Positions 1 through 64,000 of a stretch of 64,000 nucleotides of DNA are shown in pieces. Below the pieces are notes generated by a model. That model was not told where the DNA came from and did no database searches. It saw nothing but the letters and a program-made list of their open reading frames with translations. The stretch is from an uncultured Bacteroides sp. GTDB taxonomy: Bacteria; Bacteroidota; Bacteroidia; Bacteroidales; Bacteroidaceae. The stretch is from NCBI GenBank assembly GCA_947074205.1, contig CAMTOQ010000009.1, forward strand, positions 1 through 64,000, written 5' to 3'. Made by a program: the position numbers and the translations under genes. Each line of letters starts with the position of its first letter. The stretch's first letter is position 1.

Positions 1-754
1 AAGTCACAGCACCAGCATCGATGTCACCACAACGAGTACCCATCATCAAACCTTCAAGTGGAGTAAGACCCATTGAAGTATCTACTGATTTACCGTATTT
101 CACAGCACAGATAGAACCACCGTTACCGATGTGGCAAGTGATGATCTTCTTGTCTTCGTAGTTCACACCTAGGAATTCGCACACACGTTTTGACACGTAG
201 CGGTGAGATGTTCCGTGGAAACCGTAGCGACGTACGCCGTACTTTTCGTACAATTCGTGAGGAATTGCATAAAGGTAAGCGTGCTCAGGCATAGTTTGGT
301 GGAATGCAGTATCGAATACACCAACTTGTGGCACTGAAGGAAGAATCTTAGTGATAGCGTTCACACCTTTCAAGTTAGCAGGGTTGTGAAGAGGAGCTAG
401 ATCGTTGCAAGCAGCAAATGCTTCAAGAACTTCTTGAGAAAGCAATACTGATTTGCTGAAACGCTCACCACCATGCACCATACGGTGACCTACAGCTTGG
501 ATTTCGTCTAACGATTTCACTGCACCATATTCAGGGTGAACCAAAGTTTGAAGAATCAATTCAACACCGATAGTGTGCTCAGGAAGATCTTTTTCGATCA
601 CCTTCTTTTCGCCGTTAGGCAAAACAAACTTAAGGAATGAATCTTTCAAACCTAGTTTTTCGACACCACCTTGAGCAAGGACTTCCTTAGACTCCATGTC
701 GAACAATTTATATTTGATAGACGAACTACCACAGTTCAATACTAAAATCTTCAT
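1..754 (-). CDS. ackA: Acetate kinase, C-terminal part beyond left edge
   Basis: Makes acetate and ATP from acetyl phosphate and ADP, the last step of acetate fermentation in the cytosol. The gene starts with ATG at 754 on the minus strand and runs off the left edge, so about 251 codons (the N-terminal two thirds) are present. Visible family signatures are the N-terminal NCGSSS phosphate-binding loop with Asn7, HRMVHGG, GFHGTSHRYVS and HIGNGGS. It lies 24 bp downstream of pta on the same strand, the usual pta-ackA operon. The reading frame is intact throughout the visible part. Identification is very secure. Confidence 0.97.
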   Translation of the reverse strand, partial: MKILVLNCGSSSIKYKLFDMESKEVLAQGGVEKLGLKDSFLKFVLPNGEKKVIEKDLPEHTIGVELILQTLVHPEYGAVKSLDEIQAVGHRMVHGGERFSKSVLLSQEVLEAFAACNDLAPLHNPANLKGVNAITKILPSVPQVGVFDTAFHQTMPEHAYLYAIPHELYEKYGVRRYGFHGTSHRYVSKRVCEFLGVNYEDKKIITCHIGNGGSICAVKYGKSVDTSMGLTPLEGLMMGTRCGDIDAGAVT

Positions 755-778
755 ACGAATACTATTTTAATCTTGTTA

Positions 779-1795
779 TTATTTCTTTTTAGCTGCGATG
801 GCTTGGTTTGCTGTAATAGCAATCATGCGATAAACATCTTCGATTGAACAACCGCGAGACAAGTCGTTCACCGGACGAGCGATACCTTGAAGGATTGGTC
901 CGATAGCTTCAGCATGGCCTAAGCGTTGTACCAATTTGTAAGAGATGTTACCTACTTCTAGGTTTGGAGCGATAAGCACGTTAGCTTGACCTGCGATAGC
1001 CGAACCCGGAGCTTTGCTTTCACCGATTTCAGGAACCAATGCAGCGTCAGCTTGAAGTTCACCGTCTACAGCCAATGTTGGATCTAGTTTTTTAGCCAAA
1101 GCTACAGCTTCGATTACTTTGTCTACAGCTGGGCTCTTAGCCGAACCTTTTGTAGAGAAGCTCAACAATGCCACTTTAGGCTCTTCGATGTCTACTACAG
1201 CTTTTGCAGTTTGTGCAGTACACACAGCGATTTGTGCCAACTGTTCAGCAGTTGGATCTGGAGTCACAGCAACATCACCCATTACCAACACACCGTTTTG
1301 TCCAAACTCAGGAGCGTGAGTCAACAACAACATAGCACCCGAAACCACAGTGATACCTGGTGTAGTTTTAATGATTTGCAAAGCAGGACGAAGTACATCA
1401 CCAGTAGTGTTGCGAGCACCTGCCAATTGACCATCTGCATCGCCAGCCTTGATAATCAAACAACCCAAATAAAGAGGATTTTCAACCAACTTAGCAGCTT
1501 GTTCTTCGGTCATACCTTTAGCCTTACGCAAATCGAAAAGCAACTGAGTATATTCAGCTTTCTTAGGGTGATCGGTAGGATCGATAATAGTAGCTTTCTT
1601 AATGTTACCCAAACCCCAGTGGATAGCAGCATCATTAATTTCTTGTGGGTTACCCAACAAGATAAGATCAGCAACTTCGTCAGTAAGAATTTGGTTAGCA
1701 GCTTTCAGAGTTCTTTCTTCTGTACCTTCAGGAAGGACAATACGTTGGCGGTCAGCTTTAGCACGCTCAACAATCGAGTTGATCAATTTTAGCAT
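779..1795 (-). CDS. pta: Phosphate acetyltransferase
   Basis: Converts acetyl-CoA and phosphate to acetyl phosphate and CoA, feeding acetate kinase. The 338-residue length is that of the short single-domain Pta without the regulatory N-terminal domains of the enterobacterial enzyme. Family signatures are RIVLPEGTEERTL near the N-terminus, ARNTTGDVLRPALQ in the middle and GPILQGIARPVNDLSRGCS near the C-terminus. The ATG at 1795 is followed directly by the conserved N-terminus. It is the first gene of a two-gene operon with ackA. A TAnnTTTG-type box on the minus strand about 50 bp upstream (1847-1854) is a plausible promoter. Confidence 0.97.
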   Translation of the reverse strand: MLKLINSIVERAKADRQRIVLPEGTEERTLKAANQILTDEVADLILLGNPQEINDAAIHWGLGNIKKATIIDPTDHPKKAEYTQLLFDLRKAKGMTEEQAAKLVENPLYLGCLIIKAGDADGQLAGARNTTGDVLRPALQIIKTTPGITVVSGAMLLLTHAPEFGQNGVLVMGDVAVTPDPTAEQLAQIAVCTAQTAKAVVDIEEPKVALLSFSTKGSAKSPAVDKVIEAVALAKKLDPTLAVDGELQADAALVPEIGESKAPGSAIAGQANVLIAPNLEVGNISYKLVQRLGHAEAIGPILQGIARPVNDLSRGCSIEDVYRMIAITANQAIAAKKK

Positions 1796-2376
1796 ATCAA
1801 TTTAATATTGTTGTTTGATTTCAGGGAATTGATTAAAATGCGACTGCAAAAGTAGATAATTTTGCAACATACACATTGCAAAACAGCTATTTTTTATCTA
1901 CACATGCAATATAAATGCAATATTTAACAATCCTCTACTGTTTTCGCACACGAGGTATTTTTATAAAACAATTAGGAAGAGAATTATTCTGTGAAAATAG
2001 AAAAGAAAAGAAGAAAAAAACACAATGGTCAAAACGGAGGAGCAACCTCCATCTACCCAGCGAGTAAAATGCATATAAATAACGCTGTAAAAAGAGATAC
2101 TTTGCTTCAGAAAATGTTTCATCTCAGCGCTTCAATCCGTAATTAGTATAACATTATCAGTAATTTATCTACCTCACATCAATTAAGAAGTAGGTACTTT
2201 TGTATAAGTAAACTATTGCCATGATGGTAAGAAGGGAGAGAAGGCATTCAGCTATGGAGATATAAGAATCTCAAGCGAATTGTACCCCACTAAGAATGTT
2301 CTCACATCAAGATGAGAGCGAGCTATGGCTGACTGATTAGAAAGCATGATTGATATATAATATAATAATGTAGTAA
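1796..2376. other. 581-bp intergenic region between pta and the aldo-keto reductase gene
   Basis: This AT-rich divergent region holds no convincing gene. It carries the pta promoter candidate near its left end. On the plus strand TACTTTTG at 2195-2202 is a possible -7 box for the aldo-keto reductase gene, but it has no matching -33 and would leave a leader of about 170 nt. A few short hairpins are present (for example around 2038-2052 and 2254-2269). No tRNA cloverleaf or long repeat was seen. Confidence 0.5.
1847..1854 (-). promoter_or_regulatory. Candidate -7 box for pta-ackA
   Basis: On the minus strand this reads TACTTTTG, a full match to the Bacteroidetes -7 consensus TAnnTTTG. It would start transcription about 45 nt before the pta ATG. 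A possible -33 TTTTGC lies further up (plus-strand 1878-1883), but the gap of about 23 bp is longer than the usual 19-20, so support is partial. Confidence 0.4.
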
Positions 2377-3231
2377 ATGGCAAATGATATGAAAACTATT
2401 AAACTAAACAACGGTGTAGAAATGCCAATACTTGGCTTTGGCGTTTTCCAGATAGCTCCCGAGGAGTGCGAGAAAGCTGTTCTTGATGCTATAAATACGG
2501 GGTATCGCTCAATTGATACTGCACAAGCCTACTACAACGAAGAGCAAGTGGGCAATGCTATCAAAAAGAGTGGCCTCCCACGCAAAGATTTCTTTATTAC
2601 TACCAAAGTATGGATTAGCAACGCTGGTTACGAAAAGGCAAAGGCATCAATCGAGGAGTCATTGAAGAAATTGCAAACGGACTATATAGACCTTTTGTTG
2701 ATTCATCAGCCTTTTGGGGACTACTATGGCACTTATCGTGCAATGGAAGAAGCTTATGCAGAGGGCAAGGTCCGTGCAATTGGTGTGAGCAACTTCTTCC
2801 CTGATCGTTATGTTGATTTGGTATTAAACTGCAACGTAATCCCAGCAGTAAACCAAGTAGAAACACACGTTTTCAACCAGCAAATCAAAGCACAGCAGAT
2901 TATGCAGGAGTATGGGACCATTACCATGTCATGGGGACCATTTGCTGAAGGTAAAAACAACTTCTTTAGCAATGAGGTGTTGTCGGAGATTGGTAAGAAG
3001 TATAACAAAACAGTAGCGCAAGTGGCTCTACGTTTCTTGATTCAGCGAGATATAGTTGTTATTCCAAAGAGCGTGCACATCAATCGTATGAAAGAGAATT
3101 TCGATGTATTTGATTTCGAACTATCGGCCGATAATATGGCAGAGATAGCCAAACTGGACAAAGGCGAAAGTCTATTCTTATCGCACTACGACCCAGAAAC
3201 TGTAAAGTACTTAAACTCATATGGTAAATAA
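2377..3231 (+). CDS. Aldo/keto reductase
   Basis: Predicted cytosolic NADPH-dependent reductase of aldehydes or ketones, of the 2,5-diketo-gluconate reductase type. The 284-residue protein has the family tetrad: Asp47 and Tyr52 in [11 protein letters not shown], Lys77 in FFITTKVW and His110 in [15 protein letters not shown] and VNQVETH (substrate and barrel segments) and IPKSVH (cofactor binding) are also present. The start [13 protein letters not shown] gives the normal N-terminal beta-hairpin. It is followed 5 bp later by a flavodoxin-fold gene, so the two are probably co-transcribed. The natural substrate cannot be read from the sequence. The neighbouring redox genes suggest reactive carbonyls or quinones. 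Confidence 0.93.
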
Positions 3232-3236
3232 AAGTA

Positions 3237-3776
3237 ATGAAAAAGATTATAGTTCTCTCATCATCACCTCGTAAAGGTGGAAACTCAGACACATTGAGCA
3301 ATGAATTTGTGCGCGGCGCAGTAGAGGCCGGCCACAATGTTGAAAAAGTATTCTTAGGTGACAAGAAAATAGGCTACTGCATGGGGTGTAGCACTTGCAG
3401 CCTGCACGGGAAACCCTGCCCTCAAAAGGACGATATGCCCGAGATATTAGATAAAATGATTGCAGCTGATATTATAGTAATGGCTACCCCAGTCTATTTC
3501 TATACGATGAGTGCTCAGATGAAAACGCTTATAGACCGTTGTTGTGGGCTCTATACGCAAATGACCAATAAGGAGTTCTATTTTATAGTAACGGCAGCAG
3601 ACGAGGATCAACCTGCCATGGAGCGCACGATAGATACTTTCCAAGGATTCTTAGACTGCTTAGAGGGAGCAACCATCGAGGGCGTAGTTTATGGGCTTGG
3701 CGTATGGCACAAGGGCGAAGTGAACGATAAGCCGACAATGCAAGAGGCTTATAATATGGGAGCGAACATCAAATAA
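3237..3776 (+). CDS. Flavodoxin-fold NAD(P)H-dependent oxidoreductase
   Basis: FMN-binding reductase of the flavodoxin-like / NADPH-dependent FMN reductase family, 179 residues. The FMN phosphate loop is SSSPRKGGNSDTL (about residues 7-19), and MATPVYFYTMSAQMK (about 82-96) is the second flavin-contact segment. A Cys cluster, CMGCSTC followed by a Cys in GKPCPQKDDM, is shared with iron-sulfur flavoprotein relatives, but whether it binds a cluster here is unknown. It starts 5 bp after the aldo-keto reductase and ends 11 bp before a cyclophilin-like lipoprotein, a neighbour set often seen in gut Bacteroidetes and Firmicutes. Confidence 0.88.
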   Translation: MKKIIVLSSSPRKGGNSDTLSNEFVRGAVEAGHNVEKVFLGDKKIGYCMGCSTCSLHGKPCPQKDDMPEILDKMIAADIIVMATPVYFYTMSAQMKTLIDRCCGLYTQMTNKEFYFIVTAADEDQPAMERTIDTFQGFLDCLEGATIEGVVYGLGVWHKGEVNDKPTMQEAYNMGANIK

Positions 3777-3787
3777 CCAAAACAGCG

Positions 3788-4480
3788 ATGGGTAAGACCT
3801 TTAAATTTCTGGTTTTATTTTCTTTATCGGTTATTCTATTCTCGTGCAATAATGATGATTCGCTATACGAAATTGTGCCCACTATACAATATACATTAAC
3901 CTACGATGCCAATGGAGCTACTTCGGGCAGTGCTCCAGAAGCAATAGCAGTAGACGAGGGAAGGAGAATCACTTTGGATAATGGTGCGGGATTAACTAGG
4001 ACAAATCACACTTTTGAAGGCTGGAACACTGTCGCCGATGGCTTAGGAACAGACTACGCGGCAGGTGAAAGCTATACATTAAGTAGCAACATCACACTCT
4101 ATGCCAAATGGGTTGAAATGCAAAGCAGTAGCAATAACATGAAGATAACAGTAGGAACAAGGACATTTACAGCTACATTTATCTCAAACAACACTGTTAC
4201 TGAGTTTAAAAAGATGCTCCCGATGACGATTAATATGAGCGATGTAAACAGCAATGAGAAGTATTACGTTCTACCCAATAGCCTGCCCACAGCGGCACAG
4301 AGATACCCAACTATAAACAATGGCGACATTATGCTTTGGGGTACTAATGGGCTGGTATTGTTTTATGAAACATTTTCTTCCGGACATAGTTACACCCCCA
4401 TTGGTAAGGTTAACAATCCAGATGGATTAAAAAGTGCACTGAGCGTCAGTACTGTCATGGTAACATTTGAATTGGAATAA
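3788..4480 (+). CDS. Lipoprotein with InlB-type repeat and cyclophilin-like domain
   Basis: A 230-residue protein with a type II signal peptide (lipobox ILFSC, Cys20), expected at the cell envelope. Residues about 35-109 match the Listeria-Bacteroides InlB B-repeat (YTLTYDANGA at the start, FEGWNT in the middle, NITLYAKW at the end). Residues about 118-230 match the small cyclophilin-like domain that accompanies flavodoxins and aldo-keto reductases: MKITVGTRTFTATF, then a YYVLPNSLPTA segment and GDIMLWG. The function of that domain is not established. Fusing it to a surface repeat and a lipid anchor would place it outside the cytoplasm. It is the third gene of the operon starting at 2377. Confidence 0.8.
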   Translation: MGKTFKFLVLFSLSVILFSCNNDDSLYEIVPTIQYTLTYDANGATSGSAPEAIAVDEGRRITLDNGAGLTRTNHTFEGWNTVADGLGTDYAAGESYTLSSNITLYAKWVEMQSSSNNMKITVGTRTFTATFISNNTVTEFKKMLPMTINMSDVNSNEKYYVLPNSLPTAAQRYPTINNGDIMLWGTNGLVLFYETFSSGHSYTPIGKVNNPDGLKSALSVSTVMVTFELE

Positions 4481-4678
4481 TAGAACTATGAACTCTGAAA
4501 AATATCAATATTTTGAGCTAAAATAAAAGAGTTAATGGCTATTCGTCAGAGATAGCTTCAAGCAAATACTTATGTCTATGATTATTTATCGTATAAAGAA
4601 GTACATCAATTAAATATAAAAACTTTTTAGTTGATGGCATGTTACCTATAAGTAGAAACTAATCAGTAATCATTACCT

Positions 4679-5575
4679 ATGGAAGAGATACTTCAACTAG
4701 ATACTATTCAGAAATACAATGATTTATATGGGTTAAACACCCTACACCCACAAGTAAGCATCGTCGACTTAACAGAAGCTACTCATGTCGTCAATAACAT
4801 AAAGATGAATTACGGGATTTACGCCTTATACCTAAAGAATAATCTATCGTGCACTATTCAGTATGGGAGAAATAAATATGATTATAAAGAAGGTACAATC
4901 GTGTGCTTCTCTCCAGGGCAAGTAGGTGAAGTTAAAACCAAAGTAGACGAAGTAAAACCGGAGGTATATGGTATTCTATTTGATCCATCTTTTATAATAG
5001 GTACAAACCTTAGCAAGCGAATGTCTAAATATCGTTTCTTCTCGTACGATGTTACAGAGTCATTGCATCTTTCAGAGGAAGAACGTAAAGTAATAATGCT
5101 ATGCCTAGAACAAATTCAGTTGGAGTTGGCCCATGACACAGACAAACATAGCAAAGAGTTAATTGCTATGAATATAGAATTATTGCTGAATTATTGTTTG
5201 CGCTTTTATGAACGTCAGTTTGCTACTAGGGAGGTAAACAATAAAGATCTGCTACAGAGGTTCGAGTATCATTTATTAGACTATCTCAATCAAACAGAAA
5301 CAAACAAAGGACTACCTACTGTGAAATATTTCGCAAGCAGGCTATGTATTTCCCCCAACTACTTCGGTGATTTAATTAAAAAAGAGACAGGAAAATCGCC
5401 TCAAGAATACATTCAAGAGGCGATAATCCAAAAGGCTAAAATATTAATTCTTGAAACCAATCACTCGATGAACGAAATCTCAAGCAAACTTGGCTTCAAA
5501 TTCCCTCAGCATTTTGCGCGTTTCTTTAAAAAGCACACGGGGAAAACTCCAACAGAACTTAAAAAAGGAATCTGA
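4679..5575 (+). CDS. AraC-family transcriptional regulator
   Basis: A 298-residue regulator with an N-terminal cupin-like sensor (about residues 35-130) and a C-terminal double helix-turn-helix (about 205-298). The HTH region contains FASRLCISPNYFGDLIKKE and IGFKF/P-type helix 2 text (ISSKLGFKFPQHFARFFKK), ending in the common GKTPTEL motif. It sits between two sets of redox genes and is the obvious candidate to control the flavodoxin, aldehyde dehydrogenase and hydrolase genes around it. The inducer is unknown. Its 3' end overlaps a strong terminator hairpin. Confidence 0.92.
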   Translation: MEEILQLDTIQKYNDLYGLNTLHPQVSIVDLTEATHVVNNIKMNYGIYALYLKNNLSCTIQYGRNKYDYKEGTIVCFSPGQVGEVKTKVDEVKPEVYGILFDPSFIIGTNLSKRMSKYRFFSYDVTESLHLSEEERKVIMLCLEQIQLELAHDTDKHSKELIAMNIELLLNYCLRFYERQFATREVNNKDLLQRFEYHLLDYLNQTETNKGLPTVKYFASRLCISPNYFGDLIKKETGKSPQEYIQEAIIQKAKILILETNHSMNEISSKLGFKFPQHFARFFKKHTGKTPTELKKGI

Positions 5576-5614
5576 TTATAACAGACAATTGCTTTATCCT
5601 AATCAGATTCTTTT
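5568..5614. terminator. Terminator between the AraC gene and the convergent small gene
   Basis: Arms at 5568-5578 and 5600-5610 form a perfect 11-bp stem (GAATCTGATTA with its complement) followed by TTTT. An A-run precedes the left arm, so it can work in both directions. It overlaps the AraC-regulator stop codon and lies just beyond the 3' end of the minus-strand gene at 5631. Confidence 0.8.
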
Positions 5615-5630
5615 GAAGAGTTGGTATTGA

Positions 5631-5912
5631 TTAAACCTCAAAAATGTTAGTGTAATCTTCGTTTACAATTGAGTACTCCACTTTGTCGAAATTAGAATAC
5701 ATCGGCAAGGAAGAAATCATTCTTCTTACTTCGTTCTCATCTACATCTTTAAAGATTAAAATCGCTCCCGTTTTATTCTCCTTAATAAAACGGTGTTCTA
5801 CCACTCCCTCCTTTATCCAACTTGTGGAAATAGCAAATTCTTGCGGCATTAGCTCCTGATAGTTAGGCAACTTGTCTAGATAGTTCACAATATCAACAAT
5901 AATTCTTCTCAT
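5631..5912 (-). CDS. Small YCII/muconolactone-isomerase-like protein (paralog 1)
   Basis: A 93-residue cytosolic protein, probably a dimeric ferredoxin-like alpha/beta-barrel of the YCII or muconolactone isomerase type. It begins MRRIIVDIVNYLDKLPN and is clearly paralogous to the 87-residue product at 6742. Both share the [KR]RI-VDI-N start, a central EFA segment, a NTGA-L segment and the LPM[YF]S-F-K-[DE]YS motif near the C-terminus. It is transcribed away from the flavodoxin gene at 6155. The fold assignment rests on pattern similarity only, and no catalytic residue can be named. Confidence 0.7.
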   Translation of the reverse strand: MRRIIVDIVNYLDKLPNYQELMPQEFAISTSWIKEGVVEHRFIKENKTGAILIFKDVDENEVRRMISSLPMYSNFDKVEYSIVNEDYTNIFEV

Positions 5913-5954
5913 GGTCCACGTTTAAAAAGTTATTTGAATAATTATATAAAGCTG

Positions 5955-6086
5955 GAAAGTATACATAATCGTTACAAGAACATTTCATACTTTCTTTCGG
6001 TTGTATCTCTATTACCAAATTAATAACCAATATTACTTTATTTAATCGTGCAGCGCGAAAAGATATTCAGTAAAGAAGGTTATTAA
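5955..6086. promoter_or_regulatory. Divergent regulatory region with two inverted repeats
   Basis: Between the divergent genes at 5631 and 6155 are two perfect spaced inverted repeats. GAAAGTAT at 5955-5962 pairs with ATACTTTC at 5987-5994. TTAATAACC at 6020-6028 pairs with GGTTATTAA at 6078-6086, with further CTTTA/TAAAG complementarity inside. These are plausible operators for the nearby AraC-family regulator. No TAnnTTTG box was found in this gap. Confidence 0.4.
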
Positions 6087-6154
6087 ATAAGTAAAATGTA
6101 TTCATCCAAAACCTGTTGTAATTCGTTTTACCAATTAAAAAACAACCAGTAATT

Positions 6155-6715
6155 ATGAAAAAGCTAACGATTATCCTTGCCCATGGCAACTATGCCAAAT
6201 CCATTGCCAATAAAACAATAATAGAGCAGCTAAAAACGAAGTACCCCGATGCGACTATACGCAATATCACCGAGCTCTATCCCGACTTCAATATCGATAT
6301 AGAAGCAGAACAAAAGAACCTGATGGAAGCCGATGTGGTGCTGTTGCAGTTTCCGGTCTATTGGTACAACATGCCAGCTATTCTTAAGCAATGGATGGAC
6401 AAAGCATTGGCCTATGGATTTGCTTATGGCGAAAACGGTGATAAGCTAAAGGGTAAAACACTGATAGCAAGTATCACAGCCGGTGGCAGAATGGAGGCTT
6501 ATACACCTATAGGTTCAATGCACTTCTATTTACGTCCGTTCTTTAGCAACATCGAATCGACGGCTTATTATTGCCAGATGGATTTTGCCGAACCTATATT
6601 GGGATATGGTAACATCTATATTCCTAACGTGGTCAACACTCCAGAGGTGGTAACGGAGAGGGCTACCGAGCAAGCCGATAGATTGATCAAGGTATTAGAA
6701 GAGTTATTAAAGTAA
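6155..6715 (+). CDS. NAD(P)H-dependent quinone/flavin oxidoreductase, flavodoxin_2 family
   Basis: A 186-residue flavoprotein of the MdaB/KefF/NQO type, expected to reduce quinones or flavins by two electrons in the cytosol. Evidence is an N-terminal beta-loop LAHGNYAKSIANK, the flavin segment LLQFPVYWYNMPAILKQWMD (about residues 65-84), and LKGKTLIASITAGG with the conserved YxP...HFYLRPF downstream. It is followed 26 bp later by the second small alpha/beta-barrel gene and then by aldehyde dehydrogenase and hydrolase genes. All run in one direction and are probably one operon. Confidence 0.88.
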   Translation: MKKLTIILAHGNYAKSIANKTIIEQLKTKYPDATIRNITELYPDFNIDIEAEQKNLMEADVVLLQFPVYWYNMPAILKQWMDKALAYGFAYGENGDKLKGKTLIASITAGGRMEAYTPIGSMHFYLRPFFSNIESTAYYCQMDFAEPILGYGNIYIPNVVNTPEVVTERATEQADRLIKVLEELLK

Positions 6716-6741
6716 ATTGTCTCATTTAAAATACTCCTGTC

Positions 6742-7005
6742 ATGAAACGTATTTTTGTTGATATCCTAAATCATATGGATAGAATCCCCAATCTGAATGA
6801 TCTGCTTGCAAAAGAATTTGCGCATGCCAACGATTGGAAAGCCAAAGGCATACTGAATCATTTATTTGTAAAGAGCGATAACACCGGAGCATTGCTTGTA
6901 ATGACCGCCGATGACATAGAGAAAGCTAAAGAGTTAGTAGCTACCCTACCCATGTTCTCCTATTTTGAGAAAATAGACTACTCTTATATAGAGGAAGAGT
7001 TCTAA
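6742..7005 (+). CDS. Small YCII/muconolactone-isomerase-like protein (paralog 2)
   Basis: An 87-residue protein starting MKRIFVDILNHMDRIPN, the paralog of the divergent gene at 5631-5912. The conserved core is KEFA near residue 28, NTGALLV in the middle and LPMFSYFEKIDYS at the C-terminus. It lies in the run flavodoxin, small protein, aldehyde dehydrogenase, hydrolase, so it may bind or isomerise a small aromatic or carbonyl metabolite. That role is inference, since the family has both enzymes and non-enzymatic members. Confidence 0.72.
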   Translation: MKRIFVDILNHMDRIPNLNDLLAKEFAHANDWKAKGILNHLFVKSDNTGALLVMTADDIEKAKELVATLPMFSYFEKIDYSYIEEEF

Positions 7006-7080
7006 AGCATTTCGTTGAATAGTTAAAGAGCGATGATCATTAGCTTTATCATTGCTCTTTTTACATTAAACCCAGTTATC

Positions 7081-8469
7081 ATGAATACCATAAAGAGTAT
7101 TAATCCATGCACGGGAAACTTAATGAAGGAGTACCCCGAGATGAACAATGAGCAGATAGAATCTATCATCAGCAAAGCGCACGAGGCATTTCTGAAATGG
7201 AAGGAGTTATCTTTCGACTCACGAGCGGGATATATGCGCAAAGCGGCTCAGATAATGTTAGACCGCAAACAGGAGATTTCTGAAGTTTGTGCTCGCGAAA
7301 TGGGGAAACCGATGGTTTTTGGAGATGGAGAGACCGAAGTTTGTGCCATGATCTTAAACTATTATGCCGACAACGCCGAGAAGTTTCTTGCCGACCGACC
7401 ATTAGCCACTCCTTTAAACAAAGCCTTTATTGCCTATGAACCATTAGGTGTTATCTTGAGTGTTCAACCTTGGAATGCTCCATTCTATCAGATGGTACGT
7501 TCGGCGGGACCACACATCATGGCCGGCAACACCATGATAATGAAGCAGGCTTCTAACGTGCCTCAGTGTGCGCAACTCATGGAGGATATCTTCAATGAAG
7601 CTGGCCTACCCCAGGGGGTATACACTAATCTTTTTCTTGAAGGTTCCAAGATTTCACCTCTTCTCGATGATTACAGAATACAAGGTGCCACCCTCACGGG
7701 AAGCGTAGGAGCAGGAGCTAGTTTCGGATCGGCAGCAAGCAAAAACATTGTTCGCTCTATTCTCGAACTAGGAGGTAATGACCCATGCATTATTTTGAAC
7801 GATGCCGATTTAGATGAAGCGTTCAGTGCGGCTATCATGGGGCGACTTTGGAACTCTGGACAAATATGCTGCTCGCCCAAACGAATCATCTTGTTGGAAG
7901 ATAGTTATGAGCCATTTATTGCAAAGGCCAAAGAGATATTTGCAAGCATCAAAGTGGGCGACCCATTAGAGAAAGATACATTAGTTGGCCCGGTGTGCAC
8001 AGCCGAAGCGTTGGCCAAAGGCTTAAACCAAATAAACACTGCTATCAAACAAGGGGCTACCTTGGTGGCCGGTGGCAAGCAGATGGAAAGAGAAGGATTC
8101 TTTATTGAGCCTACTCTGTTGACCGACATCACCAAAGACATGGATATCTACCACGAGGAAGTGTTCGCGCCCGTATTAATGGTCTACAAGGTGAAGAGTA
8201 TAGACGAAGCCATCGACCTAGCCAATGACTCTACCTATGGTCTAGGTGGCTCTATCTTTAGTAAGAATGAGGAAGAGGCTGTAAAACTGGCTCGAAGAAT
8301 AAACACCGGAATGGTTTTCATCAACCATGTCACGACTAGTGTGGGGCCGGAGCTACCATTTGGCGGGACTAAAAAGTCGGGATACGGCAGAGAGTTATCG
8401 CCCGATGCTGTCTACGAGTTTGTCAACCCCAAACTGATACGCATCTCCGATACGAAAGCATTATACTAA
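7081..8469 (+). CDS. NAD(P)-dependent aldehyde dehydrogenase (succinate-semialdehyde type)
   Basis: Oxidises an aldehyde to the carboxylate in the cytosol. The 462-residue protein carries the complete ALDH apparatus: oxyanion Asn132 in SVQPWNAP, TLTGS (204-208), general-base Glu229 in LELGG and the nucleophile Cys263 in NSGQICCSP. The end FGGTKKSGYGRELS is typical of the succinate-semialdehyde dehydrogenase subgroup. The frame is open from 7033, but the family N-terminus begins at MNTIKSINPCTG, so the ATG at 7081 is preferred. The substrate is inferred from subgroup similarity only. It belongs to the cluster starting at 6155 and is followed 16 bp later by a hydrolase. Confidence 0.92.
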   Translation: MNTIKSINPCTGNLMKEYPEMNNEQIESIISKAHEAFLKWKELSFDSRAGYMRKAAQIMLDRKQEISEVCAREMGKPMVFGDGETEVCAMILNYYADNAEKFLADRPLATPLNKAFIAYEPLGVILSVQPWNAPFYQMVRSAGPHIMAGNTMIMKQASNVPQCAQLMEDIFNEAGLPQGVYTNLFLEGSKISPLLDDYRIQGATLTGSVGAGASFGSAASKNIVRSILELGGNDPCIILNDADLDEAFSAAIMGRLWNSGQICCSPKRIILLEDSYEPFIAKAKEIFASIKVGDPLEKDTLVGPVCTAEALAKGLNQINTAIKQGATLVAGGKQMEREGFFIEPTLLTDITKDMDIYHEEVFAPVLMVYKVKSIDEAIDLANDSTYGLGGSIFSKNEEEAVKLARRINTGMVFINHVTTSVGPELPFGGTKKSGYGRELSPDAVYEFVNPKLIRISDTKALY

Positions 8470-8485
8470 AACCCAAACTAAAATT

Positions 8486-9457
8486 ATGGTTACATTAAGT
8501 TTAAGACAAGAGTGGGATAAAACTTTCCCAAAATCAGACAAAGTGGAGCATGTAAAAGTATCTTTTCATAATAGATACGGCATCTCTTTGGCAGCCGATT
8601 TATATAAACCTAAAAAACATCAGGGTAAATTTGCTGCAATAGCTGTAGGTGGTCCGTATGGAGCAGTAAAAGAACAAGCATCTGGATTGTATGCTCAAAC
8701 AATGGCCGAAAAAGGTTTTCTTACTATAGCATTTGACCCATCATTTACCGGTGAAAGTGGCGGTGAACCTCGTTTTGTTGGATCGCCCGAAATAAATACA
8801 GAGGATTTTTCGGCAGCGGTTGATTATCTATCAGTGCGTGAAGACGTAGATCCAAATAGAATCGGTATAATCGGTATTTGTGGATTTGGAGGTATGGGGC
8901 TCAATGCAGCTGCTATAGATACTCGAATTAAAGCGACTGTTATTTCGACCATGTACGATATGAGTAGACAGCTTACCTATGGATACTTTGATAAGACAAC
9001 AGTAGATGAGCGATACGAGCTGCGCATACAATTAAATGCTCAGCGCACGGCTGATTATAAGAATACATGTTATGCTTTGATGGGCGGTGTACCGAGCCAA
9101 CTGCCCGATGATGCACCTTTCTTCCTGATTGACTATTATGATTACTACAAAACACCTCGTGGATACCATCCTCGTTCTTTAAACTCAAATGATGGCTGGA
9201 CTAAAACCACACCTCTATCTTTCATGAATATGCCTTTGCTGACCTATAGCGACGAAATACGCAATCCTGTATTAATGATTCATGGCAGCAAAGCACATTC
9301 TTTGTATTTCTGTGAGGATGCTTTCAAAAAACTAAAAGGTGATAATAAAGAGCTGTTGATTATCCCGGATGCAGTGCACACCGATCTATATGACAATCTT
9401 AAATTTATTCCTTTTGATAAGATTAATGCATTCTTTGATAAATCCTTTGCTGTTTGA
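8486..9457 (+). CDS. Alpha/beta hydrolase (dienelactone hydrolase / YcjY-like)
   Basis: A 323-residue alpha/beta-hydrolase-fold protein without a signal peptide. The N-terminal segment is KVSFHNRYGISLAADLYKP. The nucleophile elbow region reads IIGICGFGGMGLN, placing Cys132 where most relatives have Ser. A C-terminal IIPDAVHTDLYD gives a candidate catalytic His298. A Cys nucleophile is normal for dienelactone hydrolases and is seen in YcjY-like proteins, so it need not mean loss of activity. It is the last gene of the flavodoxin-ALDH cluster. The substrate is unknown, with an ester or lactone most likely. Confidence 0.82.
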   Translation: MVTLSLRQEWDKTFPKSDKVEHVKVSFHNRYGISLAADLYKPKKHQGKFAAIAVGGPYGAVKEQASGLYAQTMAEKGFLTIAFDPSFTGESGGEPRFVGSPEINTEDFSAAVDYLSVREDVDPNRIGIIGICGFGGMGLNAAAIDTRIKATVISTMYDMSRQLTYGYFDKTTVDERYELRIQLNAQRTADYKNTCYALMGGVPSQLPDDAPFFLIDYYDYYKTPRGYHPRSLNSNDGWTKTTPLSFMNMPLLTYSDEIRNPVLMIHGSKAHSLYFCEDAFKKLKGDNKELLIIPDAVHTDLYDNLKFIPFDKINAFFDKSFAV

Positions 9458-9471
9458 TATAGTATATGATA

Positions 9472-9512
9472 CCTTAAAATAGCGTAGGCTCATTGCCTAG
9501 GTTCTATTAAGG
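9472..9512. terminator. Hairpin after the hydrolase gene
   Basis: An imperfect but long stem runs from CCTTAA to TTAAGG, with an inner perfect TAGGC-TCATT-GCCTA hairpin, 15 bp after the hydrolase stop. There is no T-run, so it may be a factor-independent RNA stop of low strength or a 3'-end stabiliser. Confidence 0.4.
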
Positions 9513-9606
9513 ACGACAAACTCAACATAAAACACGACAGAGCAACTGCTCCCCTATTACTAGTGAGTGGCACTGTGCAAAGCCTATTGTGCAGACATCA
9601 AAAAAA

Positions 9607-9640
9607 CACCCTACGAATTGAGTGTACTCTAAGGGTTATT
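9607..9640. terminator. Possible terminator upstream of lrgA
   Basis: ACCCT near 9608 pairs with AGGGT near 9632, with an inner GAGT-GT-ACTC pairing and a bulge. It is followed by TATTTTT. It would separate the upstream cluster from the lrgAB promoter. Confidence 0.4.
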
Positions 9641-9642
9641 TT

Positions 9643-9650
9643 TAACTTTG
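9643..9650 (+). promoter_or_regulatory. Candidate -7 box for lrgAB
   Basis: TAACTTTG matches TAnnTTTG, and a TTG at 9618-9620 lies about 22 bp upstream. The expected transcript start is about 35 nt before the lrgA ATG. Confidence 0.4.
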
Positions 9651-9691
9651 TGAATTGCTAAATATTCACAGTCACAATAAGCGAATTTAGT

Positions 9692-10030
9692 ATGATTCTA
9701 CAATGCGCCATTCTCTTTGGTTGTCTAGCCTTGGGAGAATTTATCGTCTACCTCACCGGCATCAAGTTGCCGTCGAGCATCATCGGCATGCTACTTCTCA
9801 CCCTATTCTTAAAAACCAAGCTCGTTAAATTGGAATGGGTGCAGGGCATATCAGACTTCCTGGTACGCAACCTCGGTTTTTTCTTTGTGCCGCCGGGTGT
9901 GGCTCTTATGCTCTACTTCGAGGTGATAAAAGAAGAGTTCTGGGCTATTGCCGTAGCCACGGTGGTGAGCACACTGTTGGTATTGGTCACAACCGGCTGG
10001 GTACATCAACTAACACGTAGACTGAAATGA
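9692..10030 (+). CDS. lrgA: LrgA/CidA family holin-like protein
   Basis: A 112-residue inner-membrane protein with about four hydrophobic segments. In the LrgA/CidA family it acts with LrgB to modulate murein hydrolase export or, in later work on relatives, small-acid (pyruvate, glycolate) transport. Key text is GEFIVYLTGIKLPSSIIGML near the N-terminus and VRNLGFFFVPPGVALM in the middle, both typical. Its stop overlaps the lrgB start by 4 nt (ATGA), so the pair is translationally coupled. Confidence 0.9.
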   Translation: MILQCAILFGCLALGEFIVYLTGIKLPSSIIGMLLLTLFLKTKLVKLEWVQGISDFLVRNLGFFFVPPGVALMLYFEVIKEEFWAIAVATVVSTLLVLVTTGWVHQLTRRLK

Positions 10031-10719
10031 ATTTCCTAGAGAACGAGTTTTTCCTGTTGGCCCTCACCTTTGGCCTCTTCTTCTTTGCCAAGTGGCTGCA
10101 ACGCCGCACGGGCATGCTTTTGCTCAACCCCATTTTGATAACCATCGCTCTATTGATACTTTTTCTGAAGCTCAACGATATCAGTTACGACACTTACAGC
10201 AAAGGTGGTAAACTCATCGAGTTTTGGCTAAAGCCAGCCGTGGTCGCTTTAGGTGTTCCGCTCTATCTGCAGCTGGAGAAGATAAAGAAGCAACTGCTCC
10301 CCATACTGCTTTCGCAAATTACCGGTTGTGTGGTGGGCGTGGTGTCGGTGGTGCTGATAGCTCAATGGATGGGGGCTAGTCACGAGGTGATACTGTCATT
10401 GGCCCCAAAATCGGTAACTACTCCTATCGCCATGGAGGTGTCGCAAAGTGTGGGTGGCATACCGTCGCTCACCGCAGCCGTAGTGGTGTGCGTGGGCCTG
10501 CTTGGTGCCGTGGCCGGATTCAAGACCATGCAACTGATGCGGGTAGATAGCCCCATCGCTCAAGGACTCTCGATAGGCACTGCCTCACATGCCGTGGGCA
10601 CATCGGCCGCCATGGAGGTAAGTGGCAAATATGGTGCTTACGCCAGCCTAGGATTGACACTAAACGGGATACTCACAGCACTGTTCACACCGCTGTTACT
10701 AAGATTATTGGGCATTTAA
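10027..10719 (+). CDS. lrgB: LrgB family membrane protein
   Basis: A 230-residue polytopic inner-membrane protein, the partner of the LrgA product. Family signatures are FWLKPAVVALGVPLYLQ (about residues 66-82), LAPKSVTTPIAMEVSQ (about 126-141) and GTASHAVGTSAAMEVSG near the C-terminus. It starts inside the lrgA stop codon. A short hairpin follows the gene. Whether the pair affects lysis or transports a short organic acid such as a product of the acetate branch cannot be decided here. Confidence 0.92.
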   Translation: MNFLENEFFLLALTFGLFFFAKWLQRRTGMLLLNPILITIALLILFLKLNDISYDTYSKGGKLIEFWLKPAVVALGVPLYLQLEKIKKQLLPILLSQITGCVVGVVSVVLIAQWMGASHEVILSLAPKSVTTPIAMEVSQSVGGIPSLTAAVVVCVGLLGAVAGFKTMQLMRVDSPIAQGLSIGTASHAVGTSAAMEVSGKYGAYASLGLTLNGILTALFTPLLLRLLGI

Positions 10720-10726
10720 TAAACAA

Positions 10727-10746
10727 AAAGCGCTAGTTAGTGCTTT
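10727..10746. terminator. Short hairpin after lrgB
   Basis: AAAGCGCTA pairs with TAGTGCTTT (one G-U pair), 8 bp after the lrgB stop. The T-run is weak, so termination is only possible. Confidence 0.4.
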
Positions 10747-10778
10747 ATATATACGATGATATTTATAGCTAGATATTT

Positions 10779-11696
10779 ATGATAGAATTTAAACCATTTA
10801 GTATTGCAGATAAAGCTCTGATTACTTCCTATACCCTTAACAGTGGGAGGCGCAATTGCGACCTTTCTTTTTCTAATCTTTGCAGCTGGCAATTTCTTTA
10901 TCACACAGAGTACTCTCTGCTCAATGGCTTTTTACTCATGAAATTTCAAGCCGAAGGCAAAACGGTATATATGATGCCTATCGGAGAAGGTGATCTTGAA
11001 GACACCATAGAGCAGATGATTGAATATAGCAAAAGCTATAGTCATCAGTTTTGCATGCTAGGCATTAGCTCATACATGAAAGACGACTTAGAAAACGCAA
11101 TGCCCGGTAGATTTCACTTTACAAGTGATAGAGACTATGCCGACTACATCTACCTGCGTAGCGACCTGGCTACTCTTAAAGGTAAAAAGTATCAATCGAA
11201 GCGAAACCACATTAATAGATTTCGAAACACCTATCCCAATCATCGCTACGAACCCATCACACCCGATAACATTGCTCAATGCATCGAGTTCGAGGAGAAG
11301 TGGTGCAGAGCCAACCGATGCGATGAAAATAAAAGCACCTGCAACGAACGCAAAGCGTTGAACTTTGCCATGAACCACTTCGAGGAGCTGGGACTAATGG
11401 GTGGCATACTCTATGTAGACGATATGATGGTGGCGTTCACCTTTGGGATGCCAATCAACCAGACAGAATTTGGAGTAAATGCAGAGAAAGCCGATGCCAA
11501 CATTGATGGCGCCTACACCATGATCAACTACGAGTTTGCCAACCGCATACCCGAGCAATACACATACATCAATCGCGAAGAAGACCTCGGCGTGGAGGGT
11601 TTGCGCAAAGCCAAACTATCCTATCATCCCGATATATTATTAGAGAAATATATGGCTTGCTTGAAAGAGAGTCCGCTCGAAATGATTAGATGGTAA
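10779..11696 (+). CDS. DUF2156 domain protein
   Basis: A 305-residue soluble protein matching DUF2156, the GNAT-like fold found in the C-terminal part of phosphatidylglycerol lysyltransferases (MprF) and in stand-alone proteins. Visible blocks are CDLSFSNLCSWQFLY near the N-terminus, KGKKYQSKRNHINRF (about residues 135-149), and INREEDLGVEGLRKAKLSY near the C-terminus, which fits the aminoacyl or acyl donor site of this fold. It has no membrane segment. The next gene, a GNAT protein, begins 4 bp later. The substrate of either protein is unknown. Confidence 0.85.
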   Translation: MIEFKPFSIADKALITSYTLNSGRRNCDLSFSNLCSWQFLYHTEYSLLNGFLLMKFQAEGKTVYMMPIGEGDLEDTIEQMIEYSKSYSHQFCMLGISSYMKDDLENAMPGRFHFTSDRDYADYIYLRSDLATLKGKKYQSKRNHINRFRNTYPNHRYEPITPDNIAQCIEFEEKWCRANRCDENKSTCNERKALNFAMNHFEELGLMGGILYVDDMMVAFTFGMPINQTEFGVNAEKADANIDGAYTMINYEFANRIPEQYTYINREEDLGVEGLRKAKLSYHPDILLEKYMACLKESPLEMIRW

Positions 11697-11700
11697 GGCA

Positions 11701-12723
11701 ATGAAGGAACAAGTTAGAAAACTCTGGAGTCTTTGCTTTGGCGATAGCGAAGCGTTCATGGACCTCTACTTCGAAAAGAAGTATAGCGATGATAACAACT
11801 ATGCTATTGAGCAAGATGGCAATGTGGTGTGTGCTTTCCAGATGCTACCCCACACACTTTGGCTGGAGAGGAAGGAGTTTTCGACTGTTTACGGTTCCGG
11901 CCTATGCACCCACCCCCACTACAGAGGCAAGGGTATAGGCAAAGTACTGGTAGGACAGATTCTAAAAGATCTCTACTCCAAAGGGATGATGCTCACCACA
12001 CTAATACCGGCCGAACCATGGTTGGGCGGGTATTACCACAATCTTGGCTACGAATATCTTTTCGACGTGGCCTATCACACCCTCTACCCCACTACCACAA
12101 CAGAGCCCAACGAGATCGACGTGGAGGCTAGCACAGCATGCACCCACGAGTCGTACTCGTATTTCCACCGCAAGCAACTAGAAAGAAATGGCGTGGTATT
12201 GCATTCGTGGGACGACTACCAAACTATTCTTGCCGATCAGTTTCTAGCAGGCGGCCTACTCTATACCGCTACTCTAAAGCAAAAGCTAGTGGGACTAGCC
12301 ATAGTGCAGCCCAAGGAAAACAAAGAGGTGCTGATACATGAGTTGTTCGCTGACAACGAAGATGTGAAGAGCGCCCTTGTTAAGCAAATTGCACTGGAGC
12401 ACCCCGAACAAAAAGTGGTGCAAATCGTTGGGGTAAGCGATTCTACCGCCGACAGCCCAATAATACACCTCGGCATGGGGCGCATTGTCAATGCAGAAAG
12501 TTTTCTGAACAGATATGCTCAGGCCTACCCTTTGTATACCTTAGAGGTAAACCTTGAGGACAAAGAGATACCAGAAAACAATGGAAAGTATGTGATTGCG
12601 GATGGCAAATGCACCAAAAGCAAAACCGCAGAAAAAGAAAACTGTAAGACAATCAGTGCAAACCATCTCATTATCGAACTCCTCGCGAAAAAAAACCTCT
12701 ATTTATCACTGATGCTCAACTAG
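11701..12723 (+). CDS. GNAT family N-acetyltransferase
   Basis: A 340-residue acetyltransferase. The N-terminal GNAT domain shows GSGLCTHPHYRGKGIGKVLV (about residues 66-85), with the RGKGIG acetyl-CoA pyrophosphate loop, and a conserved PAEPWLGGYYHNLGYEYL segment downstream. The length and layout (a GNAT half, then a second divergent half) resemble Eis-like enhanced-survival acetyltransferases. The substrate is unknown. The C-terminal 35 residues are Lys-rich and poorly conserved in appearance. It probably forms an operon with the DUF2156 gene. Tandem 22-bp repeats begin 21 bp after its stop. Confidence 0.82.
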   Translation: MKEQVRKLWSLCFGDSEAFMDLYFEKKYSDDNNYAIEQDGNVVCAFQMLPHTLWLERKEFSTVYGSGLCTHPHYRGKGIGKVLVGQILKDLYSKGMMLTTLIPAEPWLGGYYHNLGYEYLFDVAYHTLYPTTTTEPNEIDVEASTACTHESYSYFHRKQLERNGVVLHSWDDYQTILADQFLAGGLLYTATLKQKLVGLAIVQPKENKEVLIHELFADNEDVKSALVKQIALEHPEQKVVQIVGVSDSTADSPIIHLGMGRIVNAESFLNRYAQAYPLYTLEVNLEDKEIPENNGKYVIADGKCTKSKTAEKENCKTISANHLIIELLAKKNLYLSLMLN

Positions 12724-12744
12724 TTGCAAGCACTTACAATCACT

Positions 12745-12832
12745 CACGGTGGCAAGGGCTAGTCACCGCGGTGACAAGGGCTACTCACCACGGTGGCAAA
12801 GGCTACCCACCACGCTGGCAAGGGCTACTCAG
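12745..12832. repeat. Four tandem 22-bp repeats, locus A
   Basis: Four consecutive units of exactly 22 bp start at 12745, 12767, 12789 and 12811. The consensus is CACGGTGGCAAGGGCTACTCAC, given here as CACGGTGGCAAG plus GGCTACTCAC. Units differ at a few positions only, and each can fold through GGTG...CACC pairing. The same unit occurs at 40563-40643 and 55464-55551, also right after a plus-strand stop codon. The block is more GC-rich than the surrounding AT-rich spacer. Confidence 0.9.
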
Positions 12833-13118
12833 TGACATAAAGACAGCAAGACACCCCAACAGCTAGCAATAGCATACTATTCTGTAAATAATATACTACG
12901 AATTAACCAAAATTTTTGCAGAAAGAAACTTTATTTGGTTAATATTTAAGAGGTAGAAATCAGAACTACTCCCACGAAAATTACAACTAAAAAGTAAGAA
13001 TAAGAGTGCTTTACTATCAAACTGTTAGTACGGAGGGGGTATTAGTATAAAAACATTAATTAAAATTGAGCAATCTAAATTTCAACAAGCGAATATAAAG
13101 AGGTAGATAGTTTTTATA
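12833..13118. other. AT-rich spacer between the repeats and the susC promoter
   Basis: About 290 bp of AT-rich sequence with no open frame of note, no palindrome with a T-run and no tRNA. It may hold operator sites for the downstream operon, but none is recognisable. Confidence 0.4.
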
Positions 13119-13395
13119 TATTTTTGCACTACAATAATAATACACAAGGCTTTAGCCTATGTAAAGTTTTTGACAAATACAGAATAATTAGATATAATAA
13201 AAGTAGGCAGAGATTGCCTTAAAGTACCCACCAAGTCAACCTTGATGGGCTTTCATGTTATATAAGACACAAGATAAAATAGATAAAAATAGTAATTTTA
13301 ACAAACACAATATGATTATTAGATAGAACGAAAGACCTCTCCAAAGGACATTTCTTCTACTTCAACAACACAAATTATTTATATTAATACTTATA
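13119..13395 (+). promoter_or_regulatory. Candidate promoter and structured leader of the SusCD operon
   Basis: TATTTTTG at 13119-13126 fits the -7 consensus TAnnTTTG and would give a leader of about 260 nt. No clear -33 TTTG is present. The leader carries three small hairpins in series: GGCT-TT-AGCC (13148-13157), AGGCA-GAGAT-TGCCT (13205-13219), and CCCACCAAG-TCAAC-CTTGATGGG (13227-13249, one mismatch). A long structured leader suggests RNA-level control, but no known riboswitch was recognised. Confidence 0.45.
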
Positions 13396-16329
13396 ATGAG
13401 AAAGCAAATCTTTTTGTTGTTCTTGTTTGTATTGCTGGGAACCCAATTGGGATTCGCACAGGGATTTACTGTAAAAGGTACAGTGATCTCGGGCGAAGAC
13501 AAAGAACCATTGATTGGGGTTTCGGTAGCACAAGCAGGAAGTGCGCTGGGTGTGATTACAGACTATGATGGTAATTACACAATCAACATTGATGGCGGTG
13601 ATGCCATCTTAGTATTTTCCTACATTGGCACAAAGACACAAGAACACCGTGTAACGCCTCAAACAGGAACATTGAACGTAACTCTACAACCTGACTCGGA
13701 GATGATCGACGAGGTAGTAGTTGTGGCCTACGGAGTTAGAAAAAAAGGAACTATTGCAGGTTCTGTGTCTACGGTGAAAGCCGAAAAGATGGCAGACGTA
13801 CCTGCAGCCAGCTTCGACCAAGCCCTTCAAGGATCGACACCCGGTTTGACGGTAATGTCGGAATCGGGAGAGCCTAGCAAGGCGGCAACGTTCCAAATCC
13901 GTGGTACAAACTCTATCAACTCGGGTACTTCACCCTTGTTTATCCTCGACGGGGTAGCTATCAGCAGTGCCGACTTCAACGCCATCAACCCTGGTGATAT
14001 CGAGTCTATCTCTGTATTGAAAGATGCATCATCGACTTCTATCTATGGTGCTCGTGCTGCAAACGGTGTAGTGGTAATCACAACTAAACGCGGTCAAATG
14101 GCCGAAAAAGCGAAGGCTACTTTCCGTACTCAGATCGGTTTCTCTCAGTTGGCTCATGGCAACTGGAACCTGATGAACACTGCGGAGCGTATTCAGTACG
14201 AAAAAGAGATTGGCCTAACTGCTGGTCAAGACTACGCTACTCTGGCACGTACCGACATCAACTGGCTGGACGAAGTATTCAACAACAGTGCACCTTTGCA
14301 AAACTACGACCTATCGGTGAGTGGAGCTACAGAACGTGTAAACTACTATGTATCTGGTAATTTCTACGACCAAGAGGGTATTGCACAAGGCTCTACATTC
14401 AGACGTTACAACTTCCGTACAAATCTTGAGTTCCGTGCTAACAACTGGCTGAAGATGGGTACCAACACGATGTTGACTTACGAAGAAATTGAGCAAGCCG
14501 ACGAAGGTAGCTATGCGCTTTATACTCCTATCTCGGCATCGCGTTTCATGCTTCCTTACTGGAATCCTTATAATAAAGATGGATCTTTGGCTTCTATCAA
14601 CGACGGCACATGGGAAGGTATCGGTTTGAATCCTATCGAATGGATGAACAACAACCCTTACCAAAACAAAAAATACAAAGCTATCGCTACCGTATTTGCC
14701 GAAGTAACGCCTATCAAGAACCTACGTATTCGTTCGCAGTTTGGTCTAGACTACTCGCACACTACCGCCTTTACACAGTCGTTCCCTAGCTACACTCCAA
14801 ACAATGGATCGGGCTATGCCGGACGCAGCTCTAATGATGGTATGTCGTTGACAGTGACCAACACAGCAAACTATTCGTTCGACATTGACCGCAAGCACTC
14901 TTTCACTTTCCTATTGGGACAAGAGGGTGTGAACTACTTCTCAGAAGGTTTCTCTGTGAGCACATCTGGTCAAAACAATGACTTCTTAACCGATATCGCA
15001 TCGGGTACTCGTGCTACAGGTTGGAGCAGCGCTTCTACTAGCTTTGCCTACCTATCGTTCTTCGGTCGTGGTGAATATAGCTTCGAAGATCGCTACTATG
15101 CTGACTTCTCGGTACGTACCGACGGTTCGTCACGTTTCGGTAAGAATGGCCGTTGGGCTTCTTTCTGGTCGGCAGGTTTTATGTGGAACTTATGGAAGGA
15201 ATCATTCATGAAGGAAACAAGAAGCTGGTTGACTAACGCTCAGGTGACATTCAGTGCCGGTACTTCGGGTAACTCTACTATCCCTAACTACGAACACTTG
15301 GAACTAGTGGGTGGTGGATTGATTTACGACGGTATTGCAGGTATTGGACCTATCCAACCGGGCAACAGCGATTTGGGCTGGGAAAAGCTGATGACTTACA
15401 ACTTAGGTCTTCGTCTTGGCTTCTTCGACAGAATCAACATTACTGCTGAAGCTTACCACAAACGCACTACTAACATGTTGATGATGGTGCCTGTATCTTA
15501 CGCTGAAAACGGTTACGGATACCGTTGGGACAACGTAGGTGCAATGGTAAACAAAGGTGCTGAATTGACTCTTGATGTAAACGCTCTTCGCACTCGCAAC
15601 TTCTGGTGGAACGTGAACGTGAATGCATCGTACAACCACAATGCTATCACCGAACTTTACAACGGTTTGGACGAATACGAAATGTCGGGTACTAACACTA
15701 AACTAGTAGTAGGTCACTCGGTAGGCGAATTCTACATGAACCGCTATGCAGGTGTAAACCCAGCAAACGGTGATCCACTATGGTATGACAAAGACGGTAA
15801 CGTAACAACCGAGTTCAACGAAGCCGACAAGGTGATGATGGGCAAAAACTACATCGCGCCATGGCAAGGTGGTTTCGGCACTACTCTTAACTGGAAAGGC
15901 CTTCAACTATCGGCTCAGTTTAGCTGGGTGGCAGACAGATGGATGATCAACAACGACCGCTTCTTCGAAGAAAGCAACGGTTTGTATACATCATACAACC
16001 AGTCTAAGCGCCTTCTTTACGACCGCTGGAAAAACCCAGGAGACATCACAGACATCCCACGCCACGGCGTGACTCCACAATTTGACACACACTTGCTAGA
16101 AGATGCATCGTTCCTTCGTTTGAAAAACGTGACGTTGAGCTATGCGTTCGATCAGTCGCTTTTGCAAAAAACGAAATTCTTCACTGCAGCGCGTGTATAC
16201 GTTCAAGGTCAAAACTTGTTGACGTGGACTAAGTTCTCTGGTTTGGATCCTGAAAATACATCAAACGTTTATAAAGCACAGTATCCGGCATCTCGCCAGT
16301 TTACATTTGGGCTTGAAGTATCATTCTAA
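13396..16329 (+). CDS. SusC/RagA-family TonB-linked outer-membrane transporter
   Basis: A 977-residue outer-membrane beta-barrel that imports bound oligomers with its SusD partner, powered by TonB. It has a signal peptide (MRKQIFLLFLFVLLGTQLG, cleaved after the AQ), a carboxypeptidase-D-regulatory-like domain (about residues 24-105), a plug with the SusC-type FILDGVAISSADFN and SVLKDASSTSIYGARAANGV (about 180-235), and a barrel ending in Phe (FTFGLEVSF). The SusD gene follows 20 bp later. The downstream subtilisin and LRR lipoproteins, and the lack of any glycosidase, suggest a peptide or protein substrate. No sigma/anti-sigma pair or hybrid sensor lies next to it. Confidence 0.96.
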   Translation: MRKQIFLLFLFVLLGTQLGFAQGFTVKGTVISGEDKEPLIGVSVAQAGSALGVITDYDGNYTINIDGGDAILVFSYIGTKTQEHRVTPQTGTLNVTLQPDSEMIDEVVVVAYGVRKKGTIAGSVSTVKAEKMADVPAASFDQALQGSTPGLTVMSESGEPSKAATFQIRGTNSINSGTSPLFILDGVAISSADFNAINPGDIESISVLKDASSTSIYGARAANGVVVITTKRGQMAEKAKATFRTQIGFSQLAHGNWNLMNTAERIQYEKEIGLTAGQDYATLARTDINWLDEVFNNSAPLQNYDLSVSGATERVNYYVSGNFYDQEGIAQGSTFRRYNFRTNLEFRANNWLKMGTNTMLTYEEIEQADEGSYALYTPISASRFMLPYWNPYNKDGSLASINDGTWEGIGLNPIEWMNNNPYQNKKYKAIATVFAEVTPIKNLRIRSQFGLDYSHTTAFTQSFPSYTPNNGSGYAGRSSNDGMSLTVTNTANYSFDIDRKHSFTFLLGQEGVNYFSEGFSVSTSGQNNDFLTDIASGTRATGWSSASTSFAYLSFFGRGEYSFEDRYYADFSVRTDGSSRFGKNGRWASFWSAGFMWNLWKESFMKETRSWLTNAQVTFSAGTSGNSTIPNYEHLELVGGGLIYDGIAGIGPIQPGNSDLGWEKLMTYNLGLRLGFFDRINITAEAYHKRTTNMLMMVPVSYAENGYGYRWDNVGAMVNKGAELTLDVNALRTRNFWWNVNVNASYNHNAITELYNGLDEYEMSGTNTKLVVGHSVGEFYMNRYAGVNPANGDPLWYDKDGNVTTEFNEADKVMMGKNYIAPWQGGFGTTLNWKGLQLSAQFSWVADRWMINNDRFFEESNGLYTSYNQSKRLLYDRWKNPGDITDIPRHGVTPQFDTHLLEDASFLRLKNVTLSYAFDQSLLQKTKFFTAARVYVQGQNLLTWTKFSGLDPENTSNVYKAQYPASRQFTFGLEVSF

Positions 16330-16349
16330 AAAAAAAGACACAAACCACA

Positions 16350-17861
16350 ATGATAAAGAAATTCAAACTTTTCGGAGCAGTTATGGCATTTGCCCTTTCT
16401 GCTACCTCTTGTCTTGACAAGTATCCGGAAGACGCAATCATAGCAGGCGATGCCATCACATCTGTGGAAACTGCCAACCAAGCAGTTATCGGTATCTACT
16501 CTAAGTTCAAAAGCTCGGCACTATACAGTGGCGCTCTTACTTTGCTTCCAGATATTCAGACCGACTTTGTATATGCAGTACAAGGTTACTCTAACACCTA
16601 TGGCGACATCTGGCGTTGGAACGATCTTCTTGCCACAAACGGTTCTATCGAATCGGTTTATGGTAGCCTCTACTCGGTAATCGGAAGCTGTAACTTCTTC
16701 TTCCAAGAGATTGAAATACTTGAACCAAAGATCCAAAACGATGATTTGCTAGATCAACTTCAAACCTATAAGGCTGAAGTTCATTTCGCTCGTGCATTGG
16801 CCTACTCGGAGCTGATTAAGCTTTTCTGTAAGCCTTACGAGTCGGACGCTGAAGCAGAAAAAGAACTGGGTGTAGTATTGGTATCGAAATTTAAAAGCAA
16901 CGAAGTGTTGAGACGTTCATCATTGAAGGCATCTTACGACTTTGTGTTGGCCGACCTTGCGAAAGCTAACGAGTACTTCGGTGACCTATTCGACAACTCT
17001 TCGCTTTACAATGCTAAATACTTCACTACAGCTACAGTAAACGCGCTTTATTCTCGTATGTATCTGTACATGAAGAAGTGGGATTTGGCAGTAGAATATT
17101 CGTCGAAGCTGATCGATAGCAACAAGTTCAAATTGGCTAGCACCACAGAGATGTATACTAACCAATACAGCTACTACGACTTTCTATGGCACAACGATAG
17201 CTCTACTGAGGTAATCTGGCGTGTGCCTTTCGAAGTTACTTCGTATGGTGGTGCATTGGGTCGCGTGTTCTTGAACTACGACTATACATCTTACCGTCCA
17301 GACTATGTGCCTGCCGAGTGGGTGATCAACTCTTACGACAGCGGCGATATGCGTATCAACTCGTTCTTCACTAACCTTACTACTGGTTATGCTCACGGTT
17401 TGAACTGGCCTCTATTGACTAAATATCGTGGTAACGATACTTTCGTGGCCAACAATATTCTTCATGTGAATATGCCTAAGGTATTCCGTCTGTCTGAGAT
17501 CTACCTGATTCGTGCTGAAGCTCTTTGCGAACTTGGTCGTTTTGCTGATGCCGGCAAAGACATCACTACCCTACGCAAAGCTCGCTACAGATCGTATGGT
17601 TCGTCTACAGCAATCAACGCCAACAACTGGTTCGAGCTAGTATCGGGCGAACGCGTTAAGGAACTTTACATGGAAGGTTTCCGTCTGAACGACTTGAAAC
17701 GTTGGCACAAAGGTTTTACCCGTAAGGCACAACTTCACACTGTAGCTAGTGGTAACACTCTTTCAGTTCCTGCTGATGATGCTCGTTTCGTATGGCCTAT
17801 CCCTCAACACGAGCTAGAGTCGCCAAATGCGGACATCGAACCTAATGAAAGTAACAAATAA
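16350..17861 (+). CDS. SusD/RagB-family substrate-binding lipoprotein
   Basis: A 503-residue surface lipoprotein (lipobox SATSC, Cys21) that acts as a lid on the SusC transporter. SusD family features are the N-terminal helical TPR-like region (FARALAYSELIKLFCKPY, about residues 147-164), the conserved LSEIYLIRAEALCELGRFAD block (about 380-399), and the C-terminal ELYMEGFRLNDLKRW and FVWPIPQHELESPN motifs. The length is normal. Ligand residues cannot be read from the sequence. It is the second gene of the operon beginning at 13396. Confidence 0.96.
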   Translation: MIKKFKLFGAVMAFALSATSCLDKYPEDAIIAGDAITSVETANQAVIGIYSKFKSSALYSGALTLLPDIQTDFVYAVQGYSNTYGDIWRWNDLLATNGSIESVYGSLYSVIGSCNFFFQEIEILEPKIQNDDLLDQLQTYKAEVHFARALAYSELIKLFCKPYESDAEAEKELGVVLVSKFKSNEVLRRSSLKASYDFVLADLAKANEYFGDLFDNSSLYNAKYFTTATVNALYSRMYLYMKKWDLAVEYSSKLIDSNKFKLASTTEMYTNQYSYYDFLWHNDSSTEVIWRVPFEVTSYGGALGRVFLNYDYTSYRPDYVPAEWVINSYDSGDMRINSFFTNLTTGYAHGLNWPLLTKYRGNDTFVANNILHVNMPKVFRLSEIYLIRAEALCELGRFADAGKDITTLRKARYRSYGSSTAINANNWFELVSGERVKELYMEGFRLNDLKRWHKGFTRKAQLHTVASGNTLSVPADDARFVWPIPQHELESPNADIEPNESNK

Positions 17862-17886
17862 CTATACAACAATAACAATATACAAT

Positions 17887-18780
17887 ATGAATAGAATCTT
17901 TATTGCAATTACTACTCTAATCGCTACACTGATGGTGCTATGCGGTTGTAGTGAAGAGCGTATAGTATATTCGGGCACCGACGCTGTGATGTTTGCCGAT
18001 ACACTGTATATTCTGCCTATACAGGATGATACTGAAACATTCGAGATCCAGATCTCTTCTTTGACGCCTAGCTCTACCGATCGCACATTCGCTGTGGAAG
18101 TATTGGATAGCAGAAGCAACGCAATAGAAGGCGTTCATTACGAGATCTTGTCAAACTCTGCTACAATTAAAGCCGGCGAAGTATCGACAAGCATCTTTGT
18201 AAAAGGAAAGGCTAGTAATATCAAGATCAACGAAGGCATCGGCTTCTATCTACGTATTGCCAACCGCAACATCAACAACGACCTTTACGGCGATGCTGTG
18301 TTGACTACAAAGGTGGTACTAAAAAGATCGTGCCCTTACGACCTTGAAGCATTCTCGGGCTACTGTGTACTTACATCGAGTTTCTTCGCCGACTATATGC
18401 AAAGCACTAACATGCGCTTGTTGAAATCGGAAATCGATCCAAACAAAGAAAACACAGTTATCATCAAGAACTTCTACTACGATGGCTTTGACATCAGCGT
18501 AAGACTTGACAACACTAACATACTTTATCCGGACCTATACGTGGATGGCGAGCAAGTTCTTGGCCATACAGGTGAAGCATTTGGAACAATCTACGGTAAT
18601 GGCGATTTGATGATGAATCTTCTGCCTAGCACTACCTCTTACTTCAGCTCTTGCGAAGGTTTCATGGCTATCTACAACCTTGTGTATGTAAATGGCGTGG
18701 GTACAGTGGGTGCGTATACCAACGTGGTAAGATGGATCACCGACGAAGAGGCGGAAGTGTTGAAGAAACAAGGATACTAA
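17887..18780 (+). CDS. DUF4843-type surface lipoprotein
   Basis: A 297-residue lipoprotein (lipobox LCGC, Cys21) of the DUF4843 type commonly encoded after SusC/SusD pairs. The middle reads DRTFAVEVLDSRSNAIEGVH, the Ig-like core that gives the family its signature, followed by GEVSTSIFVKG. The frame stays open from 17827, overlapping the susD stop, but the ATG at 17887 gives the lipoprotein signal and is preferred. It probably binds the same substrate as SusD or helps hold the surface complex, which is an inference from operon position. Confidence 0.8.
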   Translation: MNRIFIAITTLIATLMVLCGCSEERIVYSGTDAVMFADTLYILPIQDDTETFEIQISSLTPSSTDRTFAVEVLDSRSNAIEGVHYEILSNSATIKAGEVSTSIFVKGKASNIKINEGIGFYLRIANRNINNDLYGDAVLTTKVVLKRSCPYDLEAFSGYCVLTSSFFADYMQSTNMRLLKSEIDPNKENTVIIKNFYYDGFDISVRLDNTNILYPDLYVDGEQVLGHTGEAFGTIYGNGDLMMNLLPSTTSYFSSCEGFMAIYNLVYVNGVGTVGAYTNVVRWITDEEAEVLKKQGY

Positions 18781-18798
18781 TCTTTAATTATATGCATT

Positions 18799-20304
18799 AT
18801 GAAGAAATTTAACTATTTATTTTCATTGCTTGTTTTAGCAAGCTCGCTTTTGCTTACTGCTTGTGACAACGAAGACAAAACTATCGAAATCGTTTTCCCT
18901 GAATCTCAAACTACATCTAACAAAATTGGTGAAACAGGTGAGATCAGCTTTAACGCTCAAGCTTCTTGGAGACTTACATCATCGGCTACTTGGTTGGTGC
19001 TTCTAGACGAAACTACTGAAACTGATCAGATTTTCGGCGAAGCAGGTCAACACACTGTGAGCTACCTAGTGAAAGGTGACGGTGCGGATTTCGCTACATC
19101 ACACAAAGCTAAAATCAGCTTGACAATGAACGGTATGACACAAGAGATTTGTGAGGTAACTCGCGAGCCTTTGGCTTACACGTTGACTGCAGTTGATCAA
19201 GACGGTAACGCTATCACAGCTGAGAATCCATTCCAATTGGTGTATGGTGCAGCTGCTTCAATTAAAATTACTGGTAACTACACCTACCGTGTAACTGCTC
19301 CTAACTGGATCGAAATTACTTCGGCAACAGTGGGCGAAGCTAACACTGAACTAGTATTCACTGCTAGAGTGGAAAGCGACTTTGCTTTCGAAGCTAACGC
19401 AGGTGTTTTGACTGTGAGCAACTCTACTTTTGATGCTGCTGCTACATTCGAACTACCAGTAGCATACGACGGTTTGCCAGCCAACGAGATTGCATTCTCT
19501 ATCAACCCATGGAACTGGGAAGTTAAAGCTGATGGATCGCAATTCTTTAAGACTAATATCGACGGTATCACAGAATATTTCGCATCTCCTCTTGTAATCA
19601 ATGTAAACGCTCGCAACAACGACTTTACTATTGTAAGAATCGAGGAAAATGCTGAATGGGGTTGCACTGTATTGAACAGATGGAACGCTTGGTTCTACGC
19701 TGACGATATGGGCGCTGGTGTAGTAGAAATTGCTACTCAAGAAAACTCGGGCGCTGCACGTAGAGGTATCGCTATGGTATTCCCTACTGCTTACTACGCT
19801 GAAATCGAAGCAGACTTCGACAACAACGTATTCGATGTTGAAGACGATTACTATACAATCAAACCTTCAATGGAGAAATACATTGCAGTTGATTTCCAAC
19901 AACACGCTACTGAAAGCTCGGCACCATTCACAGTGACTAGCTTCGGCCAAACTCTTGAATTGTTCTCTCTAGCCGATCAAGCTGGCGAAGATGCAGTGAT
20001 TGACATGTATGGTACTAAAGATGTTTACATCCTTAGCCTTGAGAAAATGGCTTACGAGCAATTGACTATCAGCTTCTCTAACGTGGCTATGGGTCAACCT
20101 GTCTACCCAGATACTTTCATCAATGGTGTGAACACAGGTTGGGAAGGCATCGAGTTTGAAAACAGCTGGACAAGCGAATACAACTCTCAAATAAATATCT
20201 ACGGTATCCAAGCTAATAGCGGTGAGAATGGTTCTATGACCATCCAACTTTTCAACGGTGCAACCGATGAACTTGTTGGTTTCATCGTGGTGGAACAGTG
20301 GTAA
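18799..20304 (+). CDS. DUF5003-like surface lipoprotein
   Basis: A 501-residue lipoprotein (lipobox LLTAC, Cys22). The N-terminal part has two BACON/Ig-like beta domains with the telltale W segments ASWRLTSSATWLVLL (about residues 54-68) and NYTYRVTAPNWIEIT (about 158-172). The C-terminal half resembles the DUF5003 region seen in these SusCD-linked operons. No catalytic motif is visible. The role is probably binding of protein or peptide at the cell surface. It is followed by a strong hairpin before the next operon gene. Confidence 0.72.
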   Translation: MKKFNYLFSLLVLASSLLLTACDNEDKTIEIVFPESQTTSNKIGETGEISFNAQASWRLTSSATWLVLLDETTETDQIFGEAGQHTVSYLVKGDGADFATSHKAKISLTMNGMTQEICEVTREPLAYTLTAVDQDGNAITAENPFQLVYGAAASIKITGNYTYRVTAPNWIEITSATVGEANTELVFTARVESDFAFEANAGVLTVSNSTFDAAATFELPVAYDGLPANEIAFSINPWNWEVKADGSQFFKTNIDGITEYFASPLVINVNARNNDFTIVRIEENAEWGCTVLNRWNAWFYADDMGAGVVEIATQENSGAARRGIAMVFPTAYYAEIEADFDNNVFDVEDDYYTIKPSMEKYIAVDFQQHATESSAPFTVTSFGQTLELFSLADQAGEDAVIDMYGTKDVYILSLEKMAYEQLTISFSNVAMGQPVYPDTFINGVNTGWEGIEFENSWTSEYNSQINIYGIQANSGENGSMTIQLFNGATDELVGFIVVEQW

Positions 20305-20314
20305 TTTAATCTAA

Positions 20315-20365
20315 AATCATGCGAACCTCATACTCATAGTATCAAGTAATGAGGTTTGCATGATT
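20315..20365 (+). promoter_or_regulatory. 17-bp-stem hairpin inside the SusCD operon
   Basis: Arms 20315-20331 and 20349-20365 are complementary over 17 bp with one G-U pair and a 17-nt loop. It occupies the only large gap (85 bp) in the operon and has no T-run, so an mRNA processing or stability element that sets the ratio of upstream to downstream products is more likely than a terminator. Confidence 0.6.
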
Positions 20366-20389
20366 CAATAAAACAAGCAATAATTAAAT

Positions 20390-22975
20390 ATGAAAATAAA
20401 TCTTTCATTTCTGAAATCCTGCTCGGTGCTTTTTGCATTGTCTCTGCTTGTCGTGTTGACAGGTTGTAAAGACGATACCACCGAAATACTTGGTCAAGGA
20501 GGATATGTTCAATTCAAGCTCTACAAGCAGTCGGCAAAAGCTGAAACTCGTGCAGCGGAATTAGACTATCTAAGTTCTGCTAAAAAGATTGAAGTGGTAC
20601 TTCAAAACAGCAGCGGATCAAGAGTTAGACAAACACTTAATTTGAATGCTTACAACGATACAAACGCTGAGTTTGGTCTAAGAAGCGACAAACTGGAACT
20701 TCTTTCTGGCGACTACACCATCATTGGTTACTATCTTTACGATGAGTTGAACCAAGAGTTGGGTGCTGGCGTGATGGAAGAACAAGAGACTTTCACTGTT
20801 ATCGCTGGTGGTCTTATCACTAAAGATCTATATGTGGCAGTGAAGAAAAGAGGTCAAGTACAGTTCACTCTTGTAAAAGACTTCTCGAACTTTCAACAAA
20901 CTAGATCTTCTGAAAACAACAGCTACCAGTTTAGCAGCATCAGAAAAGCTGATATTGAAGTTCAAAACCTTTTCAGCGACGAACGTATTACTCTTAAAGA
21001 TATTAAGTTCAGAGTTAGCTCGAAGGTAATCGATAACAACGGTACTGCGTGGGTTACTGCAGCAGCTACTACCGACTCTATTGTCTCTCTAGAGGCTGGT
21101 GGTTACCAAATCATCAGATACAGCATCTACAACAACTCTAATCAGTTGCTAGAATATGCTAACCCTATCACCGAAACTCGTTTTGTGGTGACCGACAACA
21201 ACAAGGTTGATGTAGATGTGCCTATCGCTTTGAACGAGACGGCAGAGAACATCAAAGACTACTATGCGCTTAAAGAAATTTGGGAAGCACTTGATGGCAA
21301 AAACTGGTACTACATGGGTGACAGCTATGCACTTGGTGTGAACTGGAACTTTGACAAAGATATCGATACATGGGGTAACCAACCGGGTGTATCTCTTAAC
21401 TCTCAAGGCCGTGTTACTAGCTTGAACCTAGGTTGCTTCGGTCCTAAAGGTGATGTGCCTGCTGCACTTGGACAACTTACCGAACTTGTCTTCCTTGATT
21501 GTGGTAACCACAACGACAGACTAGGCGGTAACCTTTTCCCTGGTGTAGACAGAAACGTGAAAGATAGAATGAACTACTACAATCTTTATTCGAAGAGAGA
21601 TATCCGTGCTTCATTCTCTGACGCTATCGTAGAAGGTTTCAAACTAAAAGGTGTGGACTTGGGTTCACCAAGACCTATTGTGTCCGACAGACCACAAACT
21701 CTAGACGTGATGCCTGGTAGCTTGACAAATGCTATCACTTCTCTTCCTAAAGAGATTGGTAAGCTGACAAAACTTGAGAATATATTCATCGCCAACGGTT
21801 TGATAGCTGAACTTCCAGAAGAGCTGGCGCTACTAGAAAACTGTACCGACATTGAGATCTACAACTGTCCTCGCATGACTTCATATCCGATGGTTATTAA
21901 TAAAATGCCTGAGTTAGCTCTTATTAATATCTCATCTAACCCACAGCTTTCTGCTGAGGAACTATACAAGGGTTTGAACGATTTCGCATTGAACAGTCCT
22001 TCTAACGATAAGCTTCAGCTTTTGTACTGTGGTTTTAACAACTTGGAAGAGCTTCCTGCTTCGTTCTCTAACCTTGTAAAGATTGGTTTGCTCGACTTTA
22101 CTTCGAACAATATCAAGAAGCTTCACCCATTGTCGCGCAATGTAGCACCTGTACAGATGCTATTCAACGACAACCAAATTGAAGAGATTCCTGTAGATGC
22201 TAACGGTCTTTTCTGTAACATAGATGATATCGAAACCATCATGATGTCGGGCAATAAGTTGAAACAATTCCCAAACATTTTCGATGCAAGATCAGTATAT
22301 CAGATTTCGGATCTAGACTTCTCGTACAACGAGATTGAAAGCATCCAGGGCGAAGAAGATGGTACTTACAAAGGTGTGAATTGCGAATCTCTATCATTGC
22401 ATGGTAACAAGTTGAAGAAATTCCCTTCGGTGATCTTCAATGTTGGTTCTGTGATTTCGTATATCAACGTAGCGGGTAATGGTATTGAAAGCTTCGAAAA
22501 TGGTACGTTGTTTGGTAAAAACCTACACATGCTAGAATCGCTTGACTTGAGCTATAATAAGCTAACTAAGTTGCCTAACGAGTTCGATGCAACTTCACTA
22601 CCTTACTTGTACAGTATCGACTTGAGTTATAACCGTTTTGCTGATTTCCCTTACGGACCACTAAACGTTTCTCGCCTCACTGTTATGTCTATTCGTTATC
22701 AACGCGACGAAATTGGTAATCGCTGTTTGAAAACATGGCCTACCGGATTGTACACTTGTGCAAGTCTTTTGGCATTCTATATTGGTGGTAACGACTTGCG
22801 TAAGATTGACGACCGCATCTCTCCACAGATCTACATGTTTGATATCCAAGATAACCCTAACATTTCAATCGATCTTACTGATGTGTGTTATTACATTCAG
22901 GCAGGTGCATATCTTTTGATCTATGATTCATCACAAGATATCCGTGGTTGTAGCGCGTTAGATCTAGACAATTAA
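20390..22975 (+). CDS. Leucine-rich-repeat surface lipoprotein with DUF4458-like domains
   Basis: An 861-residue lipoprotein (lipobox LTGC, Cys26). Residues about 35-285 form two DUF4458-like beta domains, each starting GYVQFKLYK or GQVQFTLVK and containing an L-SGDY or LEAGGY-IIRYSIY turn. Residues about 290-860 are a leucine-rich-repeat array, opened by an LRR cap-like segment (ALDGKNWYYMGDS) and repeating patterns such as LSLHGNKLKKFP and LDLSYNKLTKLP. LRR arrays bind proteins, so this is a good candidate substrate receptor working with the protease encoded two genes later. Confidence 0.85.
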   Translation: MKINLSFLKSCSVLFALSLLVVLTGCKDDTTEILGQGGYVQFKLYKQSAKAETRAAELDYLSSAKKIEVVLQNSSGSRVRQTLNLNAYNDTNAEFGLRSDKLELLSGDYTIIGYYLYDELNQELGAGVMEEQETFTVIAGGLITKDLYVAVKKRGQVQFTLVKDFSNFQQTRSSENNSYQFSSIRKADIEVQNLFSDERITLKDIKFRVSSKVIDNNGTAWVTAAATTDSIVSLEAGGYQIIRYSIYNNSNQLLEYANPITETRFVVTDNNKVDVDVPIALNETAENIKDYYALKEIWEALDGKNWYYMGDSYALGVNWNFDKDIDTWGNQPGVSLNSQGRVTSLNLGCFGPKGDVPAALGQLTELVFLDCGNHNDRLGGNLFPGVDRNVKDRMNYYNLYSKRDIRASFSDAIVEGFKLKGVDLGSPRPIVSDRPQTLDVMPGSLTNAITSLPKEIGKLTKLENIFIANGLIAELPEELALLENCTDIEIYNCPRMTSYPMVINKMPELALINISSNPQLSAEELYKGLNDFALNSPSNDKLQLLYCGFNNLEELPASFSNLVKIGLLDFTSNNIKKLHPLSRNVAPVQMLFNDNQIEEIPVDANGLFCNIDDIETIMMSGNKLKQFPNIFDARSVYQISDLDFSYNEIESIQGEEDGTYKGVNCESLSLHGNKLKKFPSVIFNVGSVISYINVAGNGIESFENGTLFGKNLHMLESLDLSYNKLTKLPNEFDATSLPYLYSIDLSYNRFADFPYGPLNVSRLTVMSIRYQRDEIGNRCLKTWPTGLYTCASLLAFYIGGNDLRKIDDRISPQIYMFDIQDNPNISIDLTDVCYYIQAGAYLLIYDSSQDIRGCSALDLDN

Positions 22976-23001
22976 TACCTAACAGAGACAAAAAAGAAAT
23001 T

Positions 23002-24660
23002 ATGAAATTTATCAGAAATATATCATTGGTTTTGTCTGCACTTGCTCTTTCATTGAGCTCGTGCAGCGACGACACCGATAAAATATCTAACGAATTGACG
23101 GTTGACAAAGCCGAGATTTTGTTTGCAGCCGAAGGCGGAGATGAAGTGGTACTTATTACTTCATCATCGGAGTGGGTAGCCACATCTTCTGCACCTTGGC
23201 TTAAACTATCGCCTGCCAGCGGTATTGGAACTACCGACTGCGAATTGACTGTAGACCCATCATTGCTACACGAAGTGCGCAACGCTAACATCCGTATCAC
23301 CAACGGACAAGGCATGGTTCAAACACTTACTGTAGATCAGTTTGGATTTGACAAGGCTATCTTGATTGAAGAGCCTAGCGTTAACATTGAGAACTATAAC
23401 AAAGCTGATATGCGTTTCTTCGAAACTACTATCACTACCAATGTACTGTTCAGCGTAGAAATGCCGGCAGACTGCGATTGGATTAAGTTCGATGCTTCGC
23501 AACTTGACAACGTAGAGATCAAGCACGCTCGTCCGCAAAGCATCAAGGTACGTTTTGAGTGGAGCATGAACACCGAACCTGAGGTGAGAACTGCTAACCT
23601 TAAGCTTTTGCCTCTTGACAACAGTGTGTCGCTAGCACAAGAAGCTATTATCACAGTAGAGCAAGCTGCTGCACCGTTGATCACGGATAGCCGTGCGGGT
23701 GACTCACTAGCTATTATCATTGCCGGTAACAAGCTAAACACTTATGCTGACTTCGAAGTAACAGAAAACCTTTCTAACTGGTCGCAAGTAACAGTATGGG
23801 AAAGAGGCGACAAAGAAGCTACTCCAGAAATGTTGGGCCGCGTTCGTTCAATTAGATTCTACATGGTCAATACTAACGAAGGCCTTCCAGAAGAGATTAG
23901 CAAACTGAAATACCTAGAGTCTTTCTCTGTCTTCAGTAACGAGAATGCGTACATCAAGTCTATCCAATTGGGTGATGCGTTGAACAATCTTGAGTATCTG
24001 AAACATGTTGAGCTGTTTGCTTATGGTATCGTAGACCTACCCGAAGGTTTTGCTAACTTGAAGAAGTTGGAGACTTTGAGCTTGATTTCAAACTCATTCT
24101 CTTCTATCCCTCAACTTATTTCGAAGGAGAACTTCCCTAACCTTACTGCACTAAGCATCTCTGGTGGTCGTCGTCGCGATTACATCAACAACCTTAGCAC
24201 AGATAAGACAGAGGATATGGGTCTTTATATGAACATCGATCATATCCACACAGACCGCCAGAAGTTCATCGAATTGCTATCTTGGGAGAAACTTGAAGTG
24301 TTGCGTCTATCATCGAACTACATGGAAGGCACATTGCCAGATATGAACGACTATCCGGTGAAGTACACTGAAGAAGATATCATCGCGTCGAACGATTCAT
24401 TGCCTAGAGTATTGATTGGTACACCTAAGATTCTTCCAAATACTCAATATCTATCGTTGAACAGAAACATGTTTACCGGTAATGTTCCTACTTGGATTTT
24501 GCACCACCCTAAACTATGGATGTGGGACCCATTCACGTTGATCTACTCACAAGACGGATTCAACACGGAAGGTAAACGTGCACGTTTCGACAACGAGCCT
24601 ATCAACATGGAATACTACTACGATCTATATCCATTTAGAAGACCGATTATAACAGATTAA
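23002..24660 (+). CDS. BACON and leucine-rich-repeat surface lipoprotein
   Basis: A 552-residue lipoprotein (lipobox LSSC, Cys21). Residues about 28-112 are a BACON domain (SSSEWVATSSAPWLKLSPAS, then MVQTLTVDQ). A second beta domain (about 115-220) ends in EAIITVEQAA. The C-terminal part (about 230-552) is a divergent LRR region with LRSIRFYMVN-, LEYLKHVELFAYG- and LETLSLISNSFSSIP-type strands. It differs from the preceding LRR protein in its N-terminal modules, so the pair is not a simple duplication. It ends 5 bp before the protease gene, so the two are probably made together. Confidence 0.82.
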   Translation: MKFIRNISLVLSALALSLSSCSDDTDKISNELTVDKAEILFAAEGGDEVVLITSSSEWVATSSAPWLKLSPASGIGTTDCELTVDPSLLHEVRNANIRITNGQGMVQTLTVDQFGFDKAILIEEPSVNIENYNKADMRFFETTITTNVLFSVEMPADCDWIKFDASQLDNVEIKHARPQSIKVRFEWSMNTEPEVRTANLKLLPLDNSVSLAQEAIITVEQAAAPLITDSRAGDSLAIIIAGNKLNTYADFEVTENLSNWSQVTVWERGDKEATPEMLGRVRSIRFYMVNTNEGLPEEISKLKYLESFSVFSNENAYIKSIQLGDALNNLEYLKHVELFAYGIVDLPEGFANLKKLETLSLISNSFSSIPQLISKENFPNLTALSISGGRRRDYINNLSTDKTEDMGLYMNIDHIHTDRQKFIELLSWEKLEVLRLSSNYMEGTLPDMNDYPVKYTEEDIIASNDSLPRVLIGTPKILPNTQYLSLNRNMFTGNVPTWILHHPKLWMWDPFTLIYSQDGFNTEGKRARFDNEPINMEYYYDLYPFRRPIITD

Positions 24661-24665
24661 AAGAC

Positions 24666-26654
24666 ATGAAGAAATATAGCTTTATCATAGCAGCTGCGGG
24701 GTTAATGACCCTTGCAGCTTGCTCCGACAACACTTTTATCGAAGAAAGCACACCACAGGTTCCTGAGACGCCATCGGAACTGCCAACGATGGACTATCTC
24801 AAAGGAGAGTTAATGGTGAAGTTCCAGTCTACAGCTACTGAGCAAGTAGAAACTAGAACTCGCTCTACTCGTGCCGGACGTTCGGGCGTATCTGCATTCG
24901 ATGAGGTACTCGAAACTATCGGTGCTTACAAATTCGAACGCGTATTCCCTATCGATGCACGTAGCGAAGAGCGTACTCGCGAAGCTGGTATGCACAACTG
25001 GTATGTGATTCAGTTTGATGCAGACTTCTCGGTAAAGGAAGCTTATGCATTGCTTTCAACTCTTGAGGGAGTGGACAAGCTGCAATACAGCCACACTATT
25101 ACTCGCGGTTACGAGCCACGCAAATCTACAGTAGTTTCAGAGTCTGCTTTGAAGACGATGTCTACTCGCAATGGTTCATTCAACGACCCTTTGCTTGGCC
25201 AACAATGGCACTGCATCAATAACGGTGATTTGGAAAATGCTGTAGCAGGTGCTGACATAGGTGCTGCCGCTGCATGGGAAAAATGTACGGGAGATGCTTC
25301 TATCATTGTAGCTGTATTGGACGAAGGTGTGATGTATGATCACGAAGACCTTGCTGCTAACATGTGGGTGAACGAAGGCGAAATCTTTGGCTCGAAAGAA
25401 GACAACGATGGCAACGGTTACGCTGGCGACTTGCACGGTTACAACTTTGTATTCGATCATGGTACTATCACTTACAACGACGCTAGAGATACCGGTCACG
25501 GTACTCACGTAGCAGGTACTATTGCAGCGGTTAACAACAATGGCCGCGGTGTATCAAGTATCGCAGGTGGCGACGGTAGTGGCAACGGTGTAAAGATCAT
25601 GAGCTGCCAGGTATTTGCTGGCGACTATGGTGTATCGCTCTACAACGAAGCGCGTGCTATTAAATATGCAGCCGACAACGGTGCGGTGATCTTGCAATGT
25701 AGCTGGGGTTACAACTCGGCTAAAGCTAATCCACTGTACTACCCACTAGGCCCTGCTAACGATGAGCAATGGATGAACAGCTTCCCTCTAGAAAAAGAAG
25801 CATTGGACTACTTCATCAACAACGCTGGTTCACCTAATGGTGTAATCGAGGGTGGTTTGGCCATCTTTGCTGCGGGTAACGAAGGTGCTCCTCAATCATC
25901 TTATCCTGCTGCTTATGGCGAGATCATCGGCGTAGGTTCTTTGGATGCTGCTGGTATGCCATCATCATTTACTAACTACGGTTTGGTAAATCTATCTGCA
26001 CCTGGTGGTGATAGCGGTTTCCACTCTAGCGAGTCGGGCAAAATCCTATCTACTATTCCAGTACGCGGCCAATCGGGTTACGGTTATATGGAAGGTACAT
26101 CAATGGCTTGTCCTAATGCTTCGGGTATTGCAGCACTAGGTTTGTCGTATGCCGTGCAACAAAGAAAGCACTTCAAGGCTTCTGAATTCCGCGATCTATT
26201 GTACAAATCGTGCGTTCCTGTAGAGAACTACTTTACTGAATCTAAGTACTACTGGGAAGCTTGGGATCTATTTGGTCAAACAACATTGATCGAAATGCAA
26301 CCAAAGGCTTACACTAACATGATGGGACACGGTATGCTCAACGCTGCTGCTTTGTTGAACAACATCGACAACGGTGCAGGTTCGGACATGAAAGTTCCTA
26401 ATATGTATGTGGCTCCTGATGGCACAACAAAAATAGATTTTGCTCGTTATTTCCTTAACGGTGAAAACCTTACTTATACGTTCAGCAGCGAAAACAACTC
26501 TATCGCTTCGGTTGCAGTGAATGGTACTATTGCTACTATCACTGGTCACCAAGTGGGTATGGTAAACGCTACTGTGACTACAAGCACAGGTGTTAGCCAA
26601 ACTATCGTTATAACAGTTCGCAAGAACGCCAACGACAACGGTTGGTTGAGATAA
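24666..26654 (+). CDS. Subtilisin-like (S8) serine protease, lipoprotein
   Basis: A 662-residue lipid-anchored endopeptidase (lipobox LAAC, Cys19). Residues about 40-150 look like an inhibitor-type propeptide (LKGELMVKF, then VIQFDADFSVKEAYALL). The S8 domain spans about 175-565 with the full triad: Asp219 in VAVLDEGVMYDHEDL, His278 in DTGHGTHVAG and Ser479 in MEGTSMACPNASG. The oxyanion Asn405 lies in FAAGNEG. The last 80 residues form a BIG2-like Ig domain (IASVAVNGTIATITG). Being part of the SusCD operon, it should cut protein substrates at the cell surface into pieces for SusCD uptake. The substrate is unknown. Confidence 0.94.
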   Translation: MKKYSFIIAAAGLMTLAACSDNTFIEESTPQVPETPSELPTMDYLKGELMVKFQSTATEQVETRTRSTRAGRSGVSAFDEVLETIGAYKFERVFPIDARSEERTREAGMHNWYVIQFDADFSVKEAYALLSTLEGVDKLQYSHTITRGYEPRKSTVVSESALKTMSTRNGSFNDPLLGQQWHCINNGDLENAVAGADIGAAAAWEKCTGDASIIVAVLDEGVMYDHEDLAANMWVNEGEIFGSKEDNDGNGYAGDLHGYNFVFDHGTITYNDARDTGHGTHVAGTIAAVNNNGRGVSSIAGGDGSGNGVKIMSCQVFAGDYGVSLYNEARAIKYAADNGAVILQCSWGYNSAKANPLYYPLGPANDEQWMNSFPLEKEALDYFINNAGSPNGVIEGGLAIFAAGNEGAPQSSYPAAYGEIIGVGSLDAAGMPSSFTNYGLVNLSAPGGDSGFHSSESGKILSTIPVRGQSGYGYMEGTSMACPNASGIAALGLSYAVQQRKHFKASEFRDLLYKSCVPVENYFTESKYYWEAWDLFGQTTLIEMQPKAYTNMMGHGMLNAAALLNNIDNGAGSDMKVPNMYVAPDGTTKIDFARYFLNGENLTYTFSSENNSIASVAVNGTIATITGHQVGMVNATVTTSTGVSQTIVITVRKNANDNGWLR

Positions 26655-26665
26655 TTTGTTAGCAT

Positions 26666-27478
26666 ATGAGAAGTTATTCGTCTATTCTACTTGTACTTTT
26701 CTCTCTCTATTCTGCGCAGAGTTTTGCGCAGGATAGAAGTAAACAACAGTTTCCTTTTGTTCAAACCGATCAGACGGTGAACCAATCGGATGAGAAATGT
26801 TTGGTAACAGACGAATACACACTCAATATCCCTGATGTGGCCGAGGATGCACCAAAGCAAAGCTATGTGTTTGTGGTAAAAAACCAGTGCAACAAGCCGG
26901 TTCGCATCACGCATGTCATCAACTCGTGCAGCTGCCTCACCACTCAAGTGCCCGATAGCTTGTTTGCACCGGGTGAGGAGAAGGAGGTGATTCTCACTTT
27001 CAACCCCTACAGAAAGATGGGGAACGTCTTCCAAGAGGCGTTTATCTATACGGACCAAAACGACAAGGAAGCTTCTTTGTCGCTGATGATTCAAGGCAAG
27101 GTGGTGCCAAGTGCCGACCCTTACTACCATTTTAAACGCAATGTGGGAGTGCTTCGTTTCAAACGCAAGTACCTGAACTTTGAGTTTACAGAGCCTCAAC
27201 AGTGGCTCACCGAACGATTGGTTTGCCTCAACAGTAGCGATCGCGAAGTGACTATCTCGGGCAATATCAAGGGCGAACCTCTACCCTCTTACATTGAGAT
27301 TAGTAGCGAGCCAAAGGTGATAGCCCCCGGACAAGAGGCCGACATCATTGTGAAGATAAACAACAAGGAGATGCCAACCACCTTTTTCGAGCTGATCATC
27401 GCGCTTGATGGTGTAGATGCATCGGCAGCAGACAAGGGACTGTTGATGAAGATCAACAACAAGAAGAACAAGAAATAA
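26666..27478 (+). CDS. DUF1573 domain secreted protein
   Basis: A 270-residue exported protein with a Sec signal peptide (MRSYSSILLVLFSLYSAQSF, then AQ). Residues about 45-140 match DUF1573, an ASPM/hydin-like Ig fold: VFVVKNQCNKPVRITHV, then NSCSCLTTQVPDSLFAPGE and EVILTFNPYRK. A second Ig-like half follows and the C-terminus is Lys/Asn-rich. There is no lipobox, so it is probably periplasmic or surface-associated. It starts 11 bp after the subtilisin gene and may assist assembly or folding of the complex. This is inference. Confidence 0.82.
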   Translation: MRSYSSILLVLFSLYSAQSFAQDRSKQQFPFVQTDQTVNQSDEKCLVTDEYTLNIPDVAEDAPKQSYVFVVKNQCNKPVRITHVINSCSCLTTQVPDSLFAPGEEKEVILTFNPYRKMGNVFQEAFIYTDQNDKEASLSLMIQGKVVPSADPYYHFKRNVGVLRFKRKYLNFEFTEPQQWLTERLVCLNSSDREVTISGNIKGEPLPSYIEISSEPKVIAPGQEADIIVKINNKEMPTTFFELIIALDGVDASAADKGLLMKINNKKNKK

Positions 27479-27497
27479 ACCAAGACAGAATTTTAAA

Positions 27498-27950
27498 ATG
27501 AAGAATATTTTCAAAATAGCTATGCTCTTCACGCTTCTATTGAGCATTGTTGCTTGTAGCAACGATGACGATAAAGTGTTCGAAGAAGCTGCATTGGAAG
27601 CCAGCTACATCAATATTGCCGGCACATGGGGCTTGACTGAATGGAATGGTCAAACCATCGAAAACATCTATACTTATATCACTTTCGACCGTCGCGAACA
27701 CACGTTTGTGATGTATCAAAACATGGATAGCATGTACGCTCGCGAGATCACCGGCTCGTTCACCATCTCTAAAGATGAGAACGATGAGTCAATCGATCTA
27801 ATCTCGGGCGACTATGATTATGACAACGGCAAGTGGAACAACACTTACGAAATCAAGATCTACAAAGATAGAATGGTATGGACAGTAGTAGGCGACGCTA
27901 GCGATGTATCGGTATACACGCGTTGCGAATTGCCTACCGACTTGAACTAA
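27498..27950 (+). CDS. Lipocalin-like small lipoprotein
   Basis: A 150-residue lipoprotein (lipobox SIVAC, Cys20). The mature part is a single small beta-barrel-like domain starting IAGTWGLTEWNGQTIENIYT, similar to the lipocalin-like/DUF5004-type proteins of Bacteroidetes. No ligand residues can be named. It is the last gene of the SusCD operon, 19 bp after the DUF1573 gene, and is followed by a strong terminator. Confidence 0.75.
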   Translation: MKNIFKIAMLFTLLLSIVACSNDDDKVFEEAALEASYINIAGTWGLTEWNGQTIENIYTYITFDRREHTFVMYQNMDSMYAREITGSFTISKDENDESIDLISGDYDYDNGKWNNTYEIKIYKDRMVWTVVGDASDVSVYTRCELPTDLN

Positions 27951-27985
27951 GCAATTTTTCATCCCGAGCATATACCTATATGCAG

Positions 27986-28031
27986 AATATGCTTTCAACT
28001 CCATTAACGGACGTTGAAAGCATATTTTTTT
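27986..28031. terminator. Strong terminator ending the SusCD operon
   Basis: Arms 27986-27999 and 28013-28026 form a perfect 14-bp stem (AATATGCTTTCAAC with its complement), a 13-nt loop and a run of seven T. It lies between the plus-strand lipocalin-like gene and the minus-strand pectate lyase gene and serves the former best. Confidence 0.9.
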
Positions 28032-28054
28032 GTGCCTACTTTTACTAGACTAGC

Positions 28055-29812
28055 CTACTTGAATATACGAAATACTTCGCGTTGGTTGTTCTCTAAGTCA
28101 ATAGCCAGCAGATAGTGTGCCTTTGGGTAAGCAGAGAAGTCGATCTGTGTAGTGTTGGCATCGAACGTATTTAGATGATAGCCATTGACAGACAGCAGAT
28201 GTATAGACTTAACCTTTGCATCCCCTTTATTGATGTTGATTACATCTGTCACGGCTCTAGGGTAAACCGTTATCCCACTGCTTTGCTGATCGTGAATAGA
28301 AGTAGCGAAACTGTGTTCAATGGTTTCGCCCATCAACGAGGCCAGATAGATTTCCAATGCTGTATAGCCGGCCGCATTTGTGCGGTTTCTATCTTCCGCA
28401 TCTTCCGGGTTGAGTCCGTTAGCCACTTCCCAATCATCGGGCATACCATCGTTGTCGCTATCTTTTGGAGCCTCAGCAGCTACATATTCAGGATAGCCTT
28501 CTACGTTCCAAGGTGAGTCGATGATTCCGCCTGTACCTAGTACGCCTTTATAGTTGGCAGTGCCGGTGCGGGTTTCTTCTATGATACGACGTTCCACCAC
28601 ATCGCGATTGATGGTACCGGCCATAGCCAATACATCTTCATAGGCTTGCTGCGCACTCTTTAGATTCTTCACACGATACTCATCATAGTCAAATCGGGGT
28701 ACATTGTTTATACCTATATCGTAGAGCAACTCGTCCGAACGGATATCGGCTTCGGTAAATGGGCTACCATTGTCGGTGCGGATATTTACAGCCGTCCAAG
28801 GGTTGGCGGTAGCTGTGCTGGAACCTTCCATCACGTTACCATCAAAGAAGAAGCGAGCTGCAACACCTTTGTTACCTCCATCCGAAATCTCGGTGAACCA
28901 CTTGGTAGAGTGTGTAGATGGCCCCGGTTTATAGTAATTACAAAGGAAGTTCGTCAAATTGTATCGTTTGGTTCCTGTTGCAATATCCGATCCATAGCAA
29001 GCGTTGCGGTTGCCCCAGTTGTAGTTCACATTATTGGTATATTCGATAAACACACGCACATCATTGTCGCCACGCGAGCCATTTAAACGGGGTGAGCGAG
29101 CTTTGTTGTGGGCCAGTAGGTTGTGATAGAACGTAGCACTCTGTCCGCCCCACTGTGCACCATAGCTACGGTTGCCCTTAGCGTGTCCACCTTCGTAGAG
29201 TCCTTCGTGCACGATACAGTGTTGCACTGTGGTAAACTGATTGTCGTAGATGGTCATATTTTCTTCGGCCGACCAGCCGAAACAGCTGTGGTCGATGATC
29301 CAGTTCTTGCCATTCTCTATACCGATTGCTGCACCGTAGTTGGTTTCATGGTTGATTTCATCACTTAGCCCGATACGTGCACGGATATTACGGATCACCA
29401 AGTTCTGCGATCCACCAAAGTTGAGCTTTCCACCTCTAAACAGGATTCCTTCGCCCGGCGCGGTTTGTCCGGCGATAGTAAGATTGGCACGCGAGCTGCG
29501 AATATCGTTGCCATTACGTCCTTTGGAATGATCGGGTTCAGACTTGATTGTGATAGTGCCCGATACACGGAAGATCACCGTCAGGGGTTCGCCAGGGTAT
29601 TGTTTCAAAGCCCAACGGAATGAGCCCGGTATAGGTTCTTCGGCCGAACCGTAATCTTCAAGGTTGTCTACAAACACCACTTGGCCACCACGGCCGCCTT
29701 GGGCATACTTTCCAAAACCTTCTGCGGTGGGGAAGGCCAATAACTGTTGCGCACTAAGCTCTCCCGGGATTAGGCTGGCAAGCAGCAATGCAAGGGAAAA
29801 GAGTTTCTTCAT
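28055..29812 (-). CDS. Pectate lyase family 1 protein with T9SS sorting domain
   Basis: A 585-residue secreted right-handed beta-helix lyase that should cut (methylated or free) polygalacturonate by beta-elimination. It has a Sec signal (MKKLFSLALLLASLIPGELS), an N-terminal PL1 block FPTAEGFGKYAQGGRGGQVV, and helix segments with IRNIRARIG and IDHSCFGWSAEENMTIYDN. A DNDGMPDDWEVANGLNP dockerin-like or linker motif follows (about residue 450). The last 75 residues are a type A T9SS sorting domain (SSGITVYPRAVTDVININ..., ending VFRIFK). Export through the PorP/GldK machinery encoded near 61579 is expected. The catalytic Arg was not assigned. Confidence 0.9.
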   Translation of the reverse strand: MKKLFSLALLLASLIPGELSAQQLLAFPTAEGFGKYAQGGRGGQVVFVDNLEDYGSAEEPIPGSFRWALKQYPGEPLTVIFRVSGTITIKSEPDHSKGRNGNDIRSSRANLTIAGQTAPGEGILFRGGKLNFGGSQNLVIRNIRARIGLSDEINHETNYGAAIGIENGKNWIIDHSCFGWSAEENMTIYDNQFTTVQHCIVHEGLYEGGHAKGNRSYGAQWGGQSATFYHNLLAHNKARSPRLNGSRGDNDVRVFIEYTNNVNYNWGNRNACYGSDIATGTKRYNLTNFLCNYYKPGPSTHSTKWFTEISDGGNKGVAARFFFDGNVMEGSSTATANPWTAVNIRTDNGSPFTEADIRSDELLYDIGINNVPRFDYDEYRVKNLKSAQQAYEDVLAMAGTINRDVVERRIIEETRTGTANYKGVLGTGGIIDSPWNVEGYPEYVAAEAPKDSDNDGMPDDWEVANGLNPEDAEDRNRTNAAGYTALEIYLASLMGETIEHSFATSIHDQQSSGITVYPRAVTDVININKGDAKVKSIHLLSVNGYHLNTFDANTTQIDFSAYPKAHYLLAIDLENNQREVFRIFK

Positions 29813-29963
29813 AAAAATAGTTTTTTCGTTAACGTTCCATTTGGATATAATTAGGACGTATAGCTAGCCATATTGTAATCATCAGATGTCCAAGGATTTT
29901 ATTCGTTTAGCAGTCAACAAAACAGGGATGATTTTGTTATTCTTTCTTCTTAATACCCGACCT

Positions 29964-30536
29964 ATGAACTATCAAACTACCGTAAAGCTAGATGGTAAAT
30001 TCTATACTTCGCTACGCGATATATTGCCTTCGCATGGCGAGCTAAAAATGCTTATCGTGGGGCGTACGCCTAGCCATGGAAGCATCGTGAAGGGGCACTA
30101 CTTTCAAGGCACACGTGGCAAATCGCTTTGGAACAAACTAAGAAATTATGGGATACTAGATTTCCCACAAGATAGATATGCTGACGAATATCTGCTAGAG
30201 AATAACTATGGCATCATCCATCTCTCTCCCATACCGTGCGAGTATCGCGAGCTGGATAGGCAGCTCACTCGTCGAGGCTACAAACGGTTGATGGCTATTG
30301 TACGCATCTACCGCCCCAAGATGTTACTCTTCTCGTACAAGAACATCGTGGATAGCATAGTAGATGCCTTGGACGGCACTAAGATACAGACGAACTATGG
30401 TTTCAATCCGATGTGTGAGGTGCTTTTCAATGGGGTACCCGTCTTTATATTCCCCATGCCGGGCACACCTTGCACCAAAGAGGAGGCGACCACCTGCATG
30501 GATAGCTTGGTGAGTTTCTTGAAACAGATAGAATAG
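29964..30536 (+). CDS. Uracil-DNA-glycosylase-superfamily-like protein
   Basis: A 190-residue cytosolic protein (the ATG at 29964 is preferred, because the open frame from 29886 adds a hydrophobic stretch foreign to the family). The pattern resembles mismatch-specific UDG-superfamily proteins: MLIVGRTPSHGSIVKGHYF at the N-terminus, then GKSLWNKLRNYGIL, and a C-terminal FNGVPVFIFPMPGTPC that may be the second active-site loop. If so, it removes damaged or mismatched bases from DNA. The catalytic residue is uncertain and the family call is moderate. The next gene (DUF488) begins 4 bp later. Confidence 0.55.
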   Translation: MNYQTTVKLDGKFYTSLRDILPSHGELKMLIVGRTPSHGSIVKGHYFQGTRGKSLWNKLRNYGILDFPQDRYADEYLLENNYGIIHLSPIPCEYRELDRQLTRRGYKRLMAIVRIYRPKMLLFSYKNIVDSIVDALDGTKIQTNYGFNPMCEVLFNGVPVFIFPMPGTPCTKEEATTCMDSLVSFLKQIE

Positions 30537-30540
30537 ACTT

Positions 30541-31089
30541 ATGCAAAAGACCATTTGGACCATAGGGCACTCTACTCACTCCATCGAAGAGTTTGTGGCA
30601 CTGCTGCTGCACTACAACATCGAGCAGGTGGCCGATGTGCGCAAGTTGCCGGGATCCAATAAGTTTCCACAGTTCAATAGCGATACCCTGGCAAAGAGCT
30701 TAGCCGATCACCACATTGGCTATGCTTACTTCAAACTACTAGGTGGATTGCGCCCTGCCAACAAGGACTCTAAGAACACAGCATGGGTCAATAAGTCGTT
30801 TCGCAATTATGCAGACTATATGGAGACTAGCTCTTTCAAAGAAGGAGTGGCACAACTGGAAGCCTATGCCGAGCAACGACCTACGGCCATCATGTGTGCC
30901 GAGGTGCTGTGGTGGCGCTGCCATCGCTCTATGATAGCAGACTACCTCAAGGCCAAAGGGTGGACAGTGATACATATCTTGAGCCTTACATCTACCAAGG
31001 AACATCCCTATACAGCAGTGGCCCACCTCGTAGATGGTGAGCTGAGCTATGCGCCTAAGTCGGAAGTCACTCTCCCCACTCCACACTGA
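30541..31089 (+). CDS. DUF488 domain protein
   Basis: A 182-residue cytosolic protein matching DUF488: IWTIGHSTHSIEEF at the N-terminus, VADVRKLPGSNKFPQF, and the Cys/His motif AIMCAEVLWWRCHRSMIADY (about residues 118-137), which suggests a metal- or nucleotide-linked site. The function of this family is not established. It probably forms a two-gene operon with the UDG-like gene. Its last 23 bp overlap the 3' end of the convergent beta-helix gene, and no terminator fits between them. Confidence 0.88.
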   Translation: MQKTIWTIGHSTHSIEEFVALLLHYNIEQVADVRKLPGSNKFPQFNSDTLAKSLADHHIGYAYFKLLGGLRPANKDSKNTAWVNKSFRNYADYMETSSFKEGVAQLEAYAEQRPTAIMCAEVLWWRCHRSMIADYLKAKGWTVIHILSLTSTKEHPYTAVAHLVDGELSYAPKSEVTLPTPH

Positions 31090-33580
31090 GGTGTTTCAAC
31101 ATCGTAGCATTCTCGCCCCACGTGCCGGTGTGCTGTAGACCGATGCCCCCTTGTGTGTTGGGGATAATATCGGCTTGCAGGTAGATTTGCGTGTGCAGGT
31201 TAGGATCTTTAGGGGTAGCCAATGGAGTGGTAGTATCGACTTGTGCCACGAGGCGATTGCCTTTAGCAGATAACCTGATGGTGCACCCCGTGCGGTAGCA
31301 GATGGCCGAGATAGGCTCACAGATAGCAGTAGCAATCCCATTGTTGTACTCCATAAGAGTGAAGTCCACCGCATTACTATACTTGGTGGTGCGCTCAATG
31401 CGCAGTGCATAGCCCGATAGCGTCTTCGTATCCATCTTGATGTAGATATCCATATACTGCCCCGTGGCACTGCCAAACCCTTGCCCTGCCGTCTTACAGG
31501 GATCTACCAATAGTTCTAACGACATATCGCCGTATGGAGCCTCTAGTGGGGTGTAGAGCAATCGAGCACCACGCTGGCACTGCAACAATCCCAAGCCCGT
31601 TGCCCCATTGATGCCTTCGCCATAATACCAATAGGGTGTATCGGGATAGACCTCCCAGTCGAAGCCTTGGGTGTCGATAGGTTTGTAGCCACCTATTGTC
31701 CAAAACCCCGGAATGATAGCGGACTGATTGGTAGTGGGGAAATTGACGAAGCTGGTTTGCAACTCACGGATAGGAGCTGCTGACTTTAAGCGAATAGGTT
31801 TCGACGTTACAGCAGATACCGCCTCTCCGGGCAAGCAACGCTGATGCTTGGGCTGCACGGCAGCTAGTATGTAGTAGCCGGCATCATCTACAGTAAGCGG
31901 ATAGGCCAACAAGGGACGACCCATGCGTGACACAGCTACGGGCAGAGCGTCTGCACCTTTCTTATCTTTACAGCGGTACCACGTCACGAGCGATTGATCT
32001 TCTCGCCCTTGCAAGTCTAACTGATAGTTTAGCCAAAGGGTATCTTGGTGAGTTGCAATGGCAGGGCGTTTTACAAATGAAGGTGCAGCTACATAGCCGG
32101 GCAGCACAGTTAATTCGGTAGCCCCTTGAAGTCCATCCTCGGTGGAGGCAATGATACTAATGCGGCGTGGGGCATCGTCGTGATAAGTGGCTTGCACCTT
32201 ACAGTGGTACCCATCGGTAGTAGAAAGAGCAACCACTCCTTCATCGCCCGCAGATACACTCCACCTCACAGGTTTGTTGTTCAGCGTGTAGTTGCTATGA
32301 CGTTTCAATGTAGCAGTTAGTTCGATAGGCGCTTCGCCCGTTTGCAAAGTGGCTTCGAGGGGCGCCACAGCTAGGCAGGTAGCCACCTGATAGTTTCCCG
32401 CAACAAGCGATTTCACTTGCAATGGGTCCCACCCATCTTCTCCACAAAGCAGATTGTAGGTGTTGTACACCTTCTTCCCATCGCGCTCTACATGGTAGGC
32501 TTGCAAGGCAGGAGCCTCATCGATCGATATAGTATTCACGACATTCTTGTTCCCTATGACATAGGGCTGGCTGTTGAGGGTAACACCCGACTGATAGCAG
32601 CGCAGCCATTGGGTAGGCGATGCGGCCCACCCCACATAGAGTGAATCATTTGCAGCATGAAAGCGGCAGTCCACTACACTCAACGGACCCACTGCCTTGC
32701 AGAAGTATTGGCTACCTCCTTCGTGGCAGATGGTAAAGTCGCAATCGAGGAACACAGCCCCACCCCAGTCGGTTCGCCAAAACGGACGCGGTGCATAGAA
32801 GTGCAGCGTGCAGCCTAGATAGACTCCATTGCCGGTAAGGGCATCGTCGGTGCTCTCCATGTGGCAGTCTTTAAACAAGATGCGTCTTGCCCCGTTCAGC
32901 GGGTTCATATTGAGGCGACTGATGAAGCGTACATTCTCGGCCATCACCTTGTCGCCATGACTATAAGCCACGTGTGCCTGCGTGATGGCAGACATACGTT
33001 TACTGCGATTGAGCTGTGGTTGTAAGGGAAACTCTAGATCCACATTGCAGAAGTTGCCCATCGTCAGGTTTTTCACCAGCAAGCCATCGCCCCAGAAGTC
33101 GAACATCGTAAAGTTGCCCACCGCGCCTTGTGTCTGTCCACGGTTGGCAGCAAGCACCACATTACGTGGATCAGTATTCAGGCCGACAAGATGCAGATAG
33201 TCGCACTTCACCACCATACCAAAAGGTTCGCGTCCCTCCTTACCCTTTCGCACAGCGGGGTCATCGGGGTTATCAATCCAGTAGACATAAGGAGCGATAT
33301 AGACACACATCGGTGCATCTTCAGTGCCATCTTCAAAACATTGAGCGGCATCTTGAAAGCTGGAGAAGACATACGGATGGCGAGCGGCCTCCTCGGCAGA
33401 GAGCTGCCCATCTACAAAGATGGAGCGCTTGCCTAGCACCACCTCTTTACCTTGGTAAACGATGCGGTTGCCATAGAAGGCGATAGGGTCCGACGAATCT
33501 AAAGGGATATAGTTTTGGCTGGCGGCAGGTAGTGCCAGCAGCACGAAGATAAACGTAAGTACGTATAGGTGAAGTTTCAT
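31067..33580 (-). CDS. Secreted beta-helix protein, pectinesterase-like
   Basis: An 837-residue secreted protein. The open frame continues upstream to 33673, but the signal peptide MKLHLYVLTFIFVLLALPAA starts at 33580 and fixes the start. Residues about 25-390 have the turn-rich strands of a right-handed beta-helix related to pectinesterases (YLHLVGLNTDPRNVVLAANR, then GLLVKNLTMGNFCNVDLEF and ARRILFKDCHMESTDDALTG). The classical pectinesterase catalytic block is not clearly present, so catalysis is unproven. Ig-like and jelly-roll-like domains follow to the C-terminus. No T9SS sorting domain or lipobox is visible. It lies just downstream of the acid-sugar operon and near a pectate lyase. Confidence 0.6.
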   Translation of the reverse strand: MKLHLYVLTFIFVLLALPAASQNYIPLDSSDPIAFYGNRIVYQGKEVVLGKRSIFVDGQLSAEEAARHPYVFSSFQDAAQCFEDGTEDAPMCVYIAPYVYWIDNPDDPAVRKGKEGREPFGMVVKCDYLHLVGLNTDPRNVVLAANRGQTQGAVGNFTMFDFWGDGLLVKNLTMGNFCNVDLEFPLQPQLNRSKRMSAITQAHVAYSHGDKVMAENVRFISRLNMNPLNGARRILFKDCHMESTDDALTGNGVYLGCTLHFYAPRPFWRTDWGGAVFLDCDFTICHEGGSQYFCKAVGPLSVVDCRFHAANDSLYVGWAASPTQWLRCYQSGVTLNSQPYVIGNKNVVNTISIDEAPALQAYHVERDGKKVYNTYNLLCGEDGWDPLQVKSLVAGNYQVATCLAVAPLEATLQTGEAPIELTATLKRHSNYTLNNKPVRWSVSAGDEGVVALSTTDGYHCKVQATYHDDAPRRISIIASTEDGLQGATELTVLPGYVAAPSFVKRPAIATHQDTLWLNYQLDLQGREDQSLVTWYRCKDKKGADALPVAVSRMGRPLLAYPLTVDDAGYYILAAVQPKHQRCLPGEAVSAVTSKPIRLKSAAPIRELQTSFVNFPTTNQSAIIPGFWTIGGYKPIDTQGFDWEVYPDTPYWYYGEGINGATGLGLLQCQRGARLLYTPLEAPYGDMSLELLVDPCKTAGQGFGSATGQYMDIYIKMDTKTLSGYALRIERTTKYSNAVDFTLMEYNNGIATAICEPISAICYRTGCTIRLSAKGNRLVAQVDTTTPLATPKDPNLHTQIYLQADIIPNTQGGIGLQHTGTWGENATMLKHLSVEWGE

Positions 33581-33648
33581 AGCGATTGAGTTGACGGCAT
33601 AAAAATAGGGATAAACCTCGAAAAGACTTATCCCTATACTATTATTTT

Positions 33649-34776
33649 TTAGGCTAACACCTTTTCCGGCCACGCATAGCTTCCGGGTTTCAGTGTTACA
33701 TGCAGATGCTCTGCTTCGTGAGGCTGAAGGGTGATGATGCCGGCGGCCAGTTGTCCCGTCACCTCAAAGTTGTACCACCCCATTACCTTGATTACTTCGT
33801 AAGCGGTTGCACCACCTTCTATCACCAACTCTTTTACTAGGCATTCGCGAGTAATCTTATAGCAACTCTCCGCCATGATGTACTTCAAACGCTGCGCGTA
33901 AGTAGGGTCGGCAGATACCGGCTGATTGATCGTTATCGCTAGGCTAGGATGCTTGGCATAGCTCAAAGATAGAGCTTTGATCCACGTTGACGAGTAGGCC
34001 ACACCGTCGAATACATCTTTCGGCATAGCCAATAGGGGCACTCTGCGCTCTTCCAAATCTTTTAGCAGAGCGTTGTGGTGCAGGGTACTTCCACAAATCA
34101 GTAGCAAGTGGTCGATAGGCAACTTCTGTGTGGGCTGTTCCGAAGGTTTTACCCCCAGTGTATGTTCTACAAAAGCTTTGAAGAAGCTGCTCCCGCCGGC
34201 GGGAATCCAGTCGGGAGTCAGCTGCTTCGTATAATCCACAAGTTCCACTTCGGTCGAGAGGTTGCCGATTGTTAGGGGACTAGCTATCGAAAGTGGTTCT
34301 TGCGGACGGATTAGTGTTCCACCACCTAGCAGGTCGAGTACCTTGTCGCTCTTAGCCGGAAACTCCGGATCGTAAGAGAAGGGAGTTTGGGTGATGGGTT
34401 GTTGATTAACGTAGTAGATACCATCGATGATTTGGCGGCCCAGAGAGGGGTTGGCAGGAAGTAGCAATGCGCCCTTCTTGCCGGTAGCTTCGAGTAGTGC
34501 TTCCAGCTCGTCTTTCACATAACCGCGAAGCACCGAGTCGGTTTTCTTAAATAGAGTCTGTACTCCAAGTAGAGTCAAGCGGCGGCCCAGTTCAATAGAC
34601 TGATTGATGGCCTCGCAACGTAGCAACGAACGAGTATTGGTGATGCACACCAACACGTCGCACTCTGGCAGTTCCTCTCCCACTCTACGGGTAAGGACAA
34701 CTTTCAAGCCGTAGCTGTAGGCAATGCCTGCAATCTCCGCGGCTCCTGTAATATCATCGGCGATAACAGCTATCAT
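33649..34776 (-). CDS. Four-carbon acid sugar kinase family protein (DUF1537)
   Basis: A 375-residue cytosolic kinase of the DUF1537/OtnK-DtnK family, which phosphorylates four-carbon acid sugars such as erythronate or threonate at O4. Evidence is the N-terminal IAVIADDITGAAEIAGIAYS, the DSVLRGYVKDELEALL segment, and the C-terminal ATP-site text VIEGGATAYEVIKVMGW and GSYAWPEK. The ATG at 34776 is chosen because the family begins at MIAVIADD. It begins 1 nt after the stop of the PdxA-like gene. That kinase/PdxA2 pairing is the known threonate/erythronate route to dihydroxyacetone phosphate. Confidence 0.88.
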   Translation of the reverse strand: MIAVIADDITGAAEIAGIAYSYGLKVVLTRRVGEELPECDVLVCITNTRSLLRCEAINQSIELGRRLTLLGVQTLFKKTDSVLRGYVKDELEALLEATGKKGALLLPANPSLGRQIIDGIYYVNQQPITQTPFSYDPEFPAKSDKVLDLLGGGTLIRPQEPLSIASPLTIGNLSTEVELVDYTKQLTPDWIPAGGSSFFKAFVEHTLGVKPSEQPTQKLPIDHLLLICGSTLHHNALLKDLEERRVPLLAMPKDVFDGVAYSSTWIKALSLSYAKHPSLAITINQPVSADPTYAQRLKYIMAESCYKITRECLVKELVIEGGATAYEVIKVMGWYNFEVTGQLAAGIITLQPHEAEHLHVTLKPGSYAWPEKVLA

Positions 34777-34777
34777 A

Positions 34778-35815
34778 TTACATATTCTTTTTGCGGTTTT
34801 CGGCCATCTTAGCGGCATAGTCTACAGAGAGTAGTAGCGCCTCAGGGCTGGCAATACCTTTGCCGGCCACGTCGAAGGCTGTACCGTGATCCACAGATAC
34901 ACGAATAATAGGCAAACCAAGGGTGATGTTTACACCTTTCACACTCTTCATCTTCTTGGTCTCAGGGTCCCAATCGAAACCTACCACCTTGAAGGGGATA
35001 TGGCCTTGATCGTGGTACATCGCCACGCAGCCATCAAAGAAACCGCCTTTGGCTTTGGCAAAAAGGGTATCGGGAGGAACAGGTCCCTCTACCAAGTGAC
35101 CTTTCGCTTTAAGCTCTTCTACAGCAGGGATAATCTCTTGCGCCTCTTCGTAGCCAAACAAGCCGTTGTCGCTAGAGTGTGGGTTCAAGCCGGCGATACC
35201 AATCTTTGGGTTTTCGATGCCAAACTGACGGCAAGCGTCTTCTAGCAGAAGGGCCACAGTCATGATACGTTCTTTCTTCACTAGGTCGCACGCTTGGCGC
35301 AAAGGCACGTGAGTAGATACATGAATCACACGTAGAAACTCATCGGCTAGCAACATCGCATATTTCTTCGTGCCCGTGTAGTGAGCATAGATCTCTGTAT
35401 GTCCTGAGAAGTGGTGTCCGGCTAGGTTGAGCGATTCCTTGTTAAGGGGAGCTGTCACCGTACCGTCTACTTCGTTGGACATAGCTAGTTCGATGGCTTT
35501 AATCACCGATTGGAAGGCTGCGTTGCCACATTGTGCCGACACTTCGCCAAACTGATGTTGGTCGATGTCGATTAGTTTGAGGTCGATCACATCCATCACG
35601 CCTTTCTCGAACTTCGCTTCGCTCACGTTCTCGATAGCGTTCACTGTCAATGGTAGGTTGAGCAGAGCGATAGCTTTCGCCATTACGGCTGCATCACCTG
35701 TCACCACGGGGCGACATTGTTGATAGATCACATCACTGCAAAAAGACTCGGCCACAATCTCTGGACCAATGCCTGCGGGATCACCCATGGTGATCGCCAA
35801 TATAGGTAGTTTCAT
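34778..35815 (-). CDS. PdxA-family 4-phosphoerythronate/threonate-type dehydrogenase
   Basis: A 345-residue NAD-dependent dehydrogenase of the PdxA fold. Motifs are AITMGDPAGIGPEIV at the N-terminus, VTAPLNKESLNLAGHHFSGH (about residues 136-155), the metal-site text GLNPHSSDNGLFGYEE and the C-terminal YHDQGHIPFK. PdxA itself acts in vitamin B6 synthesis. This copy, fused by position to a DUF1537 kinase and a symporter, is better read as PdxA2, which oxidises and decarboxylates the 4-phospho acid. The ATG at 35815 begins the conserved MKLPILAITMG and is preferred to the open frame from 35860. Confidence 0.88.
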   Translation of the reverse strand: MKLPILAITMGDPAGIGPEIVAESFCSDVIYQQCRPVVTGDAAVMAKAIALLNLPLTVNAIENVSEAKFEKGVMDVIDLKLIDIDQHQFGEVSAQCGNAAFQSVIKAIELAMSNEVDGTVTAPLNKESLNLAGHHFSGHTEIYAHYTGTKKYAMLLADEFLRVIHVSTHVPLRQACDLVKKERIMTVALLLEDACRQFGIENPKIGIAGLNPHSSDNGLFGYEEAQEIIPAVEELKAKGHLVEGPVPPDTLFAKAKGGFFDGCVAMYHDQGHIPFKVVGFDWDPETKKMKSVKGVNITLGLPIIRVSVDHGTAFDVAGKGIASPEALLLSVDYAAKMAENRKKNM

Positions 35816-35828
35816 CTGTTTCGTTAGA

Positions 35829-36974
35829 TTAAAAGAGTTGTTGATAAATGGCTTTTGCATCTTCGAGGCTCAACTCGCGAGGATTGTTCACCAAAAGGCG
35901 AGTTACTTTCATGGCTGCTGCGGCCAGTTCGTCCACTTTATCGGGAGTGATACCAATTTCAGAAAGCTTTGTAGGAATGCCACACGCTTTAGATAGATTC
36001 ACCATATAGTCGATACCTGCTTCGGCTGTAGCCTTCTCGCTACCTTGATCGGCAATGCCAAAGGCGCGGGCAATGTTGGCAAATTTACCAATATTGGTTT
36101 CTAGGTTATAAGCCATCACGGGAGGCAACAAGATGGCATTGGCCAAGCCGTGCGAAATGTGATACTCTCCACCCAATGGGTACGACAAAGCGTGTACGGC
36201 TGCTGTGTTTACAGGGCCAAGACACAAACCACCGTAGTAGCTACCGAGGCAAAGGGCTTCGCGAGCTTCGAGGTCGTTGCCGTCTTTCACGGCTCTCTCT
36301 AGGTTGGCAGCTATCAAGCGGATACCTTCGAGGGCATAGCAGTCTATCACCTCGTGAGCAAACTTATTGGTATAGGCTTCGATGCAGTGCGACAAAGCAT
36401 CCATACCTGTCTCGGCAGTGATCTTCGAAGGCACAGTGCACGTCAGCTTAGGGTCGATATAAACCACATCGGCCACTAGGTAAGGCGACACGACACCTTT
36501 CTTGAGGTGTTCGTCTTCGTCGAGCAATATAGAGTTGGGCGACACTTCGCTACCCGTACCTGCTGTGGTGGGTAGACAAGCTAGCCAAATGCCTTTTTGT
36601 TTGATAAAGCCGATGCCAAACACATCGCTGGCTTTCTGGGTGCTGTTTACCAATGCAGCGAGTAGTTTGGCTACATCGAGCACACTACCACCACCAATGC
36701 CCACCACGCTATCTATCTTCAAGCCGCGAGCCTCTTCTAGTATAGCGTTGAACTCATTGAGTGTAGGTTCGGCCAGAATCTTATCGTACACCGATACAGT
36801 AACTCCACCCTCTTGTAGCATTGCGATAGTATCTGCTATCAATGGCAAGATGGGAGGTGCAGTGAGCAACATCAGTTTGCGGTGGCCTAGTGCCAAGTAG
36901 TCGGTGACAAATTGGTCGATGCAGCCCGAGCCAAATTCGATCTTCGAAGGCTGCAACAGTTTAATATTTTTCAT
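35829..36974 (-). CDS. Iron-containing alcohol dehydrogenase
   Basis: A 381-residue group III alcohol dehydrogenase. Evidence is the NAD-binding GIGGGSVLDVAKLLAALV (about residues 92-109), TTAGTGSEVSPNSIL (about 137-151), and the iron-binding His segments SHCIEAY and HALSYPLGGEYHISHGLANA. It probably interconverts a small aldehyde and an alcohol (for example glycolaldehyde and ethylene glycol) released by the aldolase encoded in the same operon. The substrate is inferred. It lies 13 bp from the pdxA2-like gene and 48 bp from the symporter gene. Confidence 0.92.
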   Translation of the reverse strand: MKNIKLLQPSKIEFGSGCIDQFVTDYLALGHRKLMLLTAPPILPLIADTIAMLQEGGVTVSVYDKILAEPTLNEFNAILEEARGLKIDSVVGIGGGSVLDVAKLLAALVNSTQKASDVFGIGFIKQKGIWLACLPTTAGTGSEVSPNSILLDEDEHLKKGVVSPYLVADVVYIDPKLTCTVPSKITAETGMDALSHCIEAYTNKFAHEVIDCYALEGIRLIAANLERAVKDGNDLEAREALCLGSYYGGLCLGPVNTAAVHALSYPLGGEYHISHGLANAILLPPVMAYNLETNIGKFANIARAFGIADQGSEKATAEAGIDYMVNLSKACGIPTKLSEIGITPDKVDELAAAAMKVTRLLVNNPRELSLEDAKAIYQQLF

Positions 36975-37022
36975 CTTTTCAGTGTATAATTATTTTTCAT
37001 TCAGAGGGCCTAGATCGTGTGA

Positions 37023-38627
37023 CTAGTTGTTTTGAGCAACTGCACCACTCACAGTGGTCTTCTTATTTAGTTTTTCTTCTTTCTTCATTCTGAGATAGCC
37101 GTGTATGGTCAACTCTTCGGGCGCATTCTCCTTGAAGTAGAACAGACTGGCCACGTAGCCCACAACCAGTAGCACGATGTGGCTATATACACCGAGCATC
37201 AGCTTGTGGTGTGTATAGTTCAGCGCACCAAGATCGAGCAAGATGCGTTTGTTGGCTCCCACACCGATAGGAGTAGATGTCAACATGGCATAGGCAGTAA
37301 ATGCCATTGCTGCTGCGATGCCCCAGTAGAGTCCTTTCTTGTTGGCACGCTTCGAGAAGAGTCCCAGCAGCAAGATACCTACAATACCGGCCGAGAAGAT
37401 GGCATAGAGCTGAAACACTACGCCCAGCACTCCTTCGCCTTCCCAGATGGCATAGAGCATAGATACACCGATAGCGGCAAAGCCGGCAATAAACACGATG
37501 TAGCGACCTACTTGCAGCTGACGCTTATCTTCGGCTTTTGGACGAAGTTTCAAGTAGTAGTCTTGCACGCCAATGGCTGCCAAACAGTTGATATCTGAGT
37601 CGAGGCTAGAGATAGCTCCGGCAGCCAAGGCTGCAATGATTAGTCCTTTAATACCCACAGGCAGTTGGGTAGAGATGAAGTAAGGGAATACCTCATCGGC
37701 TTTTAGTCCTTCGGGCAAGCCATGGGCCACATCCGAACGGTAGAACACGATAAGGGCAATACCAATTACCATAAACAGCGTCCACACGGGTAGACTGGTG
37801 AATACTCCGATATAAGCTGCTTTCTTGGCCGACTTATCGTCCTTGGCAGTGATATAGCGTTGTACAATGGTTTGGTCGGTGCCGTACTTTTGCAAAGCGT
37901 AGAAGATACCATTGAAGGCTAGCACCCAGAAGGTAGCATCTACAAAATTCCACGAGTAGTTGGCATTCTGCACTTGCGATACAATCTCGGTACCTACATT
38001 TTGTATACCGTTTTCGGGGCGGAACAGTAGTATAGATATACAGATCACTCCACCTAGAATCAGCAAGAATCCTTGAATTACATCCATCCAGATCACGGCC
38101 TCGATACCTCCCATCAGCGTAAGGGCGGTGACGGCAATACCTAGCACCACAATAATCAATATGATGTCCATATTCATAAAGCGGCTCATGGCAAGGCTCA
38201 CCAAGAACAGCACAGTACCCATCTTCGAGAAATGGCCCAGCACAAAGGCCGACGAGCCATAGAAGCGGGCAAAACGTCCGAAGCGTTTTTCGAAATATTC
38301 GTAGACACTGAGCCGTATGACGCGCCTAAAGAGGGGAACAATGAAACCGATGATGCAGACCAGCACGATGGGAACCATCAAGCCTTGCACCAAGAGTATC
38401 CAGTCGCCTGCATAGCCCGAACCGGGATAGGCCAAAAAGGTGACGCTACTGATAAGGGTAGCGAATATCGACATACCAATGGCCCACGAGGGGATGTTGC
38501 GGCCACCTGCAAAATATTGTTCGGTGCCCTTTTGGCGGTGTGCGAAATAGTAGCCTATACCGATGGCAAACAGTATTGAGCCAATAACTATGCTATAATC
38601 TATCCAATGTAATCCTGTGTTTTCCAT
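37023..38627 (-). CDS. Sodium:solute symporter family transporter
   Basis: A 534-residue inner-membrane transporter of the SSS family with about 13-14 hydrophobic segments. Family text includes YFAGGRNIPSWAIGMSIFAT (about residues 38-57), FNGIFYALQKYGTDQTIVQR (about 230-249) and the LDSDINCLAAIGVQDYYLKL block (about 341-360). It presumably imports the acid sugar or a pectin-derived sugar acid that the operon breaks down, driven by sodium. It sits between the DapA-like aldolase gene and the alcohol dehydrogenase gene. Confidence 0.93.
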   Translation of the reverse strand: MENTGLHWIDYSIVIGSILFAIGIGYYFAHRQKGTEQYFAGGRNIPSWAIGMSIFATLISSVTFLAYPGSGYAGDWILLVQGLMVPIVLVCIIGFIVPLFRRVIRLSVYEYFEKRFGRFARFYGSSAFVLGHFSKMGTVLFLVSLAMSRFMNMDIILIIVVLGIAVTALTLMGGIEAVIWMDVIQGFLLILGGVICISILLFRPENGIQNVGTEIVSQVQNANYSWNFVDATFWVLAFNGIFYALQKYGTDQTIVQRYITAKDDKSAKKAAYIGVFTSLPVWTLFMVIGIALIVFYRSDVAHGLPEGLKADEVFPYFISTQLPVGIKGLIIAALAAGAISSLDSDINCLAAIGVQDYYLKLRPKAEDKRQLQVGRYIVFIAGFAAIGVSMLYAIWEGEGVLGVVFQLYAIFSAGIVGILLLGLFSKRANKKGLYWGIAAAMAFTAYAMLTSTPIGVGANKRILLDLGALNYTHHKLMLGVYSHIVLLVVGYVASLFYFKENAPEELTIHGYLRMKKEEKLNKKTTVSGAVAQNN

Positions 38628-38648
38628 GCTAATTTTCTAAGATTATTA

Positions 38649-39548
38649 TTACGTCAATTGTTCGATTCTCTGGCGCACCATCGCTTTGTCTTCTTCCGAA
38701 AGAGCAGTAAGCGGAGGCAATACTTGGCCGGTACAAATATCTTTTAGCTGAAGCAGATACTTCAATGCAGCTAGCGAGTTGCCTAGCGTGAAGCCTTTTT
38801 GATACACCGCACAGATGGTGTTAGTCTGTTGCTGAATGGCACGTGCCTCTTCGTGGCGACCGTTCATAGCAGCTTCGTAGAGCTGGTTGTACAAGTCGGG
38901 GATATAGTTACCACCACTTGGAACGATGCCCACAGCACCACGTTCTAGGGCGATGGCCGAGTTGGCCGCACATCCGCAGAAGTACACAAAGTCTTCGCGC
39001 TCCGCAGCAAAGTCCATAATCTCCTTCATACGCTCGTCATTGTTTTCAGAGTCTTTGATACCTACAATATTAGGATGATCGGCTAGACGTTTCACGATAT
39101 CTACTGGGATAGACATGTGTGTGGTAAGGGTGATATTGTAGAGCATAAATGGCACAGGACAAGCCTCAGCAATATCTACATAGTAGCGATACATCTGCTC
39201 GTCGGTCAGTGCGAAGTACGAAGGCAGTGTAGATACCAACACATCGGCTCCGGCAGCCACGTAAGGGGCCATCGCTTTGTATTGATCGGCTACCACACAG
39301 CCGGTCAAAGCCACATAGATAGTTACTTTGCCTTTGGCTACAGCCGCTACTGTCTCAATAAGTTCAATAGCATCTGCTGCGCTCACTAGCTGTCCTTCGC
39401 CGGTGGTTCCCATCAGCAAAGGGTGAATATTGTTGTCTACAAATGATTGGGCTATGCGGGTTACTGCTGCTTTGTCAAGTTTCATATCCTCCGTCATCGG
39501 AGTTACCATAGGCACTACTACGCCTCTATACAATTGTTTTACGTTCAT
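38649..39548 (-). CDS. DapA/NAL-family class I aldolase
   Basis: A 299-residue TIM-barrel lyase of the dihydrodipicolinate synthase/N-acetylneuraminate lyase superfamily. The substrate-carboxylate loop is GTTGEG (residues 47-52), the catalytic Tyr137 lies in MLYNIT, and the Schiff-base Lys165 lies in VGIKDSENN. In this operon a 2-keto-3-deoxy-acid aldolase is more likely than lysine synthesis. It is the first gene of the five-gene minus-strand operon, with the symporter, alcohol dehydrogenase, PdxA2-like and DUF1537 genes. No TAnnTTTG box was found on the minus strand upstream. Confidence 0.9.
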   Translation of the reverse strand: MNVKQLYRGVVVPMVTPMTEDMKLDKAAVTRIAQSFVDNNIHPLLMGTTGEGQLVSAADAIELIETVAAVAKGKVTIYVALTGCVVADQYKAMAPYVAAGADVLVSTLPSYFALTDEQMYRYYVDIAEACPVPFMLYNITLTTHMSIPVDIVKRLADHPNIVGIKDSENNDERMKEIMDFAAEREDFVYFCGCAANSAIALERGAVGIVPSGGNYIPDLYNQLYEAAMNGRHEEARAIQQQTNTICAVYQKGFTLGNSLAALKYLLQLKDICTGQVLPPLTALSEEDKAMVRQRIEQLT

Positions 39549-39763
39549 TTTTCTGTATATAGTATTATTAGTTTCATTCTTAACCTTTGTTATAAGATTA
39601 ATTTAAGGTGATTTTGTACCCATTTTGAAGCGGAAAATTGGAGATGGGAGGTTAAATTGAAAGTTTCCTTTAATCGGGGAAACAATTTACTGTTTTGTTC
39701 CATTATCATAGGTAAACGAGAATTATTTATTAGCGGATGGGTAACAATTAAAGTCGATATTAG

Positions 39764-39771
39764 TATATTTG
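39764..39771 (+). promoter_or_regulatory. Candidate -7 box for xth
   Basis: TATATTTG matches TAnnTTTG and lies 35 bp before the xth ATG. No clear -33 TTTG is present at the usual distance. Confidence 0.4.
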
Positions 39772-39806
39772 TTTCAAACAGAACTAATCATAAAAACCAC
39801 ATATAG

Positions 39807-40562
39807 ATGAGATTTATATCATGGAACGTCAACGGCCTTCGTGCCGTGCATGGCAAGGGGTTTGCCGATATCTTTAAGAGTCTGGATGCCGACTTCTTCT
39901 GCCTGCAAGAGACCAAGATGCAAGCGGGACAGCTCGACCTAGAATTCGAGGGTTATCACTCGTTTTGGAACTATGCCGAGAAGAAGGGCTACTCCGGCAC
40001 AGCTGTCTTTAGCCGTCACCAACCGGTGGCCGTGACCTATGGACTAGGCATTGAAGAGCACGATCAAGAGGGACGTGTCATCACGCTGGAGATGGGTGAT
40101 TTCTACCTGGTAACTGTCTATACACCCAACTCGCAAGATGGCTTGCGCCGTCTGGACTACCGCATGCAGTGGGAGGATGATTTCCGTGCTTACCTATGCC
40201 GCCTAGATACGCACAAGCCGGTGGTGGTGTGTGGCGACCTCAACGTGGCACACAAGGAGATCGACCTCAAGAACCCAAAAACCAACCGCACCAATGCAGG
40301 CTTCACCGACGAGGAACGCGCCAAGATGCAAGAGCTGCTAGATGCGGGATTCACCGACACCTTCCGTCACTTCTACCCCGACACGGAACTGGCCTATTCG
40401 TGGTGGTCGTATCGCTTCAAAGCTCGCGAGAAGAACACAGGGTGGCGCATCGACTACTTCCTCTCTTCACAACGCCTCAACGATAAACTGATGGGCGCAA
40501 AAATCCACAGCGACGTGATGGGTTCCGACCATTGTCCAGTGGAAGTTGACATCAATTTGTAG
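39807..40562 (+). CDS. xth: Exodeoxyribonuclease III (AP endonuclease)
   Basis: A 251-residue enzyme that cleaves DNA at abasic sites and removes 3' blocking groups in base-excision repair. The Xth signature is clear: [16 protein letters not shown] at the N-terminus, FFCLQETKM with the metal-binding Glu, [26 protein letters not shown] and the C-terminal [11 protein letters not shown] with the catalytic Asp-His. Length is normal. A block of 22-bp tandem repeats starts directly after its stop codon. It stands alone between opposed operons. Confidence 0.97.
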
Positions 40563-40643
40563 GCTAGGGCTACTCACCGTGGTGGCAAGGGCTGGTCTGC
40601 TCGGTGAGTAGGGCTGGTCACCGCGGTGGCAAGGGCTAGTCAG
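40563..40643. repeat. 22-bp tandem repeats, locus B
   Basis: Three full 22-bp units start at 40578, 40600 and 40622, preceded by a partial unit at 40563-40577. The unit is the same as at 12745 and 55464, with variants such as GGTGAGTAGGG in place of GGTGGCAAGGG. The block begins at the first base after the xth stop codon. Confidence 0.88.
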
Positions 40644-40713
40644 CAAGGCGAATATTAGCCAAGAGTAAACCACACATTTACAGTCATTTACCAATAGCCC
40701 AAACAACCCATTG

Positions 40714-40955
40714 TAGGGACGCAGCGTGCTGTGCCCGCTATGCCGAATGGAAAAACACAAAGATCCGGATAAACCAATCCATGCGCTGTTGTGCCCATAT
40801 ACCGCAAGGAAAACACAAAGATCCGGATAAACCAATCCATGCGCTGTTGGACGGCACAGCAGGCTGTGCCACTACAACTAACCTATAACACACAGCAACC
40901 AAAAAAAATGTAGCGGCACAGCCTGCTGTGCCCATATACCGCAAGGGGAAACACA
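40714..40955. repeat. Mosaic of REP-like palindromes and a 58-bp-period direct repeat
   Basis: Two identical 40-bp copies lie at 40752-40791 and 40810-40849 (period 58 bp). The segment GTGCCCATATACCGCAAGG occurs at 40791 and again at 40929. Perfect palindromes GGCACAGC-AG-GCTGTGCC (40853-40870) and GGCACAGC-CT-GCTGTGCC (40915-40932) are present, with a degenerate copy near 40718. The same core occurs at 55993-56010. The rest of the 517-bp gap holds only the promoter of tldD. Short open frames here on the minus strand are repeat artefacts. Confidence 0.85.
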
Positions 40956-40973
40956 AAACTAACCCCAAAACCA

Positions 40974-41002
40974 TTGAATATCAAAAGAAAACTGTATATT
41001 TG
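40974..41002 (+). promoter_or_regulatory. Candidate promoter of tldD-pmbA
   Basis: TTG at 40974-40976 and TATATTTG at 40995-41002 are separated by 18 bp, close to the Bacteroidetes TTTG-N19-TAnnTTTG arrangement. The start codon is 78 bp downstream. Confidence 0.5.
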
Positions 41003-41079
41003 GCTCGAACGCCCTATCCCCCTATAAATGGGCTTGATTATATCAATACTACGAATCTACCAAAAACAATTGTAATCTG

Positions 41080-42621
41080 ATGGACAGAAGAAAATTCCTC
41101 AAAGCGGGAGGATTGGCTCTGATGGGATCGGTGATGGGTGGCTCGGCCATGGCATCGATAACAAAAGGGGTCACCGACCGGCTAGGCGACAATGACAAAG
41201 CTGGTGTGCAAGCTGCAATGAACCACTTTGGCGTGAGCGAAAGCGATATGCGCAAAGTGATGACAACAGCACTGGAAAAAGGGGGCGACTATGCCGACCT
41301 CTTCTTTGAACATACCTTTACCAACAGTCTTGGACTGCAAGATGGTGCGGTGAACCGCAACAGTTCTTACATAGACTATGGCGTGGGTATCCGTGTACTG
41401 AAAGGCGACCAAACGGGTTATGCCTATGTGGAGAACACGAATCTAGACGATATGCTGAACGCGGCTCGTACGGCTGCTCGTATCGCTTCGGATAGCAACA
41501 AGGCGCGCGTGGCCAAACTCAACGAAACGCCCGTAACTAAAAATGCCTACCCCGTGACTACATCATGGGAAGAGGTAAGCATCAAAAACAAAATTCCTTA
41601 TCTGCAAAAACTCAACGACCGCATCTTTGCACTCGACCCTAGAGTGATAAAGGTGAGCGCAAGCCAAAGCGACGAGACTTCGCACATCCTATTCTGCAAC
41701 AGCGATGGGGTGATGTACTACGACTATCGACCTATGGCTACGCTGAGCGCAAGCTGTGTGATGGAGCAAGATGGTAAGAAGGAGAATTGCTACTCGGCTC
41801 GATCGTATCGCAAAGGGTTCGACTTCCTCAACGATGAGTTGGTGGAACTAATGGCGCGCGAGGCGGTAGACAAAACAGCTATATTGTTTGATGCTATCAC
41901 ACCCAAAGGCGGTGAGATGCCGGTGGTGATGGGTGCCGGTGGATCGGGCATCTTGCTGCACGAGGCTATAGGTCACGCTTTCGAGGCGGATTTCAACCGC
42001 AAGAATACTTCGATCTTCTCCGATCAGCTCAACAAAAAGGTGTGCAACGAAAATATCTCCGTTATCGATGACGGTACGATACCTTTTAACCGTGGTTCGG
42101 TGAACTTCGACGATGAAGGGGTATCAGGCCAAAAGACCTATCTGGTAAAAGATGGAGTGCTGACCAGCTATCTGCACGATCGTATCAGTGCCAAGCACTA
42201 CGGGGTAGACCCTACAGGCAACGGCCGCCGTGAGTCGTTCCGCAAAATGCCTATCCCACGTATGCGCGCCACCTATATGGAGCCGGGCAACGTGACGGAG
42301 GCCGACATCATCTCTACGGTAAAGAACGGGGTGTTTGTCGATCAGTTTACCAACGGGCAAGTACAGATTGGTGCAGGCGACTTCACCTTCTTTGTCAAAT
42401 CGGGCTACCTCATCGAGGATGGCAAGCTGACACAACCTATCAAGGATATCAATATCATCGGTAACGGGCCAAAAGCCTTGGCAGATATCGCCATGGTGGG
42501 CAACAACGATCGTATTGACAACGGCACATGGACCTGCGGCAAGGCTGGTCAGTCGGTGCCTGTGACGTGTGGTATGCCATCGGCCTTAGTGAGCAAACTT
42601 ACTGTAGGCGGCGAAAGCTAA
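41080..42621 (+). CDS. TldD-family metalloprotease with twin-arginine signal
   Basis: A 513-residue TldD homolog. The metal site is HEAIGH within LLHEAIGHAFEADFN (about residues 291-305, HExxxH). TldD works with PmbA/TldE as a heterodimeric protease that degrades unfolded peptides and matures peptide antibiotics in other bacteria. Unlike the cytosolic E. coli protein, it begins MDRRKFLKAGGLALMGSVMG, a twin-arginine-type signal with RRKFLK, followed by SAMA. The pmbA product encoded next has no signal. The same layout recurs in other Bacteroidetes as far as I know, so the signal may be real. The PmbA-TldD pair is 24 bp apart. Confidence 0.9.
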   Translation: MDRRKFLKAGGLALMGSVMGGSAMASITKGVTDRLGDNDKAGVQAAMNHFGVSESDMRKVMTTALEKGGDYADLFFEHTFTNSLGLQDGAVNRNSSYIDYGVGIRVLKGDQTGYAYVENTNLDDMLNAARTAARIASDSNKARVAKLNETPVTKNAYPVTTSWEEVSIKNKIPYLQKLNDRIFALDPRVIKVSASQSDETSHILFCNSDGVMYYDYRPMATLSASCVMEQDGKKENCYSARSYRKGFDFLNDELVELMAREAVDKTAILFDAITPKGGEMPVVMGAGGSGILLHEAIGHAFEADFNRKNTSIFSDQLNKKVCNENISVIDDGTIPFNRGSVNFDDEGVSGQKTYLVKDGVLTSYLHDRISAKHYGVDPTGNGRRESFRKMPIPRMRATYMEPGNVTEADIISTVKNGVFVDQFTNGQVQIGAGDFTFFVKSGYLIEDGKLTQPIKDINIIGNGPKALADIAMVGNNDRIDNGTWTCGKAGQSVPVTCGMPSALVSKLTVGGES

Positions 42622-42645
42622 TAACCTTTTAAATTGGAATGAACT

Positions 42646-43965
42646 ATGATTTCGGAAGATAATAAAAGATTGGCGCAATGGGCCATGGACTATGCCCTGA
42701 AGAATGGCTGCCAACAAGCAAGGGTGACTCTATCCAAAGGGGTGAGCAACTCTATCGGCCTACGCGATGGCAAAACAGAACAGTTGCAGCAAAACGCGAG
42801 CAACTCGCTTAGCATCACACTCTATGTAGATGGCCGTTATGGCCGCTACGAAACGAACCGTTTGGAGAAGAAGGAGCTGGAACGTTTCATCAGCAATGGC
42901 ATTGAGGCTACACGCTACTTGGCCAAAGATGAGGCGCGTACGCTACCCGATGCTTCGCGCTACTACAAAGGTGGTGGTGCCGACTTGCAACTGTGCGATA
43001 ACCGTTTCAATAAGATCGACCCTGATACAAAGCTGGAGATGGCGCAGGCTGTGGCACAACAGATATTGGGCAAGAATCCACGCATCATATCGGTGAGCTC
43101 GAACTATTCGGATGGCAACTCGGCCTATTATACAATAACTAGCAATGGCTTCGAAGGGGAGACACTGAACACCTACTACGGGCTATCGTGCTCTACCTCC
43201 ATCAAAGGCGAGGGCGAAGCACGTCCTTCGGCAGGATGGTCGGAGTCGTCTATCCTCTTTAATGAGCTTCCTACCGCTGGTATAGGCGATGAAGCTTTGA
43301 GACGTGCGCTAGCTAAGATTGGTCAGAAGAAGATCCAATCGGGCAAATACACCATGATCATCGAGCCACGTAGCACAGGCCAACTACTGGGCCCGCTATT
43401 CAGTGCCATTCAAGGGGAAGCGTTGCAACAGAAGACCTCTTTCTTGATCGATCAGTTGGACAAGCAAGTGGCCTCTAACAAGTTCACCATCATGGATCAG
43501 CCTCATCTAGTGGGTGCTCGTGGTGCTCGCTATTTCGATGGCGAAGGGGCAGCTACCAAAGAACAGCCTATCTTTGAGAATGGTGTACTGAAGAACTACT
43601 ACATCAATACCTACGTGGCCAACAAGATGAACACTGTGCCTACATTGACTAGTCCATCTGTGGCTGTAATGGCGCTAGGCAACAAAGACCTCAACGCGAT
43701 AGTAGCCGATGTAGACAGAGCCATCTTAGTAACCGGCTTTAACGGTGGTAACTGCAACAGCACCACCGGTAATTTCTCGTATGGCGTAGAGGGCTTCTTG
43801 GTGGAAAACGGTCAGCTCACTCAACCTATCTCGGAGATGAACATCACGGGCAATATGTTGTCGCTATGGGCATCGCTAGTCGAAACCGGCAACGACCCCA
43901 ACCTACGTTCGTCCTATCGCATTCCTACCTTGGTGTTCGAGGATGTAAACTTTAGCGGATTGTAA
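42646..43965 (+). CDS. PmbA/TldE-family protein
   Basis: A 439-residue protein of the PmbA/TldE family, the non-metal partner of TldD. Visible blocks are NSIGLRDGKTEQLQQNASNS (about residues 31-50), a middle YTMIIEPRSTGQLLGPLFSA segment, LVGARGARYFDGEGAAT and the C-terminal GGNCNSTTGNFSYGVEGFLV. It lacks the HExxxH motif and any signal peptide, starting MISEDNKRLAQWAMDYALKN. It is cotranscribed with the TldD gene and followed by a strong hairpin. Whether it is exported with TldD by hitch-hiking through Tat is an open question. Confidence 0.9.
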   Translation: MISEDNKRLAQWAMDYALKNGCQQARVTLSKGVSNSIGLRDGKTEQLQQNASNSLSITLYVDGRYGRYETNRLEKKELERFISNGIEATRYLAKDEARTLPDASRYYKGGGADLQLCDNRFNKIDPDTKLEMAQAVAQQILGKNPRIISVSSNYSDGNSAYYTITSNGFEGETLNTYYGLSCSTSIKGEGEARPSAGWSESSILFNELPTAGIGDEALRRALAKIGQKKIQSGKYTMIIEPRSTGQLLGPLFSAIQGEALQQKTSFLIDQLDKQVASNKFTIMDQPHLVGARGARYFDGEGAATKEQPIFENGVLKNYYINTYVANKMNTVPTLTSPSVAVMALGNKDLNAIVADVDRAILVTGFNGGNCNSTTGNFSYGVEGFLVENGQLTQPISEMNITGNMLSLWASLVETGNDPNLRSSYRIPTLVFEDVNFSGL

Positions 43966-43984
43966 TATCCATCTACCTTATAAC

Positions 43985-44028
43985 AGAAGAAGTAGCTATC
44001 TTATCGAAATAGAGCAGCTACTTCTTCT
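43985..44028 (+). terminator. Terminator after pmbA
   Basis: Arms 43985-43997 and 44016-44028 form a perfect 13-bp stem (AGAAGAAGTAGCT with its complement). The following sequence is T-rich but broken (CTATTTCTATCTTT). Confidence 0.7.
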
Positions 44029-44071
44029 CTATTTCTATCTTTCTAAATATAAACTCTTAAATAATGACAGT

Positions 44072-44260
44072 ATGAAAAAAAAGATTTTGATTAGTGGTCC
44101 ACTGATCGCAGTATGTTTGATGTTGGGAACAGCTGTTGGTTCAAGTGTCGATAAAATCGGCCTTGGTGCAATATATGGAGTTCTTATCGGCTTCGTCATT
44201 AGTTCGCTGCTAATTGTACGGAAGTACTACGCAGAAAAGAAAGGCCAAAAGAACAGTTAA
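44072..44260 (+). CDS. Small two-helix membrane protein
   Basis: A 62-residue protein with two hydrophobic segments (about residues 5-23 and 28-49) rich in Gly (GPLIAVCLMLGTAVG, then LGAIYGVLIGFV), ending in a basic tail KKGQKNS. The glycine spacing resembles glycine-zipper helices. No family was recognised. It precedes an ABC permease gene by 26 bp, so it may be a subunit or regulator of the exporter. That link rests on gene order only. Confidence 0.6.
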   Translation: MKKKILISGPLIAVCLMLGTAVGSSVDKIGLGAIYGVLIGFVISSLLIVRKYYAEKKGQKNS

Positions 44261-44286
44261 ATCGTTTTCTATTGACCTAGAACAGA

Positions 44287-45222
44287 ATGATAATAAACTA
44301 CTATTTTACATTACGGCTAAAACAAGTAGTTCGGATTTCAAAGGAGATAGGCCTCGTCAGAAGTATGTTTCTGCTAGGCCTTCTATCTTTGGCCTTCTAT
44401 CTACTTACAAAGATAAACCAAAGCTGGATTGTTCCTACAACCACCTCTTTAGGATTGATACTCTATCATAACGAACGAAGAGATAAAGAGTTTCTCCGGT
44501 TGCAGATAAAGCATGCAATAGCTCTCCTTCAAGCAGAGTACCTACTTATAGGCTTGCCCTTTATGATAATGGAATGCTTCAAAGGTCACTTTCTAGGAGC
44601 AGTGACCATAGCAGCGACAGCCGTCGCATTGCCTTATCTAAAAACGATAAAGATGACGCCCATAGTCCTACCTATGCCCTTTCTATACAAAGGTGGGTTA
44701 GAATACATCCGCCTGTTTCGCCAATGCGGATGGCTCTATCTGCTTCTATTAGCAGCGACACTGATGGGCGCAATGCACGATAACATCACTCTCGGTAAAG
44801 TTGCACTTATTATTTGGACATACATTCAGACGATAACACTCCTCTCCGTCACCCAAAAGCAGGAGCTTACTTTCTTCCTGAATTACGCCACTTTTCAAAG
44901 GCATCTCGTCCGATCGTGCGTATGGAACATCTCCGTAACCGCTACTCCTTTAGTTGTAATGATACTCTCATTCTCGGCTACATCGGATAACATCCTATTC
45001 TGTGCCAGCGCGATGGTAGGAAGTATACTTTATCTATGGAACATGAGCATGGCGCGCTATCTCTTCTCTTCCAGCGCAATGTTGATCAGCTATATGATAA
45101 TGCCTCTTCTCCCACTCTCTTTTTACACTTTCTTCATCCCCATTCTACTTGTGCCATTTGCATTGATCAATGGAGCGTGTTACATGCTTCTTAAAACCAA
45201 CACCAAACAGATATGGAACTAA
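44287..45222 (+). CDS. Putative ABC transporter permease
   Basis: A 311-residue integral membrane protein with about eight hydrophobic segments and a long first cytoplasmic region. No permease motif was recognised. The assignment rests on the membrane topology and on the 10-bp overlap of its 3' end with the next gene, an ABC ATPase. Such pairs (one permease, one ATPase) are common in small ABC-2-type exporters. The substrate is unknown. Confidence 0.65.
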   Translation: MIINYYFTLRLKQVVRISKEIGLVRSMFLLGLLSLAFYLLTKINQSWIVPTTTSLGLILYHNERRDKEFLRLQIKHAIALLQAEYLLIGLPFMIMECFKGHFLGAVTIAATAVALPYLKTIKMTPIVLPMPFLYKGGLEYIRLFRQCGWLYLLLLAATLMGAMHDNITLGKVALIIWTYIQTITLLSVTQKQELTFFLNYATFQRHLVRSCVWNISVTATPLVVMILSFSATSDNILFCASAMVGSILYLWNMSMARYLFSSSAMLISYMIMPLLPLSFYTFFIPILLVPFALINGACYMLLKTNTKQIWN

Positions 45223-45887
45223 TACAGATTAACCATTTATTCAAAAGATACGCAGAAACAACAGTACTAGAAGATTTGTCCGTAACTTACTCCACCGGCA
45301 TGATCTATGGCCTAGTTGGCGAGAATGGTGCCGGCAAGACAACCCTTTTCAACTGCATCATGGGAATGACTACCTATAAAGGAGAGATCCGAAAAGCGGA
45401 CGATATTTCCATCGGCTACCTACCCGCCGAGAATCATTTCTATACATTGATCACCGGGCAAGAGTATCTCGATTTCTGCCTCAAAGCAAAGAACAAAAAC
45501 ATAAAGCAAGAGCAGATAGACGAACTCAACGAAGTCTTTCAGCTACCCTTAAAAAGATATGCCTCCGACTACTCTACCGGCATGAAAAAGAAGTTAGCAC
45601 TGATGGCACTCTTACTACAAGACAACACCCTCTACATTTTAGACGAGCCCTTCAACGGTGTAGACTTATATGGATGCATCCAACTAAAGAAGATCATCCA
45701 TTCACTAAAAGCCAAAGGGAAAACCATACTCCTCTCCTCCCACCAAATCACCATCCTACACGAGCTTTGTGACAGCATCGATTACCTTAATCAGCATACT
45801 ATTGCGCAAAGGTATACTAGTGAGTCAGTAAAGGAGATAGAAGAGAGTATACTAGGGAAGATGGTGGTTGCAGAGTTGGTTTGTTAA
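45213..45887 (+). CDS. ABC transporter ATP-binding protein
   Basis: A 224-residue ABC ATPase. It has Walker A GENGAGKTTL (about residues 36-45), the signature region YSTGMKKKLALMALLLQ (about 121-137, STGMK in place of LSGGQ), Walker B LYILDEPFNGVD (about 140-151) and the H-loop SSHQ. It is expected to drive the membrane protein encoded just upstream, with which it overlaps. The exporter type (DrrA/CcmA-like) is an inference from length and signature. Confidence 0.92.
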   Translation: MELIQINHLFKRYAETTVLEDLSVTYSTGMIYGLVGENGAGKTTLFNCIMGMTTYKGEIRKADDISIGYLPAENHFYTLITGQEYLDFCLKAKNKNIKQEQIDELNEVFQLPLKRYASDYSTGMKKKLALMALLLQDNTLYILDEPFNGVDLYGCIQLKKIIHSLKAKGKTILLSSHQITILHELCDSIDYLNQHTIAQRYTSESVKEIEESILGKMVVAELVC

Positions 45888-45930
45888 CAACAGAGGCTGC
45901 CCACACTTAGTTAGACAGCCTCTATTGTTA
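45888..45930. terminator. Terminator after the ABC operon
   Basis: GAGGCTG at 45893-45899 pairs with CAGCCTC at 45916-45922, extended imperfectly by AACA and TGTT on the outside, with a 16-nt loop. It lies between the ABC ATPase gene and the convergent gene at 45944. Confidence 0.65.
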
Positions 45931-45943
45931 TAAAGTCATTCGA

Positions 45944-46465
45944 TTATTTCTTGTTAATCAAGGCACGGCTCACTTCGAAGCGGTCGATCTTTACACCTTC
46001 CGACAGCAACCACACTTTAAGCTTGTGGTTCTTTCCGCGAAGCGCTTTCACAGAGATGCTAGTACGCACCGAGTTGATTAGTTTGTTCTTGATAGCAATC
46101 TCGTTGGGCTCTTGCAAGTCCATACCCACAAGGATAACAGGCTCGTCTGGCGCTGTTTTCTTGTCGATGCTGTAGTACACAGTGATGTTGTAACTACCAC
46201 CTGCTAGTTTGCTCTTAATATCATATTCGGCATAAGGTGCAAGTGCTTTCTTCGCCTCACCCTTCTTGTTATAGGCCGAGCTTTTTCCTTCGATATAGTC
46301 CTTCTTTTTCTCAGTCACCTTCTCCATGAAACGCGAGCTTTGGTAGTCTACCGCATTGATAGATACACGCATATTGCTCATTTCGTGTTTGTCATCATCT
46401 TGAGCGAAAAGAGTTACGGAAGTCAATGAGAAAAGAATAGAAAAGAATAAGATTAATTTCTTCAT
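45944..46465 (-). CDS. Secreted protein of unknown function
   Basis: A 173-residue protein with a Sec signal peptide (MKKLILFFSILFSLTSVTLF, then AQ). The mature part is charged and Lys-rich with a beta-strand-rich middle (GGSYNITVYYSI, then EPVILVGMDLQ) and a C-terminal LKVWLLSEGVKIDRFEVSRA. No family was recognised and no catalytic motif is visible. It stands alone, with the ABC operon converging on it across a hairpin. Confidence 0.7.
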   Translation of the reverse strand: MKKLILFFSILFSLTSVTLFAQDDDKHEMSNMRVSINAVDYQSSRFMEKVTEKKKDYIEGKSSAYNKKGEAKKALAPYAEYDIKSKLAGGSYNITVYYSIDKKTAPDEPVILVGMDLQEPNEIAIKNKLINSVRTSISVKALRGKNHKLKVWLLSEGVKIDRFEVSRALINKK

Positions 46466-46594
46466 ACTTTTGTTAGGTTTTGGTTTCTGTATTTAATTAA
46501 AGTGCGCTAAGATAGACAAAGACAACTGCATACTAAAACCTAGTTAACAGTAGATTACAAATTAAAATAGCAGGTAGATATGTTTTCACAATTA

Positions 46595-46960
46595 TTATAG
46601 TGATGCCGGCTTATTGGGGCCTCTGACTTGTCCTTGCAACTCTTTCAACTCTTTGTTGAGAAATACTGACAGAACAGTACGTATCACCACCACTCCGGCC
46701 AATACGATAAGTTCCTGATAGGTAGGTTCGAGAACCGTCTTTAGTATATCAGAGGCGATGAGAAACTCCAAACCAAGCAGCAGATAGGTGCCAAACACCG
46801 AGCGCAAACGACGAATGTTTTTAGGAGAATAAGAGCCTGAGAAACGATTCAGCTCGTTGCGAATAAACATCAGTGTAGCAATCAATGCGCCGTAGGTCAC
46901 TATCAACAAGCTGGTTACACTCATTATGGTGGCTAGGATGTCTAAGAAATGAATCAGCAT
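46595..46960 (-). CDS. DUF1622 family membrane protein
   Basis: A 121-residue inner-membrane protein with about three hydrophobic segments matching DUF1622. Typical text is FGTYLLLGLEFLIASDILKT (about residues 55-74) followed by a LEPTYQELIVLAGVVVIRTV segment. Its function is not known. It is single and divergent from the sugar-modification genes that start at 47069. Confidence 0.85.
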   Translation of the reverse strand: MLIHFLDILATIMSVTSLLIVTYGALIATLMFIRNELNRFSGSYSPKNIRRLRSVFGTYLLLGLEFLIASDILKTVLEPTYQELIVLAGVVVIRTVLSVFLNKELKELQGQVRGPNKPASL

Positions 46961-47068
46961 AGGGTTATTCGTTTCTTGCTATAACAGCCCAACAAAGTCA
47001 AATGTTTAAATGTTTTATAGGATGTAAAGTATAATAAAACACGGGATTTGTCCGTTAACTTAAACACT

Positions 47069-47458
47069 ATGGACCACTTAAAAACATTCACAGACCAACG
47101 AGGAAAACTGACACTACTAGAGCTGGGCGCACAAGTGCCTTTCGAAGTCACCCGTATGTATTGGATATACGATGTGCCCCAAGGTGAAGAGCGTGGCAAG
47201 CATGCCAATCGCCTCTCTTATCAATATCTAGTGGCAGTAAACGGTTCTGTCGACATATATTTAGAAGATATCAATGGTAAACGCCATATACAGCTCAACT
47301 CCAAAAGCGAAGGGGTGCTACTGCCTCCGGGTACCTGGAACGAGCTACGCAACTTCTCGAGTGATGCAGTATTGATGGTATTGGCTTCGCATAGCTACGA
47401 CCCCACTACCTACCTCAACACGCACGAAGAGTTCTTGGCGTTTATCCATAACAAATAG
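47069..47458 (+). CDS. FdtA/QdtA-like dTDP-sugar 3,4-ketoisomerase
   Basis: A 129-residue cupin of the WxcM/FdtA type. It isomerises dTDP-4-keto-6-deoxyglucose to the 3-keto form on the way to dTDP-3-amino-3,6-dideoxy sugars. The catalytic and metal-like His region is GEERGKHANRLSYQYLVAVN, followed by GVLLPPGTWNELRNF. The start chosen is the ATG at 47069. An in-frame TTG at 47048 exists but adds nothing conserved. The rmlAB genes needed to supply the substrate are not in the window. The acyltransferase and aminotransferase genes follow with tiny gaps. Confidence 0.85.
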   Translation: MDHLKTFTDQRGKLTLLELGAQVPFEVTRMYWIYDVPQGEERGKHANRLSYQYLVAVNGSVDIYLEDINGKRHIQLNSKSEGVLLPPGTWNELRNFSSDAVLMVLASHSYDPTTYLNTHEEFLAFIHNK

Positions 47459-47461
47459 CAG

Positions 47462-48430
47462 ATGACTAGCGGCAAAAGCATTACTCTGACCCGCTACGAA
47501 GCCAATCTCAAAGGTATTTGGGACAGCTTTGTGGATAGCTCGCGCAACGGCACGTTCTTGCTAAAGCGCGACTATATGGACTATCATGCCGATCGCTTTG
47601 CCGACCATTCGCTACTGTTCTATGCTGATAATCGGCTAGTGGCAGTACTGCCGGCACACACCCAAGGTGCACTGTTCTGCAGCCACAATGGGCTGACGTA
47701 CGGAGGACTGTTGCTGCATCGACAAACCACCGCACAGCTCACCATCGAACTGATGGAGGCCTTGACGGTTTATCTTCAAGAGCTAGGCACGTTTGAGACC
47801 CTTCTCTATCGCCCTATCCCACACATCTATCACAACTACCCCACAGAGGAAGATCTTTATGCCTTGTACCGTTGCAATGCTCGCCTATCGGCTCGCAAGA
47901 TTGCCAGCGTGGTACAACAGTCGGACGCTATCCCCTTCAGTTCGCTACGCCGACGTAAGCTAAAGCTTGCCCAGAATCTTGACTATCTGGTGCACACCAA
48001 CGACAATTGGCCGGAGTTTTGGAAGATACTCGAAGAGACATTGATGGTGCACCACAATACCACTCCCGTACACACCTTAGAAGAGATGTTGCTACTTCAC
48101 CAACGTTTCCCCGATAATATCCGACTCTACACGGTGACTACAAAAGATGGCGTGGTGCTTGGCGGCACTGTGGTCTACACCACCCCGCTGGTGGCGCATA
48201 TCCAGTATATCGCTTCCTCCAACGAGGGACGCAATAAAGGTGGGCTCGACTTCCTCTTCGACTATCTGATACATGTACGCTACCGCAACAAGGCCTTTTT
48301 CGACCTCGGCACTTCGGTAGAAGATGGCGGACGCTACCTCAACGAAGGATTGATCTTCCAAAAGGAGGGATTCGGTGGACGCGCCATCGTTTATGATACT
48401 TATGAAATCAATTTAAAACACCCAAAATGA
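47462..48430 (+). CDS. FemAB/GNAT-like acyltransferase
   Basis: A 322-residue soluble protein with a double GNAT-type fold (FemAB-like). Markers are [16 protein letters not shown] near the N-terminus, [16 protein letters not shown], and the C-terminal [20 protein letters not shown] (about residues 243-262). Located between the ketoisomerase and aminotransferase genes, it probably N-acylates the 3-amino sugar, or acts on a related surface glycan. FdtC, the usual N-acetyltransferase of this pathway, is a different fold (LbH), so the donor and product are uncertain. Its stop overlaps the aminotransferase start by 4 nt. Confidence 0.7.
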
Positions 48431-49527
48431 TACCTTATTATAGTTTGCAAAAGATCACTGCATCTTTTGAACCTCATATCACCAACGCCATCCACGATGT
48501 CACTGCATCGGGCTGGTACCTACAAGGAAAAACCAACGAACAGTTCGAAAACGAGTTTGCCAACTATTGCCAAACGGCCCATTGTGTGGGAACAGGCAAC
48601 GGGATGGATGCCATTACGTTGATTCTACTGGCATGGCAACAGCAAGGACGCATGATGCCGGGTGACGAGGTAATTGTTCCGGCCAATACTTGCATCGCTA
48701 CCATCATAGGGGTGTTGCGTGCTGGGATGAAGCCTATCCTATGCGAGCCCGAAGCTTTTAGCTGCAATCTCAACCCACACAAGATGGAGAAACTGATTAC
48801 CCCACAGACCAAAGCGGTGGTGGTGGTGCATCTCTATGGCCGTAGTGCCGATATGGATCCTATCTTATCGGTGGCCCGTCAACATGGGCTTTGGGTATTG
48901 GAAGATTGTGCACAAGCGCATGGTGCTCTCTACAATGGGAAGCGTGTAGGCAATCTGGGCGATGCAGCTGCTTTTAGTTTCTATCCATCGAAGAATCTCG
49001 GTGCTTTGGGAGATGGTGGAGCAGCAACTACCAACGATAGCGACACAGCCACACTGGTACGTGCATTGGGCAACTACGGGTCGGCGGCTAAATATGTGCA
49101 TCATTACAAGGGCATCAATAGCCGATTGGACGAATTGCAAGCGGCCATCCTTAGCGTGAAGCTGAAACGACTAGACGAAGACAACGAGAAACGCCGTCAA
49201 GTGGCACAACGTTACCATCAGGGTATCACTAACCCACTGGTGCGCCTGCTTCCGATGGGCGAACCGCAGGAGAATGTCTACCATATCTTCCCGGTGTTTT
49301 GTAGCGAGCGCGAGCGCCTGCAGCAGTACTTAACAGAGGCTGGGGTGCAGACGCTTATCCACTATCCTATACCACCGCACAAGCAAGAGGCGCTTAGCGA
49401 ATATGCAGATCTATCGCTACCCATCACCGAACAGATTCATCGAGACGAGTTGAGTTTGCCCATGTCACCACTACTTACAGAGGAGGAGGTAGATCACATT
49501 ATAGCGGCTGTGAATCGGTTTGCATAA
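48427..49527 (+). CDS. FdtB/QdtB-like PLP-dependent sugar aminotransferase
   Basis: A 366-residue DegT/DnrJ/EryC1/StrS-family aminotransferase. The PLP Lys189 lies in [20 protein letters not shown]. Other family blocks are [16 protein letters not shown] (about residues 55-70), [20 protein letters not shown] (81-100) and the ED-CAQAHGA segment. It is expected to transaminate the 3-keto group of the dTDP-sugar made by the ketoisomerase. Whether the final sugar is the fucose or quinovose type cannot be told. Its 3' end overlaps the convergent glycosyltransferase gene by 29 bp. Confidence 0.9.
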
Positions 49528-50620
49528 ACTTCTGCCAAGTATCCACGTATTGTTGCGCCACACTGATATAGTTGTGGTGCTTTTTTACATAGGCTATGCT
49601 TTGGCGAGATAGCTCAGGGATGCGCTCTTTGTGCTCAATAAGATGAACTAGCTGTTGGTAGAGCTGTTGGGGATCTGGAGTGATATTGATAATGGGACGC
49701 AACTCCTTTTCGCCCAAGATATCATAGTTTTGCGGTTCGCCACCTCCACACACAATAACACCTTTGGCCATCGCTAGTAACGAATTCATCGAAGGCGTAT
49801 AGGCGTAAAGCTGATCGAGCTGCACGTCGGCACTGTCCATCAATCTTTCGTACTCCACGAAAGGCACATCCACCGCTTTAGTAAGATAACACTGGTCGGG
49901 GTAGCGTCGGCACACCTCTTCCACTACGGGCAGCATGATGTCGGTGCCTTTGATGTGATGGCGTTGCGACTGTATACCGATAAAGAAGTTGATTCGCTGG
50001 GGCACCTCGCGCACTCTACTTGCGATATTGGTCGTATCGATGGGAAGAGGAATAAACGTGGTGTTGGCGGGATACTCATCGACATAGGCCGCATAATACT
50101 CCCACAAGCAGGCGATGATGGCTTTACTGTCGTGTGCCATCTCTTTCGTGGCCAATGCAGTGCCGCCTCTCAGATTCTCTTCTATGATGGCTTGATTCTC
50201 TTCGGATGGACGCAGCGTGTCGCCTGTCTTAAAGTCGGAATAGTTGTACACCTGCTTCTCCATACAGGCCTTGACGTAGTAGTGATCGGTACCAAAGGCG
50301 CCTAGAAACACGTGTAGGTTGTGACGTTTGAGGTAGCGGAAGATATGCAGACTCTTTTCGGGGCGCAGATGCAAGAAGCACGGGTTGACAAACTGCACCA
50401 CATCGTATCCTTTGAGCTTCGGCAATACGCGGAGCAGACGGGCCATATACTTCACCCCATCCCATTTACCATCTGATGCACGGCTCAAGTCGATGTCGCG
50501 CGGATAGTTTTTCCAACCATTACCGTTGGACACGACACATACCTCGTGGCCCAAGTGGCGGAGTCCCTCGGCCAATGCCCAGTGGATGCCACTAAACTCT
50601 CCTACTAATAATACCCTCAT
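49499..50620 (-). CDS. Glycosyltransferase (GT-B fold)
   Basis: A 373-residue glycosyltransferase of the GT1/GT4 kind. It starts [20 protein letters not shown], the usual N-terminal Rossmann strand, and has a C-terminal nucleotide-sugar domain with [20 protein letters not shown] (about residues 285-304), where the family Glu is replaced by Ser-Met context, and [11 protein letters not shown]. The ATG at 50620 is chosen, because the longer open frame to 50920 has no glycosyltransferase sequence. Its start overlaps the stop of the GT2 gene by 4 nt. It probably adds a sugar to the surface polysaccharide. Confidence 0.8.
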
Positions 50621-51507
50621 ACAAAGAAGTTCAGTGTGTTGATGGCAGCACGTGCCAAGATGTATTTGGTGGAATAGTTGCTGCCTCTCAAGGGAAACAG
50701 TTTGGTCTGTCGAAGCACTTTGAAGTAGTAAGATGCACGGCTCAAAGAGCAATGATTGCGCCACAGCTGACGCAGAAAGTCGATGGTGAGGAAGCTGATG
50801 CGTCGTTGAAGGGCCCGTGTTTGCAGCTCGGTAGATCTTTCTCCATAGGAATTCTTGAAATTGTTGAGCTCTAGCAGTTGCCCCAAGAAGTCGTCCATAC
50901 GTTTTTGGCGTTGCGCCCAATCGGTATTGTTGAGTATCGAACCTACGGTTTGGGTATAGCCATAGACCAGTTTGTCGGTAATTACCGTGGTGCCTGCTAG
51001 GAAGTAAGCCTTGGCCACAAATGCCTCATCTTCGTGGTACACCTTCTCGGCAAAGCGAAGATGTTCACGTTCCAGCATTTCACGGCGGTAGAAGTGTCGC
51101 CACGCCGTACCCATAAAGTTGTGCGCCACCATATATTCCGCACCCGAATGATACACTTCCACGTTGCCTTCGGAAGTGATACTCTCGGCCTCGGTAGGCG
51201 ATGAAATCTTGGCAAAACCAAAGGAGAGCATATCGGGATGATAGATCTGCAACAGATCGATGCAGTAGCGCAAGGAGTTGGGAAGAAGCAGATCATCGGC
51301 ATCAACAAACAGCAGATAGTCGCCTTTGGCTTGATGCATACCGTTGTTTCGTGCTGCTCCTAGACCTCTACCACCATCGTCGGCCACAATTACCTCATAA
51401 CTGTCTAGGGGCAAGCCTTGCTGCTCCAGCGAACTTTTGCAGCGCTGCAGGTCGGCAGGATCGGCCTTGCCATAGAACGGTATTATGATGGTTAGTAGCG
51501 TGTTCAT
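50617..51507 (-). CDS. Family 2 glycosyltransferase
   Basis: A 296-residue GT-A glycosyltransferase. It starts MNTLLTIIIPFYGKADPADL, with the DxD-type motif in LLFVDADDLLLPNS (about residues 86-99) and the nearby GLGAARNNGMHQAKGDY segment. The ATG at 51507 is used, with a GTG directly in front of it. It is the first gene of a two-gene minus-strand operon with the GT-B gene and is divergent from the flippase. The acceptor is unknown. Confidence 0.92.
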   Translation of the reverse strand: MNTLLTIIIPFYGKADPADLQRCKSSLEQQGLPLDSYEVIVADDGGRGLGAARNNGMHQAKGDYLLFVDADDLLLPNSLRYCIDLLQIYHPDMLSFGFAKISSPTEAESITSEGNVEVYHSGAEYMVAHNFMGTAWRHFYRREMLEREHLRFAEKVYHEDEAFVAKAYFLAGTTVITDKLVYGYTQTVGSILNNTDWAQRQKRMDDFLGQLLELNNFKNSYGERSTELQTRALQRRISFLTIDFLRQLWRNHCSLSRASYYFKVLRQTKLFPLRGSNYSTKYILARAAINTLNFFV

Positions 51508-51529
51508 CACAACAAAGGTAGTGATATAT

Positions 51530-51560
51530 TTTGAAATTGAACCGATTGCCTTTACTTTTG
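51530..51560 (+). promoter_or_regulatory. Bacteroidetes-type promoter of the flippase gene
   Basis: TTTG at 51530-51533 and TACTTTTG at 51553-51560 are separated by exactly 19 bp, a full match to the TTTG-N19-TAnnTTTG promoter of the phylum. The flippase ATG is 32 bp downstream. This is the best promoter seen in the window. Confidence 0.72.
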
Positions 51561-51591
51561 CAAGCGTCTAACCGAACGCATCTATCTCAAT

Positions 51592-53082
51592 ATGGCCAAC
51601 CAGCAATCTACCTATCGACAAATATTCAAGGCTACCAGCATCTTTGGCAGTGTGCAGGTGTTTCAAGTCTTGATGAACATCATCAAATCGAAGGTTATAG
51701 CGCTGCTATTGGGACCCGCGGGCATCGGGCTACTGGGGTTGCTCAACTCTACCCTCGATGTATTGAAATCGGTGAGCGGACTCGGCCTAGAGACGGGTGC
51801 AGTGAAGGAGGTATCCGAAGCGGTGGCACAAGATGATGCCTCTGCCCTTGCCCGAACCCTTAAAGTGCTGCGCCGCTGTGTGTGGTTCACCGGGGTGGCC
51901 GGACTGCTTTTCACCCTCTGCCTCTCCCCCCTGCTTAGTCAATGGACCTTTGGCGACCGCTCGTACACCTGGCTATTTGCCGTGCTATCGGTGGTGGTGC
52001 TGCTCGATGCCATCAGCACGGGACAAACGGCTGCCTTGCAAGGGATGCGCCGCATTGCCCATCTGGCCAAAGCCGGATTGCTCGGCTCGTTTTTCGCGCT
52101 TGTAGCCTCCCTGCCCCTCTTCTACTTCTTCCCCGAACAGAGTATTGTGCTATTTATACTGATTTCGGCAGTGGTGGTGCTTATCTTTTCGAGCCTTTAT
52201 GCCCGCAAGATAAAGACCATCAAGGTGCAGGTATCGGCCAGTGAGACAGCCCGCAGAGGGTGGATCATGGGCAAACTAGGACTAGCCATGACGCTGAGCG
52301 GGGCTTTCTCCGTATTGGCGGCCTATCTGATTAAGACCTATATCACCCACAAAAGCGGCATTGATGAGGCGGGTCTCTATCAGTCGGCCTTCTCCATAGC
52401 CGAGGGGTATTTTGGACTGATATTCGCGGCAATGGCTACCGACTACTTCCCACGGCTAGCCGGCATCAACAAAGACTATCACAAGATGGGCGACGAGGTG
52501 AACAAACAGACGGAGATAGGGCTACTGATCGCCCTGCCTTGCATCGTGTGTGCCCTCTTCTTTATGCCCCTCATCGTGCGCCTGCTCTACTCTAGTGACT
52601 TCTTTGGGTCGATGGAATGTATGCGGTGGATATTGCTGGGCAACATCTTCAAAATCTGTTCGTGGAGCCTTTCGTATGTGCTGATAGCCACAGGCAAAAG
52701 CATCGTCTTTACGCTTTCCAATCTTATCTCCGATATTGTCTACGTGGGGCTTGTCTTCTTGGGCTACCACCTTTACGGGCTAGACGGCATCGGTATGGCT
52801 TTCCTGCTGTACTACCTGCTTTTCTTTGGGGCCATGTACACCATCACCAAGCGGATGTTCCACCTCAGCTATCGGGCGGAGTTTTGGAAGATATTTGCTG
52901 TGGCAGTCGTCTTATCAGCTTTAGCCATGGGCCTACAAGGGCTAGAAAACGTCTGGCTTAAACTTCTTTCGGCACTCGTTGTTATAGGTAGTGGGGCCTA
53001 CTATGCCCTGTATCAGCTTAACCGGCGGATGGATCTACGCGGATTTCTTGCGCAGAAAATAAATCGAAACAAAGATCAATAA
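51592..53082 (+). CDS. O-antigen/polysaccharide flippase (Wzx type)
   Basis: A 496-residue inner-membrane protein of the MOP flippase superfamily with about 12-14 hydrophobic segments. Typical text is IFKATSIFGSVQVFQVLMNI at the N-terminus, LGPAGIGLLGLLNSTLDVLK (about residues 40-59), and YQSAFSIAEGYFGLIFAAMA in the middle. It moves lipid-linked sugar units across the inner membrane. It is divergent from the two glycosyltransferases and lies near the 3-amino-sugar cassette, so all may serve one surface polysaccharide. It is followed only 8 bp later by a TonB receptor gene. Confidence 0.9.
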   Translation: MANQQSTYRQIFKATSIFGSVQVFQVLMNIIKSKVIALLLGPAGIGLLGLLNSTLDVLKSVSGLGLETGAVKEVSEAVAQDDASALARTLKVLRRCVWFTGVAGLLFTLCLSPLLSQWTFGDRSYTWLFAVLSVVVLLDAISTGQTAALQGMRRIAHLAKAGLLGSFFALVASLPLFYFFPEQSIVLFILISAVVVLIFSSLYARKIKTIKVQVSASETARRGWIMGKLGLAMTLSGAFSVLAAYLIKTYITHKSGIDEAGLYQSAFSIAEGYFGLIFAAMATDYFPRLAGINKDYHKMGDEVNKQTEIGLLIALPCIVCALFFMPLIVRLLYSSDFFGSMECMRWILLGNIFKICSWSLSYVLIATGKSIVFTLSNLISDIVYVGLVFLGYHLYGLDGIGMAFLLYYLLFFGAMYTITKRMFHLSYRAEFWKIFAVAVVLSALAMGLQGLENVWLKLLSALVVIGSGAYYALYQLNRRMDLRGFLAQKINRNKDQ

Positions 53083-53090
53083 CAACTACT

Positions 53091-55466
53091 ATGATGTGGA
53101 GAACCCTACTTCTTTTGCTCCTTTGCTTGTGTGTTAGCCCGATATCGGCCGGCCAACCTCAACATAGCATTAAAGGAAGCGTGATAGACAAGACGACACG
53201 TCAACCCCTCGCTTTTGTCAATGTGCTATTGATAGGGCAAGATAGAGGCAGTGTCACCGACTCATTGGGGGCCTTTCATATCGACCGTGTGCCTCCGGGT
53301 ATCTATCGGCTACAAGCCTCTACCATCGGTTATCGCACCGTGAGTACGCCCGAATATGTGGTATCTACCGGCAATGTCAACGTGCTTATCGAGTTAGAAG
53401 AGAGCACGGCCGAGTTGCAAGAAGTATCGGTGATGGCCACCTCGCTACGTCGCGACAAGGAGAGTCCCGTGGCCCTGCGCATCATCGGTGTGCAAGAGAT
53501 AGAGAAAAGCCCCGGCGCCAACCGCGACATCTCGCGCATTGTGCAGTCGTATCCCGGTGTGGCCTTCTCGCCCGGCGCCTATCGCAACGACCTTATCGTG
53601 CGCGGTGGAGCCCCCTCGGAAAATCGGTTCTACCTAGATGGAGTAGAGATACCCAACATCAACCACTTCAGCACACAAGGTGCTTCGGGCGGGCCGGTGG
53701 GCATCATCAATGCCGACCTTATCCGCGAAGTAAAGTTTTACACCGGTGCCTTCCCCGCTAGCCGAGGCAATGCCATGAGCTCGGTGCTCGACTTCCGGCT
53801 ACGCGATGGCAACAGCGAACGCACCAAACTAAAAGCCACACTGGGTGCCGCCGAGGTGGCAGTAGCCGTAAACGGTCCCATCAGCGAGAAGACCACCTAT
53901 ATGGTTTCGGTGCGCCGCTCCTATCTGCAGTTCCTTTTCAAGGCACTTGGACTGCCCTTCTTGCCCACCTTTACCGATGCACAGTTTAAGATAAAAACAC
54001 GGTTCGACCAATACAATGAACTCACCATTATCGGTTTGGGAGGGATAGACAAGATGAAGCTCAACACTAAGCTCACGGGCGAGAGTGCCGAATATATCTT
54101 GAGCTATCTGCCCGTGATAGAGCAAGATGTGTTCACCGTGGGAGCTGTGTACAAGCACTATGCAGGGGCGCACGTGCAGACGGCCGCTGTGAGCTTCAAC
54201 TACCTGAACAATCGGAACACCAAGTACCTCAACAACGATGAGTCATCGGACGAGAACTTGCGCCTGCGACTTCGCTCGGTGGAGCAGGAAGCCAAAATCA
54301 GACTAGAGAACACATCGACTCTAGGTAGCTGGCTGCTCAGTGGGGGCGTCAACCTAGACTACTCGCGCTACACCAACAACTCCTTGCAACTGGTCTACGG
54401 CCTGGAGCAGCCCTACCGCTATAAGACGAAGCTCAACCTCGTGCGCTGGGGCATATTTGGTACAGCCACTTACACATCGACCAACGAGAAGTTTACCGCC
54501 TCGCTGGGGCTACGCCTCGATGGCAACAACTATAGCGATGAGATGAATCAGCTGAGTCAGCAATTCTCCCCTCGCCTTTCGCTATCTTACGGACTCACCT
54601 CACAACTCTTCCTTAGTGGCAGTGCCGGCATCTACTACCAACTGCCGCAATACACTGCCATGGGATTCAAGAACGAAGATGGCTTGTACCTCAACACCAC
54701 TCTGCGCTATACACGCGTGGCACAAGGTAGTCTGGGGCTTAGTTGGCGCTTGGGCAACACCCTAGAGCTATCGGCAGAGGGATTTTATAAATACTACAGT
54801 CGCATGCCCTTCTCCATAGCCGATAACATTCCGCTGGCCTGCAAAGGCAACGACTACGGGGTGATAGGCAACGAGCTGCTTCTGCCCACCGCACAAGGTC
54901 GCAGTTACGGTGTGGAGCTGCTGGCCCGTTGGATCATCTCGCGCAAGCTCAACGTCAATGGTTCGTTCACCCTCTTCCGAAGCGAATACCGCAACAACAG
55001 CCAATCGCCCTACATCGCTTCGGCGTGGGACAATCGCTATATCTTCAACCTTAGCGGGGTGTACAACCTGCCCCGACAATGGAGCGTTGGCGCTAAAGTG
55101 AGCTGCATCGGTGGTGCGCCCTTCACGCCCTACGACACCGAAACCTCTTCGCTGGTATCTGCTTGGAATGCCACCGGCAAACCTTACTTCGACTATGCAC
55201 TCTTCAACACGGGCCGCCTCCCGACCTATGGACAGATTGACATCCGTGTCGATAAGGTGTACTACATCAAGCGCTACATGCTGGGATTCTACATCGACAT
55301 TCAAAACATCACAAAAAGCACTTTCCGCGAACCCGATATTTTGATGAGCACAGGCGAGATAGAAAATCCCACCGCCCCCTTTGGAGAGCAACGATATAAG
55401 ATGAAGTACATCGAGCAAAGCAGTGGCACCATTTTGCCCACTTTGGGGGTGACTTTTGAGTTCTAA
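53091..55466 (+). CDS. TonB-dependent receptor with carboxypeptidase-regulatory-like domain
   Basis: A 791-residue outer-membrane receptor. It has a signal peptide (MMWRTLLLLLLCLCVSPISA), a CarboxypepD_reg-like domain (about residues 24-110: IKGSVIDKTTRQPLAFVNVL, then PPGIYRLQASTIGYRTV), a plug with RDISRIVQSYPGVAFSP and VRGGAPSENRFYLDGVEIPN, and a beta-barrel ending GVTFEF with a final Phe. It is not of the SusC class and no SusD follows. It probably takes up a small chelate or cofactor. Its distance of 8 bp from the flippase suggests cotranscription. The ligand is unknown. Confidence 0.92.
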   Translation: MMWRTLLLLLLCLCVSPISAGQPQHSIKGSVIDKTTRQPLAFVNVLLIGQDRGSVTDSLGAFHIDRVPPGIYRLQASTIGYRTVSTPEYVVSTGNVNVLIELEESTAELQEVSVMATSLRRDKESPVALRIIGVQEIEKSPGANRDISRIVQSYPGVAFSPGAYRNDLIVRGGAPSENRFYLDGVEIPNINHFSTQGASGGPVGIINADLIREVKFYTGAFPASRGNAMSSVLDFRLRDGNSERTKLKATLGAAEVAVAVNGPISEKTTYMVSVRRSYLQFLFKALGLPFLPTFTDAQFKIKTRFDQYNELTIIGLGGIDKMKLNTKLTGESAEYILSYLPVIEQDVFTVGAVYKHYAGAHVQTAAVSFNYLNNRNTKYLNNDESSDENLRLRLRSVEQEAKIRLENTSTLGSWLLSGGVNLDYSRYTNNSLQLVYGLEQPYRYKTKLNLVRWGIFGTATYTSTNEKFTASLGLRLDGNNYSDEMNQLSQQFSPRLSLSYGLTSQLFLSGSAGIYYQLPQYTAMGFKNEDGLYLNTTLRYTRVAQGSLGLSWRLGNTLELSAEGFYKYYSRMPFSIADNIPLACKGNDYGVIGNELLLPTAQGRSYGVELLARWIISRKLNVNGSFTLFRSEYRNNSQSPYIASAWDNRYIFNLSGVYNLPRQWSVGAKVSCIGGAPFTPYDTETSSLVSAWNATGKPYFDYALFNTGRLPTYGQIDIRVDKVYYIKRYMLGFYIDIQNITKSTFREPDILMSTGEIENPTAPFGEQRYKMKYIEQSSGTILPTLGVTFEF

Positions 55467-55551
55467 ACTGGCAAGGGAAGGTCAGCGTGGTGAGTAGCCG
55501 TGGTCTGCTCGGTGGCAAGGGCTTGCCACCACGGTGAGTAGCTGTGGTCAG
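55464..55551. repeat. 22-bp tandem repeats, locus C
   Basis: Four units start at 55464, 55486, 55508 and 55530. The first includes the stop codon of the TonB receptor gene. The unit at 55508-55529 with its next base forms a perfect hairpin GGTGGCAAG-GG-CTTGCCACC (55511-55530). It has the same 22-bp family as loci A and B. The rest of the gap to 55689 is AT-rich and holds nothing recognisable. Confidence 0.88.
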
Positions 55552-55689
55552 CATAGCAGCTATTTGGCAGCACTTACATCTACAGTAAAGCATTGACTAT
55601 CAGCAACGAAGAATTGCTAATTTAAAACTGTTATATATATAAGTTATCTTCTGTAAATTCATCAACACCTTAAAACTGATAATCTAATT

Positions 55690-56046
55690 ATGGCGCTTAC
55701 CACATGGTGGCTCCCATTACTTTGTGTAGGGTTAGCTATTGTGGGTACCTTAGGTCAGCGACAGATAAACCGAAACAAAACGCGCAGAAACCTACGCGAT
55801 ATTGCCGGTGATGACGATGAACTTTATCTCGAATTCTGCAAGGACGAGGAGATAAAACCTGATATGGAATGGGATATTGAGATGGGCTCTAAACGATTGT
55901 GGCGGAAGATAAAAGGGGGTTTTAAGGGGAAGGATGTATTCACGTGTTATTTCATCGTATTGTTGGATGTCTTATTGAACGCTTTGTTGGACGGCACAGC
56001 GGGCTGTGCCACTACTTCAATACAATTTATTCTGCTCCTTCAATAA
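55690..56046 (+). CDS. Small membrane-anchored protein of unknown function
   Basis: A 118-residue protein. The N-terminal 20 residues are hydrophobic (a TM anchor), followed by a charged region RNLRDIAGDDDELYLEFCKD, which looks like real coding sequence. The C-terminal 40 residues are different in character and include LLDGTAGCATT, encoded by a palindromic repeat (55993-56010). The original gene may have ended earlier. It overlaps the 3' end of the convergent lipoprotein gene by 20 bp. No family was recognised. Confidence 0.45.
   Translation: MALTTWWLPLLCVGLAIVGTLGQRQINRNKTRRNLRDIAGDDDELYLEFCKDEEIKPDMEWDIEMGSKRLWRKIKGGFKGKDVFTCYFIVLLDVLLNALLDGTAGCATTSIQFILLLQ
55993..56010. repeat. REP-like palindrome GGCACAGC-GG-GCTGTGCC
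   Basis: A perfect 8-bp inverted repeat with a 2-nt spacer. Its flanks (TTGGAC before, ACTAC after) are the same as those of the copy at 40853-40870, showing that this is a dispersed repeat and not chance. Confidence 0.85.
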
Positions 56047-56749
56047 CTACCTTCGCTTCTCCCGATGCTTCCAGCATTACATTATAATAGTTGTAATACA
56101 CATCAATCATCTCGGCATAGATGGTGCCTAGGTTGTTGATCACACCAATCAGGTAGGTGTATTGGTCAAAATCGTTGTCGCACTTCTCGCAGATGGTGAT
56201 GGTAGGTGGACTCACGGAGTAGTTCACCACAGCATAGTAAGGGGTATAGTCTTCGTTGACGGGTTGATTGTGAAGTTTGTAGAACACTTGGTAGATGACG
56301 ATGGTCAGACGATTGATCCATTGCAAGTCGCTGGTAAGCTCCTTGAGTTCGGTTTCCAAATGCTCGGTGGGAACTTTCAACTCTTCAAGGGCTAGCACGT
56401 GGCGGTCGGCCATAAGTATAGCATCTTGCAGCTCCTTATCCTTCTTATCTTTTGAATCCATCAACTTGATAATCTTTGGAGATTGACGCAGTGCAGTGCA
56501 CTCTTCTATGAGCTGAGGTATATCTTTTGCCGCCTCGTTAATATCGTCGCACAGCATCCACACCATGGGGCCGGTGATGGAGTCGTAGGGTTCGATGCTT
56601 AGCACCTCATCTAGCGTGATGGGTTCATAGAAGGTGGTATCGGCAAACGACTTGAAGGTATCTGTAATACGTTGGTCTATTGTCTTTTCTTTGCACGATG
56701 ATAGTCCTATCAAAAGGACAGAGACTATTGCTAAGGTTAAGTTCTTCAT
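56027..56749 (-). CDS. Lipoprotein of unknown function
   Basis: A 240-residue lipoprotein (lipobox GLSSC, Cys19). The mature part is mainly helical and acidic, with DAILMADRHVLALEELKVP in the middle, a CEKC motif (about residue 186) and a C-terminal YYNYYNVMLEASGEAK. No known family was recognised and no catalytic motif is visible. It is single and minus-strand, with a TATCTTTG box upstream (56814-56821). Confidence 0.75.
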   Translation of the reverse strand: MKNLTLAIVSVLLIGLSSCKEKTIDQRITDTFKSFADTTFYEPITLDEVLSIEPYDSITGPMVWMLCDDINEAAKDIPQLIEECTALRQSPKIIKLMDSKDKKDKELQDAILMADRHVLALEELKVPTEHLETELKELTSDLQWINRLTIVIYQVFYKLHNQPVNEDYTPYYAVVNYSVSPPTITICEKCDNDFDQYTYLIGVINNLGTIYAEMIDVYYNYYNVMLEASGEAKVVIEGAE

Positions 56750-56813
56750 CTTTTAACTGTTTATATTCGTTGGGGATAGGCCACAAGATGGCGACCTAAA
56801 TTGTTGCTTTTGC

Positions 56814-56821
56814 CAAAGATA
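56814..56821 (-). promoter_or_regulatory. Candidate -7 box for the 56027-56749 lipoprotein
   Basis: On the minus strand this reads TATCTTTG, matching TAnnTTTG, about 65 bp before the start codon. No clear -33 was found. Confidence 0.4.
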
Positions 56822-56947
56822 GTGAATCTTCGTTATTGCACGATAACAATCGGCCCGCTAAATATTTGTTAGTTTATAAGTTTTTTTAGAACCTAATGGA
56901 GTTAAAATCTGTTTTCTATCTACTAAAACCTTTTAGATTGGCAGATT

Positions 56948-57928
56948 ATGAGAAAACTGAACTTATTATTCGCAATAGTTGGATTGGCATTCGCTGTGAC
57001 TACATGGGCGCAGCCACGTGGCGGAAATGCCGATATGGAAAACTACAGAATACGCAATTCCGGATTGGTACGACCTACGGGTGCAACTATTGGTGTGGCT
57101 CACGGTGGCGGCGGAAGCGGCGGTGGCATAGGTGGATGGAACCAACAAGACGGGCTGGGACCCGTGGTGAGCCATAATAACTTTAACAATGGTGGCTTCA
57201 ACAATAACCACTACCAGACACACATCCAAGGATGGGAGCCACAAGACGGGCTAGGACCAGTAGTGACACATTCGAATAGCAGTTGGAACAACAACAATAA
57301 TAATAATAATAACAGCGGTAGTAATCACTGGCACAACAGCAACAACAATAGTGGTAGCAGTTGGGGCAATGGCAGCAGCTGGGGAAATGGCAACTATCCG
57401 CACTACCACAACTGGGGGAATGGCAATGGATGGTACAACCCCACATGGAGCTCTTCGTGGGGCAACATAGGTTGGGGTGGTAGCAATGTCACCATCAACA
57501 ACTACTACAACCCTAACAGCTGGTGGCGCGACATACGCTACGGCCCATCGGGAGGAATGACGCAGATTGGTTGGAATAATCACAATTACTACTACCACGA
57601 TGGTAACTTCTTCAACATCGTGAATGGCATCTATCAAGTGGTGTTGCCGGTGCTTGGAATGATTCTTTCGTCTTTGCCTTCGGGGGCTACTCCGCTTCCC
57701 AACTATGGCAACTACTACACCTATCATGGGGTGTACTACTATTATACAGGTAGCGGCTACCGAGTGGCTACTCCGCCTATCGGGGCTTGCCTTAGCAGTC
57801 TGCCTTACTTTGCCAGAGCCACTGTGGTCAACGGTATCTCGTGCTACACCTACGACAACATCTTTATTCAACCTACCTATAATGTCGATGGCACTTTCTG
57901 TTATCGAGTAGTAGGTAGCATTCAGTAA
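56948..57928 (+). CDS. Secreted Asn/Gly/Trp/His-rich repetitive protein
   Basis: A 326-residue exported protein (signal MRKLNLLFAIVGLAFAVTTW, then AQ). Residues about 55-115 hold two copies of a unit with the core QDGLGPVV (IGGWNQQDGLGPVVSHNN and QGWEPQDGLGPVVTHSN). Residues about 115-190 are a low-complexity stretch of Asn, Gly, Ser, His and Trp (SWGNGSSWGNGNYPHYHNW). The C-terminal half has two tandem YYYHDGNFF/VYYYYTGSGY...PP-GACLSSLP units that resemble the repeats of DUF6515-type surface proteins. No enzyme motif. The next gene, 37 bp on, encodes a secreted C10 protease. Confidence 0.78.
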   Translation: MRKLNLLFAIVGLAFAVTTWAQPRGGNADMENYRIRNSGLVRPTGATIGVAHGGGGSGGGIGGWNQQDGLGPVVSHNNFNNGGFNNNHYQTHIQGWEPQDGLGPVVTHSNSSWNNNNNNNNNSGSNHWHNSNNNSGSSWGNGSSWGNGNYPHYHNWGNGNGWYNPTWSSSWGNIGWGGSNVTINNYYNPNSWWRDIRYGPSGGMTQIGWNNHNYYYHDGNFFNIVNGIYQVVLPVLGMILSSLPSGATPLPNYGNYYTYHGVYYYYTGSGYRVATPPIGACLSSLPYFARATVVNGISCYTYDNIFIQPTYNVDGTFCYRVVGSIQ

Positions 57929-57965
57929 ATAGGATTTCAGTATTCATCTTCTAAAAAACAACCTT

Positions 57966-59747
57966 ATGAAGATACGCTACATCATATGCATCATCGGTTT
58001 ACTAGCTTTCAGCTTGATGGGTAGCGCCAAAGATGTAGATTATGCTACAGCCGAGAAGATAGCCAAACAGTTTCATTCGTTGCTCTATCAGACAGATGGT
58101 ACTAACGACAACGTGGCTTGCGACCTTATCTATACGGGGCACTCTACTACCCGCAGCGGGCAGAGCCTATACTATATTTTCAACTATGAGAAAGGGTTTG
58201 TCATTGTGCCGGGCAACGATTTAGTGCCGCCGGTGTTGGCATATAGTGCCAACAATAAGTTTGTAGCCGATAATCCTGCATGCACCGTCCGCTCTATACT
58301 CGACTATTATAGTCATCAGATGGCAAGTATGGTCAACTTAACGGGCGATGCTCACCCACAATGGGAAGACCTTTCATCGATTTTATCAACCACCACCGAT
58401 GGCACAGCCGATGAGCTGCTCTACACCACTGCGTTGTGGTATCAATATGCTCCGTACAACAAGTATTGCCCCATTATTGATGGTAGCGGCTGCGCCACAG
58501 GGTGCGTGGCCACGGCTCTATCTATTGCCATGAAGTACCGCCAATGGCCCGATGTGGGTGTTGGCAGCTACTCGTATGTATGGGACAAAATGACGATATC
58601 GACCAATTTCGATGTCACCTATCAGTGGGACGATATGTTGATGGAATATAAGGAAGGCGAATACACCGAAGCACAAGGCGATGCCGTAGCTACAGTGATG
58701 TTTCGCAACGGTGTACTCTCCGAAATGGAGTACGGGGTGGCTGGCAGTGGAGCCTTCACCAACAATGCAGTGAGAGGAGTGATAGACTATATGAAGTATG
58801 ACAAAAGTGTGATACAGCTCACGGCTGCGTGGTATGCCACAGACAAATGGATAGATATGGTGAAAGCCGAGATAAAAGATAACGGCCCTATGATATATGG
58901 CGGTTACGATGCTGACTCGGGCGGACATCAGTTTATACTAGATGGCTATCGCAACAACTATTTCCACGTCAACTGGGGTTGGGCGGGTAGCTCGGATGGC
59001 TACTTCCTCATCACCGACCTCAACCCATTTACCGATCAGCCTACCCTAGATGGCTTCTCTGATGGGGCGGGAGGTATATTCAACTTCAAACCTGCGGTAG
59101 AGGGATCTACCTACACCTATCTATTTGTGTTTGGCAAAGACGAGATCAACAATGTGGACTATGCAGGCCTCAAAGCCAGCACATCGACCTTCAAAGAGGG
59201 AGTGGAGTTTAGTGTACAAGCGGGGGTCTACTTCAACCAGAGTTTAGTAGCTTTTACCGGCGAGCTGGCTGTCATGCTGTGCAACGCTAGTGGAGAGGTC
59301 AAAGAAGACATTTCTGGTCTCTACCATCTGCAAGACTTCACCGAAGGTAGCTTCCATGAGTTTATCTGCACCATCAAACAGCCTATCGAAACAGGCGACT
59401 ACATCTGCCTAATGTTTAAGAGTGAAGAGAGCACCACTTGGCAGATGGTGATTGGCGGTAGCGGCATCACTACCATGATACCGGTGAGCGATTCGGCCAC
59501 AGCCATCGAAGAGGTGACATCGCCTACCATTAGTGTCGAAAACATAGGGCAGCAGATGGTTATGACATCCGATAGCCCCATGACGCAAGTCAAACTATAC
59601 TCCTCTACCGGTATGCTATTAGAACAAAAAGAACTCGGAGGACAGTACCAGGCTACTCTGTCGATGGAACACTTGCCAAAGAGCATCTATATCGTACAAA
59701 TAGAGACCGTATATGGCATCAGCCGACACAAGGTGGTGAACCATTGA
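57966..59747 (+). CDS. C10 (streptopain-like) cysteine protease with T9SS sorting domain
   Basis: A 593-residue secreted endopeptidase. It has a signal peptide (MKIRYIICIIGLLAFSLMGS), a Spi-type inhibitory propeptide (about residues 22-140; FIVPGNDLVPPVLAYS is typical) and a C10 domain with nucleophile Cys180 in SGCATGCVATALSIAMKY, His321 in SGGHQFILDGY and NWGWAGSSDGYF. The last 78 residues are a T9SS sorting domain (VKLYSSTGMLLEQKELGG, ending SRHKVVNH), so the PorP/GldK machinery should export it. It is followed by a strong terminator and preceded by the repetitive protein gene. Confidence 0.93.
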   Translation: MKIRYIICIIGLLAFSLMGSAKDVDYATAEKIAKQFHSLLYQTDGTNDNVACDLIYTGHSTTRSGQSLYYIFNYEKGFVIVPGNDLVPPVLAYSANNKFVADNPACTVRSILDYYSHQMASMVNLTGDAHPQWEDLSSILSTTTDGTADELLYTTALWYQYAPYNKYCPIIDGSGCATGCVATALSIAMKYRQWPDVGVGSYSYVWDKMTISTNFDVTYQWDDMLMEYKEGEYTEAQGDAVATVMFRNGVLSEMEYGVAGSGAFTNNAVRGVIDYMKYDKSVIQLTAAWYATDKWIDMVKAEIKDNGPMIYGGYDADSGGHQFILDGYRNNYFHVNWGWAGSSDGYFLITDLNPFTDQPTLDGFSDGAGGIFNFKPAVEGSTYTYLFVFGKDEINNVDYAGLKASTSTFKEGVEFSVQAGVYFNQSLVAFTGELAVMLCNASGEVKEDISGLYHLQDFTEGSFHEFICTIKQPIETGDYICLMFKSEESTTWQMVIGGSGITTMIPVSDSATAIEEVTSPTISVENIGQQMVMTSDSPMTQVKLYSSTGMLLEQKELGGQYQATLSMEHLPKSIYIVQIETVYGISRHKVVNH

Positions 59748-59781
59748 GGTAAAGTATAATATTTTATTCATTTTCTGTGGA

Positions 59782-59834
59782 GCGACGGTAGCGTACAAGC
59801 TTATATTTTGTAACTTTACGCTACCATCGCTTTT
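59782..59834 (+). terminator. Terminator after the C10 protease gene
   Basis: Arms 59782-59795 and 59817-59830 pair over 14 bp with one mismatch (GCGACGGTAGCGTA), followed by TTTT. Confidence 0.8.
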
Positions 59835-59878
59835 GCACATTAGATGTTTTAAAAGCGAAACTTAACAATAATAACTAC

Positions 59879-59886
59879 TATTTTTG
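59879..59886 (+). promoter_or_regulatory. Candidate -7 box for the methyltransferase-like gene
   Basis: TATTTTTG matches TAnnTTTG. It lies only 9 bp before the ATG at 59895, so the transcript would be nearly leaderless or start at the inner ATG at 59904. Confidence 0.35.
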
Positions 59887-59894
59887 TGCTCGTT

Positions 59895-60521
59895 ATGAGT
59901 AAAATGTTGACACTGAAACGCCCCTTCATCTGGCTAAGACGCTTCCGCCATCGCTGCGGTTACGGCGTACACTCGCCCTTCGCATTCAATTTGATCACCA
60001 ATGTGATTTACGAGAAAAATAAATATTATTGCTATAAACCACTAGCTGCAGAAGCCCGCAAACTCAAAAGCAAGGGCAAGAGAAGCTACTCTATCAATAC
60101 CAAAACCCAACAGTTGTTGTTCCGATTGGTCAACAGCGTTCAGCCACCTACCATCGTGCATATTGGTAGCATCAAATCGTCCTCGGCCTACCTAAAGTCG
60201 GGACACACTGCTGCACGCTTTGTTCAGGCAGACACATTGGCACAACTCCCTGCCGACCTCCCATCGCAAATAGACTTTCTACACATCGACTCGTCGTGCT
60301 CGGCGGCCGAGGTGGATGCATGCTGCACAGCGCTATTGGCAAGCATCCCGCAAAAGGGCTGCTGTGTCATAGGAGGTATCCGCTACAGCACTGCCACCAA
60401 AAAGGTTTGGCAGAAATGGATGGCAGATGAACAAACTGGCATATCTTTTGATTTATACGATGTAGGAATCTTTTTCTTCGATAAACAGAAGATTAAGCAG
60501 CACTATACCGTGAACTTTTAG
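59895..60521 (+). CDS. Methyltransferase-like protein, degenerate cofactor site
   Basis: A 208-residue soluble protein. The N-terminal YGVHSPFAFNLITNVIYEKN and the C-terminal VWQKWMADEQTGISFDLYDV match Bacteroidetes class I SAM-dependent O-methyltransferase-like proteins. The usual SAM loop (ELGTS-G-S type) is replaced by VHIGSIKSSSAYLK, and the acid and DDI motifs have become HIDSSC and IGGIRY, so activity may be lost. A GTG at 59886 is an alternative start. The next gene encodes a cobalamin adenosyltransferase, 27 bp on. Confidence 0.6.
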   Translation: MSKMLTLKRPFIWLRRFRHRCGYGVHSPFAFNLITNVIYEKNKYYCYKPLAAEARKLKSKGKRSYSINTKTQQLLFRLVNSVQPPTIVHIGSIKSSSAYLKSGHTAARFVQADTLAQLPADLPSQIDFLHIDSSCSAAEVDACCTALLASIPQKGCCVIGGIRYSTATKKVWQKWMADEQTGISFDLYDVGIFFFDKQKIKQHYTVNF

Positions 60522-60548
60522 TAGAATAACCGAAACAATAGAATTGAT

Positions 60549-61106
60549 ATGAAAAAAAGTATGATCTATACACGCACCGGCGACCGTGGCAAGACTAGTC
60601 TAGTTGGCGGCACACGTGTGGCCAAGAATGAAGTGCGACTCGAAGCCTATGGCACCATTGACGAGCTAAATGCTCATGTGGGTGTATTATCTTCTTATTT
60701 GACAAAAGAGGAAGATATAACATTTGTGCAGGCCATGCAGCATGTGTTGTTCAACCTTGGGGGATATCTGGCTACCGATGTATCGACCACTACACCGCCT
60801 TGTGGGGTGACCGAAGCCGATCTGCAAGCCCTAGAACATGAGATAGATAGGATGGACGAGATAGTGCCTCCACTCAAGGCTTTTGTGCTACCGGGAGGCG
60901 AACGTGGGGCAGCTGTAGCACATGTGTGCCGCACCGTGTGCCGACGCGCCGAAAGACGCATTCTTTCGCTGGGCGAAATCGCTCCTATTGATGAATTATT
61001 GTTAGCTTATGTAAACAGATTATCAGACTATTTCTTCGTCTTAAGTAGAAAAATCAACTTTGATGCAGGAAAAGAAGAATTTTTCTGGAATACTGTGTGT
61101 AAATGA
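60549..61106 (+). CDS. PduO-type cob(I)alamin adenosyltransferase
   Basis: A 185-residue cytosolic enzyme that adenosylates reduced cobalamin for B12-dependent mutases and similar enzymes. Motifs are the ATP-binding IYTRTGDRGKTSLVGGTRV (about residues 6-24), EAYGTIDELNAHVGV (32-46), VCRTVCRRAERRILSL (about 128-143), and YVNRLSDYFFVLSR near the C-terminus. Single-domain length is normal for the PduO N-terminal type. It lies in the same direction as, and before, the DUF2795 and T9SS genes, though with its own gap. Confidence 0.94.
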   Translation: MKKSMIYTRTGDRGKTSLVGGTRVAKNEVRLEAYGTIDELNAHVGVLSSYLTKEEDITFVQAMQHVLFNLGGYLATDVSTTTPPCGVTEADLQALEHEIDRMDEIVPPLKAFVLPGGERGAAVAHVCRTVCRRAERRILSLGEIAPIDELLLAYVNRLSDYFFVLSRKINFDAGKEEFFWNTVCK

Positions 61107-61118
61107 CAAATAAAATTC

Positions 61119-61126
61119 TACATTTG
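61119..61126 (+). promoter_or_regulatory. Candidate -7 box upstream of the DUF2795 gene
   Basis: TACATTTG matches TAnnTTTG, with the start codon 52 bp downstream. No clear -33 was found. Confidence 0.4.
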
Positions 61127-61178
61127 CGGAAAATAGCAAAACAATTAAATAATATTCACATTTAAAATACTTTAGCGT

Positions 61179-61400
61179 ATGTATTGGACACTAGAATTGG
61201 CGTCAAAACTAGAAGATGCGCCTTGGCCAGCAACCAAGGACGAACTTATTGACTTTGCAATGCGTTCGGGCGCGCCGCTCGAAGTAATTGAGAACTTGCA
61301 GGAAATGGAAGATGAAGGCGAAATGTATGAAAGCATCGAAGACATCTGGCCTGATTATCCTAGCAACGAAGACTTTTTCTTTAACGAAGAGGAGTATTAA
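61179..61400 (+). CDS. DUF2795-type small acidic protein
   Basis: A 73-residue acidic cytosolic protein. PWPATKDELIDFAMRSGAPL, followed by EVIENLQEMEDEGEMYESIE, matches the short helical DUF2795 family. The C-terminus is very acidic (EDFFFNEEEY). Function unknown. It lies between the adenosyltransferase gene and porP and is followed by three small hairpins. Confidence 0.8.
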   Translation: MYWTLELASKLEDAPWPATKDELIDFAMRSGAPLEVIENLQEMEDEGEMYESIEDIWPDYPSNEDFFFNEEEY

Positions 61401-61477
61401 GCCAAACGCTTTTGGCTGAAGTTGCTCAACGCAACATGCTCTATGACTATAAATGGGTGGCTTCAAGCTACCCATTT
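61401..61477. terminator. Three successive hairpins between the DUF2795 gene and porP
   Basis: GCCAAA-CGCT-TTTGGC (61401-61416), GTTGC-TCAAC-GCAAC (61421-61435) and AAATGGGTGGC-TTCAA-GCTACCCATTT (61451-61477, one G-U pair). The first begins at the base after the stop codon. None has a good T-run. The last could end the upstream transcript or act as an element in the porP leader. Confidence 0.5.
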
Positions 61478-61578
61478 GTCGTTTCTACCCCTTTAGCACA
61501 ACAACTTTATCGGCAAAACTTTCGACTACACAACGTTGCACACAATTTTTTGCCACTTTTCTAGTTTTTATAACACAC

Positions 61579-62544
61579 ATGAGATTGAAACACCTCATAC
61601 TAACAACGATTGTATTTGCCCTGCTTCCACTACAGAAACTGAGGGCACAGTTTGACGTGCACTTCAATCAGTATTGGAACCTCAACGGCTATTACAATCC
61701 GGCTTGGGCGGGTCACACCGATAAGCTCAACATTGCAGGGGTCTACTCTCTGCAACTTACGGGGTTCGACCGTGCTCCACGCACCATGTATGCGGGTGCC
61801 GATATCCCTTTTGTGCTGTTCAACAAGAACCAAGGGGCCGGTGTTGGATTCATGAACGACCAGGCGGGTTTGTTTCGCAACCAGCGCTTTTGGCTGCAAT
61901 ATGGTTACCAGGCCAAACTGTGGAAAGGCCGACTAGGCATTGGGCTGCAAGTGGGCATCATCAATGTGGGCTTCGACCCTGCAGACCTCGACCTAGGGAA
62001 CAGCAGCGATACCGATCCCGCTTTTCCTAGTACCAAAGAGAGTGGCACGGGACTAGACCTCGGATTTGGGGCTTACTACTCCGACCCACGCTTCTGGGTG
62101 GGCGTATCGGTACAGCATCTCACCTCTCCACAACTAGAGTTTGGCAACACCACCGAAGGTGCAACAAGCCAAATAGATATTAAACCGATGGTTTATTTCA
62201 CTGGGGGATACAATATTAAATCGCGCAATCCGTTAATTTCCATACAGCCATCACTGTTGGTGCAGAGCGATTTGAACTCGCTGAGGGCCGATCTTACGAG
62301 CCGTTTCTTCTACACGTACGACAATCGCACATTCTCGGCAGGTCTCACCTATTCGCCTACCATCTCGTTTACGTTGAGTTTGGGAGCCGAGATACAAAGC
62401 GTCAAAGTGGGCTATTCCTACGAGATGTACACTTCGGGCATCGGCGTGGGCAACGGTAGCCACGAAATAGCAGTAAGCTATGCCATGGATATCAACCTAT
62501 TTAAGAAGAGTAAAAACAAACATAAGAGTGTAAGAATCTTATAA
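61579..62544 (+). CDS. porP: Type IX secretion membrane protein PorP/SprF family
   Basis: A 321-residue outer-membrane beta-barrel of the PorP/SprF family, part of or partner to the type IX secretion system and gliding machinery. It has a signal peptide (MRLKHLILTTIVFALLPLQK), the family opening FDVHFNQYWNLNGYYNPAWA, GAGVGFMNDQAGLFRNQRFW, and amphipathic strands to the end. The frame is open from 61453, but the signal peptide starts at the ATG at 61579. It lies 17 bp before gldK, the conserved porP-porK gene order. Confidence 0.93.
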   Translation: MRLKHLILTTIVFALLPLQKLRAQFDVHFNQYWNLNGYYNPAWAGHTDKLNIAGVYSLQLTGFDRAPRTMYAGADIPFVLFNKNQGAGVGFMNDQAGLFRNQRFWLQYGYQAKLWKGRLGIGLQVGIINVGFDPADLDLGNSSDTDPAFPSTKESGTGLDLGFGAYYSDPRFWVGVSVQHLTSPQLEFGNTTEGATSQIDIKPMVYFTGGYNIKSRNPLISIQPSLLVQSDLNSLRADLTSRFFYTYDNRTFSAGLTYSPTISFTLSLGAEIQSVKVGYSYEMYTSGIGVGNGSHEIAVSYAMDINLFKKSKNKHKSVRIL

Positions 62545-62561
62545 GGAAATATATAAGTAGA

Positions 62562-63995
62562 ATGAGAAATAAGAATAGTGTATTTGTCGTGCTGATGCTT
62601 TTGCTGATGTCTTCGTGCATGGGCAAGATGGCAGGGGGCAGCTCGTCTGCTCAAGGTGGCGAGGTGATAGGCAGCCGAGCATTGGCTTGGAGCGAACCCA
62701 CACCCTATGGCATGGTACTTATCAAACGTGGGTCGATCAAGATGGGACCCGATGAACAAGACTCGTTGTGGGGTATCCACGTGCCTTCTAAAGAGGTTTC
62801 GGTTGAGTCTTTCTGGCTAGACGAGAACGAGGTGACTGTAGCACAATACAAGCAATTCATGAACTGGGTACGCGACTCTATCGTTCGCGAGCGTTTGGCC
62901 GACCCTGCTTATGGTGGCAACGAGATCTACAAGATTGAGGAAGACCGCGAAGGAAATCCCATCAAACCTTACCTCAACTGGGCTAGACCTATACCTAGAA
63001 AGCCCAACGAAGATGAGCAGATGGCTATCCAAAGTGTGTACCGCACTCACCCTGTGACGGGCGAAACAACCTTGGATCCTGCACAGATGAACTACTATTA
63101 CGAGATATACGACTATGCCGAAGCTGCTAAACGCCGCAACCGTCTCAACGCAATAGAACGCAATAAGAACACCGACATCCCTGTGGACTACGATGAAGTG
63201 ATTATTATATCGAAAGACTCGGCCTACATCGACGATGACGGACAGATTGTGAACATGACCATCACTCGTCCGCTATCTAGCGAATGGGACTTCTTGAACA
63301 GCTATATCGTGAACGTGTATCCCGATACCACTTGCTGGGTCAACGACTTCCCCAATGCTAACCACGAGATGTATATGCGTCTGTACAACAATCATCCTGC
63401 CTACAATGACTACCCTGTGGTGGGTGTAAGCTGGGAGCAAGCCAATGCCTTCTGTGCATGGCGCACCAACTACTTGCTAGCGGGACTACGCGGACAAGCT
63501 AAGTTTATACAACGCTACCGTCTGCCTTCTGAGGCTGAGTGGGAGTATGCCGCACGTACCAAAGATGGCTACCGCTTCCCATGGAGCGAAGATGCATCGA
63601 CCGACGACAAGGGCTGCTTCAAGGCCAACTACAAACCGGGCAAGGGCGACTATACCGAAGACGGTCACTTGATTACGACTCGCGTGGGTACTTACGCTGC
63701 CAACCCCAACGGCTTGTACGACATGGCCGGCAACGTGGCCGAATGGACATCGACCGTCTACACCGAATCGGGCGTAATGTCGATGAACGATATGAACCCC
63801 GACCTGCAATACAATGCAGCTATTGAGGATCCATACAGCATGAAAAAGAAAGTAGTTCGTGGCGGTTCTTGGAAAGATCCAAATGCCTTTATCCGCTCCG
63901 ACTCGCGCAACTATGAATATCAAAACGAACAACGTTCCTACATCGGTTTCCGCTGTGCACGCACGCAAGTAGGACACACCCGCAAAGGTAAGTAA
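62562..63995 (+). CDS. porK: Type IX secretion lipoprotein GldK/PorK
   Basis: A 477-residue outer-membrane lipoprotein (lipobox LLMSSC, Cys19) with a formylglycine-generating-enzyme/sulfatase-modifying-factor fold that forms the periplasmic ring of T9SS with PorN/GldN. Motifs are SFWLDENEVTVAQYKQFMNW (about residues 85-104), NDYPVVGVSWEQANAFCAWR, RLPSEAEWEYAARTKDGYRF, NVAEWTS and the end VVRGGSWKDPNAFIRSDSRN, then SYIGFRCAR. The gldL/porL gene is expected just beyond the right edge. The gene is complete and ends at 63995. Confidence 0.94.
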   Translation: MRNKNSVFVVLMLLLMSSCMGKMAGGSSSAQGGEVIGSRALAWSEPTPYGMVLIKRGSIKMGPDEQDSLWGIHVPSKEVSVESFWLDENEVTVAQYKQFMNWVRDSIVRERLADPAYGGNEIYKIEEDREGNPIKPYLNWARPIPRKPNEDEQMAIQSVYRTHPVTGETTLDPAQMNYYYEIYDYAEAAKRRNRLNAIERNKNTDIPVDYDEVIIISKDSAYIDDDGQIVNMTITRPLSSEWDFLNSYIVNVYPDTTCWVNDFPNANHEMYMRLYNNHPAYNDYPVVGVSWEQANAFCAWRTNYLLAGLRGQAKFIQRYRLPSEAEWEYAARTKDGYRFPWSEDASTDDKGCFKANYKPGKGDYTEDGHLITTRVGTYAANPNGLYDMAGNVAEWTSTVYTESGVMSMNDMNPDLQYNAAIEDPYSMKKKVVRGGSWKDPNAFIRSDSRNYEYQNEQRSYIGFRCARTQVGHTRKGK

Positions 63996-64000
63996 ACGTA

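Follow-up and report, generated by a model that had tools for sequence, protein, structure and literature searches.

A class of intergenic DNA arrays in Bacteroides and its relatives is defined by geometry and not by sequence

The three short tandem arrays in the window (the whole 64,000-nucleotide stretch of an uncultured Bacteroides sp. that we analysed) are well supported as one dialect, d1, of a class of intergenic DNA arrays that have a geometry, and no sequence, in common. An array of this class has about eight inverted half-sites of 8–10 bp, whose dyad axes recur approximately every 11 bp. This amounts to some four palindromes with a pitch of 22 bp, and the whole spans roughly 82–90 bp. 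Many visibly different dialects have this one geometry, and several of them can be found in a single genome. When dialects are pooled, the arrays of the best-scanned genomes are more evenly spaced than expected by chance, mostly 9–50 kb apart; the support for even spacing from other genomes is weaker. While the class itself is well supported, its function is what we infer: with a preference that falls somewhat short of an even chance, we suggest that the arrays may be DNA-level sites for chromosome spacing, interchangeable between dialects.

Results

Three arrays at the stop codons of unrelated genes

The original prediction placed tandem repeats at the stops of three unrelated genes, and all three arrays are present in the sequence. 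Each is 88 bp long with a period of 22.

12721..12723, + strand: stop codon of a GNAT-domain gene (11701–12723; Pfam name), 24 bp upstream of element 1
12748..12835, no strand assigned: d1 element 1, four 22-bp units starting at 12748, 12770, 12792 and 12814
40560..40562, + strand: stop codon of xth, an exonuclease III-like gene (39807–40562; Pfam Exo_endo_phos)
40559..40646, no strand assigned: d1 element 2, four 22-bp units; unit 1 overlaps the stop of xth
55464..55466, + strand: stop codon of a TonB-dependent receptor gene (53091–55466; Pfam name)
55467..55554, no strand assigned: d1 element 3, four 22-bp units, beginning at the base after the TonB-receptor stop

The units had been described as exactly 22 bp long and variable, and this holds, phase and length being kept while the letters are not identical: TRF lists elements 1 and 2 with 84% and 71% matches, and element 3 is absent from its listing of the window. 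The unit matches the window five times at ≤3 mismatches, against none in 100 dinucleotide shuffles. A perfect GGTG...CACC hairpin had been described in element 3, and it is there at 55511–55530, with 9-bp arms (GGTGGCAAG-GG-CTTGCCACC). This unit is an exception, since genome-wide the inverted arms next to each other resemble one another less than expected (see below). A repeat of another type, seen by eye, follows element 2 at 40740–40860: a direct duplication (..AACACAAAGATCCGGATAAACCAATCCATGCGCTGTTG..) with GGCACAGC..GCTGTGCC palindromes.

The d1 family in its own genome

The d1 unit, GGTGnnnAnnnnTnnnCACCnn, is made up of two oppositely oriented half-sites, and its dyad axes are 11 bp apart. 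A whole-genome search, suggested as a check on the three loci, revealed a real family: the 3.32-Mb genome (97 contigs, 89% complete) contains 128 matches at ≤3 mismatches (70 on the + strand and 58 on the − strand), against a single one for the reversed control pattern. Several arm spellings occur (GGTG-GCAA, -AGTA, -ACCA, -GATA), and units elsewhere in the genome are found in either orientation without change of phase. There are at least 80 copies, nearly all of four units; using a four-unit scoring window, we extracted 76 distinct elements from 100 loci and the window. A fifth unit is absent on both sides in 27 of the 28 elements tested, and we rejected a minisatellite or VNTR because unit number is too constant; two loci, L001 and L196, have three units each. 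Twenty-six elements align without gaps. The edges of the 76 elements, read by eye with 14 nt of flank, are mostly of the form TTT/../AA(A), and a few have the alternative AAAACATAG../..CTATGTTTT. An origin in phages or plasmids was also rejected: neither 72,556 plasmid records nor 50,697 phage records contain a match to element 2.

Simple ORF calls place 73 of the 76 elements outside ORFs, and give flanking gene pairs that are tandem (39), convergent (21) or divergent (14), with 2 undecided. By the same calls, 22 of 82 neighbouring 3' ends lie within 30 bp of an element, against 3 of 68 5' ends. The preference for 3' ends that had been proposed is thus a lean and not a rule, because the divergent pairs, 14 of the 74 elements with two called neighbours, leave no 3' end at the site.

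The genome has a second dialect, d2 (AGTCCATAG..CTATGGACT), on the same 22-bp pitch and interleaved with d1.

d2 elements: loci L291–L296; own contig C4 at 19418, 38259 and 118135

It is also present on own contigs C11, C13, C19 and C31, and on the first three of these it lies within gaps between d1 elements. Scanning own contigs C1–C5, C7 and C9 added four weaker d1 elements, plus d2.

One pitch, many dialects

We built a sequence-only model, R1, from 26 elements. It has at least 151 matches in its own genome, on both strands (150 of 572 candidates scored). Related genomes had been named as a further place to look, and under stricter filters, with 26 candidates scored in each, R1 matches at E ≤ 1e-5 in at least 32 of 158 genomes of the genus, its own included. 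We read 20 of the weaker loci and found the geometry kept and the letters changed. Examples are TTCTCACC.nn.GGTGAGAA in G112, CCCCACC..GGTGGGG in G126, TATCCAC..GTGGATA in G070, and TTGCCA..TGGCAA in G113, G079, G087, G043 and others. The original prediction did not recognise the family and noted that its phase and length are preserved; that holds, and what lay beyond its view is the evenly spaced, motif-independent class on a 22-bp pitch to which this dialect belongs.

We then used a motif-blind detector, which scores eight orientation-normalised half-sites on a set pitch with no motif as input; dialects were distinguished and counted by eye. It returned over 20 distinct motifs from Bacteroides, Parabacteroides, Prevotella and their relatives. 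In a test set of 80 named loci fetched via xth (623 kb), 12, 10 and 9 loci exceed thresholds of 0.72, 0.75 and 0.78 at period 22, against at most 2 at the other periods from 17 to 31 and none in Markov controls. The ten loci that score best at 22 (threshold 0.75) come from Bacteroides, Prevotella (P. disiens, P. conceptionensis and others), Bacteroidaceae, Porphyromonadaceae, Prevotellaceae and unnamed Bacteroidales. Two of them (L064 and L085) have one motif and the rest differ by eye; in L039, L064 and L085 the array is at most 50 bp from the xth stop, as is element 2 of the window. A match in L108, best at period 24, looks like a coding repeat, and matches in Prevotella and Bacteroides loci that are best at 21 (L084, position 51) or 23 (L041, position 7958) may be drifted members.

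The same pitch stands out in larger stretches. Our own contigs give 14 arrays at period 22 and none at 19, 20, 21, 23, 24 or 25; G079, a single contig, gives 10 at 22 and at most 3 at 20, 21 and 23–25; Parabacteroides distasonis gives 11 at 22 and at most 2 at the other periods from 17 to 28. In G262, which belongs to another family, there are 25 at 22, yet 14 at 21. Within 398 kb of each genome, the ten arrays of G079 represent at least six dialects, and the 27 arrays of G262 (threshold 0.70) about eight. Four stretches of E. coli K-12 totalling 200 kb contain no array at period 22. Among twelve Bacteroidales stretches, the one from the same genus has two arrays, and the eleven others, taken from a sister genus and ten other families (ten stretches of 20 kb and a single one of 2.2 kb), have none; the class is for this reason not demonstrated in every Bacteroidales family.

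The number of arms is less uniform than the pitch. With a four-unit detector, whose build bears on the result, eight arms are the commonest number in our own contigs, G068, G262, the G112 set and the named loci, and are not the commonest in G079 and P. distasonis, where counts scatter. A three-unit detector gives 6–13 arms in G262 and G079 and 5–10 in P. distasonis, with eight the commonest in G262 (13/23) and tied with six in P. distasonis (3/11 each). A single dialect can have as few as 9 copies (G112) or about 13 (G079), and d1 has at least 80. The TTGCCA dialect also matches four unannotated faecal records labelled as phage (MT836135, MT836126, MT835808, MT835965), with five places in one such record of 12.6 kb, and two P. 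distasonis records. In searches of the open-access PMC literature, we found no description of a multi-dialect class with a 22-bp pitch.

One could regard each dialect as the array of binding sites of its own local regulator. Dyads two turns apart would suit dimeric regulators, and some dialects appear only once in the 398 kb of G079. However, d1 has at least 80 copies, arrays are closer to stops than to starts, and the ten neighbouring genes in G079 are unrelated (the A subunit of gyrase/topoisomerase IV, YqeY, RecO, sigma-54, SusD and others). We rejected local operators on this lack of relation between neighbours, and rank them as the least probable of all the explanations considered here.

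Arrays are evenly spaced across dialects

We compared the gaps between arrays with uniform placement (20,000 simulations each), a null that has no intergenic structure. In our own genome, the 29 gaps between d1 elements are all at least 9.3 kb. Pooling d1 and d2 gives 39 gaps with the same minimum of 9.3 kb and a CV of 0.41; none is under 8 kb, against 12.2 expected, and none of the 20,000 simulations was as even (P < 5e-5). On most contigs of this set the elements are those among the matches listed, so some may be missing. A fairer test is consequently given by the six fully scanned contigs with at least two arrays, where 17 gaps give P = 0.0006 for the minimum and P = 0.002 for gaps under 8 kb. 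Own contig C5 has a single array in 108 kb.

P. distasonis was analysed with records NZ_OY725748.1 and NZ_OY725812.1 (101 kb of the latter is outside the scan), which we read as pieces of chromosome, despite a plasmid label, because they carry dnaB, thrS, infC and dnaK. Across 269.6 kb this species has 14 arrays, which belong to about ten dialects and have a minimum gap of 9.0 kb. This minimum has P = 0.0025 if a neighbouring 50 kb free of arrays is counted in, P = 0.0009 if it is not, and P = 0.004 when only the 11 arrays scoring at least 0.75 are kept. The array-free 50 kb contains tra genes of a conjugative element, which is only suggestive.

The remaining genomes are less clear. In G079 the minimum gap (P = 0.007) and the CV (P = 0.049) are significant and the number of gaps under 8 kb is not (P = 0.14). 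G068, with 10 gaps, gives P = 0.035, 0.22 and 0.12 for the same three statistics. For all 27 arrays of G262 these are 0.15, 0.018 and 0.037, and without the two weakest arrays 0.19, 0.005 and 0.003; close pairs of unlike dialects are found in this genome 1.1, 2.8 and 4.6 kb apart.

Sites turn over and dialects are copied

The arrays are not fixed at their loci. After the TonB receptor, G000 has an array, no array was found in G145, G146 or G068, and G004 has at most a degenerate array that stays below threshold, with best scores of 0.71 (three units, period 22) and 0.64 (four units). After xth, G146 carries a shorter array. By eye, 11 of 20 G068 elements seemed to share a neighbourhood with our own; a stricter test left 3 of 20 with the same gene and gene end, and 2 more with the same gene and the other end, and we dropped deep positional conservation. 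Loci L244 and L250 have flanks that are alike by eye and differ in number of dyads, four versus six. In G262, a family of 11 copies of AACTACCGGTAGTTTG has a common leader of about 40 bp, some copies having a longer flank; its third dyad is a variant in most copies and is found in place in either orientation, and two G262 dialects have their outer flanks in common (all by eye). Together, these comparisons show that array sites turn over, that single units can flip and that dialects are copied. A motif common to G000 (L012) and G068 (L222), CTGATAATnAGCTGTTTAT, stands beside the array at the same gene, on one side in the first genome and on the other side in the second; it could be a target or a regulatory site (by eye).

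Such observations would be expected if tandem palindromes were made and shuffled as a by-product of template switching or hairpin slippage during replication. Units inverted in phase in our own elements, the third dyad of G262 and the change from four to six dyads between L244 and L250 are all in line with this process. It would nevertheless yield no single pitch, no set of about eight arms and no even spacing at the kilobase scale, and our own neighbouring arms are less complementary than chance. We consider it very improbable as the source of the class.

A more serious contender is that the arrays are non-autonomous mobile palindromic repeats, similar to REP/BIME or MITE, each dialect being a family copied within its genome. 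The four-dyad geometry would then be recognised or built by the copying machinery, and insertions would survive between a stop and the next promoter; the original prediction had raised a non-autonomous tandem element, which remains a rival. Dialects are multi-copy within genomes, the G262 family has its leader and two dialects their common outer flanks, and occupancy of the TonB-receptor site differs between species. Our own elements have inverted edges (TTT..AAA), and their whole-element similarity is slightly higher than in unit-shuffled sets (0.789 versus 0.772, sd 0.0034). PMC6006769 reports a subclass of TnpA-REP in Bacteroidetes with atypical secondary structures on its flanks, further copies of which are found in the genome; this also fits. 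On the other hand, we found no Y1_Tnp/RAYT gene (PF01797) in our own genome, in an assembly that is 89% complete, and found it in 3 of 11 other array genomes and not in the remaining 8, a distribution that led us to reject RAYT-driven REPs. We identified neither an autonomous relative nor, by eye, a target-site duplication, in flanks too diverged for an aligned empty site. Finally, immunity specific to a family explains neither even spacing across dialects nor one pitch for unlike sequences. Because copying of dialects and turnover are directly seen, we place mobile repeats as a close second to chromosome-spacing sites, as an explanation that is quite conceivable and still on the improbable side. 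In G262, a Y1_Tnp (RAYT-like) gene lies a few hundred bp from an array of the TTGTTGATAAC dialect (L383); the two could be a cognate pair.

Pairing between arms is not preserved in the own genome

The original prediction suggested, as one of two possibilities, an RNA role on the basis of position at 3' ends and of preserved pairing. The 3' UTR would then contain several short hairpins in series, which would terminate transcription, block 3' exonucleases or bind a protein. The position lends this some support. In P. distasonis, the annotated genome (its gene table is an incomplete PLSDB table, and gene calls elsewhere are simple ORF calls), all 14 arrays adjoin a 3' end, 4 are between convergent genes and none between divergent ones; 12 of the 14 overlap a stop or lie at most 45 bp away, and one covers the end of a 78-codon CDS. 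In our own genome the position is less favourable, given the 14 divergent pairs.

Preserved pairing fails in our own genome. Neighbouring inverted arms are less alike than in between-element shuffles for seven adjacent pairs (z from −1.3 to −4.3; 74 of 76 elements), and non-adjacent pairs have |z| below 1.6 in the same elements. The anti-matching is mainly at positions 2, 6 and 7 on the NN axis and 5–7, 9 and 10 on the spacer axis. Long-range pairing within the 88 bp gave no arm pair above expectation (largest z 1.2), and RNAalifold found zero pairs in 26 of our own elements. The mean folding energy of −43.6 is well below the −26.0 of mononucleotide shuffles, and elements are no stabler than chimeras with shuffled arms (−44.3, z = +0.8). 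Rfam has no match within the window.

If pairing were kept in an RNA, mismatches on the sense strand should favour G-T over A-C. The two are equal in our own genome (147 versus 147; 39 elements with one sense direction, both axes), and together with the anti-matching this leaves the compensatory changes in the arms, which had been named as a check, without support. In P. distasonis, there are 32 G-T and 17 A-C on the better axis (p = 0.04; 13 of the 14 arrays, taking the + gene when genes converge), or 69 and 39 counting both axes. The same trend is found in G262 (14 versus 8 in 14 arrays, not significant), and G079 has 9 versus 8 in 6 arrays. We rejected RNA hairpins for d1, as RNAalifold, arm identity, chimera folding and the G-T to A-C comparison are all unsupportive. 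Since G-T equals A-C in our own genome, unlike the weak excess in P. distasonis, an RNA reading is disfavoured in the former and may hold in Parabacteroides. Even spacing at the kilobase scale is unexpected for parts of 3' UTRs, and we regard an RNA element as an unlikely basis for the class.

Discussion

A proposed DNA-level role in chromosome spacing

We favour, tentatively, the hypothesis that the arrays act as sites in double-stranded DNA, read through their phased dyads. Twenty-two base pairs are about two turns of DNA, which places all dyads on one face of the helix. The reader would most likely be a topoisomerase or a nucleoid protein acting as an oligomer, and would require about one site for each topological domain; gyrase and an oligomeric HU-like protein are candidates. 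One array in G079 adjoins an HU-HIG gene, which proves nothing on the reader. Dialects would replace one another, since any array within the interval would suffice, and this would allow the turnover of sites. A site at a 3' end would spare promoters, and supercoils gather there, which may be why 3' ends are favoured. A site read by its structure and selected at kilobase intervals would lead to a common pitch and unit number and to even spacing across dialects; the copying of a single sequence family explains neither. In its broadest form, the proposal is that Bacteroidales chromosomes may be marked about every 10–40 kb by a sequence-free code of four phased palindromes, landmarks of domains for a nucleoid or supercoiling machine that reads structure, with a 22-bp pitch and with letters that drift and are freely replaced while pitch, number and spacing are selected. 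We hold this wider statement with more reserve than the role in spacing itself.

Comparison with known systems

BIMEs, which bind gyrase, and REPs associated with RAYT resemble the arrays: they are short intergenic palindromes, grouped, in multi-copy families and leaning to 3' ends. The arrays differ in keeping a 22-bp pitch and about four dyads through all changes of sequence, in being even across dialects, and in that RAYT is mostly not found. PMC3733652 describes REPs that stand singly, as dimers whose members are at varying distance, or in groups of variable composition. The BrickBuilt MITE of Porphyromonas gingivalis is also close: it too lies between genes in a member of the Bacteroidales, as tandem repeats that have dyad symmetry and measure about two turns, with a leader and a tail as in the G262 family. 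As described in PMC4596501, it has a 23-nt unit in 1 to 22.8 copies, a single family of 19 loci, and IS5-like 12-bp TIRs. The arrays have instead a 22-bp pitch, about four dyads and many dialects; the 23-nt direct repeat is not encountered here, and no IS5-like 12-bp TIRs were seen by eye in the 76 own elements with 14 nt of flank.

Other systems have part of these properties. The sites matS, parS and KOPS are short DNA sites dispersed on the chromosome, and each has one sequence and one reading protein. They fix the sequence, whereas the arrays vary it and fix the geometry. The right end of Tn7 has four 22-bp TnsB sites in 90 bp, i.e. the length and site number of an array, and Tn7 target immunity spaces insertions. 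Its sites are asymmetric and direct, and its immunity is specific to the family, whereas the arrays are dyad-symmetric.

Implications

The chromosome landmarks and interspersed repeats known so far are families defined by sequence. A class that has only its geometry in common, and whose unlike dialects are evenly spaced in two genomes or more, would add a new type of feature to the chromosome, in dominant gut bacteria whose nucleoid organisation has been little studied. Even if the arrays are mobile, the single architecture of many unlike families and their even spacing need to be explained.
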